The position numbers and the translations under genes are program-made. From Betaproteobacteria bacterium (GTDB lineage: Bacteria; Pseudomonadota; Gammaproteobacteria; Burkholderiales; Rhodocyclaceae), in assembly GCA_009782565.1 (NCBI GenBank), contig WRIU01000013.1, forward strand, positions 1-41,371: a stretch of 41,371 nucleotides of DNA. The letters are read 5' to 3'. The notes beneath the pieces are model-generated. The model saw only the letters and a program-made list of their open reading frames with translations, did not search any database and was not told the DNA's origin. Of this stretch, positions 1 to 41,371 are shown one piece after another; the first letter of the stretch is position 1; each line of letters starts with the position of its first letter.

Positions 1-200
1 CGCAAACCGGCCAGGCCGAGGAGCCAAACTTCTACTCCTCGGAACCCCCCACTGTTCCCGCAGAACACAGGGCGCCGCCGCCCCGAACAAGCACCGAAAC
101 CAGCAGACACAACGCCGTCACGCCCTCGGCGAAGGCCGTTCAAAGGAGTTTCAAACTCCATAAACGGCTGTTTCGCTTATCCTGTCATAATTATTGGTTA

Positions 201-596
201 TCACTTTCCGCTGGTTTCAATCATAGCGATAACCTTATCAACGGTTCCTTTTAATTGTTTTTTTGCAACCGCCCCAACAAAGCCGTCTATTCCGCCTTCA
301 TTGTTCCCCAGCAAATTCACAAAAGCCTCAACCTGAATTCCTTCCGGCACCTTTGAAAATTTAATAAATTTTCTCCCCACTAGCATCCGGCTACCTTTGC
401 GGTACACGGTTTCATTACCGTAATTTTCAATACAGTAACTATCCGCAATCAAAAAATCATTGATAAGGGCGCTCATGCTCTCAAAATCACCAGAGAAGTT
501 CACCAGTTTTTTGAACCGGCCACCTTTATGGCTCAGCAAAATAACAAAACCGATCACTAATCCAATCAGAGCACCAGTCAAAATCGAGCCAGACAT
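201..596 (-). CDS. Hypothetical small membrane-anchored protein
   Basis: A 131-residue protein of no family I recognise. Residues 1-22 form one hydrophobic segment (GSILTGALIGLVIGFVILL) followed by the basic stretch SHKGGRFKK, which suggests a single N-terminal membrane anchor with a cytoplasmic remainder. The rest is mixed alpha/beta-looking with no catalytic motif. The start is the ATG at 596: it has AGGAGG five bases upstream, whereas the longer reading frame begins at a TTG inside that ribosome binding site. Base composition is clearly AT-richer than the neighbouring housekeeping genes, which may point to acquisition. It stands alone, with SIR2 125 bases further upstream on the same strand. 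Real gene likely; function unknown. Confidence 0.65.
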   Translation of the reverse strand: MSGSILTGALIGLVIGFVILLSHKGGRFKKLVNFSGDFESMSALINDFLIADSYCIENYGNETVYRKGSRMLVGRKFIKFSKVPEGIQVEAFVNLLGNNEGGIDGFVGAVAKKQLKGTVDKVIAMIETSGK

Positions 597-721
597 AATA
601 GCCTCCTGAAATGACAAAACGCATCAAACACCATTCCTAAAACGAATGACGGAATAAGCTACGCCATGTCAAGTTACCATATGTATAGCAAGCGAGAAAG
701 CGGTACTGTCAAGAAACACTT

Positions 722-1507
722 TTATCCCGTTTGCCGGTGCAACCGATCCCAAAGCGCCGTCAATACGTGCGCCGCGCCCATTTTCAGGCGATGGGAAACG
801 ATCATGCTCACTTCGGTATCGCCGGGATTGATTTCCACCGCAGCCACGCCGTTCTGACGCGCCCACCATACCGGATGGGCAATATAGGGAAAAACGCTGG
901 TCGTGCCGATGGAAATCACGATATCCGGTTCTTCATCCATGACCCGCGCCAGTTGTTTCAACGCCAACTGGGGCAGCATTTCACCAAAAAGCACCACATC
1001 GGGACGCACCAGCCGCCCACACTTGGAGCATGTCGGGGGTAATGTAAGCTCCGCGTAATCTTCCACTTCGCGCTCATCATTACACGCGGTGCACAGCAGC
1101 CGATGTACGGTTCCGTGTATTTCGATCAGGTTTTTCGACCCGGCCTTGCGATGCAGGCTGTCGATGTTCTGGGTGAGTACCCAAAGGCCGGGTTTTTCCT
1201 CCTCGAATGCGGCAATCAGCCGATGCGCGGCATTCGGGCCGGCTCCCCGGCAGTTGCTCTCGATCTGCCCGATATAGCGCCAGGTAATCTCTGGGCAGCG
1301 CGCCAACATTTGGCCGGAAAGCGCCTCCTCAATCGGGAAACCTTCGTCGGTCAGGCGGTCGTTATAAAGCCCGCCGATGCCCCGGTAGGTCGGCAAGCCG
1401 GAATCCGCTGAAATGCCCGCGCCGGTAATGAACAGCGGGCGCTTTGCGCGGCCAAGCAGGACAGCGACTTCATCCAGTATGGCCTCAAACGGTTCGTTTA
1501 TCGTCAC
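722..1507 (-). CDS. SIR2-family NAD-dependent protein deacylase
   Basis: A sirtuin that would remove acyl groups from protein lysines using NAD+, releasing nicotinamide and O-acyl-ADP-ribose. Visible signatures are the NAD-binding GAGISADSGLPTYRG near residue 30, TQNIDSLH with the catalytic His, and two Cys pairs (CTAC and CSKC) that would hold the structural zinc. RPDVVLFGEMLP and ISIGTTSVFPYIAHP follow in the usual order. At 261 residues it is the size of bacterial single-domain sirtuins. The start chosen is GTG at 1507 because GGGAGGG lies just upstream; a GTG five codons earlier, at 1522, overlaps that site. It stands between the coiled-coil protein and a low-GC hypothetical gene, with no second-component gene that would suggest a defence role. 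Confidence 0.9.
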   Translation of the reverse strand: MTINEPFEAILDEVAVLLGRAKRPLFITGAGISADSGLPTYRGIGGLYNDRLTDEGFPIEEALSGQMLARCPEITWRYIGQIESNCRGAGPNAAHRLIAAFEEEKPGLWVLTQNIDSLHRKAGSKNLIEIHGTVHRLLCTACNDEREVEDYAELTLPPTCSKCGRLVRPDVVLFGEMLPQLALKQLARVMDEEPDIVISIGTTSVFPYIAHPVWWARQNGVAAVEINPGDTEVSMIVSHRLKMGAAHVLTALWDRLHRQTG

Positions 1508-1536
1508 CGCCGTCCCTCCCACGGCACCTCGTTCGT

Positions 1537-2190
1537 TCAGTCCTTTCGGGAATCGGACGAGGTAATTTCAAGGTAGTGCTGGCGGTCGGCATCGAAACGC
1601 TGGCGCAGGCTGTCGCGCTCATTGACTTTTCTCTCGATGGCCGCGCGCGCCTGCGCCAATTCTTCGTCGGCGTAATTCATCGCTCTTTTGAGATCAGCCG
1701 GAACCGGCTTATCTTCCAGGGATTTCTTTTCGTCATCGAGGCTTTTGCGCCGCGCGACGAGCCTTTCTTCATCGGCGCGCAACTCACCGATGGCCTTGTC
1801 GAGTTCGGCAATCTCGCGGTCGCGGCGCTGATCGAGCGACTCCAGCGAAGGGTATCTTTCCCGTAGCGCGTCATTCTGACGCTTCTGCCTGGCGGCTTCC
1901 TTCCGTGCTTCCTCTTGTTGGCGTGCCAGTTCCCTGCGGCGGGCGCTCTCATCGGGCGTGGGTTGCGCCTCCTCCCGGTAGACGACGACGCCATTGATCT
2001 TTTGAACCCAAGCACGGCCATAGCATTCTTTCGGCAAGGTATCGCCAAACACCGGGCGGCCGTTGATCTCGCAACTGAACACCTTCACCCCACCGATATT
2101 GCCCTTTCCCTGCTGCCCTATGGCGGAAAACGGCACAGCCAGCAATGCAACAACAGCAAGGCTTCGGAGAAATTTACCGTATCGCATCAT
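1537..2190 (-). CDS. Exported coiled-coil protein with DUF4124-like N-terminus
   Basis: About 217 residues. A signal peptide (RSLAVVALLAVPFSAIGQQ) is followed by a short domain of the kind VKVFSCEINGRPVFGDTLPKECYG, resembling DUF4124-type modules of periplasmic proteins. After that come roughly 130 residues of charged Glu/Arg/Lys-rich sequence with heptad-like spacing, predicted as a long coiled coil. The start is probably one of the tandem ATGs at 2190/2187, preceded by GGA, so the gene overlaps the 3' end of pyrE by about 15 bases and is translationally coupled to it. A gene of this kind next to pyrE is familiar from related betaproteobacteria. Its function is not known; a structural envelope role is only a guess. 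Confidence 0.75.
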   Translation of the reverse strand: MMRYGKFLRSLAVVALLAVPFSAIGQQGKGNIGGVKVFSCEINGRPVFGDTLPKECYGRAWVQKINGVVVYREEAQPTPDESARRRELARQQEEARKEAARQKRQNDALRERYPSLESLDQRRDREIAELDKAIGELRADEERLVARRKSLDDEKKSLEDKPVPADLKRAMNYADEELAQARAAIERKVNERDSLRQRFDADRQHYLEITSSDSRKD

Positions 2191-2824
2191 GCGTTCCATA
2201 AGCATCCCGGTAAGCCTGGACAGCCGCAAGATTGTTCGTAAATTCCGGCGTATCGGCCAGATAGGCGATCAAATCTTCGAGTGTCGCCACCGGCACGACC
2301 GGAACACCGTAAGTCTCTTCTACCTCTCGCACTGCCGAAAATTCCCCTTGGCCGCGTTCCATGCGGTCCAGCGCAATAACGACCCCCGCCAGTTCAGCAC
2401 CGTGAGAGCGGATGATGTTGACGGATTCCCGTACCGAAGTGCCCGCCGAAATCACGTCATCGAGAATCAGCACCCGTCCTTCAAGCGGCGCGCCGATCAG
2501 CGTCCCGCCCTCACCGTGATCTTTGGCTTCCTTGCGATTGAAGGCGAACGGCACGTTTACCCCCTCCCCGGCCAGTCGCATCGCCGTACCGGCCACCAGC
2601 GGAATCCCCTTGTAAGCCGGACCGAAAAGCATGTCGAACGCCACACCGGAATCGAGAATCGCCTGAGCGTAAAACCCGCACAACTCGCTGAACGAACCTC
2701 CGTCGTCAAACAGGCCCGCGTTGAAAAAATAAGGCGAAACACGCCCCGCCTTAGTCACAAACGACCCGAAGCGTAGCACGCCCTTGCGGCAGGAAAGCTC
2801 TATGAAGTCACGACTGAATGGCAT
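2174..2824 (-). CDS. pyrE: Orotate phosphoribosyltransferase
   Basis: Transfers phosphoribosyl from PRPP to orotate, making orotidine 5'-phosphate, the fifth step of pyrimidine biosynthesis, in the cytosol. The PRPP-binding motif RVLILDDVISAGTSVRES is intact around residue 120. The orotate and phosphate-binding parts (KAGRVSPYFFNAGLFDDG, FGPAYKGIPL, FNRKEAKDHGEGG) are all present. Length of 216 residues matches the family. It is divergent from exodeoxyribonuclease III with about 70 bases between, an arrangement common in proteobacteria, and its 3' end overlaps the downstream coiled-coil gene. Confidence 0.97.
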   Translation of the reverse strand: MPFSRDFIELSCRKGVLRFGSFVTKAGRVSPYFFNAGLFDDGGSFSELCGFYAQAILDSGVAFDMLFGPAYKGIPLVAGTAMRLAGEGVNVPFAFNRKEAKDHGEGGTLIGAPLEGRVLILDDVISAGTSVRESVNIIRSHGAELAGVVIALDRMERGQGEFSAVREVEETYGVPVVPVATLEDLIAYLADTPEFTNNLAAVQAYRDAYGTHDAIR

Positions 2825-2895
2825 ATTTGGCTCTGGTTTTTGTGCAACGTTACACTATATTGGATTCGATTCTGAACCACTTTGCAGAGAATGAC

Positions 2896-3678
2896 ATGGC
2901 AAAAATCGTCACTGCCAATCTTAACGGCATCCGTTCGGCAAACAAAAAGGGCTTTTTCGACTGGCTTGCCCCACTTGAGGCCGATATCGTTTGCGTTCAG
3001 GAACTCAAGGCGCAGGCCGGCGACATCTCCCCGGAAATGCATCATCCTGCCGGGCTGAAAAGTTGGTTTCATTGCGCCGACATGAAAGGCTATAGCGGTG
3101 TCGGCCTCTTCAGCAGACACCCTCCCTTGCGGGTCATCGAAGGGCTTGGCTTGCCCGACATCGACGCGGAAGGACGCTACTTGCAACTCGATTTCGAGGC
3201 GCTGTCCGTCGTCTCGCTTTACCTGCCCTCTGGTTCCAGTTCCCCCGAACGCCAAGCTGCCAAGTTCAGCTTTATGGAGCGCTTCCTGCCTCATCTCGCC
3301 AGACTTGCGGCAAGTGGCCGCGAATGCGTGATTTGTGGCGATTGGAATATCGCGCACAGTGAGATCGACCTCAAAAACTGGAAAAGCAATCAGAAGAACT
3401 CCGGTTTCCTGCCCGAAGAGCGCGCTTGGCTTACGCGCGTATTTGAAGAACTTGGTTGGGTCGACGTTTACCGTCATCTTTATCCCGAAGCGCGTGAAGA
3501 AGCCTATACATGGTGGTCAAACCGGGGACAGGCATGGATTAAAAACGTCGGATGGCGCATCGACTATCAAGTTGCCACTCCTGCCACTGCCGCGAAAGCT
3601 ATCGGAGCTACGGTGTACAAGGCGCAACGCTTCTCCGATCACGCGCCGCTCATTATCGATTACGGGTTTGATCTGTGA
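2896..3678 (+). CDS. xthA: Exodeoxyribonuclease III (AP endonuclease)
   Basis: A Mg2+-dependent nuclease of the exonuclease-endonuclease-phosphatase fold that cleaves DNA at abasic sites and degrades one strand from 3' ends during base-excision repair. Motifs in order: TANLNGIRSA at the N-terminus, VCVQELKAQ with the metal-binding Glu, GYSGVGLFSR, GDWNIAHSEIDLKN, and C-terminal SDHAPLIIDY with the catalytic Asp-His. The ATG at 2896 gives 260 residues beginning AKIVTANLNG, the normal family N-terminus; the frame is open 26 codons further upstream, but that part does not look like the family. Divergent from pyrE. Confidence 0.95.
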   Translation: MAKIVTANLNGIRSANKKGFFDWLAPLEADIVCVQELKAQAGDISPEMHHPAGLKSWFHCADMKGYSGVGLFSRHPPLRVIEGLGLPDIDAEGRYLQLDFEALSVVSLYLPSGSSSPERQAAKFSFMERFLPHLARLAASGRECVICGDWNIAHSEIDLKNWKSNQKNSGFLPEERAWLTRVFEELGWVDVYRHLYPEAREEAYTWWSNRGQAWIKNVGWRIDYQVATPATAAKAIGATVYKAQRFSDHAPLIIDYGFDL

Positions 3679-3742
3679 GGTCACTCCTTCAGCAGTCTTG
3701 GTTCAAAGCATTCTTCTACCCCGTCGTATTCCCCACTACGGT

Positions 3743-3748
3743 TATAAT
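3743..3748 (+). promoter_or_regulatory. Candidate -10 element of the DAHP synthase gene
   Basis: A perfect TATAAT lies 38 bases before the aroG-type start codon, which would give a short leader of about 30 bases. No convincing TTGACA stands 16-18 bases upstream, so the promoter may be weak or activator-dependent. Confidence 0.45.
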
Positions 3749-3785
3749 TTTGCGCTTTCCAGGATTGTTCCCAACGGAGCAAACA

Positions 3786-4862
3786 ATGCCCGCCGTCCAA
3801 ATCGAAAACCTCAATATCCTGTCCATCGACCACATGCCTTCGCCGGAAGAGATCAAGGCGCGCGTGGCGCTGGACGACGGCACAGCAGCCACGGTCGTCG
3901 CGGGGCGTCAGGCATTCATCGACATTCTCGAACGCCGGGATTCCCGGCTTTTCGTTATCGTCGGCCCCTGCTCCATCCACGATCCAGAGGCTGGGCTCGA
4001 TTACGCACGGCGGCTGCGCGCGCTGGCCGATGAAGTCGCGGATACGATGATGTTGGCGATGCGCGTGTATTTCGAGAAGCCGCGTACCGCTGTCGGCTGG
4101 AAGGGCTACATCAATGACCCCTGCATGAACGACTCCTTCCGGATTGACCTGGGTATGGAAAAGGCTCGCCACTTCCTGCGCGAAGTTTCGCGCCTTGGGC
4201 TACCCATCGCTACCGAGGCGCTTGACCCCATCGCCCCGCAATATTACGGCGACCTTATTTCCTGGACGGCCATCGGGGCGCGCACCTCCGAATCGCAAAC
4301 CCACCGCGAAATGGCCTCCGGCCTCTCGACGCCGGTTGGTTTCAAGAACACGACCGACGGCGATGTTGCAGCCGCTATCAACGCCATCCTTTCGGCAGCC
4401 AATCCGCATAGCTTCCTGGGCGTCAACTCCCAAGGGGAAACTGCCATCGTACGTACGCATGGTAACCGTTATGGTCACATCGTGCTGCGTGGCGGAGAGC
4501 GCCCCAACTACGATTCCGTGTCCGTCTCCTGTGCCGAACAAGCGCTTGCCAAGGCCGGATTACCCCATAACATCGTCATCGACTGCTCGCACGGCAATTC
4601 CTGGAAGCGTCCCGAAATGCAGCCCCTGGTGATGAAGGATGTCATCAACCAGATTCGGGACGGCAACCGCTCCATCATCGGCCTGATGATCGAAAGCAAC
4701 ATCGTGGCGGGCAACCAATCCATTCCCGACGACCTTTCGCAGCTCAAATACGGCTGTTCGGTTACGGATGCCTGCGTTGGGTGGGAAACCACCGTTGAGA
4801 TGATCCGTTCCGCCGATTCGATATTGCGCGAAACGCTAGAGAAACGGGGCATGCCTGAATGA
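3786..4862 (+). CDS. aroG: 3-deoxy-7-phosphoheptulonate synthase (class I DAHP synthase)
   Basis: Condenses phosphoenolpyruvate with erythrose 4-phosphate to DAHP, the entry step of aromatic amino acid biosynthesis. The protein carries FVIVGPCSIHDPEAGLDYARRL, MRVYFEKPRTAVGWKG, the conserved ARTSESQTHREMASGLSTPVGFKN and VIDCSHGNSWK, all typical of the class I AroFGH type. The ATG at 3786 is preceded by GGAG and gives 358 residues, the usual length. Which amino acid inhibits the enzyme (Phe, Tyr or Trp type) cannot be told with certainty, so the symbol is by family. Its stop codon overlaps the serB start by four bases, so the two are cotranslated. Confidence 0.95.
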   Translation: MPAVQIENLNILSIDHMPSPEEIKARVALDDGTAATVVAGRQAFIDILERRDSRLFVIVGPCSIHDPEAGLDYARRLRALADEVADTMMLAMRVYFEKPRTAVGWKGYINDPCMNDSFRIDLGMEKARHFLREVSRLGLPIATEALDPIAPQYYGDLISWTAIGARTSESQTHREMASGLSTPVGFKNTTDGDVAAAINAILSAANPHSFLGVNSQGETAIVRTHGNRYGHIVLRGGERPNYDSVSVSCAEQALAKAGLPHNIVIDCSHGNSWKRPEMQPLVMKDVINQIRDGNRSIIGLMIESNIVAGNQSIPDDLSQLKYGCSVTDACVGWETTVEMIRSADSILRETLEKRGMPE

Positions 4863-5698
4863 ACCTGGTCGTCCAGGGCAATACGCTGACCGCCGCCACG
4901 CTTCAATCCCTGTCCAGGCTTATCGGCGCGGATGGCATCGAAGCCATCGACGATCATGCTTGCCGCTTCAAAGGGAAAAACCGCGATCACATCACTGCCG
5001 ACCTTGCCTGGTTCTGCGCCGATGCCGCGCTCGACTGGGCCTGGATACCGGAGGGGCGGCGTTTGAGCGATTTCGGCCTCTTCGTCACCGATATGGATTC
5101 CACCCTCATCAACATCGAGTGCATCGATGAAATCGCCGACATGCAGGGAATCAAGGACGAAGTCGCAGCCATTACCGAGTCGGCAATGCGCGGGAAAATC
5201 GACTTCCGCGCCTCGCTGGAGCGCCGCGTATCCCTGCTGACCGGGCTGCATGAACAGGCACTGGCCAAGGTCTACGCCAAGCGACTGCGGCTCAACCCTG
5301 GAGCCGAAGCCCTCATGGCCAGCCTCAAGGCCGCTGGCGTACGCACCGCGCTCGTCTCCGGCGGCTTCGCCTATTTCACCGACCACATGCGCCGGGAGCT
5401 CGGTTTCGACTATGCCTGGGCCAATGAACTGGAAGTTGCCGATGGCCGCCTCACCGGGCGCGTGATTGGCTCCATGATCGACGCCCAAGCTAAAGCCGAC
5501 CGCCTCACCGCTACCCGCGACGCCCTCGGCCTCGCCCCGGAGCAGGTTCTTTGTTGCGGCGATGGAGCCAACGACATCCCCATGTTCCGCGCCGCCGGTT
5601 TCGGCGTCGCCTACCGCCCCAAACCCGCGCTACGCGAGGTCGCCGATTGCTGCCTCGACCATGTCGGGCTGGAGGGTATCGCGCGCCTGTTTGCCTGA
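4859..5698 (+). CDS. serB: Phosphoserine phosphatase
   Basis: Last step of serine synthesis: hydrolysis of phosphoserine to serine by a HAD-superfamily phosphatase. HAD motif I is DMDSTLINIECIDE (nucleophile Asp, acid Asp two residues on), motif II is ALVSGGF, and motif III/IV is CCGDGANDIPMFRAAGFGVAY. At 279 residues it has the N-terminal extension seen in proteobacterial SerB but no clearly recognisable ACT domain. The start overlaps the end of the DAHP synthase gene (ATGA). Downstream, a short GGCGC-GAA-GCGCC hairpin at about 5703-5715 lies before the convergent ygiQ end, without a good T-run. Confidence 0.95.
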   Translation: MNLVVQGNTLTAATLQSLSRLIGADGIEAIDDHACRFKGKNRDHITADLAWFCADAALDWAWIPEGRRLSDFGLFVTDMDSTLINIECIDEIADMQGIKDEVAAITESAMRGKIDFRASLERRVSLLTGLHEQALAKVYAKRLRLNPGAEALMASLKAAGVRTALVSGGFAYFTDHMRRELGFDYAWANELEVADGRLTGRVIGSMIDAQAKADRLTATRDALGLAPEQVLCCGDGANDIPMFRAAGFGVAYRPKPALREVADCCLDHVGLEGIARLFA

Positions 5699-5749
5699 GT
5701 ATGGCGCGAAGCGCCTGAATAAAGCCTCCCTATTGAGGGAAACATTGAA

Positions 5750-7690
5750 TCAGCGCGCCTTTGGCGCGGGGATATTCGCCACTTGTCCGGCGACGCCCAT
5801 CTTTCCAAGCGCCTCGCGTAACACCCGCGCATTGGCGGGGTCGTGCCAGCGGAGAAACGCCTTGTGGAGCCGTCTTTGCCGTTCACCATACGCACAGGCA
5901 ATAGGTTCCGGGGCGGGATTCAGACTCTTCAGCGGATTGAAACCGCTGTGATACATGGCCGTGGCGAGGGTGAGCGGCGTAGGCAGGAAGGTTTGCACCT
6001 GATCCGGACGAAAGCCGCGCGCTTGCAGCCAGCGCATGAGCCGGAACATATCCTCAACCGTCGTGCCGGGATGGGCGGCGATAAAGTACGGGATGAGATG
6101 CTGCTTTTTGCCCGCGCGACGGCTGGCACGCTCGAAAAGCGCGGCAAAGGCGTCGAACGTGTCAATGGAAGGTTTCATCATCGCGGCGAGCGAGCCGGGT
6201 TCGCTGTGCTCGGGCGCGATTTTCAGCAGACCGGAGACATGGTGCGCGGCCAGTTCGGTAATGTATTCGGGAGACCTTGCGGCAAGGTCATAACGTACAC
6301 CGGAGCCGATGGTGATCTTTTTAACTCCGGGCACAGCGCGGGCGGCACGGTAGAGCGCAATCAATGGGGTGTGGCTGGTATCGAGCCGGGAACAAACGGC
6401 AGGCCAGACACAGGACAGCCGACGGCAAGCGGCCTCGATCCGTTTGTCCCGGCAAGCCATGCGGTACATGTTGGCGGTGGGGCCGCCGAGGTCGGTGATG
6501 TGCCCCTTGAAGCCCGGAGTGCGGGCGCGGATGTCCGCGATCTCACGCAGGATGGATTCCTGGGAACGGCTCTGAATGACACGGCCTTCGTGTTCCGTGA
6601 TGGAGCAGAAGGTACATCCGCCAAAGCATCCGCGCATGATATTGATGGAGAAACGAATCATTTCCCAGGCGGGAATACGCACACCGCCATAGGCCGGATG
6701 CGGTCGACGGGCATAGGGCAGCCCGTAGACAAAATCCATTTCGATGGTCGATAGCGGCAACGGCGGCGGATTGAGCCACACATCCCGCGCGCCCGGCCCT
6801 TCGCCGTGACGCTGCGTCAGTGCCCGCGCGTTGCCGGGATTGGATTCAAGGTGAAAGACCCGCGAAGCGTGGGCGTAGTGAAGCGGGTCGGCCTTGACCT
6901 GTTCAAAGGACGGCAAGCGGATGACGCTGCGGGCGCGGTCGGTCTTTTGCGCCGGAACCTCGCGGGGCGTGGAGGCGTCGATCTCCGTCCAGCCTTCGGG
7001 GCGCCAGCCGGGCGACACCATAAAGGCTGTGCCGCGCAAATCGCGGATGGCGGCGGCTTTTTCGCCCGCGCCGAGCCGCCGCGTGAAGTCGATGAGCGCC
7101 CGTTCGGCATTCCCAAAAAGAAGAACGTCGGCTTTGGAATCCGCCAGCACAGAACGCCGCACGGTGTCGCTCCAGTAATCGTAATGGGCGATGCGGCGCA
7201 AACTGGCCTCGATGGAGCCAATGACCACGGTGACGCCAGGAAAGGCCTCCCGCGCGCGCTGGGCGTAAACGGTGACGGCACGATCGGGACGTTTGCCGGG
7301 TTCGCCGTCCGGTGTGTAGGCATCGTCGGAGCGGATTTTTCTCTCGGAGGTGTAACGGTTGACCATCGAGTCCATGTTTCCGGCAGTGATGCCGAAATAC
7401 AGGCGCGGACGACCCAGGGCACGGAAAGCTTCAGCGGAACGCCAGTCCGGCTGGCTGATGATGCCTACCTTCCAGCCATGCGTTTCCAGCAGCCGCCCCA
7501 CGAGCGCCATGCCGAAACTGGGATGATCGACGTAGGCATCGCCCGTGACGAGGATGATGTCGCACGCCTCCCAACCCAGCGCCTCCATCTCAGGGCGCGA
7601 CATGGGCAGAAAAGGAGCGGGCGCAGCCGGCGGAGAAGGTGGAAGGATGGGTTCTGGAAGCGGGAGCGCCCGCATCCCGCCTTCAGTCAT
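5750..7690 (-). CDS. YgiQ-family radical SAM protein
   Basis: A 646-residue radical S-adenosylmethionine protein of the YgiQ family (UPF0313). The 4Fe-4S site is CFGGCTFCS around residue 360, followed by [13 protein letters not shown]. The N-terminal cobalamin-binding-like part is represented by [17 protein letters not shown] and [17 protein letters not shown], both hallmarks of the family. The C-terminus lacks most of the basic tail seen in longer homologues. The reaction is not established for this family. The start overlaps the ispF stop by four bases (ATGA), so it is the third gene of an ispD-ispF-ygiQ transcription unit; this linkage does not by itself indicate a role in isoprenoid synthesis. 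Confidence 0.93.
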
Positions 7691-8178
7691 TCTGGCCGCC
7701 GCAACAACAGAACCACGGCCTGCGCGGCAATGCCTTCACCCCGACCCGTAAAGCCGAGTCCTTCGGTCGTCTTGCCCTTGACGTTGACGGCGGACGCAAC
7801 GATGTTGAGATCGTTGGCGATGTTGTCTGCCATTTGCGCCGCGTAAGGCTGTATTTTTGGGGCTTGGCAAATGATAGTCGCATCGACATTGCCAATTTCC
7901 CATCCCGCCTCCCATATCCTTGCGAACACCGCGCGCAAGAGTGCACGGCTGTCCGCACCCTTGTAGCGCGGGTCGGTATCGGGAAAGAGGCGGCCAATAT
8001 CCCCAAGCCCCGCCGCGCCGAGCAACGCGTCGGAGGCGGCATGCAGCAGTACATCGGCGTCGGAATGCCCAAGCAAGCCGCGCTCAAACGGGATCGTGAC
8101 GCCGCCAAGAATCAGGGGGCGACCCTTGACAAAGGCGTGGACGTCGAACCCTTGGCCGACACGGATCGCGCATTTCAT
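7687..8178 (-). CDS. ispF: 2-C-methyl-D-erythritol 2,4-cyclodiphosphate synthase
   Basis: Cyclises CDP-methylerythritol 2-phosphate to MEcPP in the MEP isoprenoid pathway. The N-terminus [16 protein letters not shown] contains the metal-binding DVH, followed by [38 protein letters not shown] and FPDTDP; the C-terminal [19 protein letters not shown] completes the trimer-interface motif. 163 residues from the ATG at 8178, the family length. The start codon overlaps the ispD stop in ATGA, and the stop overlaps the ygiQ start in the same way, so the three genes are translationally coupled. Confidence 0.96.
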
Positions 8179-8915
8179 GGGGTCTTCTCCTCGATGGTTT
8201 TTTCCACTTCGTTTTCGCGACGGCGCAATATCCATTCCGCGAGCAGAAGGTCATGTGGCCAAGTGACCTTGAGATTGGCGGCATCCCCTTCGATGAGCCT
8301 GGGGCGCAAACCGGCGGCTTCGATGGCGGAGGCTTCGTCGGTCACGTCCCGCGCGCCTTCCAATGCGCGGCGCAGCATCATGTAGCGGAACATCTGCGGG
8401 GTCTGCGCGCGCCATAAACCCTCGCGCGCCACGGTTCCCGCCACGCGATGGCTCTCGTCGGCGCGTTTGAGGGTATCGGCCATAGGGACGGCCAGAAGTC
8501 CCCCCACGTCATCATGCGCCAGTTCGTGCATCAACTTCTCGATCTGCCAGCCCGCCACACATGGACGCGCGGCATCATGCACCAATACCCAATCCGTCGC
8601 GGCAAGCTCATCCCTGATCGCACGCAAACCGCCCAGCACCGAATCGGCCCGCGTCGGCCCGCCACAAAAAAGCGGTACCAAGCGAGAACCCAGAACGCTC
8701 CAATCGTAGCGCGCCCACTCGGCATCATCGACCGAAAGCACAACGAACACCCGCTCGATGGCAGGCACCGAGCACAGGGCGGCAAGCGTGTGATGAATCA
8801 GCGGCTTACCGAGCAACGGTAGATATTGCTTGGGCAGTTCCCTACCCATGCGCGCGCCGCTTCCCGCAGCGGGCACGAGGGCGAAATGACGGGTATCGAA
8901 ATGTCGGTTTTGCAT
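8175..8915 (-). CDS. ispD: 2-C-methyl-D-erythritol 4-phosphate cytidylyltransferase
   Basis: Transfers CMP from CTP to methylerythritol 4-phosphate, the third MEP-pathway step. The nucleotide-binding [47 protein letters not shown] and WRAQTPQMF motifs are all in place. Three in-frame ATGs at 8939, 8924 and 8915 are possible starts; 8915 gives 246 residues and leaves only eleven residues before the conserved core, closest to family practice. It is the first gene of the ispD-ispF-ygiQ unit and is divergent from the metallopeptidase-like gene at 9069. Confidence 0.95.
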
Positions 8916-9068
8916 CCTGCACATTCTACAACGGCACATTTACATGCCTGTCCGAGAAATAACGCGCATCCCGGCAAGGAAGGCGCTTTTCTCACGCACG
9001 ATGATGACCCAGACTTAGAGAAGCGAAAACCCGTCTGCCGTTTCATTTATTTGTCACGCTTTATTTCC

Positions 9069-9698
9069 ATGGTCCCCGGCCTCTCCCCTTCCGTCGACAA
9101 CACCATCCAGAATGCTTCGACATACGCGAATCAGTGGCGTTCCGATGCGTCCGGGAAAGTTGGGGAGCAGGATATTTTCGCGCCGCGCCCGCGCAATGAT
9201 GAGCTCTCGCAAAAATCGGGCAAGCCTCGCGCCGAACAACTCAGTTCCGCTGACCGTCGCCAAGTCGAGGAACTGAAATCCACGGATCGCGCCGTGCGCG
9301 CGCACGAAGCCGCGCACATGGCCGCAGGCGGCAGCCTGGTCACTTCTGGCGCGAGTTTCTCTTATGAAACCGGCCCGGATGGGCAGCGTTACGCGGTCGC
9401 CGGGGAAGTCGGCATCGACACCTCGAAGGGGCGCACTCCGGAAGAGACGCTTGCGCGCGCCGACCAAATCCGCGCCGCCGCGCTCGCACCTGCCGACCCC
9501 TCCGGCCAGGATCGCGCCGTAGCCGCCGCTGCCGCGCAAATGGCCGCCGATGCGCGCGCTGAAATCGCCCGCGCCAGCATGGAAAAAAACGCAACGGGCA
9601 ACCCACGGGAAAGCGGCGAAAATCGCGGCCTCTCGTTCGGACAAGCCATCGAGCGCAGCCTGAATCCCAACGGGCAGGCCGTCAATTTTTACGCTTGA
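9069..9698 (+). CDS. SprA-related putative metallopeptidase
   Basis: A 209-residue protein with a single HEAAHMAAGG (HExxH) zinc-peptidase-type motif near residue 80, followed by TSGASFSYETGPDGQRYAVAGEVGIDTSKGRTPEETLARADQI cut here only in description; this arrangement matches the SprA-related family of putative metalloproteases. The first 75 residues are polar and low-complexity, and there is no signal peptide or membrane segment. The C-terminal third is Ala-rich helical sequence. No biochemical role is established for such proteins. The ATG at 9069 has no strong ribosome binding site; the frame is open upstream, but that sequence looks non-coding. It ends at a hairpin terminator shared with the convergent PEP-CTERM gene. 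Confidence 0.75.
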   Translation: MVPGLSPSVDNTIQNASTYANQWRSDASGKVGEQDIFAPRPRNDELSQKSGKPRAEQLSSADRRQVEELKSTDRAVRAHEAAHMAAGGSLVTSGASFSYETGPDGQRYAVAGEVGIDTSKGRTPEETLARADQIRAAALAPADPSGQDRAVAAAAAQMAADARAEIARASMEKNATGNPRESGENRGLSFGQAIERSLNPNGQAVNFYA

Positions 9699-9761
9699 GC
9701 GGCGATAGCTCCCTGAGGCCGTTTTCGAGCAAAAACACACTCAAATCTGGATAGCCATAAA

Positions 9762-9786
9762 AAAAGCGCGCCAAAGGCGCGCTTTT
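9762..9786. terminator. Bidirectional intrinsic terminator
   Basis: A perfect 11-bp inverted repeat (AAAAGCGCGCC, loop AAA, GGCGCGCTTTT) lies between two convergent genes. It has an A-run on one side and a T-run on the other, so it can end transcription of both. Confidence 0.88.
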
Positions 9787-9806
9787 CCAGTTGCTGACTA
9801 TCTTGT

Positions 9807-10370
9807 TCAGCGCTGCTTGCGGCGGCGGGCAACCGCACCCACCATGCCAAGCCCCACCAACAGCATCGCCCAGGTTTCCGGTTCGGGAACGGGGCTGACG
9901 CCAGTGACGGTTACTTTCCAAGCTCCATTACCAAATCCGCCTGGCCACAAACCCGGTCCTTCGGCACCAACGGTGGGATACGCGTTACCGATGACAAAGT
10001 AATATTTACCATCGTCGATCTGACCCAAGTTGATAGACGCATTCCAGTCCTGCATGAACATGTTGTTGCTATACGCGAGCTCTTCACCCTGCGAATTAAA
10101 CACTTTCAAGTACGGAGCAAATTGAACTGTGCTGTAATCATCCGTAAAGGAACTCGTGAACAGCGATACTCCATTTGGGTTAACGGCATTATTTACCTCG
10201 AACCACCCTTTCTCCCATGTGTCCGTCATCTCTTGGAACCAAAAGTTTTCGGTTGTAGAGGTAAACACAAGAGTACCGGTCTCAGGATCATAAGTAGCAG
10301 CCTGAACGGCAACAGTAGCGGAGAAAAGACCTACAGCCAGAACCGCTGCGGAAAGAAGCTTCATTTTCAT
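9807..10370 (-). CDS. PEP-CTERM sorting-domain protein
   Basis: A 187-residue exported protein with a signal peptide (MKMKLLSAAVLAVGLFSA, likely cut after AVQA) and a C-terminal sorting signal: VPEPETWAML, a hydrophobic segment, then RRRKQR. Such proteins are processed by exosortase and are linked to extracellular polysaccharide and floc formation in several betaproteobacteria. No exosortase gene is in this window. The middle is a Trp/Asn/Gly-rich beta-sandwich-like region without catalytic motifs. The start is ATG 10370, preceded by GGGGGT; the frame extends upstream but the signal peptide sets the start. A sigma-54-like promoter and an inverted repeat stand upstream. Confidence 0.9.
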   Translation of the reverse strand: MKMKLLSAAVLAVGLFSATVAVQAATYDPETGTLVFTSTTENFWFQEMTDTWEKGWFEVNNAVNPNGVSLFTSSFTDDYSTVQFAPYLKVFNSQGEELAYSNNMFMQDWNASINLGQIDDGKYYFVIGNAYPTVGAEGPGLWPGGFGNGAWKVTVTGVSPVPEPETWAMLLVGLGMVGAVARRRKQR

Positions 10371-10413
10371 TGTTACGACCCCCTGTTTAATAAACTTAGC
10401 TGACAGAAAAGCA

Positions 10414-10429
10414 AGCAAGTTTGATACCA
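10414..10429 (-). promoter_or_regulatory. Candidate sigma-54 (-24/-12) promoter of the PEP-CTERM gene
   Basis: On the minus strand the sequence reads TGGTAT-N5-TTGCT. The GG and GC are separated by exactly ten bases, and the -12 element matches the consensus fully. The predicted transcript start is near 10403, about 33 bases before the ATG. Sigma-54 control of PEP-CTERM genes through the PrsK/PrsR system is known in floc-forming betaproteobacteria. Confidence 0.6.
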
Positions 10430-10459
10430 GAAAAAATACTTCATTGATTTTCATCAATT

Positions 10460-10501
10460 TTTTTTACACACTTCTATTCGTCATCCAAAGTGTGTAAAAA
10501 A
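10460..10501. promoter_or_regulatory. Perfect 14-bp inverted repeat, candidate activator site
   Basis: TTTTTTACACACTT and its exact reverse complement are separated by 14 bases. The centre lies about 78 bases upstream of the predicted sigma-54 transcript start, within the range used by NtrC-type activators. A related half-site, ATGTAAAAAA, occurs at 10658-10667. The remainder of the 330-base gap (10371-10701) is AT-rich and holds no gene I can support. Confidence 0.5.
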
Positions 10502-10701
10502 TCCCGACGCATCCAGAAGATACCGGCACATCCAGAGCCTGCCTTGTTCCAAAACAGAGCGTCATAAAAAAACAAGTGCCACAGGATACTCAGTACAACA
10601 GCCTAATCACATGGTTCGGCGCAAGGAAGTACTTATGTCACTCATTTACGACAAAATATGTAAAAAACACCGACATCTACACATCACCCTGTCTCGAATT
10701 C

Positions 10702-11394
10702 CTATTTCGCGGTATCCGTCCTGGCAGGGGCGACATTGCGCCCGACCAGATCGCGGATCAGCCCAAGCTTGCCGTGGAAAAAATGGTCGGCTCCAGGCAC
10801 TACGACCACCGGGAGTTTTTGCGGGCGCGCCCAGTCGAGCACATTGGCCAGGGCAACGGTATCGTCTGCTTCGCCGTGGATGACGAGGGTCGGGATGTTC
10901 CCCGGAACGGCAGGCGTCTCATAGTGTCTCGAACTGCCCCCGGACATGCCTTCGGTCATGCCCGCCGCCATACCGACCAGCACGAGATGCCCCGGCGGCG
11001 GCATACCTGCGGCAGCCAGACGGGCGGCAAGCCGCGTTTGCACGTAAGCGCCGAACGAAAATCCGCCCAATACCAGGGGCAAACCTTCCCCCCATTGTTC
11101 CTGCGCCCAGCCGAGCACCGCCAGCATGTCTTCGGTTTCGCCTTGGCCGTGATCGTGCCCGCCCTCGCTTTTGCCGACTCCCCGGAAATTCGGGCGCAGG
11201 GCCGCATAGCCTGATTCCCGGAATGCGCGGGCCAGGGTCGTAACGACCTTGTTGGAATTCGTGCCGCCGAAAAGCGGATGAGGATGGCAGACGAGCGCGA
11301 TGCCCTGCGTCACGGCAGGAAGATCAAGCTGGATTTCGATCTGCCCCGCCGCGCCGCGCGCGAAGGCGGAACCTGTGGAAGCTGCACAACACAT
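10702..11394 (-). CDS. Alpha/beta-hydrolase family protein
   Basis: A 230-residue cytosolic hydrolase. The order is CHPHPLFGGTNSNKV (oxyanion/HPHP motif), RPNFRGVGKSEG, the nucleophile elbow GFSFGAYV, the acid in IHGEADDTV, and the catalytic His in PGADHFFHG. It resembles the 'alpha/beta superfamily hydrolase' group related to dienelactone hydrolases; the substrate cannot be told. The ATG at 11394 has AAGGAG seven bases upstream. It follows the VanZ-family gene by 36 bases on the same strand and is probably cotranscribed with it. Confidence 0.88.
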   Translation of the reverse strand: MCCAASTGSAFARGAAGQIEIQLDLPAVTQGIALVCHPHPLFGGTNSNKVVTTLARAFRESGYAALRPNFRGVGKSEGGHDHGQGETEDMLAVLGWAQEQWGEGLPLVLGGFSFGAYVQTRLAARLAAAGMPPPGHLVLVGMAAGMTEGMSGGSSRHYETPAVPGNIPTLVIHGEADDTVALANVLDWARPQKLPVVVVPGADHFFHGKLGLIRDLVGRNVAPARTDTAK

Positions 11395-11430
11395 GAAACG
11401 GCTCCTTGCCAGGGTAAGGATGATGAAGGG

Positions 11431-12528
11431 TCAAACCGCAGAGTGTTCATTTGCGAGGCGTTCGCCCCGCCACAGACCAAGCCCTGAAAGGTAGGCCAGC
11501 GCAACAAAAGGCCAGATGGCCGCTATCAGCCGACACAGGGCGTAGAAATTCGGGTAGTTGGCGCGCCGGATGATGACCGGCCCACCGTTGATGTTTCGCA
11601 GGAAGTAAGGACTCTCCGGCATCATGTTGATGAGCACGGAAGCCATCAGGAGGCTGGCGCCAGCCAGCGCGTGCTGTGCCACCCTGGGCAGGCGCAGGGC
11701 GACGAAAAGCAAAACCACCCCAATAAAAAACCCGTATTGGACGCCGGGCGTCAACCAGGCCAGCGGGCTGGAGGGGACAAAGAAACTGGCGGAACCTGCC
11801 AAGCGCGCGCCCATGCCCAGCACAAGCAGCGCTACGACCAGCGCTGAACCCGACACGCGCAGCGTACAGCGCGCGAACAGGCCGATGGCAAGCATCATGC
11901 TGGCGGTTTGTGCAGCCTCGAACATGATGAGGCGGCCTGGCCCGAAAGGCAGAGGCGGGGCAATATCGAGCAGCCTACGCAATTCGCCCCCGGCAAACAG
12001 CAGTTGATCCGGAGTCAGTTGCACGAATACCCAGAGAACGATGAGGATCAGGGCAATATCGCCAGCCAGCCCGTCATCGGCGATGTAACGTTCGCGCCAG
12101 CGCGCCAAACCGCGTCCCGGCGCAAATATCGCCTGCCCCCATCGCACCCCGGCCAGTGCGCCCAGGAACGCGCCAAAGGTGTTGGCAAACAGATCAACGT
12201 TGCTGGAGACGCGCGTCGGCAGAAAATTCTGCATGGTCTCCATGCAGAAACTGAACAGCATGCCAAATAAAACCGTGACAGCCACTTTCCTCTTCCATGC
12301 CCAATGTCGCGGCAGCGCCGGAACCATGACCAGACCCAACGGCATATAACCGATGAGGTTGACGACGATCTCCCCAAGTTCAAAATATTTCGGCCAGGGA
12401 GCGACCAGGTAATCGAATATCGGCAGCCCCGTCTCCCGCCAGCCGCTCATGGGATACAGGCTGGCGCAGATCAGGAGCGCGACGTAGACAATGGCGAGGT
12501 GACGTGGAAAAGACCAGGAGGAAGGCAC
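11431..12528 (-). CDS. VanZ-family multi-pass membrane protein
   Basis: A 365-residue integral membrane protein with roughly ten hydrophobic segments. The N-terminal half is a VanZ-like domain: SLYPMSGW, VVNLIGYMPLGLV, FCMETMQNFLPTRVSSNVDLFANTFGAFLGA, the last carrying the conserved E-x-x-Q and the S/N-D-x-x-x-N motif of the family. The C-terminal half adds further membrane spans. VanZ-family proteins are associated with teicoplanin resistance in Gram-positives, but in proteobacteria many lie near exopolysaccharide or PEP-CTERM genes, and the PEP-CTERM gene nearby fits that pattern. The start is a GTG without a clear ribosome binding site, so the N-terminus is uncertain. Confidence 0.85.
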   Translation of the reverse strand: MPSSWSFPRHLAIVYVALLICASLYPMSGWRETGLPIFDYLVAPWPKYFELGEIVVNLIGYMPLGLVMVPALPRHWAWKRKVAVTVLFGMLFSFCMETMQNFLPTRVSSNVDLFANTFGAFLGALAGVRWGQAIFAPGRGLARWRERYIADDGLAGDIALILIVLWVFVQLTPDQLLFAGGELRRLLDIAPPLPFGPGRLIMFEAAQTASMMLAIGLFARCTLRVSGSALVVALLVLGMGARLAGSASFFVPSSPLAWLTPGVQYGFFIGVVLLFVALRLPRVAQHALAGASLLMASVLINMMPESPYFLRNINGGPVIIRRANYPNFYALCRLIAAIWPFVALAYLSGLGLWRGERLANEHSAV

Positions 12529-12696
12529 TTCGGGAAGGCATGGCGCGATGACCGGGTGAGTTTAGCGGAGTTTTCCGGATGGCGGCGAACGATTCACGCA
12601 AAGGCATTTGCCCTGGTGAAGCGATTCGTGCTTTTCTCAGGGCTTCTTTCCGGCTAAAGTTTCGCGCTTGCCAATTCCTTGTTTCTCCCTTCCATC

Positions 12697-14226
12697 GTGC
12701 GTCTCCTGCGCCTTGCCAAGATTGTTTCCTTAAGCCTGCGATTCGGCCTCGACCGTGTGGTTCTCGACGCCGACTCAAGCGGTCGGCTCGTGCGCTGGTG
12801 GAGCAGATTGTTTTTCTGGCGCAAGTTCAATGAACCAAGAGCGGTGCGCCTACGCATGGCGCTGGAAACGCTTGGGCCAATCTTCATCAAGTTCGGGCAA
12901 GTGCTCTCGACGCGGCGCGACCTGCTGCCGCCCGATCTGGCCGACGAACTCGCCCTGTTGCAGGATCGTGTGCCGCCCTTCCCGACCGAACAAGCCATTG
13001 CCCTGCTGGAGTCGTTTTATCAGCGTCCGGTCAATGAAGTTTTCCGGCGTTTCGAGCATGTGCCGGAAGCCTCGGCTTCGGTGGCGCAGGTACATTTCGC
13101 CGAACTGCCCAATGGCACGGAGGTCGCAGTCAAGATATTGCGGCCGGGGATCGAAAAGATCATCGAGCACGACATCGACCTCCTGGAAACTGGAGCCCTG
13201 CTGTTGGAGAAAATCTGGGCCGGGAGCCGGCGCCTGAAACCGCGCGAAGTCGTGGCCGAGTTCAGCAAACATCTGCGCGATGAACTCGATTTGATGCGCG
13301 AAGCAGCCAATTGCGCGCAACTGCGGCGCAACTTCAAGAACTCCCCCCTGTTGGTCGTGCCAGAGGTGTATTGGGACTGGTGCGGCCCCCGCGTCATGGT
13401 GATGGAGTACATGCACGGTACGCCGATTTCGTATATCCCCAAGTTGCTCGAACAGAAAATCGACATCAAGGCGTTATCACGGGCCGGGGTCGAAATATTT
13501 TTCACCCAGGTGTTCCGCGACGGTTTTTTCCACGCCGACATGCACCCCGGCAACATCTTCGTGGATAGCAAAGGCCGCTATGTCGCCCTCGATTTCGGCA
13601 TCATGGGAACCCTCAGCGATATCGACAAGGATTACCTCGCGCGTAACTTCCTCGGTTTTTTCAAGCGCGACTATCGCAAGGTGGCGCAAGCGCACATCGA
13701 CGCGGGATGGGTTCCCGCGCATACCCGGGTCGAAGAATTCGAGTCGGCCATCCGCAGCGTATGCGAACCGATTTTCGACCGCCCGCTCAAGGATATTTCC
13801 TTTGGCAAGACCCTGTTGCGCCTGTTCCAGACCGCGCGACGGTTCGAGATGGAAGTCCAACCCCAACTCGTGCTGCTGCAAAAAACCCTGCTCAATGTCG
13901 AAGGACTGGGTCGCCAGCTCGATCCCGAACTCGATCTCTGGACGACCGCCAAGCCCTTCCTCGAACGCTGGATGCAGGAACAGGTCGGCTGGCGGGCGCT
14001 CTTGCGGGAAGTGAAAAGCGAAGCGCCCGGCTGGACGTCCATCCTGCCGCGCCTGCCACGGCTCGCGCATCAGGCGCTGACCGACAGGTACGCGCAACGT
14101 TTAGCGCTTGAAGGGAGAATCGACGATATCGAACGCCGCCAGCGCCTCATCACCCGCTTCATCGCGGTGCTTTCCACCCTGGCCGCCGCGCTCTTAGTAT
14201 TTGAGGTATGGCGGTTTTTCAGATAA
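12697..14226 (+). CDS. ubiB: Ubiquinone biosynthesis accessory kinase-like protein UbiB
   Basis: A member of the ABC1/ADCK atypical kinase family needed for ubiquinone synthesis, thought to use ATP hydrolysis to make lipid intermediates accessible. Signature motifs are [19 protein letters not shown] (the KxGQ loop), [17 protein letters not shown] (the Ala-rich loop), [21 protein letters not shown] and [11 protein letters not shown]-terminal hydrophobic segment ([18 protein letters not shown]) anchors it in the inner membrane. I place the start at GTG 12697 so that the protein begins RLLRLAKIV as in relatives; a TTG at 12679 is an alternative, and neither has a clear ribosome binding site. It precedes the symporter and the oxygen-independent ubi genes on the same strand. 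Confidence 0.94.
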
Positions 14227-14358
14227 ACATCACTGCGTCTCGGATTCACCCGAAAAAAATATTGATCGCATTTTGCTTTCATATGGCTCTGCGAGCGCAA
14301 GTAGTTGATAAACTTGCCGCCCTTTAGTGTTGATTGATGCCTTACCAGGATCGCCCTC

Positions 14359-15819
14359 ATGCACGTCACGCTACTTCAACTCGTCATTGCTTACCTGGTC
14401 ATATCCATCGGTATCGGGCTTTTCGCTGCCACGAAGGTGCATAACGCGCGTGACTACATCAACGCCGGGCGGCATCTGCCCATGTCCGTGGTGCTTGCGA
14501 TGGTCTTCGCCACGTGGTTCGGTGCCGAAACCGTACTCGGAAACTCTGGAGCCTTTCTCAAGGAAGGTGCCAGCGAACTGATTTCCGACCCGATCGGAGC
14601 CGGAGTGTGCCTGATGTTGTTCGGACTGCTTTTCGCGCGGCCACTCTATAGAATGAACCTCCTCACCCTGGGAGATTTCTTCCGACGGCGTTACAACCGG
14701 GGCATCGAACTGGTGCTCTCCATCTGTATCGTTGTTTCCTACCTCGGTTGGGTCAGCGCGCAGATCACCGCCCTGGGGCTGGTATTCGACCTGCTCTCTG
14801 GAGGCGTCGTCGACCGGAATACGGGTATGCTCATCGGAGCAACGGTGGTACTGCTCTATACCCTGTTCGGCGGGATGTGGTCTGTCGCGGTAACAACCTT
14901 CGTGCAAATGATCGTCATCATATTGGGGCTGCTCTACATCACCTGGACCGCCAACAACATGGCGGGCGGCTTCGCCCCGGTGATGGCTCACGCCATTGAT
15001 GCGGGCAAGCTTGATATTTCCTTTTCCATGTCGCGCGAAACCTTCGCCTATATCGCGGCTTTCTTCACAATGGCGCTTGGTTCCATTCCCCAGCAGGACG
15101 TTTTCCAGCGCGTCAACTCCTCGGCCAATGAACGCACCGCCGTTTGGGGAACGACCTTGGGGGGAGCCTTCTATGTCATTTTCGCGCTTGTTCCGATCTA
15201 CCTCGCCTACACGACCCTACTCATCGACCCGGCAATAGCGGAGACGGCAAGCGACACGCAAAAGATCATGCCGACACTGGTCATGAACCACATGTCGTTC
15301 GCCTCCCAGGTCATCTTTTTCGGCGCCCTGCTCTCGGTCATCATGAGCACCGCCTCGGGCACATTGCTCGCCCCCTCGGTAACATTCTCCGAAAACGTAC
15401 TGCGGGGCTTCTACCCGAAGATGGACGACAGACAATTCCTGTGGGCCACGCGCGTCACCGTGGTCGTTTTTACCGTGATCGTCACCCTATACGCGGTCAT
15501 GACCGATTCCTCCATCCACAAAATGGTCGTCAACGCTTACCGCATCACTTTAGCCGCAGCCCTCGTCCCCCTCGTCGCCGGGATATTCTGGAAGCGGGCC
15601 AATAACCTGGGCGCAGCCCTGTCCGTCGGCATGGGGCTGGCGTTCTGGTTCATCGCCGAGATACTGGTTCACATCGGCATCCTTTCCGACATCCTTGAAC
15701 CGCAAATGTACGGGTTCTTCGCAAGCATCGTGGGCATGGCGCTGGGCGTCACTTTTGGCCCTCCCCAGCCTCAGAAAATGAATCCAAACGTGGGACAGCA
15801 AGCCGAAATACCGGCATGA
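14359..15819 (+). CDS. Sodium:solute symporter family transporter
   Basis: A 486-residue inner-membrane transporter of the SSS (SLC5-like) family with about 13 hydrophobic segments. Typical parts are NARDYINAGRHLPMSVVLAM, ATWFGAETVLGNSG, LTLGDFFRRRYNRG and LYTLFGGMWSVAVTTFVQM, the last being the segment near the sodium site. The substrate cannot be assigned from sequence. The start ATG has AGGA eight bases upstream. It lies 132 bases after ubiB and 36 bases before ubiU, on the same strand, so it may be in a transcription unit with the ubiquinone genes; why a symporter should be there is not known. Confidence 0.9.
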   Translation: MHVTLLQLVIAYLVISIGIGLFAATKVHNARDYINAGRHLPMSVVLAMVFATWFGAETVLGNSGAFLKEGASELISDPIGAGVCLMLFGLLFARPLYRMNLLTLGDFFRRRYNRGIELVLSICIVVSYLGWVSAQITALGLVFDLLSGGVVDRNTGMLIGATVVLLYTLFGGMWSVAVTTFVQMIVIILGLLYITWTANNMAGGFAPVMAHAIDAGKLDISFSMSRETFAYIAAFFTMALGSIPQQDVFQRVNSSANERTAVWGTTLGGAFYVIFALVPIYLAYTTLLIDPAIAETASDTQKIMPTLVMNHMSFASQVIFFGALLSVIMSTASGTLLAPSVTFSENVLRGFYPKMDDRQFLWATRVTVVVFTVIVTLYAVMTDSSIHKMVVNAYRITLAAALVPLVAGIFWKRANNLGAALSVGMGLAFWFIAEILVHIGILSDILEPQMYGFFASIVGMALGVTFGPPQPQKMNPNVGQQAEIPA

Positions 15820-15855
15820 ACAAGCCCTCCTAATCAGAGAAGACAGAGAAAAGAT

Positions 15856-16875
15856 ATGGCAGTCACCCCGGCTCAAAAAATCGAACTCGTTTGCCCCGCT
15901 GGCGGCCTACCGTCGCTCAAGGCGGCGGTCGACAACGGCGCGGATTGCGTTTATTTCGGTTTCAAAGACGCCACCAACGCCCGCAACTTCACGGGGCTGA
16001 ACTTCGACCTCGCCCAGATTCAGGAAGGCATCACCTATGCCCGCCAGCACGGGCGCAAGGTTTTTTTGGCCCTCAACACCTACCCGCTCGACGCCAATCA
16101 GGCGGACTGGATCGCGGCCATCGACCGCGCCGCCGAACTGGGGGTCGACGCCGTTATCATGGCCGACCCCGGCCTCATGGCCTACGCTGCCCGCGCCTAC
16201 CCGGAATTGCGCCTGCACCTGTCCGTGCAAGGCTCGGCAACGAGCTATGAGGCCATCAACTACTACCATGAGCGCTTCGGCATCCAGCGCGCGGTGCTCC
16301 CGCGTGTGCTCTCGCTCGCGCAGATCGAGCAGCTTGTCGCCAACACCCCGGTAGAAATCGAAGTGTTCGGCTTCGGCGGCCTGTGCGTGATGGTGGAAGG
16401 CCGTTGCGCCCTGTCCGCTTACGCGACGGGGCAGTCCCCCAACTGTTTCGGAGCCTGTTCGCCCGATGCCTTCGTGCGGTGGGAACAAACCCCGCGCGGC
16501 ATGGAAACCCGCTTGAACGGCATCCTCATCAACCGCTACGCAGACGATGAGCGCGCGAGCTACCCCACGCTGTGCAAAGGCCGTTTCACCGTCAAGGACG
16601 AAACCTATTACGCCATCGAAGAACCCGCCAGCCTCAACACCTTGGAAATGCTTCCCATGCTGGCTGGCGCGGGCATCTCGGCGATCAAGATCGAAGGGCG
16701 GCAGCGCAACCCGGCCTACGTCGCGCAAGTCACGAAAGTCTGGCGCGCCGCGCTCGACGCCTTTGCTCGCGACGGGGAACGCTTCACGGCACAGGAGGAC
16801 TGGATGGCCGAACTCAACAAGGTCTCCGAAGGCCAAAGCTATACCCTGGGCGCATACTACCGCCCCTGGAAATGA
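15856..16875 (+). CDS. ubiU: Oxygen-independent ubiquinone hydroxylation protein UbiU (U32 peptidase-like)
   Basis: Partner of UbiV in the hydroxylation of ubiquinone precursors without oxygen; in E. coli the UbiU-UbiV complex carries 4Fe-4S clusters and takes oxygen from prephenate. The four cluster cysteines of E. coli UbiU (169, 176, 193, 232) have counterparts here at C177, C184, C201 and C240 with identical spacing. The N-terminus IELVCPAGGLPSLKAAVDNG and the VMVEGRCALS region are those of the YhbU group of the U32 family. Length 339 residues. A GAGAAAAGAT stretch precedes the ATG. The stop codon overlaps an ATG of the following gene in ATGA, indicating coupled synthesis of the two subunits. 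Confidence 0.95.
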   Translation: MAVTPAQKIELVCPAGGLPSLKAAVDNGADCVYFGFKDATNARNFTGLNFDLAQIQEGITYARQHGRKVFLALNTYPLDANQADWIAAIDRAAELGVDAVIMADPGLMAYAARAYPELRLHLSVQGSATSYEAINYYHERFGIQRAVLPRVLSLAQIEQLVANTPVEIEVFGFGGLCVMVEGRCALSAYATGQSPNCFGACSPDAFVRWEQTPRGMETRLNGILINRYADDERASYPTLCKGRFTVKDETYYAIEEPASLNTLEMLPMLAGAGISAIKIEGRQRNPAYVAQVTKVWRAALDAFARDGERFTAQEDWMAELNKVSEGQSYTLGAYYRPWK

Positions 16876-16889
16876 GCGAGCATCACGCA

Positions 16890-18395
16890 ATGAAACTCTC
16901 CCTCGGTCCCCTGCTCTATCACTGGCCGCGCCAGCAGATATTCGACTTCTACGAAACCGTCGCCGCCAGCAATGTGATCGACATCGTCTATCTGGGCGAG
17001 ACCGTCTGTTCGCGACGCCACGAACTGCGCTGTGAAGACTGGTTCGAGCTTGCCGCCCGGATCAAAGCCTCCGGCAAGGAAGCGATCCTTTCCACCCAAA
17101 CGCTGATCGAATCCGAATCCGACCTTAAAACCCTGCGCCGCATCGTCGAACAACAGGATTTCCGCATCGAGGCCAACGACATGGGCGCGGTACGGCTGCT
17201 TGCCGCCGCTGCTCGCCGCGACTGGGTCGCCGGGGCAACGCTCAATGTGTTCAATCCCACCACGCTGACCCTGCTCACCTCCGATGGCGCAAACCGATGG
17301 GCCGCGCCGCCCGAAATGCCCGGAGCCGATATTGTCGGCCTGCGCGCCAGCCTGCCCGCGCCCATCGAAACCGAAATTTTCGCCTATGGCCGCCTGCCGC
17401 TTGCCTACTCCGCGCGTTGCTTCACCGCCCGCCATTACAACCTGCAAAAAGACGCTTGCGAATTCCGCTGCATACAAGACAGTGACGGCATGCTTCTACG
17501 CACCCGCGAAGGCGAGGCATTCCTGACCCTCAACGGCATCCAGACCCAATCTGCGCGGGTCTACAACCTGCTCGGCGACCTTCCCCTCATCGCGGGTCGC
17601 GCAGAAATTCTGCGAATCAGCCCGCAAAGCGCGCACACGCTGGAAATCGCCAACCTGTTCCGCGAGGCGCTCGATGGGCGCATCGCCCCGGCAGCCGCCT
17701 TCGAGGCCAGCCTTGCCCTGATGCCGGAAGCCCCCTGCAACGGTTTCTGGCATGGACGCGCGGGACACGAACAGCTTGCCGCAGAGGATACCGGGCAACC
17801 CTCAAGCGCCCTGGAGGAAAACACCGCTTCCGCCGGAACGCCTGACGAGCCGCCCATTGCTGAAACAGCCTCCGTTACACCCTCCCTGTCGGCCTCTCTC
17901 GGCAAGCTCCTGCCCGCCGGGTTACGCGCACGCCTCGAAGAGCGTTTCAGGCACTTGGCAAAAGACCCTCACCTGCGCCTGCCCCCCTTCACCGTGCCGG
18001 AGCCGCTCGCAAGGATCAATGCCTGTCTGCCAAAACTCCCGCCCACGTTGGCACTCACTACGGCGCTCAACCTTGCGCCGGAGAGCGTACTGCCCCGCGC
18101 GCCGCTCGCCCCGCTCACTGGCCGCCGCCTATGCCTGTGCGTGCTCGATGCCGGGCTACGGCTCGATTTCACGCTCAACGCCAATGGCCGCTTCCGTCCC
18201 TGCCACGCAAGCGCCCCGCCAGAAATGACCATCTCCGCCTCGTTGCGCGATTTCATCGCCCTCGCCTTGGGCGAGGAAGACGCCGATACCCTGTTCTTCG
18301 CCCGGAGGTTGCTGATGGAAGGCGACACCTCCCTCGGCGTACTGGTCAAAAACACAATCTCTTCGGCCAAGTGGAGCACCCTTACGCGGCACTGA
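16890..18395 (+). CDS. ubiV: UbiV-UbiT fusion protein (oxygen-independent ubiquinone synthesis)
   Basis: A single 501-residue reading frame joins two proteins that are separate in E. coli. Residues 1-297 are UbiV: the N-terminus MKLSLGPLLYHWPRQQ, GRLPLAYSARCFTARH, and cluster cysteines C40, C177, C190 and C194 matching E. coli C39, C180, C193 and C197. Residues about 298-365 are a Pro/Ala/Ser/Thr/Glu-rich linker. Residues about 366-497 are an SCP2-type lipid-binding domain with the UbiT signature DTLFFARRLLMEGDTSLG plus VLVKN. The fusion would tether the hydroxylase subunit to the quinone-lipid carrier. The start follows the E. coli alignment; an in-frame ATG at 16872, overlapping the ubiU stop in ATGA, would add six residues. 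No frameshift or internal stop is seen. Confidence 0.92.
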   Translation: MKLSLGPLLYHWPRQQIFDFYETVAASNVIDIVYLGETVCSRRHELRCEDWFELAARIKASGKEAILSTQTLIESESDLKTLRRIVEQQDFRIEANDMGAVRLLAAAARRDWVAGATLNVFNPTTLTLLTSDGANRWAAPPEMPGADIVGLRASLPAPIETEIFAYGRLPLAYSARCFTARHYNLQKDACEFRCIQDSDGMLLRTREGEAFLTLNGIQTQSARVYNLLGDLPLIAGRAEILRISPQSAHTLEIANLFREALDGRIAPAAAFEASLALMPEAPCNGFWHGRAGHEQLAAEDTGQPSSALEENTASAGTPDEPPIAETASVTPSLSASLGKLLPAGLRARLEERFRHLAKDPHLRLPPFTVPEPLARINACLPKLPPTLALTTALNLAPESVLPRAPLAPLTGRRLCLCVLDAGLRLDFTLNANGRFRPCHASAPPEMTISASLRDFIALALGEEDADTLFFARRLLMEGDTSLGVLVKNTISSAKWSTLTRH

Positions 18396-18408
18396 GCCGC
18401 GACTCCAA

Positions 18409-18570
18409 TCACCCCTTTGGCAAACTCACCACCCTTGTGCCCGCCAGCCTGTCGTGCAGGAAAAGATTGTCGAGGTCGAAAAAAGCCCAAAAGATGCCGA
18501 TCCCGAAGCACAACACCGAAGGCCAAGCCAGCGCGTAGGCCCGGTATTGTCGGGTAAATAGACTCTCAGC
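18409..18570 (-). pseudogene. Remnant of an RDD-family membrane protein (3' end only)
   Basis: Directly after the dsbB stop codon the same strand stays open for 53 codons without a start. It translates to a tail ending LAWPSVLCFGIGIFWAFF, then DLDNLFLHDRLAGTRVV and a stop. HDRLAGTRVV is the characteristic C-terminus of RDD-family membrane proteins, and the hydrophobic stretch before it is their last membrane span. The N-terminal two thirds, including the Arg-Asp-Asp region, is missing and its place is taken by dsbB. I infer a deletion that fused the end of an RDD gene to the region behind dsbB. Not translated as such, unless by readthrough of dsbB. Confidence 0.7.
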
Positions 18571-19074
18571 TTACCCACGCTTTGCGCGGCGCAGCCGCCA
18601 AACCACCCAAGGCGTCACGACCACGATCATGGCGAACGTGATGAGTCCCCAGTTAGCAATCGACAGGCCGAGGAAAGTCCAGTCAACAGCGCTGCAATCG
18701 CCTTCGCCCCGGAACAGCTTGGGCAAAAGCTCAGTCAGCGGAAAGTTTTCCAGCATGAATTCAAGGCCGGGGCCGCATCCCATCGTTTGCGGCGGGTACA
18801 ACTGCAACCAGCTTTGCCGAACAGCGACGCCTCCCCCGGCCAAGGCCACGAGCGTCACCAAGCCCCCATAGACCCACGCGCCCCGGTTGTGGAGCGCGCC
18901 AATCAGCGCGACAAGGCCAACCCCTATTAGCGCATAACGCTGCATGATGCACATCGGGCAGGGTTCGACCCCTTTCACCATTTGCAGGTAAAAAACCCCG
19001 AAACACATCTCGGCGGCGCATAGCGCGAACAAGGCAAGAAAATAGAAACGAAGAGGCAACCGTGGCAACGACAT
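18571..19074 (-). CDS. dsbB: Disulfide bond formation protein B
   Basis: Inner-membrane protein that reoxidises periplasmic DsbA and passes electrons to quinones. The 167-residue protein has four membrane spans and the two redox Cys pairs: CPMC at 39-42 in the first periplasmic loop, and C100 and C127 in the second, with QRYALIGVGLVALIGAL between. ATG at 19074 has GGAG nine bases upstream; the much longer open frame upstream is the shadow of the aldolase gene. Quinone dependence connects it loosely with the neighbouring ubiquinone genes, but the two groups are convergent. No dsbA is in the window. Confidence 0.93.
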   Translation of the reverse strand: MSLPRLPLRFYFLALFALCAAEMCFGVFYLQMVKGVEPCPMCIMQRYALIGVGLVALIGALHNRGAWVYGGLVTLVALAGGGVAVRQSWLQLYPPQTMGCGPGLEFMLENFPLTELLPKLFRGEGDCSAVDWTFLGLSIANWGLITFAMIVVVTPWVVWRLRRAKRG

Positions 19075-19129
19075 ACATAAATCTCCAAAAAAACAATCTA
19101 CAAAACCTACGCTAACATCACGACGCAAA

Positions 19130-19819
19130 TCACGGCGAAGCCGACGCTTTGAACTCCCGCGCACCGTAATGGCGGAAGCGTTCCAGCGCTTCGCCCATTT
19201 CTTCTTCAGACAACAACACCGGCGGCCCCGGCTGGCAAGCGCGCCAGTATTGCTCGCACAATGTTTCCAGTTCGATAGCCTGAGCCAGCGCGTGTGCAAG
19301 GTCGCGCCCATAAGCCAGCATCCCGTGATTGGCGAGCAGACAGGCATTGCGTCCGGCCAGCGCCGCCAGCACGTTTTTCGAGAGCGCTTCCGTGCCGAAC
19401 GTCGCGTAAGTGGCGCATCGCACACTGTCGCCTCCGAAGAGCGCAATCATGTAATGAAACGGCGGGATGTCCAGACGCTGGCAAGCCAGCGCCGTTGCAA
19501 ACGGCGAATGGGCATGGACAACCGCCCCAGCTTCGGGAGCGTTCGCGTAAATGTCGCGGTGAATCCGCCATTCCGAAGAAGGAGCAAGCCCCCCTGCCCC
19601 GTCCCTCTTGCAATCGCCCTCCATCGTCACCCGCACCATGTCTGCGACAGAATACCGCTCCGGCGGCAAGCCGGACGGCGTAATCAAAAATCCGTCGCCA
19701 CAACGCGCGCTGACGTTGCCCGAAGCGCCGACATTGAGCCGATGATCCTTCAAGGCGCATGCCACCGCCAGCAACTCACCGGCCAACGCATTCCCGCTTT
19801 GATTCCTGTCCTTGCTCAT
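19130..19819 (-). CDS. Class II aldolase (likely 5-methylthioribulose-/5-deoxyribulose-1-phosphate aldolase)
   Basis: A 229-residue zinc-dependent aldolase of the AraD/FucA family. NVGASGNVSARCGDGFLITPSG is the phosphate-binding region, VVHAHSPFATALA carries two of the zinc His ligands and LLANHGMLAYG the third. It is translationally coupled to mtnA (ATGA overlap). In Rhodospirillum rubrum and some E. coli strains an mtnA-aldolase pair forms the DHAP shunt, splitting 5-methylthioribulose 1-phosphate or 5-deoxyribulose 1-phosphate to DHAP and a small aldehyde. MtnB dehydratase belongs to the same superfamily and is the main alternative, but no other genes of the classical methionine salvage cycle lie here. 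I favour the aldolase reading at moderate confidence. Confidence 0.8.
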   Translation of the reverse strand: MSKDRNQSGNALAGELLAVACALKDHRLNVGASGNVSARCGDGFLITPSGLPPERYSVADMVRVTMEGDCKRDGAGGLAPSSEWRIHRDIYANAPEAGAVVHAHSPFATALACQRLDIPPFHYMIALFGGDSVRCATYATFGTEALSKNVLAALAGRNACLLANHGMLAYGRDLAHALAQAIELETLCEQYWRACQPGPPVLLSEEEMGEALERFRHYGAREFKASASP

Positions 19820-20886
19820 GCCTGGACACCCCGCAAAAAATCGGCCAAACCATCAACCCCAATCACGCCGCGCTCGGTAATGAAGCCCGAAACGAGCGCC
19901 GCCGGAGTCACGTCGAAAGCGGGATTGACGGCGCGGGCATCTTTCGGGGCCAAGCTCAAACGCCTTGGGCAACCCTCCTCGTCCAGCCCGTCGATGAAGA
20001 GCACTTCCTCCGCCGCGCGCTCTTCCACCGGAATCGCCTCACCGCAGGCCGTCCCCGGATCGAAAGTCGACAATGGGGCCGCGACATAGAACGGAACTCC
20101 CGCCGCGCGCGCAGCCAATGCCTTTAAGTACGTGCCTACCTTGTTCGCGGTATCGCCATTGGCCGCGATGCGATCCGCGCCAACGATCACCGCATCGGCT
20201 TCGCCGCGCATGAGCAGCAACCCGGCAGCATTGTCGGCCATCAGCGTATATTTGACGCCAGCGGCGGCAAGTTCCCAGGCCGTCAGCAGCCCCTGGTTGC
20301 GTGGGCGCGTCTCGGACACGAGCACCTCCACCTCCAGCCCCTCGGCACGAGCCGCGTAAATTGGCGCAAGCGCCGTCCCCATCCCCGCCGTCGCCAGCCA
20401 ACCCGCATTGCAATGAGTCATCACCCGCAAGGGGCGTCCTCCCCGCGCGCGCAAGGCGCGAAGCAGCCCCAACCCGTGCGCCCCGATGGCCGCGCACATT
20501 GCGGCATCCTCCGTGAGAATGGCCGCAGCCTCAGCCCATGCCGCCTCGCGCCGCGCGTGAGAGGGAAGCGGCCTCAACCGCTCATCCATGCGATTCAGTG
20601 CCCAAGCAAGATTAACCGCCGTTGGCCTGGTTGCGCGCAACACGGCCAGCGCGTAATCGAGCGCGGCATCATTCGCCTCCCCTCTTGCCAGCGCCACGGC
20701 CACGCCAAAGGCCGCAGCGCAGCCAATCAGCGGCGCGCCGCGCACCCGCATTGCGGAAATGGACTCGGCAACATCTTCGAGCGTGGCAAGCCGACGCTCC
20801 GCAACGCGCCAGGGCAAGCAGGTCTGGTCAAGGACGGTCAGGCCGTCGCCGTCGCGCCGCAGGGTAGCAATGGGTTGGACGAACAT
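19816..20886 (-). CDS. mtnA: S-methyl-5-thioribose-1-phosphate isomerase
   Basis: Converts 5-methylthioribose 1-phosphate (and in shunt pathways 5-deoxyribose 1-phosphate) to the ribulose form. Family motifs: MRVRGAPLIGCAAAFG, PTAVNLAWALNRM, MTHCNAGWLATAG with the catalytic Cys, SETRPRNQG, and VGADRIAANGDTANKVGTY with the catalytic Asp. From ATG 20886 it is 356 residues, as expected; a TTG 13 codons upstream is less likely. It ends in a 4-base overlap with the aldolase gene and begins 135 bases downstream of speD, whose pathway partner SpeE releases methylthioadenosine, the precursor of this substrate. Confidence 0.95.
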   Translation of the reverse strand: MFVQPIATLRRDGDGLTVLDQTCLPWRVAERRLATLEDVAESISAMRVRGAPLIGCAAAFGVAVALARGEANDAALDYALAVLRATRPTAVNLAWALNRMDERLRPLPSHARREAAWAEAAAILTEDAAMCAAIGAHGLGLLRALRARGGRPLRVMTHCNAGWLATAGMGTALAPIYAARAEGLEVEVLVSETRPRNQGLLTAWELAAAGVKYTLMADNAAGLLLMRGEADAVIVGADRIAANGDTANKVGTYLKALAARAAGVPFYVAAPLSTFDPGTACGEAIPVEERAAEEVLFIDGLDEEGCPRRLSLAPKDARAVNPAFDVTPAALVSGFITERGVIGVDGLADFLRGVQA

Positions 20887-21021
20887 GGATAGGCAAGCAG
20901 GCAACAAAACAGGATCCAGGTGCAATTTTAAGCCCTGATGTCCATTTCATTCGTTCTCTATTGAAGCAACGTAAATGTCACAAATGATGGATTTCGCAAA
21001 GCTCAATCCCTCTACACGGGC

Positions 21022-21390
21022 TTACCCTCCGCGCCAGACATCCCGGCGGTGCGAATTTTCCGGTTGGAAGGCGCGTAAGAGGCGGTCATAGACGCTTTCC
21101 GCCGCGGCGCGGTTGTCGCGGCTGAAATTGCAGACATAGAGGTCAAATGTTACGGCCTGCCGTTCCGGCCAGGTGTGGACGGCAAGATGCGATTCGGCCA
21201 GGATCACTGCGCCTGTTGCGCCCAAAGGCGCTTCCGGCGTACCGAAAACATGAAACAGCTTGCCGACGACCGTTAATCCCGCTTCCTGGCAGGCGGACAG
21301 GCAAAGCTGCTCCAGCGCGCCAGAAGAACGCATGAGTTCCTCGTCGGCATGGCATTGCCGGAATTCCGCGAGGATGTGCAAGCCTTCCAT
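21022..21390 (-). CDS. speD: S-adenosylmethionine decarboxylase proenzyme
   Basis: Makes decarboxylated SAM, the aminopropyl donor for spermidine-type products. The 122-residue form is the short SpeH-like prokaryotic type. The self-cleavage site lies in LAESHLAVHTWPE, with Ser67 becoming the pyruvoyl group; the invariant His and Cys positions follow (VTFDLYVCNF). The upstream FAD-oxidoreductase gene stops one base before this start region, so it is the last gene of the seven-gene minus-strand operon. The C-terminus (NSHRRDVWRGG) is short but normal for the type. Confidence 0.95.
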   Translation of the reverse strand: MEGLHILAEFRQCHADEELMRSSGALEQLCLSACQEAGLTVVGKLFHVFGTPEAPLGATGAVILAESHLAVHTWPERQAVTFDLYVCNFSRDNRAAAESVYDRLLRAFQPENSHRRDVWRGG

Positions 21391-21391
21391 G

Positions 21392-23062
21392 TCAGATCAG
21401 CCTCGTCCGCAAATGGCCGTGCGCGGCCAGTATTTCTTCGGCAACCCGCACGCCGTGGTAATTGGCTTCTTCAAAAAGGGAAAAACCCGAAACGTCGGCA
21501 TGCGCGAAACGCACCTTGCCCCATCCCGCCGTCAGGCGCATACGCCGCATTTCGTCACGAAAACCCGGTAGCGGCCGGGCCATCGCATGGCCATAGCGGA
21601 AAATATCCAGGTGGGTGACGCGATTGCGGAGAGCGCCATGTGCATGAGACAAATCCTTGAGGATGATTTCCGCCCAGCCCTCATATGGCATATCGAGCAG
21701 CATTTGCCGGGCAGCGGCAGGGGGATATTCCGAGAGGGCGTAGTAATAGGTCAGTACCGTCGGGCCGGAAGCAAGGCGGATGTCCTGGTGGGTCGCCACC
21801 ACATACCCCAGGGCACGGCTGTCCTGCAACACATTGTCCCAGGCGATTCCGGCACCCGCACCCGGCTCAGGCAGCGGCGCGTCCAGAGTCAGGTTGGCCA
21901 CCAGCCAGGGCGCGTAAGTGATGGTGGAAATCGTCTCGGCCAGACCGTCCGGCAGCCCGGAGGCCAGATGGGGCAAAAGGAACAGCGGCGCGGCCCAGAT
22001 GACGTGTCCGGCATGAACGCGCAGGCTCGTCTGGCTCGCCTCATTCCAGACATCGACCTCGCATCCCACTGCATTTTGTCTCAGCGCGTAAACCGCTTGC
22101 CCTGTGCGTAACCAACCTTCGTCGGGCAGGCAGGCATTGGTGATGAGCTTGTGCAACCCATCGACCAGCCAACCGTTGCCTTCCGGCGCGGTCAGTACGC
22201 CATCATCCGTTTTCGCGCCAAATGCCGAACCTTTGCCCGCGCGGCAGGCAAAATAGTGAATCCCGGCCCAGGCGGAAACCTGGCGGTAGTCGGTACCGTA
22301 ATCATCGCGGCAAACGTAATTGACATACCAATGAAGCGAGGGCGCGTCGAACCCTTCCCGCGCCATCCAGTCGCGCATGCTCAGGCGATCCAGTTCCGTC
22401 CATTCGGGCGCATCGCTGCTATAGGCCATCGGCAAGGCGAATGCCCTGCGGCTTGCCGCGTCGCGCGCGTCGCGCCATTGCGCCATGCGGGCAAAAAAGC
22501 GCTCCTGTTGTGCCAATTCAACCAGGGGGACTCCCAGGCGCGGCACGATTCCTTCCTGCCAGAATCCCAGCCGGTAAAGCCGTTCGTGTAGCGGATGGCA
22601 CAGATAGCGCTCATCATATTCCGGGGTTTCTGTTTCCGGATCACCACCCAGTATGCCCAACTCCGCAAGCAGCGCCCGCACCGCGCGGGCTTCGCGGTTC
22701 GGCAGCGGCAAATAATGCGCGCCCAGCGGATAGCGGGAAATGGCGTTTTCGCCGTAACGCGCGTTGCCTCCCGGCTTATTTTCCAGTTCCAGGACGAGAA
22801 AACGTGGACGGGCAGGAAGCGTTTCCCGGCAAAACCGCCAGGCAGCGGAAAGCCCCGCGACACCCGCACCGACGATCAGCACGGGAATATCGATGGTCTC
22901 CGTCGGCGGGGGAAAATCGGTCTGCCGCAGGCGATGCCCAAGCCCGGAATCACTGCCGCCCAGTTCACCAGGCGGCAACGATGGCGTCTGCGGCGCGCAC
23001 CCCGTCAAAACCGCCGCGCATCCGGCTATGCCGCAAGTGGCCAGGAAATCCCGACGCTGCAT
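21392..23062 (-). CDS. FAD-dependent oxidoreductase with Tat/lipoprotein signal
   Basis: A 556-residue flavin amine-oxidase-like protein. The start ATG at 23062 shares a base with the speE stop (TGATG) and gives QRRDFLATCGIAGCAAVLTGC, a twin-arginine signal that also ends in a lipobox-like LTGC (C22). This suggests folding with FAD in the cytosol, Tat export and lipid anchoring. The Rossmann motif VLIVGAGVAGLSAAWR starts at about residue 61, followed by ELENKPGGNARYGEN and PLGAHYLPLP. The C-terminal FAD contact is in RFAHADVSGFSLFEEANYHGVRVAEEI. The substrate is unknown; a polyamine or aminopropylated compound is an inference from the position between speE and speD. Confidence 0.85.
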   Translation of the reverse strand: MQRRDFLATCGIAGCAAVLTGCAPQTPSLPPGELGGSDSGLGHRLRQTDFPPPTETIDIPVLIVGAGVAGLSAAWRFCRETLPARPRFLVLELENKPGGNARYGENAISRYPLGAHYLPLPNREARAVRALLAELGILGGDPETETPEYDERYLCHPLHERLYRLGFWQEGIVPRLGVPLVELAQQERFFARMAQWRDARDAASRRAFALPMAYSSDAPEWTELDRLSMRDWMAREGFDAPSLHWYVNYVCRDDYGTDYRQVSAWAGIHYFACRAGKGSAFGAKTDDGVLTAPEGNGWLVDGLHKLITNACLPDEGWLRTGQAVYALRQNAVGCEVDVWNEASQTSLRVHAGHVIWAAPLFLLPHLASGLPDGLAETISTITYAPWLVANLTLDAPLPEPGAGAGIAWDNVLQDSRALGYVVATHQDIRLASGPTVLTYYYALSEYPPAAARQMLLDMPYEGWAEIILKDLSHAHGALRNRVTHLDIFRYGHAMARPLPGFRDEMRRMRLTAGWGKVRFAHADVSGFSLFEEANYHGVRVAEEILAAHGHLRTRLI

Positions 23063-24606
23063 CAATGCACCGCCTTTTTCCATTCTTCCTCGAACGTCCG
23101 CACCAACCCCTGATCGTTGAGGCGATTGGGTTCGGCAGGGACACGGGACATATCGGCGGGAAAACGGAACAGATCCGGCGTGTTCTCAATAGTGAGAAAA
23201 CGCAGCCCTTCAGGATAAGATATTGGCATTTCCGGAACGTCTTCGCCAGCCAGTACATAACCCCATTCCCCAAAGCTGGGTACGAGCGCATGGTATGGAG
23301 CGGTTTTGAGCCCTGCCGCCTCAAGCGTGGTGACGATGATCCAGAATGCGCGCCGCGCGTAATACGGCGAGGTGGACTGCACCACGACGCGCCCGCCGGG
23401 CGCGAGATGGCGCTTGAGCAGACGGTAAAAGCCGGTCGAATAGAGTTTGCCGAGGGCAAAATTGGAAGGATCGGGAAAATCCGCGACCACGAAATCGAAC
23501 CCGCCCACGTGTTTCTCCAGCCAACGCGCGGCGTCATCGTTGATGATCGTTACCCGCGCATCGTTCAGGGCATCGCCATTCAGGCGTTTGAGCAGCGGCG
23601 CGCTGGAAAACAGCCGCGTCATGGCCGGGTCGAGGTCGACCAGGGTAATGGACTCGACCTGCGGGTAACGCAGGATCTCCCGAACAGCCAGACCGTCCCC
23701 GCCCCCCAATACCAGGATTTTTCGGGCATGCGGCAAAGCCGCCAATCCGGGGTGCACCAGCGCCTCGTGATAGCGGTATTCATCCTGTGAAGAAAATTGC
23801 AAATTCTGGTTCAGGAACAGGCGTACATCGTCGCGCCAGCGGGTCACGACGATGCGCTGATAGGGAGAGCTTTCCGCATGGATGATCGTGTCGGCATACA
23901 ACCAGCTTTCCGCGATGTCGGACACCTTTCCGGCCACGGCGAAACCGCCCAGCAACAGGCCAATGCAAACAATCGCCATACCATACAGCCCCGTCAGCCG
24001 ACGATGGCCGAAAAGCCGCAGCGCGTAAAGCGCCACCCCCGCGTTGAGCACTCCGAACAGCAGCCCGGTACGCATCATGCCGAGATAGGGCGCGAGTAAA
24101 ATGGGAAATAGCAGCGACACCGCGAGCGCGCCAAGATAATCCACTGCGAGGACGCGGGAAACCAGATCCTTGAAACGCACCTCCCGTTTCAGAATCCGCA
24201 TGACAAGGGGAATCTCCAGCCCCACCAGCACGCCCACGACCAGCACGGCAAAATACAGCAGGACGCGGAAAGGCCCGGTTTGCGAAGCAAACGCAAGAAA
24301 AAGCCCCATCGGGGCGAAGCCACCGAGCACACCGACCGCAAGTTCGATCTGCACGAACCGCCGCACCAGATCGCCGTCGATATGGCGGGAGAGCCATGAG
24401 CCAAGGCCCATCGCAAAGAGATACGCGCCGATGACCGTGGAAAACTGGGTAATGGAATCACCGAGCAGGTAACTGGCCAGTGCCGCCGCCACCAACTCAT
24501 AGGCCAACCCGCAAGAAGCAATGACGAAAACCGACACGAGCAGCGCGTGCTGCATGCGCGCGGGCGTCGGTGATTCCTGTGCCCGTGAAATGGAAACGTC
24601 AGCCAA
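23062..24606 (-). CDS. speE: Membrane-integrated polyamine aminopropyltransferase (SpeE-type)
   Basis: A 514-residue two-part protein. Residues about 20-225 contain seven or so membrane spans (ALLVSVFVIASCGLAYELV, STVIGAYLFAMGLGS and others), as in membrane-fused spermidine synthases. Residues about 235-480 are the catalytic domain: SSPYQRIVVT, DEYRYHEALVHP, the decarboxylated-SAM-binding VLGGGDGLAVREIL (299-312) and LVDLDPAM. Where soluble SpeE has D-S-T-D-P, this protein has D-F-P-D-P (376-380), keeping both acidic residues but changing the two between, so substrate choice may differ. The start is a TTG at 24606; ATG 24555 is an alternative. It is the fifth gene of the operon. Confidence 0.9.
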   Translation of the reverse strand: MADVSISRAQESPTPARMQHALLVSVFVIASCGLAYELVAAALASYLLGDSITQFSTVIGAYLFAMGLGSWLSRHIDGDLVRRFVQIELAVGVLGGFAPMGLFLAFASQTGPFRVLLYFAVLVVGVLVGLEIPLVMRILKREVRFKDLVSRVLAVDYLGALAVSLLFPILLAPYLGMMRTGLLFGVLNAGVALYALRLFGHRRLTGLYGMAIVCIGLLLGGFAVAGKVSDIAESWLYADTIIHAESSPYQRIVVTRWRDDVRLFLNQNLQFSSQDEYRYHEALVHPGLAALPHARKILVLGGGDGLAVREILRYPQVESITLVDLDPAMTRLFSSAPLLKRLNGDALNDARVTIINDDAARWLEKHVGGFDFVVADFPDPSNFALGKLYSTGFYRLLKRHLAPGGRVVVQSTSPYYARRAFWIIVTTLEAAGLKTAPYHALVPSFGEWGYVLAGEDVPEMPISYPEGLRFLTIENTPDLFRFPADMSRVPAEPNRLNDQGLVRTFEEEWKKAVH

Positions 24607-24641
24607 GGCAAAACCGCCGTAAAGCGTTCTTCAAGGCATCC

Positions 24642-24860
24642 TCAATGAATGGCTGAGGCGACGATGATAGCAATGCCTATACACATCGCAGCAATAACCG
24701 TGGCTAATGGCTGATTTCTCTCCTTGACGATTTCCTTCCACAAATCGTCATGTGGCGTCACTTTCTCAAGAATAAGAAACGAGACCCAAAACACAACGAC
24801 TCCGAGCACGGAATACAGGAGTGAATTGAAAAGCACTTTCAAGTCAATGAATTCAGGCAT
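24642..24860 (-). CDS. DUF350 (YjfL-type) small membrane protein
   Basis: A 72-residue protein with two membrane spans: LLYSVLGVVVFWVSFLIL and PLATVIAAMCIGIAIIVASA, joined by EKVTPHDDLWKEIVKERN. This is one unit of the DUF350 family, usually found as one or two such repeats; E. coli YjfL in the cluster with the glutathionylspermidine-synthase-like YjfC is a member. The ATG at 24860 has AGGAG six bases upstream, which fixes the start; a longer frame upstream is the shadow of the preceding small gene. It follows that gene's stop by ten bases and precedes speE by 35 bases. Confidence 0.88.
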   Translation of the reverse strand: MPEFIDLKVLFNSLLYSVLGVVVFWVSFLILEKVTPHDDLWKEIVKERNQPLATVIAAMCIGIAIIVASAIH

Positions 24861-24870
24861 GTGTTTCTCC

Positions 24871-25011
24871 TTATTTGTGAAAAATGGTGCGCGCATCCGT
24901 TTGTCCAGTTGCGCGTCCAGTTGCCGCAGAATCAAAAAGGCTGTAGCCATTGTATTGCGCCCAAGAAAAGAACGCAAACGCCAGAATAGAAAAAACGAGA
25001 TAAGGTTTCAT
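24871..25011 (-). CDS. 46-residue secreted or membrane-anchored small protein
   Basis: A short gene that gene finders with a length cut-off would miss. It encodes a hydrophobic N-terminus (KPYLVFSILAFAFFSWAQ) followed by a short polar part with SLFDSAATGRATG and ending RTIFHK. The hydrophobic segment could be a signal peptide or a membrane anchor. The start codon shares a base with the stop of the DUF4178 gene (TAATG), which is strong evidence for coupled translation. The ribosome binding site of the DUF350 gene overlaps its end. I know of no characterised homologue; similar small genes probably occur in related operons, which a search could confirm. Confidence 0.7.
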   Translation of the reverse strand: MKPYLVFSILAFAFFSWAQYNGYSLFDSAATGRATGQTDARTIFHK

Positions 25012-26963
25012 TAATCATCTCCTCCGTTGAATCGAATAGAAAAAAGTTTATTTTCACTTTCAAATAGAAGACCTGGATGATCGCTTTCTTTCCAACGCGC
25101 AACTTCGAATGAAGTGAATTTGAAAAGAAGTATCACAGGCCAAATAAACAGTCCGAAAAAAAGAATCCAAAAATTTCCCCACAGTGCACGATATCCTGTT
25201 ATCTCCAGGGATAATACTTTAGGAACACTTTTTTCACTGGATTCAATTCCCTCTAACATTAGACGCCAAGTGCCAGGTGGCACATTTTGAAAACTCAAGG
25301 TACGACTCCTGCTGCCTTCACTCCAATAACCATCTTCCGAATCCCATCCGCTGTAATAACTTATTTCTGTGCTACCATATCTGACCTCTCCGTCCGATTC
25401 CCTAATGAACGCCAAACCAACTTCAAACCATCCATTATCTAATTCTTTAGCAGTACTTTTCAACGCCAAGTTAGTCTTCTTATTCAAGTTAAAAGGGGGC
25501 AAAAGCACGGCATCAGAACCGACAAAAATGGTAGCAGTGTTTTGTGCAATAATTTTATTTGAAGACAGAGTAAACTGTACAGCAAAAGCCAACGAAATAA
25601 ATAAAATGAAACACTTCCATATCGTTTGTAATTTCTTTTTCAAAAGATTTGGTTGATTGGCGTAAACGCCAACAGGTGTCGGCAGACTTTTGAGTTTGAA
25701 TGCAGAAAAGATCTCCTGAAACGGCACATATTCAGCAAGACTCCAGGAAATTTCATTGTCCGTCCTTTCCAGTGTCAACATGAACGGCGGCGCGACGTAA
25801 TCGACGAGTTTCACCGTGTCCTTTGTTTTGACCAGCCAAGTGAATTCGCCGATCACATAATCTACTACGCCCTTATAGCTCTGAAAATGCCTGAAAGATT
25901 GCCCTTGATAGTTCAAGTGAGAGGTTTCTGTATCCGGCGTTTTCGGAATGGCTTCCAGCGCATCCGCCACGCTCCAGTGCCCGTCGTATTCGACCAGGAA
26001 ACGATAGCCAGGAGAACCAACGCGAGCCAGCAGATATTCCCGCCAGTAATACCTCTGCCCTTCGGAAACCATGTAACGCTGCATGAAACCGATGACTTCC
26101 AGTTTGTCGCCCCGAAGTACGCCGGTACAGCCTATGGGAAGCAATGGAATTACTTTCCGGGAACCTGCGAGGTTGATCTCGTCGATCAAGCGCCCCGTTT
26201 CCGCGTCGCTGATACTGCCGCAGTGAGCGCAGGCGATGGAGACAATCCCTTCGTGCCTGAGTTCGAACGTCGCACCGCACTTCTTGCAAAGCAGGGCTTT
26301 GGCCCGAAGCTTTGGCCCGGTAGGAATCGGGTCGTCTTCACGCAGGTTGCGCCATTTCAAACCGGAAAAATCTATTGTTTCCCCAATGAAAAGCAGCGGG
26401 GTTTTTTCATCCTCGCTGTAATCCAGCGTAACGAACGCATTTCCTGCATTGGAGCGCAAATCCGCAACCGGAGCGGGATAGCCCCCGCCAACCCTGAACG
26501 GCAATTCGCCTTCCCCGGCCACACATGTAGCGCGCTCGATGTTGGTGACGGTCCATTCGGCATTCCCTAGCCGCAGACGGTACCCGGAACTCAACTCGGA
26601 AAAAGCCGGTGCGCTGCCCGTCAAAGCTCGTTGAAAAGAAATTGAAAACGTGCCCGCCGCTTCGGAAAGCCAGCCGGTGCGCTGATCGTCGAACAGCAGG
26701 AACCATTCGTTCCACAATCCCTGTTCGTACTGCAACTGGATGCGGCCTACGACGGTAAAAATCTTTTGGCGGTAAACACCCTGTGCTCCGATCTGCAGGC
26801 GTGAACGGTCTTGCGCCAATTCCGCCATCTTGCCCAGGTTTTCGATTTTGCCGTCGACATTGAGCAGCGTTGCCCGGCAGTACTCGCAAACCGCCAAAAT
26901 CGAAACACCGCTCCGGAACGTGACCGAGGCTCCGCAGGATGGGCATTGAGCGGCCTTGGCCAT
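25011..26963 (-). CDS. DUF4178 protein with two zinc ribbons and membrane segments
   Basis: A 650-residue protein with an internal duplication. A first zinc ribbon (C7, C10, C26, C29) precedes a beta-rich DUF4178-type domain (about 55-215, including GRIQLQYEQGLWNEWFLLFDD cut to its core WNEWFLLFDD). A second ribbon (C226, C229, C245, C248) precedes another such domain (about 270-420, with RYYWREYLL). Two membrane spans follow, at about 449-467 and 593-616, enclosing a beta-rich extracytoplasmic part of some 125 residues, with a short cytoplasmic tail. The last third of the gene is distinctly AT-richer than the first. The biochemical role is unknown. It starts seven bases after the SPFH gene and is coupled to the small gene behind it. 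Confidence 0.85.
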   Translation of the reverse strand: MAKAAQCPSCGASVTFRSGVSILAVCEYCRATLLNVDGKIENLGKMAELAQDRSRLQIGAQGVYRQKIFTVVGRIQLQYEQGLWNEWFLLFDDQRTGWLSEAAGTFSISFQRALTGSAPAFSELSSGYRLRLGNAEWTVTNIERATCVAGEGELPFRVGGGYPAPVADLRSNAGNAFVTLDYSEDEKTPLLFIGETIDFSGLKWRNLREDDPIPTGPKLRAKALLCKKCGATFELRHEGIVSIACAHCGSISDAETGRLIDEINLAGSRKVIPLLPIGCTGVLRGDKLEVIGFMQRYMVSEGQRYYWREYLLARVGSPGYRFLVEYDGHWSVADALEAIPKTPDTETSHLNYQGQSFRHFQSYKGVVDYVIGEFTWLVKTKDTVKLVDYVAPPFMLTLERTDNEISWSLAEYVPFQEIFSAFKLKSLPTPVGVYANQPNLLKKKLQTIWKCFILFISLAFAVQFTLSSNKIIAQNTATIFVGSDAVLLPPFNLNKKTNLALKSTAKELDNGWFEVGLAFIRESDGEVRYGSTEISYYSGWDSEDGYWSEGSRSRTLSFQNVPPGTWRLMLEGIESSEKSVPKVLSLEITGYRALWGNFWILFFGLFIWPVILLFKFTSFEVARWKESDHPGLLFESENKLFSIRFNGGDD

Positions 26964-26970
26964 GAGGCAA

Positions 26971-27984
26971 TCAGTCCAGTTTTTTGAGAATTTCCGCTTT
27001 TTTCGCGTCGAATTCGTCCTGGCTCAGAATGCCCTTGCCTACCAGCGCATGCAATTTCTCCAGCGTCGCAGCAATCTCATCGGCCAGTGAAGTGCCGGAT
27101 GAGGGCGCGGGAGCGGGAGCTTGAGTTGCCGCGAGCATACTCTGTCCCATGACTTGCCCCATCGAGATGCCCGCGCCGATGCCTACTCCCGCGCCTGCCG
27201 CGCCGCCTTCGTTCTGCGCCGCCAGCGGAATGCTGCTGGCGACCTGATAGCGGGTGTATTGCCCCAGGTCGCCAACCAGGTTCATGTTGATGCGGGCATC
27301 GAGCGCCTTCTCCAGTTCTTCCGGCAGGGAAATATTCTGTACGACAAAATTGTCCAGTGCCAGCCCGAAACTGTCGAACAACGGCGCAACTTTCTCCTTG
27401 AGAGCCTGCCCGAAAAGTTCCTGGTTGGCGGCCATGTCGAGAAACGGCACACTCGTTTCACCAAACAGGCCAGCGATATGGCCCACGATGGTATTTCGCA
27501 ACTGGCTTTCCAGTTCTTCCACGCCATAGCGTTCCAACGTACCGGAAACAGAGGTATGAAATTTTTTCGCATCGACAAGGCGATAGGAATAAATGCCGAA
27601 CGCGCGAAGGCGTACCGCTCCGAATTCCGCGTCCCGCACCGTAACCGGATTGGCCGTTCCCCATTTACGGTCAAGCCGCTGGCGTGTGCTGAAAAAATAA
27701 ACGTCCGACTTGAAGGGCGACTCGAAGAGCTTGTCCCAGTTCTTCAGGTAGGTCAGTACCGGAAGGGTATTGGTCGTGAGTTCATACCGTCCAGGCTCGA
27801 ATACATCGGCAATCTGGCCTTCATTGACGAATACCGACACTTGCGATTCACGCACCGTGAGAATCGCGCCATTGCGGATTTCCATGCCCTGCATGGGAAA
27901 ACGCCATGCAATAACGTCGTCGTCATTCTCTGCACACTGAATGACATCTATGAACTGCTTCTTGATGAAGTCCATCAGCGCCAT
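26971..27984 (-). CDS. SPFH/Band 7-like protein with C-terminal SHOCT domain
   Basis: A 337-residue protein of the group often labelled 'virion core protein-like' SPFH proteins. The N-terminus MDFIKKQFIDVIQCAENDDD leads into VIAWRFPMQGMEIRNGAILTVRESQVSVF, described here by its ends; the SPFH fold continues to about residue 240. A Gly/Ala-rich linker follows, then a SHOCT-type helix pair at the end (LEKLHALVGKGILSQDEFDAKKAEIL, about 308-333), a domain found on oligomerising or membrane-associated proteins. No membrane helix is evident. The ATG at 27984 has AAAGG eight bases upstream; a second ATG three codons on is possible. It is the first gene of the polyamine-linked operon and probably forms a scaffold there. 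Confidence 0.88.
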   Translation of the reverse strand: MALMDFIKKQFIDVIQCAENDDDVIAWRFPMQGMEIRNGAILTVRESQVSVFVNEGQIADVFEPGRYELTTNTLPVLTYLKNWDKLFESPFKSDVYFFSTRQRLDRKWGTANPVTVRDAEFGAVRLRAFGIYSYRLVDAKKFHTSVSGTLERYGVEELESQLRNTIVGHIAGLFGETSVPFLDMAANQELFGQALKEKVAPLFDSFGLALDNFVVQNISLPEELEKALDARINMNLVGDLGQYTRYQVASSIPLAAQNEGGAAGAGVGIGAGISMGQVMGQSMLAATQAPAPAPSSGTSLADEIAATLEKLHALVGKGILSQDEFDAKKAEILKKLD

Positions 27985-28043
27985 ATCATCGACCTTTTGT
28001 CATGTTATGAACAAAAACAAAATCATAGAGCAAAGAGGCTGGC

Positions 28044-28169
28044 ATGTCGATGCAGCAAGACAGTAAAAATCACCACGGCATGAACAAGCGAGAAGAAGGG
28101 CTTTATCTCAAGAACAAAGTCGATACCTTCAGGGAGGCAACAAGCCGCCTTATTCCCGCGTCATGGTAG
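28044..28169 (+). CDS. Candidate 41-residue small ORF
   Basis: Divergent from the SPFH operon. The ATG at 28044 has AAGAGG five bases upstream, and TTGTCA (27998-28003) with a plausible spacer to AATCAT could be a promoter. The product is hydrophilic and basic (MSMQQDSKNHHGMNKREEGL at its start) with no membrane span or known motif. Evidence is limited to the ribosome binding site and open frame; it may be chance. Confidence 0.3.
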   Translation: MSMQQDSKNHHGMNKREEGLYLKNKVDTFREATSRLIPASW

Positions 28170-28213
28170 CGAACCATGACCGATCCAAAGACACAACAAG
28201 AAAGACAGAAAGA

Positions 28214-28238
28214 CGTCACCCGCCGAAGGCGGGTGACG
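28214..28238 (-). terminator. Intrinsic terminator of phaC
   Basis: A perfect 11-bp stem (CGTCACCCGCC, loop GAA, GGCGGGTGACG) lies 16 bases past the phaC stop codon. On the minus strand it is followed by a T-rich tract (TCTTTCTGTCTTTCTTG). Confidence 0.8.
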
Positions 28239-28253
28239 CAGGGTGTATACAGA

Positions 28254-29987
28254 TCAGGCCCGTACTTTCACATACCGCCCAGGCGCCGGTTCTATCGGCT
28301 CGTATTGCGCGTTACCAAGCCGACCGCGCGCCGCGATCTGGCGACCGCCAAACTGATTGAGCCATTCGATCCAGTGCGCCCACCAGCTTCCTGGATGTTC
28401 CTGCGCGCCTTCCAACCATTCATCCGGCGAAAGTATTTTGGCCGGGTTCGTCCAGTAGCTGCGCCGATTCTTCTTCACCGGGTTGATGGTTCCCGCGATA
28501 TGGCCGCTTGCGCCCAGCACGAACGTGGTTTCACCACCCAGCAGGGGGCGACCCAGATAGGACGTCGTCCACGGCACGATATGGTCCTCCCGCGCCGCGA
28601 AGAAGTAGACCGGGGCGTCGATCTTGCCCAGGTCGACCTTCTGTCCCGCCACAGTCAACCGTCCGGGTATGCGTAGGCTGTTTTCGAGGTACATATTCCG
28701 CAGGTACCACGCAAGGAAGGGCCCCGGAAGGTTGGTCGCGTCCGAATTCCAGTGCAGAAGGTCGAACGCCTTGGGCGTACCGCCCTTGAGGTAGTTGCCG
28801 ACGACGTATTGCCAGACGAGGTCGTTAGCGCGCAGGAAGGAGAACACATTGGCGAGTTCCTGCCCGCGCAGCAGCCCCCCCTTGCCGATGCTGTTTTCAC
28901 GCATCTGTACGCTTGCTTCGTCGATCAGGCAGCCAATTTCGCCTGTGTCGGAGAAATCGAGCAACGTCGTCAGGAAGGTCACGCTGGCAACCGGGTCTTC
29001 GCCACGCGCCCGCGCCACTGCCAGCGCCGTGGCGAGGATCGTCCCGCCGACGCAGAACCCAAGGATGTTGGGCTTCTGAACCTTGGTCACTTCGCGCACA
29101 ACCTTGAGCGCAATCAGCGGACCCTGCTCAACATAATCATGCCAAGTCTTGTTGGCGTCTTCCTGCCCCGCGTTCTTCCACGACATCAGGAACACAGTGT
29201 GCCCCTGCTCGATGATGTAGCGCACAAACGAATTTTCCGCCTGCAAATCGAGGATGTAATACTTGTTGATGCACGGCGGCACGATCAGAAACGGCGTTTG
29301 TGCAACCTTTTCCGTCAGTGGCGCATACTGGATCAACTGGAACAGATCATTCTCGAAAATGACTGCGCCAGATGTAATAGCCAGTTCGCGGCCTACTTCA
29401 AAAACCGTCTCGTCCGTCATCGAGACCCGACCTTTTTCGAGGTCGGAGAGCAGGTTCTGGACGCCGCGCGTAATGCTCTGCCCCTCGGTTTCGAGCGCGG
29501 CACGGATGAATTCCGGGTTGGTCGCGGCAAAGTTGCTCGGAGCCAGCGCGTCGATGTATTGGCGGGTTAGAAATTGCAGGCGGGCTTTGGCGCGCCCATC
29601 GTTCATCGGTACGCTATCCGTAGCTTCGCGCAGGAAATTGGAATTGATCAGATATGCCTGGCGCAGATAGTCGAACATCGGGTTGTCCGTCCATTCCGAG
29701 GACGAAAAACGCTTGTCGCCCGCCTCAGGGGAAACAACCGGCTCGGAACTCTCTCCCGGTTTGCGGCCCAGCATCGACGTCCACAAGGCCATGTGGTTGG
29801 ATGCAAATTCTTTCTGTAAGCGCGTCAGAGTTTCATTGTCAGGCATGGGTATTTTCGTTGAGGCCAAGCCCGTCGAATCCTGCATGGCGACCTGCTGCTT
29901 CGCCAATGTCTCGAAAAAGCCCTGCATCATGGCCTGCCCAGCCTGCATCATGGCCTGAAAGCCATCGTTGCTTGTTTTGTCAGACAT
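28254..29987 (-). CDS. phaC: Class I poly(3-hydroxyalkanoate) synthase
   Basis: Polymerises hydroxyacyl-CoA thioesters into storage polyester on granule surfaces. The 577-residue length is that of class I enzymes. The catalytic triad is visible: Cys312 in GFCVGGT, Asp468 in AAREDHIVPW, and His496 in GASGHIAGT; the Asp-His spacing of 28 equals that of the Ralstonia enzyme. ATG 29987 has GGAGGAG just upstream; the longer frame adds nine unlikely residues. The N-terminal 50 residues are Met/Gln-rich, as in relatives. It stands alone between the SPFH operon and pgeF; phaA/phaB are not here, but phaM lies 3 kb away. Confidence 0.97.
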   Translation of the reverse strand: MSDKTSNDGFQAMMQAGQAMMQGFFETLAKQQVAMQDSTGLASTKIPMPDNETLTRLQKEFASNHMALWTSMLGRKPGESSEPVVSPEAGDKRFSSSEWTDNPMFDYLRQAYLINSNFLREATDSVPMNDGRAKARLQFLTRQYIDALAPSNFAATNPEFIRAALETEGQSITRGVQNLLSDLEKGRVSMTDETVFEVGRELAITSGAVIFENDLFQLIQYAPLTEKVAQTPFLIVPPCINKYYILDLQAENSFVRYIIEQGHTVFLMSWKNAGQEDANKTWHDYVEQGPLIALKVVREVTKVQKPNILGFCVGGTILATALAVARARGEDPVASVTFLTTLLDFSDTGEIGCLIDEASVQMRENSIGKGGLLRGQELANVFSFLRANDLVWQYVVGNYLKGGTPKAFDLLHWNSDATNLPGPFLAWYLRNMYLENSLRIPGRLTVAGQKVDLGKIDAPVYFFAAREDHIVPWTTSYLGRPLLGGETTFVLGASGHIAGTINPVKKNRRSYWTNPAKILSPDEWLEGAQEHPGSWWAHWIEWLNQFGGRQIAARGRLGNAQYEPIEPAPGRYVKVRA

Positions 29988-30074
29988 GTTCTCCTCCATG
30001 AACCCGAATAACAATCACGCGGTGCCGTCCGTGCTTGCCGGTTATTTATTGATAGCCATCTATCCAGTGACAAA

Positions 30075-30869
30075 TCACGGCTCCGGCGTAGATGGTAATG
30101 ATAACGCAACATGCCCCTGTGCATCGAGCCAGACCATCGAGGCGAAACGGCCTGTCACCGCCTCACGCCGGTAGGAGTAGAAGCGCCCGTTTTCTGAGAC
30201 GGTGCACACTCCCCCGCCGTAGATTTTTTCCTGCCTCACTCCCGCCCGCTCCAGCCTACGGCGAGCCAGCATGAAAATATCGGCAAACCATTTTCCACCA
30301 CTCTCGCGCGGACTGAAAGCCCCCCGCGCTCCGGGGTCGGATGCCAGAAAAGCCTCACGCACTTCATCGCCGACTTCAAAGGCATTTGAACCGATTGCCG
30401 GCCCGAGCCAGGCCATGACCTGCCCCGGTTTTTCCCCTATTGCGGCAAGCGCCGCTTCCAACACACCGGAGGCCAAACCGCGCCAGCCCGCGTGTGCGGC
30501 GGAAACGACCGTACCCGCGTCGTTGCAGAACAAAACGGGAAGGCAATCGGCGGTCATGACGACGCAGACCACACCGGCTTCCCGTGCCACCGAAGCATCA
30601 GCGCGAATACTGCCCAAGGCGGAAGACGGAGGGAGCCGCGCAACTTCGATACCATGCACCTGTTCGAGCCAGAACGGTTCCGCAGGTACATACCGCCGTA
30701 ACCGGGCGCGATTAGCGGCAACCGCTACCGGGTCGTCGCCAACGTGCAAACCCAGGTTGAATCCGTCGTAAGGCGGCTTGCTAGCCCCGCCACATCGGGT
30801 CGTCACCAATGATCGCACCGTAGGCGGCGCGGGCCAGTCGGGTACGAGGAAAGACGCCTGTTCAGCCAT
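30075..30869 (-). CDS. pgeF: Purine nucleoside phosphorylase / peptidoglycan editing factor (YfiH, LACC1 family)
   Basis: A 264-residue cytosolic protein of the DUF152/YfiH family. Metal and active-site motifs are QVHGIEVARL, VVMTADCLPVLFCN (Cys), SAAHAGWRGLASGV (His) and GPAIGSNAFEVGDEV. Members have purine nucleoside phosphorylase and adenosine deaminase activity, and the E. coli protein affects muropeptide fidelity. The ATG at 30869 lies inside the end of rluD (8-base overlap), a gene pairing common in proteobacteria. The long open frame upstream is the shadow of rluD. Confidence 0.93.
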   Translation of the reverse strand: MAEQASFLVPDWPAPPTVRSLVTTRCGGASKPPYDGFNLGLHVGDDPVAVAANRARLRRYVPAEPFWLEQVHGIEVARLPPSSALGSIRADASVAREAGVVCVVMTADCLPVLFCNDAGTVVSAAHAGWRGLASGVLEAALAAIGEKPGQVMAWLGPAIGSNAFEVGDEVREAFLASDPGARGAFSPRESGGKWFADIFMLARRRLERAGVRQEKIYGGGVCTVSENGRFYSYRREAVTGRFASMVWLDAQGHVALSLPSTPEP

Positions 30870-31812
30870 CGCCCGCGTCCATGCCGTCTGCGCTGCGGCT
30901 GCCGAGTGCGCGCAGCAAGGAGGAAAAATCTTCCGGGAGCTTTGATACCCAGCGCATGGCCTCATTGCTCGCCGGATGAAGCAACTCCAGGCAAAACGCA
31001 TGCAGTGCCTGACGCTTGAAACCCGCCAGAAGCGAATCGGCGACGCGGCGCGGCCCATACACCGGGTCGCCGACGAGCGGATGGCCGAGATGAGCCATAT
31101 GCACCCGTATCTGGTGAGTCCGCCCCGTCTCCAGCCGGCACTCGACCAGCGTCGCCGCGTTCAGCCGCTCGCGTATTCCGTAGCGGGTCAGCGCGACACG
31201 CCCTTCCCTGACTACAGCCATTTTCGTGCGCTGTACCGGATGGCGGCCAATCGGCGCGTCGATCTCCCCGCCGTGGGCAATCGCGCCATGTACGAGCGCC
31301 AGATAGCGCCGCCCAACCGTGCGCGCCTGCAACTGCCGAACCAGGCTGGTCTGCGCCGTCAGTGTTTTCGCCACCACCAGCAGGCCGCTGGTGTCCTTGT
31401 CCAGCCGGTGCACGATGCCCGCGCGCGGAATGGAGGCCAGCGCCGGGGCATGATGCAGCAGGGCATTCATCAGGGTCCCGCTCCGGTTGCCGTTGCCCGG
31501 ATGCACAACCAACCCGACGGGTTTATCGAGCACCAGCAGGTATTCATCCTCGAAAACGACGGCGAGCGCGATGTCCTCGGCCTCCGCCGCTTCCTGCCCG
31601 TCGGGCATCTCCGGCTCAATTTCCATCTCCAGCCGCTCGCCACCATATATTTTTTTGCGGGGATCAAACATTTGTCCGTCAACACGGATACGCCCCTCGC
31701 GCAGCCATGCCTGCAAGCGGCTGCGCGAATACTGAGGAAACAGGCGGGCCAACGCCTGATCCAACCGCAGCCCGGCACAGGCTACTGGAATAACGTCCGC
31801 CGCAAACGGCAC
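30862..31812 (-). CDS. rluD: 23S rRNA pseudouridine synthase (RluD)
   Basis: Makes pseudouridines in helix 69 of 23S rRNA. An N-terminal S4 RNA-binding domain (LRLDQALARLFPQYSRSRLQ to GGERLEMEI) is followed by the catalytic domain with HRLDKDTSGLLVVAKT, whose Asp is the nucleophile, and ETGRTHQIRVHMAHLGHPLVGDPVYG. The frame is open to a GTG at 31908, but that would run through the TATAAT and start codon of divergent bamD. GTG 31812, with AGGGA eight bases upstream, gives 316 residues and an N-terminus like E. coli RluD, so I prefer it. Overlaps pgeF at the 3' end. Confidence 0.93.
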   Translation of the reverse strand: MPFAADVIPVACAGLRLDQALARLFPQYSRSRLQAWLREGRIRVDGQMFDPRKKIYGGERLEMEIEPEMPDGQEAAEAEDIALAVVFEDEYLLVLDKPVGLVVHPGNGNRSGTLMNALLHHAPALASIPRAGIVHRLDKDTSGLLVVAKTLTAQTSLVRQLQARTVGRRYLALVHGAIAHGGEIDAPIGRHPVQRTKMAVVREGRVALTRYGIRERLNAATLVECRLETGRTHQIRVHMAHLGHPLVGDPVYGPRRVADSLLAGFKRQALHAFCLELLHPASNEAMRWVSKLPEDFSSLLRALGSRSADGMDAGDG

Positions 31813-31862
31813 ACCCTCGGCTTCCCTGCCAGGGATTCCTCCCGCATTCGTTGAGCCAAGGC

Positions 31863-31868
31863 TATAAT
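31863..31868 (+). promoter_or_regulatory. Candidate -10 element of bamD
   Basis: A perfect TATAAT is placed 29 bases before the bamD ATG. It implies a transcript start near 31875 and a leader of about 23 bases. No clear -35 element is seen. Confidence 0.5.
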
Positions 31869-31897
31869 TCGTCACTTTATTCAGTTGAGAGCTTTCG

Positions 31898-32704
31898 ATG
31901 GTTTCCACATTTGGAAGTGTAACGGGAAAGTTAGCCCGGCATGCCGCGTTGGTCGCTGCCCTGGTTCTGGCCGGGTGCAGCAGCGTTGCCGAAGATGAAA
32001 CGGCGGGCTGGGACGCGCAAAAACTTTACTCCGAAGCCAAGTCCCTGATGAGCAAGGGGGGCTACGATCAGGCGATCAAGCTATACGAGAAGCTTGAAGC
32101 GCGCTATCCCTATGGCCGCTACGCCCAACAGGCGCAACTGGACACCGCTTACGCTTACTACAAATCGGGAGAACCGGATCTGGCGATCCTCTCCGCCGAA
32201 CGGTTCATCAAACTGCATCCCAATCACAGCGATGTCGATTACGCCTACTACCTGAAAGGGCTGGCCAATTTCAACGAAGACCTCGGCGTCCTGGGCAAAG
32301 TGGTCGACAAAGATTTGACGCAACGGGACCCGCGCGCCTCGCTCGAAGCGTTCGACGCTTTCCGTGAACTCATCGAACGTTTCCCGAACAGCAAATACGT
32401 CGCCGATTCCCGGCTACGCATGCAGTACCTGGTCAATACGCTCGCCGCGCATGAAATCCATGTCGCGCGCTACTACTACAGGCGCGGCGCTTACATTGCC
32501 GCCGTCAACCGCTGCCAGTCTGTCATTACGCGATACCCGAACGCCCCATCCCACGAAGAAGCCCTGCTCCTGCTGACCGCGAGTTACGACAAACTCGGGC
32601 TCGAAACCCTGCGCGACGATACCGGGCGCATTCTTCGCCAGAACTTCCCCAACAGCCAGTATTTCTCGAAGGGTACGACAGACTGGTGGAAACACTGGAA
32701 TTAG
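31898..32704 (+). CDS. bamD: Outer-membrane assembly lipoprotein BamD
   Basis: Essential component of the BAM complex that inserts beta-barrel proteins into the outer membrane. A lipoprotein signal ends in VLAGC (Cys27). Five tetratricopeptide-like repeats follow, for example LYSEAKSLMSKGGYDQAIKLYEKL shortened here to KGGYDQAIKLYEKLEARYPYG, and PNSKYVADSRLRMQYL. VDYAYYLKGLANF and HVARYYYRRGAYIAAVNR are recognisable BamD (ComL/YfiO) motifs. 268 residues, normal length. Divergent from rluD, the usual proteobacterial arrangement. Confidence 0.96.
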   Translation: MVSTFGSVTGKLARHAALVAALVLAGCSSVAEDETAGWDAQKLYSEAKSLMSKGGYDQAIKLYEKLEARYPYGRYAQQAQLDTAYAYYKSGEPDLAILSAERFIKLHPNHSDVDYAYYLKGLANFNEDLGVLGKVVDKDLTQRDPRASLEAFDAFRELIERFPNSKYVADSRLRMQYLVNTLAAHEIHVARYYYRRGAYIAAVNRCQSVITRYPNAPSHEEALLLLTASYDKLGLETLRDDTGRILRQNFPNSQYFSKGTTDWWKHWN

Positions 32705-32763
32705 AGCGTTTCTTGTCTAGCCCTAACAGACATAGGCCCATGTGAGTACGGCACACCTTTATC

Positions 32764-32798
32764 CCTCTCCCCTCACGGGAGAGAGCCCCCCGAAGGGG
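32764..32798. repeat. Palindromic intergenic repeat element
   Basis: Two nested hairpins: CTCTCCC-ctcac-GGGAGAG at 32765-32783 and CCCC-CGAA-GGGG at 32787-32798, in the 190-base gap between convergent bamD and phaM. A similar CTCTC/CGAA palindrome occurs at 36552-36572. It looks like a dispersed REP-type element and may also end transcription from either side. Confidence 0.4.
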
Positions 32799-32894
32799 CA
32801 GGAGAGGAGGGAGAGGCGGCATTGACCCCTCTCTCCCCGCCACCAGCGTTTTTCGAGCCGCCCCGCCATAAATGGCGGAAGTGGCCGGGTGGTT

Positions 32895-33350
32895 CTATTT
32901 ACTGCTGGCCGCAGCCTTACTTCTCGCGCGGGGTTTCGCACCGCCACTGGCCGCAACCGACGCATTAGCGGCGGGCGTTGCCTTCTTTTCCGCTTCCGCA
33001 TTGCCGCTCATCACAGTCCACGGCCACAGGAACGGATTGTTCCCGGCAGTAGCAGCTTCTTTACTTTTCCCTGCCATCGCCTGCTGGTCACCACCCTGCG
33101 CGGATTGCACCGGCAGGCTCATCGCATGCACTGCCGCAATGGCGGCACGCTGCATGTCGAGCCCCTGAATAGCCATTTGCAGCATGCTGAGATTCATCTT
33201 CAGCCAGCCTTCGACCGCCCGCATGTCGCCGATGCGCTTTTCAAGCTCGCTGACATCAAGCGTGGGCGTCATCATGCCCGGCAACGTAAAGCCCATCCGG
33301 CCCCACATGTTTCGCACGAATTCCAGCGGGTCATGAGCCATGTTGTCCAT
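32895..33350 (-). CDS. phaM: PhaM-type polyhydroxyalkanoate granule protein
   Basis: About 151 residues. The N-terminal part (HDPLEFVRNMWGRMGF, DVSELEKRIGDMRAVEGWLK, and MLQMAIQGLDMQRAAI) matches PhaM, which in Ralstonia activates PHA synthase and ties granules to the nucleoid. The C-terminus is an Ala/Lys/Arg/Ser-rich tail (KPRARSKAAASSK), the kind of basic tail through which PhaM binds DNA. Tandem ATGs at 33359, 33356 and 33350 follow GAGGGAGAAGGGAG; the last has the best spacing. A ParA-like gene precedes it by about 100 bases on the same strand. Confidence 0.85.
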   Translation of the reverse strand: MDNMAHDPLEFVRNMWGRMGFTLPGMMTPTLDVSELEKRIGDMRAVEGWLKMNLSMLQMAIQGLDMQRAAIAAVHAMSLPVQSAQGGDQQAMAGKSKEAATAGNNPFLWPWTVMSGNAEAEKKATPAANASVAASGGAKPRARSKAAASSK

Positions 33351-33377
33351 TGTCATCATCTCCCTTCTCCCTCAGAT

Positions 33378-33398
33378 GGCATGCCTCGATTGCATGCC
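33378..33398. promoter_or_regulatory. Inverted repeat upstream of phaM
   Basis: GGCATGC-ctcgatt-GCATGCC, 7-bp arms, lies about 20-30 bases before the phaM starts. It could be an operator in the phaM leader or a weak hairpin; the binding protein is unknown. Confidence 0.3.
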
Positions 33399-33462
33399 CC
33401 GTTATCTTAACTGAAGCAAGCGAACTCGGCACACATGCGTTATGTGCGGAGAAAATTATCTC

Positions 33463-34161
33463 TCATGCTTGTGCATGGCGCAGGCGCATCGGCGTCTCGA
33501 AAGCTGGCAACCGTTCGATGCAGCAACCCGCAGGCACCTCATCGCTGTCGCTGTCGCTATCGATTTCCAGGATATCCAGCACTTCGCGCCCAAGGGCACG
33601 GCAAGCCCGGATGAGCGGGCTAGGCAAACTCTCCGGCATCTGTTTATGCAACAGCAACTTGGATGAGGACAACGCGGCTACCGGCTTAAGGAGGCGGTCG
33701 CGGAAAGCGCCCATCAAGTGTGAAACGTTGCGGTCGGCAGCCTCACGCTGCCAGAGATTGCTCGGCCATTGCGCGGGTACGCCATAAGCACGGGGGAAAA
33801 GGTCGAGGTCGCGGCTGACGGCGCGGATATCTTCGTGCGAATCCCGGAACGGCAACAGCACGATGTCGGCCAGATCATAGAGTTTATGATCCATGTCGGT
33901 GCGGTTTCCCGCGCCGTCGACAACGCCAATCCATTCATCGAGCGTCCGCAGTTTGTCGATGACCTTAGCCAGGGCGTCCCCGTTGCGGGCATCGGCGGTG
34001 ATGTAGCGGCGGCCATTGGGAGTCAGCGGCTCTCGGGAAACGTCGGTCAGTACACAGGCAGCACGATACCCAAGCAAACCAAACCCCTGGCACAGCATAT
34101 GGGAAAGCGTGGTTTTGCCTGTGCCGCCTTTGTTGCCGATCACGCAGATGATTCTTGCCAT
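33463..34161 (-). CDS. ParA-like P-loop ATPase
   Basis: A 232-residue member of the ParA/MinD/Mrp superfamily. The deviant Walker A box is NKGGTGKTTLSH (residues 10-21) with the signature Lys11. DVSREPLT, VVDGAGN (Walker A') and ADIVLLPFRDSHEDI (Walker B-like) follow. The C-terminus holds an acidic DSDSDSDE run before a basic end. ATG 34161 has GGA about nine bases upstream and begins ARIICVIGNKGG; the longer frame adds 14 unlikely residues. No ParB or origin sequences are nearby, so it is not a standard chromosome-partition locus. Its neighbour phaM suggests a role in placing PHA granules on the nucleoid; that is inference. Confidence 0.85.
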   Translation of the reverse strand: MARIICVIGNKGGTGKTTLSHMLCQGFGLLGYRAACVLTDVSREPLTPNGRRYITADARNGDALAKVIDKLRTLDEWIGVVDGAGNRTDMDHKLYDLADIVLLPFRDSHEDIRAVSRDLDLFPRAYGVPAQWPSNLWQREAADRNVSHLMGAFRDRLLKPVAALSSSKLLLHKQMPESLPSPLIRACRALGREVLDILEIDSDSDSDEVPAGCCIERLPAFETPMRLRHAQA

Positions 34162-34299
34162 GATTCCATCCTGAACGCGCGGGAGAAGCCGCAGTTCGCC
34201 CATTGTGGCTCCAGGCGCTCCAATGCCAGCCGCGAAAAAACGCCCGTTCGTGGGGCTTATTCAGCGTTTCGCACGGAGGTTGCGAGGCGGCGATTTTCT

Positions 34300-35601
34300 C
34301 TACAGCCGCATCCGCGCCGATCTGGCATGCGCTTGCAAGCCTTCTCCGTCGGCCAGGATGGCGGCGGCGTGGGCGAGTTTTTGCGCCCCGTCCCGCGAAA
34401 TCTGCACGACGCTGGATCGTTTCTGGAAGTCGTAGACACCCAGTGGCGATGAAAACCGCGCGCTACGCATCGTCGGCAAAACGTGATTCGGACCCGCGCA
34501 GTAGTCGCCCAGCGCCTCAACCGCCCAATGCCCCACAAAAATAGCCCCGGCGTGACGGATTTTTTCAATCCAGCCCTCGGCCTGGTCGAGCGCGAGTTCG
34601 AGGTGTTCGGGGGCAATGTGGTTGGCAATCTCGCAGGCTTGTTCGAGGCTTTCGACGTGAATCAGCGCGCCCCGGCCCGTAAGCGACCGGGCAATAGTCT
34701 CGGCGCGCGGCATCTCTGGCAACAGGCGGTCGATGGCCGCATGCACGGCGTCGATGAAAGCGGCATCCGTACAGAGCAGGATGGATTGCGCCAGATCGTC
34801 GTGTTCGGCCTGGGCGAACAAATCCATTGCCACCCAATCGGCATGGCCGCTGCCGTCGGAGATGATCAGCACTTCGGAGGGACCCGCCACCATGTCGATG
34901 CCCACCGTCCCGAACACCCGCCGCTTGGCTTCCGCCACGAAGGCGTTGCCGGGGCCGACGATCTTGTCGACACGGGGGATGGCCTGTGTGCCGTAGGCAA
35001 GCGCCGCGACGGCCTGCGCGCCGCCCACGGTAAACACGCGATCCACGCCCGTAATGGCCGCCGCCGCCAGCACGAGCGGATTTTTTTCACCCATCGGGGT
35101 CGGCGCGGTCATGATGAGTTCGCCGACGCCCGCAACCTTGGCAGGAATCGCGTTCATCAGCACCGAACTTGGATAAGCCGCCCGCCCGCCCGGTACGTAA
35201 AGCCCCACGCGGTCGAGCGGGGTCACTTTCTGCCCCAATACCGTGCCATCGGCTTCGGTATACGTCCAGGATTCACCTTTTTGGCGCTCGTGGTAGAGAC
35301 GCACCCGCTCAGAGGCCAATTCCAGCGCCTCGCGCTGTGGCTTGCCCAACCCATCGAGCGCCGCCCTCAGTTCGCTTCGGGGAACTTCCAGCCCCGCCGC
35401 CGAATGCACATCCAGCCCGTCGAAGCGGCGCGTGTATTCGAGCACCGCCGCGTCTCCCCTTTCACGCACCGCGCACAGAATTTCGGTCACGGCCTGATTG
35501 ATGCGCTCATCGGCGGAGGACTCGAAAGCGAGCAGCGCGTCGAGCGTGGCGGAAAAATCGGGGGCGCGGGCATCGAGCCTGCGGATAGCGGTCTGGCTCA
35601 T
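34300..35601 (-). CDS. hisD: Histidinol dehydrogenase
   Basis: Catalyses the last two NAD+-dependent oxidations from L-histidinol to L-histidine. 433 residues, normal length. Visible are the NAD-binding [45 protein letters not shown], the zinc and catalytic region [12 protein letters not shown], and [10 protein letters not shown]. The C-terminal [19 protein letters not shown] is intact. Its ATG overlaps the hisG stop in ATGA. The remaining his genes are not in the window; the gene downstream is the ParA-like ATPase, 138 bases on. Confidence 0.97.
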
Positions 35602-36251
35602 GTCCTGTCTCCGGTCACTGCGCCCTGAAAAGCATCGAGCAAGGGCTGGATGAGGTCGCGCTTGAGTTTGAGCGCGGCCTGGTTGACGATCAGCCTCGAG
35701 CTGATCGGCATGATTTCTTCGACTTCTTCGAGATTGTTGGCACGCAAGGTGCCGCCCGAGGACACCAGGTCGACGATGGCGTCGGCCAATCCCACGAGCG
35801 GCGCAAGTTCCATCGAGCCGTAGAGCTTGATGAGGTCGACGTGCATGCCCTTGTCGGCGAAATGCGCCTTGGCCGCGTTGATGTACTTGGTCGCCACGCG
35901 GATACGCCCGCCGGGCCGCACCGCCGCCGCGTAGTCAAACCCCTTACAGGTCGCCACGCACAAACGGCAACGCGCGATATTGAGGTCGAGCGGCTGATAC
36001 AGCCCCGCGCCGCCGTGCTCCAGCAAAACATCCTTGCCAGCGATGCCGAGGTCGGCAGCGCCGTACTGCACATAAGTGGGCGTATCGGTCGCGCGCACGA
36101 TCACCAGCCGCACATCGGGCCGGTTGGTGTCGATGATGAGCTTGCGCGAACGCTCTGGGTCATCGGCGGGAACGATGCCCGCCGCAGCAAGAAGCGGCAG
36201 GGTTTCCTCGAAAATACGCCCTTTGGAAAGGGCCAGGGTCATGCTGGTCAC
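35598..36251 (-). CDS. hisG: ATP phosphoribosyltransferase, short form
   Basis: First enzyme of histidine biosynthesis, joining PRPP and ATP. At 217 residues it is the short form (HisG-S), which lacks the C-terminal ACT-like regulatory domain and needs HisZ as regulatory subunit; no hisZ is in this window. Motifs: [38 protein letters not shown], and the PRPP loop [21 protein letters not shown] 36251, with AAGG eight bases upstream, gives an N-terminus like that of relatives; ATG 36242 is the alternative. Coupled to hisD by a 4-base overlap. Confidence 0.96.
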
Positions 36252-36388
36252 GGCGCGAACCTTATGGAAGCGGGGCGGTATTGTAACCTGCGTGGGAAGG
36301 TGTACTGCTTTTAGCGGCAAGCAGCATGCCATTCCAAGATGAACAAGCGCGCGGAGTATACTGAGGGTCTCTTTTAGGAGGTTGAAAA

Positions 36389-36505
36389 ATGATTTTCGAT
36401 ACGTTCTATAAAAGACAATATCTCAACTCCAAAACCGCCAACATATTGAAATGGATGAGGCTAAGTACCGCAAACGGATGGACGTATCCGTCTCCGAGTT
36501 GTTGA
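36389..36505 (+). CDS. Candidate 38-residue micro-ORF with strong ribosome binding site
   Basis: In the gene-poor stretch between hisG and ftsB, a perfect AGGAGG stands seven bases before an ATG, and TATACT at 36357-36362 could be a -10 element. The frame encodes 38 residues starting [19 protein letters not shown] second frame through the same bases stays open much longer and contains charged, protein-like sequence ([19 protein letters not shown]), so the locus may be a frameshifted remnant of a gene. No family recognised. Confidence 0.35.
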
Positions 36506-36551
36506 GTCGCCCCGGCCTAAAGCGTTTTTCATTCAAGCGTGTACAACTCCC

Positions 36552-36572
36552 CTCTCTCCCGAAGGAGGAGAG
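36552..36572. repeat. Palindromic element downstream of ftsB
   Basis: CTCTC-TCC-CGAA-GGA-(G)-GAGAG forms a hairpin with one bulged base, eight bases past the ftsB stop. It resembles the palindrome at 32764-32798 and may be a dispersed repeat that also acts as a weak terminator. Confidence 0.35.
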
Positions 36573-36579
36573 TAAACCC

Positions 36580-36921
36580 TCACTCCGCCCCACCCCGCCC
36601 GCTCTGAACTGGAGCGGGTTTCCCAGGTTCTTTCAGCGCCTCCGGTCTCTGCGGAACCTGCACGAAAATCTCTCCGGGGCGCACCAGCCCCAGGTCGTAG
36701 CGCGCCCGCTCTTCGATTGCGTCAGTGCCGGATTCGGGTTTGAGGTCGTTCACTTCAGCGTCGAGCCGGGCGTTGCGCTGCTCAAGGCGCTGGTTGCTCG
36801 CGCGCTGCTCTTGCAGGTTCTTGTCCAATTCCCATACGCGCAGCCAGCCGCCGCGCCCCAGCCATAGAGGGTATTGCAGCGCCACCACTAATACAAAGAG
36901 AAGAAAAACAGGCCAACGCAT
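36580..36921 (-). CDS. ftsB: Cell division protein FtsB
   Basis: A 113-residue bitopic inner-membrane protein of the divisome FtsQLB complex. The N-terminal membrane span is [19 protein letters not shown], followed by [20 protein letters not shown] (coiled coil), LDAEVNDLK and the conserved [17 protein letters not shown]. The position directly behind eno is the standard proteobacterial arrangement. ATG 36921 is chosen because it starts just before the span; the frame continues nine codons upstream. The tail after the conserved part is Pro-rich. Confidence 0.93.
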
Positions 36922-36980
36922 CCTGAAAATATCCGGGCGACAGGTCAAAACAATGCCAGCGTAAACAGCGCCGCCCGCTT

Positions 36981-40856
<3,876 letters not shown>

Positions 40857-40921
40857 TCATCGTCACCGCCCGCGCGTCCCCGCCCATACGCACGGCGCTT
40901 CCCCTCCGCGCCCGAAGCCGT

Positions 40922-40927
40922 TAGAAT
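40922..40927 (+). promoter_or_regulatory. Candidate -10 element of tRNA-Ser
   Basis: TAGAAT lies 14 bases before the mature tRNA 5' end, a usual distance for a short-leader tRNA transcript. The -35 region is not recognisable. Confidence 0.35.
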
Positions 40928-40941
40928 TCCTCCCCTTCCAC

Positions 40942-41032
40942 GGAGAGGTGGATGAGTGGTTTAAGTCGCACGCCTGGAAAGCGTGTTTAGGGTGATACCC
41001 TAACGCGGGTTCGAATCCCGCCCTCTCCGCCA
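40942..41032 (+). tRNA. tRNA-Ser (anticodon GGA)
   Basis: A complete 91-base class II tRNA. The acceptor stem GGAGAGG pairs with CCTCTCC, and the 3' G-CCA is encoded. The anticodon stem CACGC/GCGTG closes the loop CTGGAAA with anticodon GGA. The long variable arm TTAGGG-TGATA-CCCTAA identifies serine, and the T-arm CGGGTTCGAATCCCG is perfect. It decodes UCC and UCU. Confidence 0.97.
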
Positions 41033-41172
41033 AATACACAATAAAATCAATAAGTTGCATCGCGTTTTTCTCCTTACCCATCATAAAACCCATCATAAAT
41101 TTTTAGTTGTTTTCCTGCCAAAACCTGTCTCACAGGGCGCCATCGTTGGTGTCTCCGCACAGAGCAGAAAAT

Positions 41173-41190
41173 TTTTCGCGCACGCGAAAA
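41173..41190. terminator. Small inverted repeat, possible terminator after tRNA-Ser
   Basis: TTTTCGC-GCAC-GCGAAAA, a 7-bp perfect stem (flanked by extra A/T), 140 bases past the tRNA. It could work as a bidirectional terminator. The sequence between the tRNA and this hairpin is AT-rich with a tandem CCCATCATAAA motif at 41079-41098 and no gene I can support. Confidence 0.35.
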
Positions 41191-41249
41191 TCTCACCGCA
41201 GAAGTTGATATACGCCCCCCAGGTGCTGTAACAAATCGGGTGCCTCCCC

Positions 41250-41371
41250 TGTTCACGCCGACCGAAAACTGAGCATGTAGCGAGGGGTATACCGGCCCAA
41301 AATTGACCAGGGTGTTTAACCTGTTCTGCCTAATTTTTAGGCAGGGGAAACGAGGTGATCACCATGGAGTT
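41250..41371 (+). mobile_element. Probable left end of an IS21-like insertion sequence (partial)
   Basis: The last 120 bases look like the leader of an IS21-family element: a TG-initiated edge (TGTTCACGCC), then the related motifs CCGAAAACTGA and CCCAAAATTGACC. A hairpin CTGCCTA-atttt-TAGGCAG (41326-41344) follows, then a GAGG ribosome site before an ATG at 41364 (or GTG at 41355) where the transposase gene istA would begin. Only three codons are inside the window, so the call rests on the layout alone. The insertion target lies about 220 bases past the tRNA-Ser gene. Confidence 0.4.

Follow-up and report, generated by a model that had tools for sequence, protein, structure and literature searches.

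Which molecule accepts the aminopropyl group in an operon that encodes a membrane-fused homologue of spermidine synthase (SpeE) together with SPFH, DUF4178, and DUF350 proteins? The question is raised by the locus at positions 21022–27984 of the window, that is, the whole stretch of 41,371 nucleotides analyzed here. The seven ORFs on the minus strand were confirmed at this place, and ORF, Pfam, and NCBIfam analyses assigned them, apart from the 46-residue protein, to the families named in the preliminary description. From the SPFH gene to speD, they are separated by 7, −1, 10, 35, −22, and 1 bases. Ahead of the SPFH gene lie a promoter-like site (28022–28050) and, following phaC, between phaC and the operon, a terminator-like hairpin (28213–28239), both on the minus strand and both consensus matches only.

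The SPFH/Band-7 protein with a C-terminal SHOCT segment (337 aa; 26971–27984; Pfam Band_7_1, 8e-79; SHOCT, 1.2e-6) is a predicted scaffold. It is followed by the DUF4178 protein (650 aa; 25011–26963), in which Pfam detected two DUF4178 domains together with zinc-ribbon and Y_Y_Y matches. Its AlphaFold2 model (mean pLDDT, 87.9) comprises zinc ribbons, beta domains, a helix (residues 441–467), a beta-sandwich (471–590), another helix (595–626), and an acidic end, and both helices are transmembrane (TM) by hydropathy. The next gene (24871–25011), whose start shares one base with the DUF4178 stop, encodes a 46-residue single-TM protein that ends in ...FHK, contains no Cys, and has no family match above the cut-off. 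A GGAG-type sequence precedes both this gene and that of the DUF350 membrane protein (24642–24860; Pfam, 7.5e-13), for which ATG 24860, giving 72 aa, is the most likely start rather than the TTG of a longer ORF.

The SpeE fusion (23062–24606) scored 669.7 bits against PRK03612 (cut-off, 472), and its AlphaFold2 model (mean pLDDT, 90.4) places seven long TM helices ahead of the aminopropyltransferase domain. Its start is uncertain; TTG 24606 was adopted, ATG at codon 18 is possible instead, and 6 of 14 aligned relatives start within about 3 residues of that ATG. The domain has the fold of solved aminopropyltransferases, retains both catalytic Asp residues of DxxDP, and carries GGGDG, D376, and D379, none of which varies among 37 sequences, along with the fusion-specific, near-constant motifs VPSFGEWG (143/170) and Q[STA]TSP (161/170). 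The FAD amine-oxidase-like protein (21392–23083) has an NAD_binding_8 match, a Tat signal, and a lipobox-like Cys, and its nearest solved relatives are polyamine oxidase and spermidine dehydrogenase. SpeD, S-adenosylmethionine (SAM) decarboxylase (21022–21390), matches AdoMet_dc and also TIGR03330 at 76.5 bits, barely over the cut-off of 75.65. At 96 bases after speD follow mtnA (methylthioribose-1-phosphate isomerase; 19816–20925, minus strand) and a class II aldolase gene. Since neither was found near the fusion in the 51 related loci tested, we treated this neighborhood as local and rejected salvage of methylthioadenosine (MTA) as a part of the system; mtnA possibly serves local salvage of the by-product MTA.

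The seven genes had been taken for one linked system, a claim to be given up if related genomes had them scattered; this proved not to be the case. Members of several phyla share the cluster, with its gene order largely kept. Of 48 fusion genes found in the same taxonomic order, 46 (one per genome) were surveyed; within 8 kb, 38 have DUF4178, 38 FAD, 28 SPFH, 26 SpeD, and 25 DUF350, the last being undercounted because its duplicated form was partly missed by the profile. The corresponding numbers near 80 named loci, many on short contigs, are 64 (DUF4178), 64 (FAD), 55 (SPFH), 45 (SpeD), and 46 (DUF350), DUF4178 being absent within 8 kb at 16 of the 80. The linkage of the operon genes exceeds chance. 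Moreover, all seven same-order genomes with a fusion lacking DUF4178 within about 10 kb have a distant DUF4178 copy; six of these distant loci were readable, and all six have tails ending in HK. DUF4178 was found in none of four same-family genomes without the fusion. In an alternative arrangement, SpeE-FAD diverges from SPFH-DUF4178-small gene-SpeD, indicating that a single transcript is not required. The FAD step is presumably not core, since no FAD match was found among the PspA-type operons listed. On plasmids, near full-length fusions were found in 12 records, all proteobacterial or gemmatimonad; the actinobacterial DUF4247 version of the operon, which would probe the tail rule independently, was not among them.

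The 46-residue gene, listed without a role in the preliminary description, is the informative part. A small gene directly after DUF4178 is conserved across the related loci, and its product has one membrane segment, a variable and often Gly/Ser-rich stretch, and a C-terminal Lys. In Novosphingobium sp. ES2-1 it is annotated, as a CDS of 48 aa. The small proteins are otherwise changeable, with a median pairwise identity of 30% (1500 random pairs). When the anchored ORF after DUF4178 was chosen regardless of its ending, it was obtained at 99 of 121 loci, and 94 end in Lys (HK, 66; GK, 22; VK, 4; IK, 2), encoded by AAA in 55 and AAG in 39 and followed by any of the three stop codons. With all carriers counted, a Lys-ended tail is present at 120 of 121 loci with DUF4178 (120 distinct DUF4178 sequences), a number that includes fused and re-examined cases, with seven rows placed by hand. 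In two of these seven (L052 and L054, which have one DUF4178 end in common), the script chose another ORF and an HK ORF is present; in L069, the HK ORF lies beside SpeD; in L127, another frame reads ...GGK; and in L122, L123, and L131, the GK ends fell under the hydropathy cut-off. One locus (L230) is cut by the contig, and in L073 DUF4178 is present and no tail was found. Lys is a rare ending in the other families of the same loci (SpeD, 1/88; FAD, 5/103; SpeE, 2/171; DUF350, 1/87; SPFH, 1/93) and among ORFs of 250 aa or longer that match no family (126/2329).

The tail is not confined to the small gene. In one clade, the tail is part of DUF4178 itself, following a single TM-like segment and ending in HK (18/18), and in L185 a DUF4178-borne Lys tail is preceded by two TM-like segments. 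At 28 further loci the fusion occurs with no DUF4178 match; a Lys-ended ORF rich in G/S/R/N/T lies within 8 kb on the same strand at 25 of these, as against 4 on the opposite strand, the Lys end being part of the search filter; no such tail was found within 8 kb in L207 and L210, where the fusion is present, and L189 lies at a contig end. Three profiles lacking the last 15 residues matched 15, 8, and 15 proteins, all Lys-ended, the seeds having been picked by the Lys end and the independent members numbering only 5, 1, and 1. With a further profile (E), 28 of 33 matches end in Lys; on reading, the five others appear to be long ORFs in other frames, matched because the seeds held upstream out-of-frame letters. 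The carrier labels of a quick tree were partly set by hand, and the tree came with a long-branch warning. At the level of sequence, the 7-TM SpeE fusion has been shown to accompany an anchored Lys-ended tail, whichever protein carries it. A fixed C-terminal Lys on an otherwise changeable partner names a single candidate residue as the acceptor, and we regard the C-terminal Lys of the small protein as a good candidate for the target of the fusion enzyme.

The ending differs in a sister system, in which an ATP-grasp peptide-spermidine ligase takes the place of SpeE. There, the DUF1190 tails end in Gly-Gly in 7 of 9 cases and in Lys in none, an ending that is not strict given the two exceptions (L228, AG; L222, A). 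The link of DUF350 to the yjf operon of E. coli, pointed out earlier, is real (yjfL), and the genome of the window gave no match to GSP_synth (PF03738).

We tentatively propose, as a quite possible reading, that the operon decorates a membrane-tethered peptide: SpeD would supply the donor, with which the 7-TM SpeE fusion would aminopropylate the C-terminal Lys of the tail. SpeD would form decarboxylated SAM (dcSAM), from which the SpeE domain would move the aminopropyl group onto the epsilon-amine of that Lys, giving a spermidine-like end, -(CH2)4-NH-(CH2)3-NH2, with release of MTA. With less confidence, the Tat-exported FAD amine oxidase may then work on the aminopropylated end, and SPFH and DUF4178 may confine the machinery to a membrane domain. 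The surface of the inner membrane would in this way acquire a tethered polycation. The scaffolded membrane machine envisaged at the outset, which was to make an aminopropylated product and either to modify an envelope component or to export the product, agrees in the former respect with the best reading here, whereas export found no direct support.

Also with less confidence, the reaction may take place at the periplasmic face, the donor being brought across by the 7-TM domain and/or DUF350. The seven helices, the bias of Lys/Arg (0.155 per residue in the N-terminus and loops 2–3, 4–5, and 6–7 versus 0.074 on the other side), and the low Cys content of the SpeE domain (0.40 per domain in 164 fusions versus 2.6 in 20 same-order SpeE-like proteins without preceding TM helices) were taken as pointing to a periplasmic SpeE domain. 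However, an outer loop (171–180) equals the N-terminus in basicity per residue, which counts against the periplasmic side, the charge-based topology of the small protein is undecided in 41 of 94 cases, and the tails in Acidobacteria are basic. No passage of dcSAM into the periplasm is known. The full version, in which the 7-TM domain together with DUF350 carries dcSAM over the inner membrane and a periplasmic SpeE domain caps the tethered Lys, appears rather doubtful to us. We found no papers on an aminopropylated lysine, peptide, or protein or on a periplasmic spermidine synthase in the literature covered, largely outside the subscription journals, nor any that bring an aminopropyltransferase together with a C-terminal lysine and a lipoprotein.

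Could the fusion instead be an ordinary membrane-bound spermidine synthase, delivering spermidine or a similar free polyamine, made from putrescine or cadaverine, at the membrane, with the tail docking or sensing? It is the only SpeE homologue in the genome, as SpeD is the sole AdoMet_dc match; its SAM site and Asp pair are conserved as in spermidine synthase, and its NCBIfam name is polyamine aminopropyltransferase. The genome's PF02784 matches correspond to LysA and to an exosortase-associated decarboxylase. One OKR-type decarboxylase is present, so that putrescine or cadaverine may exist and ordinary spermidine synthesis is possible; for this reason, the absence of putrescine was rejected as a decisive test. 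Nevertheless, this explanation leaves the constant Lys unaccounted for, a second SpeE-like gene occurs in 6 of 48 same-order fusion genomes (G224, G423, G451, G470, G477, and G568), and in a 2019 study such fusions reportedly did not complement a spermidine synthase mutant. We consider it improbable.

Two further explanations, each of which we hold to be quite improbable, take the Lys itself as their starting point. The C-terminal Lys of Braun's lipoprotein is used for its crosslink to the wall, and the tail of the window, which shares this residue, might likewise be crosslinked to peptidoglycan by L,D-transpeptidases, SpeE acting elsewhere. YkuD matches are present in 57 of 60 fusion genomes, three of them in the genome of the window, and absence of YkuD therefore fails as a ground for excluding a wall tether, which is weakened by three genomes only: G555, G456, and G451 lack a YkuD match, yet the HK tail is retained in their loci L066, L076, and L081. 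The window protein, having no Cys, lacks the lipobox cysteine of a Braun-type tether, and crosslinking gives no account of why Lys goes with SpeE and mostly Gly-Gly with ATP-grasp partners. The change of ending beside the ATP-grasp ligases also favors a covalent use of the C terminus over non-covalent recognition, in which the Lys, usually preceded by His or Gly, would be bound as a regulator by a partner such as DUF350 or the SpeE pocket. C-terminal residues often act as sorting or binding signals, and the acceptor pocket of SpeE could be inhibited or gated by a bound Lys end; however, the tail is kept in operons without an SPFH match, among the operons listed, and SPFH is accordingly not a universal reader.

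The locus had been put forward as an undescribed system, which it is not, since the cluster is already in print in outline (Ravi et al. 2024; PMC11237479). That article describes several operon groups, including those with PspA-CesT or band-7-SHOCT partners, among which a TM-fused spermidine synthase, DUF350, DUF4178, band-7/SHOCT, AdoMet decarboxylase, and polyamine oxidase are distributed, and discusses aminopropylation of other substrates. The operon of the window belongs to this family, having the 7-TM segment before SpeE as well as DUF350 and DUF4178, and, on family matches, to the variant with Band-7 and SHOCT, AdoMet decarboxylase, and a polyamine oxidase-like protein. The article assigns a C-terminal 2-TM segment to the band-7 protein and names a lipoprotein without giving its ending, and the terms 'lysine' and 'small protein' are absent from the main text (PMC11237479); the candidate role of the Lys-ended small protein is what the present analysis adds. 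We found no published role for the smallest gene in the literature, and, as far as our searches reach, capping of a C-terminal Lys by an aminopropyltransferase is unreported. If true, it would represent a novel type of protein modification, perhaps one made outside the cytoplasm, parallel to peptide-spermidine ligation, and would give DUF350, DUF4178, and the SPFH or PspA partners a shared function.

Among the known systems, that of Li et al. from 2019 reportedly has the same enzyme fusion and DUF350, AdoMet decarboxylase being linked to MFS-spermidine synthase fusions; an acceptor other than putrescine is said to have been proposed there with none named, and the present analysis adds a candidate. 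In the aminopropylation of microcin C by MccD/MccE and in hypusine formation, a peptide or protein likewise receives a polyamine-type group, both reactions differing from the proposed tail modification in acceptor, enzymes, and purpose. A further likeness is to E. coli YjfC/YgiC, described as peptide-spermidine ligases with YjfM/YgiB in citing text and RefSeq product names (Pederick et al. 2023), with which the operon shares a DUF350 neighbor (yjfL), an anchored Gly/Ser-rich tail protein, and polyamine chemistry. They differ in using an ATP-grasp ligase and mostly Gly-Gly ends, in place of the SpeE fusion and the Lys end, and would reach a similar chemical end by ligating spermidine to the peptide. 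If the proposed reaction is true, an ATP-grasp ligase and an aminopropyltransferase, though unrelated, would serve one purpose, that is, to provide a membrane-tethered tail with a polyamine-like end.

The seven minus-strand genes at 21022..27984 were confirmed, with the families named in the preliminary description, and are separated, from the SPFH to the SpeD gene, by 7, −1, 10, 35, −22, and 1 bases; the DUF350 start is best read as ATG 24860, giving a 72-residue product. Sequence matches revealed a promoter-like site upstream of the SPFH gene and a terminator-like hairpin behind phaC, also upstream of the SPFH gene. The proposal that these genes form an undescribed system was not borne out, because this gene neighbourhood has been described in PMC11237479, where aminopropylation of further substrates is also suggested; the locus is a member of this published operon kind. 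Neither the tail, which at this locus is encoded by the 46-residue small gene, nor its lysine was found as a named feature in the parts of PMC11237479 and other literature examined.

The source assembly (2.27 Mb, 99% complete, with the window as one of its contigs) contained a single SpeE-domain match, the window fusion, a single AdoMet decarboxylase match, the window speD, and one OKR-type decarboxylase, and no match to the GSP_synth ligase. In a tree, the closest fusions to that of the window were from one betaproteobacterium and one Azoarcus MAG. The DUF350, small, and DUF4178 genes (24642–26963, minus strand) have a G+C content of 45–49% and GC3 of 0.40–0.52, the flanking operon genes being richer and the window 59%. 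The genes directly after speD (19130–20925, minus strand) encode MtnA and an aldolase of class II (fuculose/ribulose-phosphate-like) and resemble an MTA-recycling pair; neither was detected close to the fusion at 51 further loci. Elsewhere, one ORF in one frame (16572–18395, plus strand) matched both UbiV and UbiT of anaerobic ubiquinone synthesis, reflecting either a fusion or a sequence error; a PEP-CTERM FxDxF protein is encoded at 9807–10457 (minus strand), and, in the source genome, an exosortase-associated decarboxylase at G000:C1:387884.

DUF4178 was matched in 6/321 genomes of the class (5 above cut-off), and the fusion in 48/300 genomes of the order at E ≤ 1e-120, source genome included, and a match at E 1e-60 was present in 44/398 of the phylum. 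At least 80 fusion loci occurred in named genomes, those listed including Pseudomonadota, Acidobacteriota, Gemmatimonadota, and Verrucomicrobiota, with single MAGs of Elusimicrobiota and Fibrobacterota; 16 of 80 had no DUF4178 within 8 kb, many of them lying on short contigs. Frequent was the order SPFH-(SpeD)-DUF4178-small gene-DUF350-SpeE-FAD-(SpeD), and a second arrangement had SPFH-DUF4178-small gene-SpeD divergent from SpeE-FAD. All of these functions are annotated in Novosphingobium sp. ES2-1, where DUF4178 is split into two and the small CDS encodes 48 residues ending in SHK. In all seven genomes of the order with a fusion and no DUF4178 inside ~10 kb, DUF4178 lay farther off, and it was absent from 4/4 same-family genomes lacking the fusion.

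The fusion was modelled (mean pLDDT 90.4) as seven long helices followed by a SpeE domain close to solved aminopropyltransferases; GGGDG and both Asp residues of DxxDP were invariant across 37 sequences, and the fusion-marking motifs VPSFGEWG and Q[STA]TSP occurred in 143 and 161 of 170, respectively. Lys/Arg per residue in the 37 sequences was 0.12–0.19 in the N-terminus and loops 2-3, 4-5, and 6-7, against 0.003, 0.08, and 0.14 in the remaining loops. From this contrast and the seven helices, the SpeE domain was placed on the outer side, although not beyond doubt. SpeE domains of 164 fusions, which share ancestry, averaged 0.40 Cys, and 102 had none; the average was 2.6 for 20 SpeE-like proteins of the order, of which two lacked Cys and none had a TM-like segment before the domain. 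The low content in the fusions fits, indirectly, a periplasmic domain. The FAD protein carries an RRx[FLV]-like motif in 56/65 and a lipobox-like site in 35/65 evaluated; among solved proteins, polyamine oxidase and spermidine dehydrogenase are closest to it, by a short N-terminal match. Model and domain matches assigned to DUF4178 zinc ribbons, beta domains, and two TM helices with a beta-sandwich between them. L139, one of 18 loci with a DUF4178-tail fusion and a single TM-like segment, has no Y_Y_Y match, whereas the window protein has one.

After DUF4178, 309 candidate ORFs in 109 loci ended most often in HK (64), followed by IH (28), a usual DUF350 end, and GK (24), mostly tails. Counted blind to the ending, an anchored ORF was present in 99/121 loci, with terminal Lys in 94. 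The tail was fused onto DUF4178 in 19 loci, 18 having one TM-like segment and then a 28–58-residue tail, and L185 two segments. With all carriers counted, a Lys-ended tail is encoded in 120/121 loci, including rows placed by hand (L052, L054, L069, L127, L122, L123, and L131). Terminal Lys occurred in 10/542 proteins of five other families pooled, 126/2329 long ORFs without a family match, and 24/156 DUF4178 proteins, 19 of these being the fused tails. Relatedness of loci inflates the Lys counts; this is countered by the 30% median identity of the small proteins, the occurrence of either Lys codon and of each of the stop codons, and the eight changes of carrier or ending type (minimum possible, six) that a quick tree built from 145 fusions requires. 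Small proteins of L121–L166 (Acidobacteria and Gemmatimonadota) share a motif like NVPxSxRDNPGxYR before a GGK/RGK end, which most HK-type proteins lack.

At 25 of the 28 fusion loci lacking a DUF4178 match, a G/S-rich, same-strand, Lys-ended ORF lay within 8 kb, compared with 4 on the opposite strand, a count that is not blind because the Lys end is part of the filter; L207 and L210 had none within 8 kb, and L189 is located at a contig end. At PspA-type loci this protein is lipoprotein-like. Profiles lacking the last 15 residues matched only Lys-ended proteins (15, 8, and 15), with seeds chosen by the Lys end and independent members numbering only 5, 1, and 1.

In E. coli, yjfL (DUF350) adjoins yjfM (DUF1190) and yjfC, annotated as peptide–spermidine ligase, and ygiB adjoins ygiC; YjfM ends in GHWGG and YgiB in SMGG. 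Tails of L223–L227 likewise end in GG, and four of these loci showed an adjacent ATP-grasp gene, the exceptions among ligase partners being L228 (AG) and L222 (A). In L222, the DUF1190 frame has the usual RGGFGS but continues past it into the beginning of the ATP-grasp gene; an assembly frame error may account for this. A ligase requires a carboxylate and an aminopropyltransferase an amine, and the lysine side chain, four methylenes and an amine, is close to putrescine; an aminopropyl group added onto the tail Lys would give a spermidine-like end. What is new here is the near-constant C-terminal Lys, which persists across different carriers and was not found next to ATP-grasp ligases; this supports, short of proof, the Lys as the acceptor of the fusion, a tentative assignment from sequence that falls just below probable. 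That the reaction is, jointly, also periplasmic is more weakly supported and seems unlikely. Collectively, the tail ending appears to follow the enzyme, as a tendency: in the ligase system (YjfC/YgiC), the nine partner tails end mostly in Gly-Gly and never in Lys, whereas the aminopropyltransferase fusion is accompanied by a Lys-ended tail.
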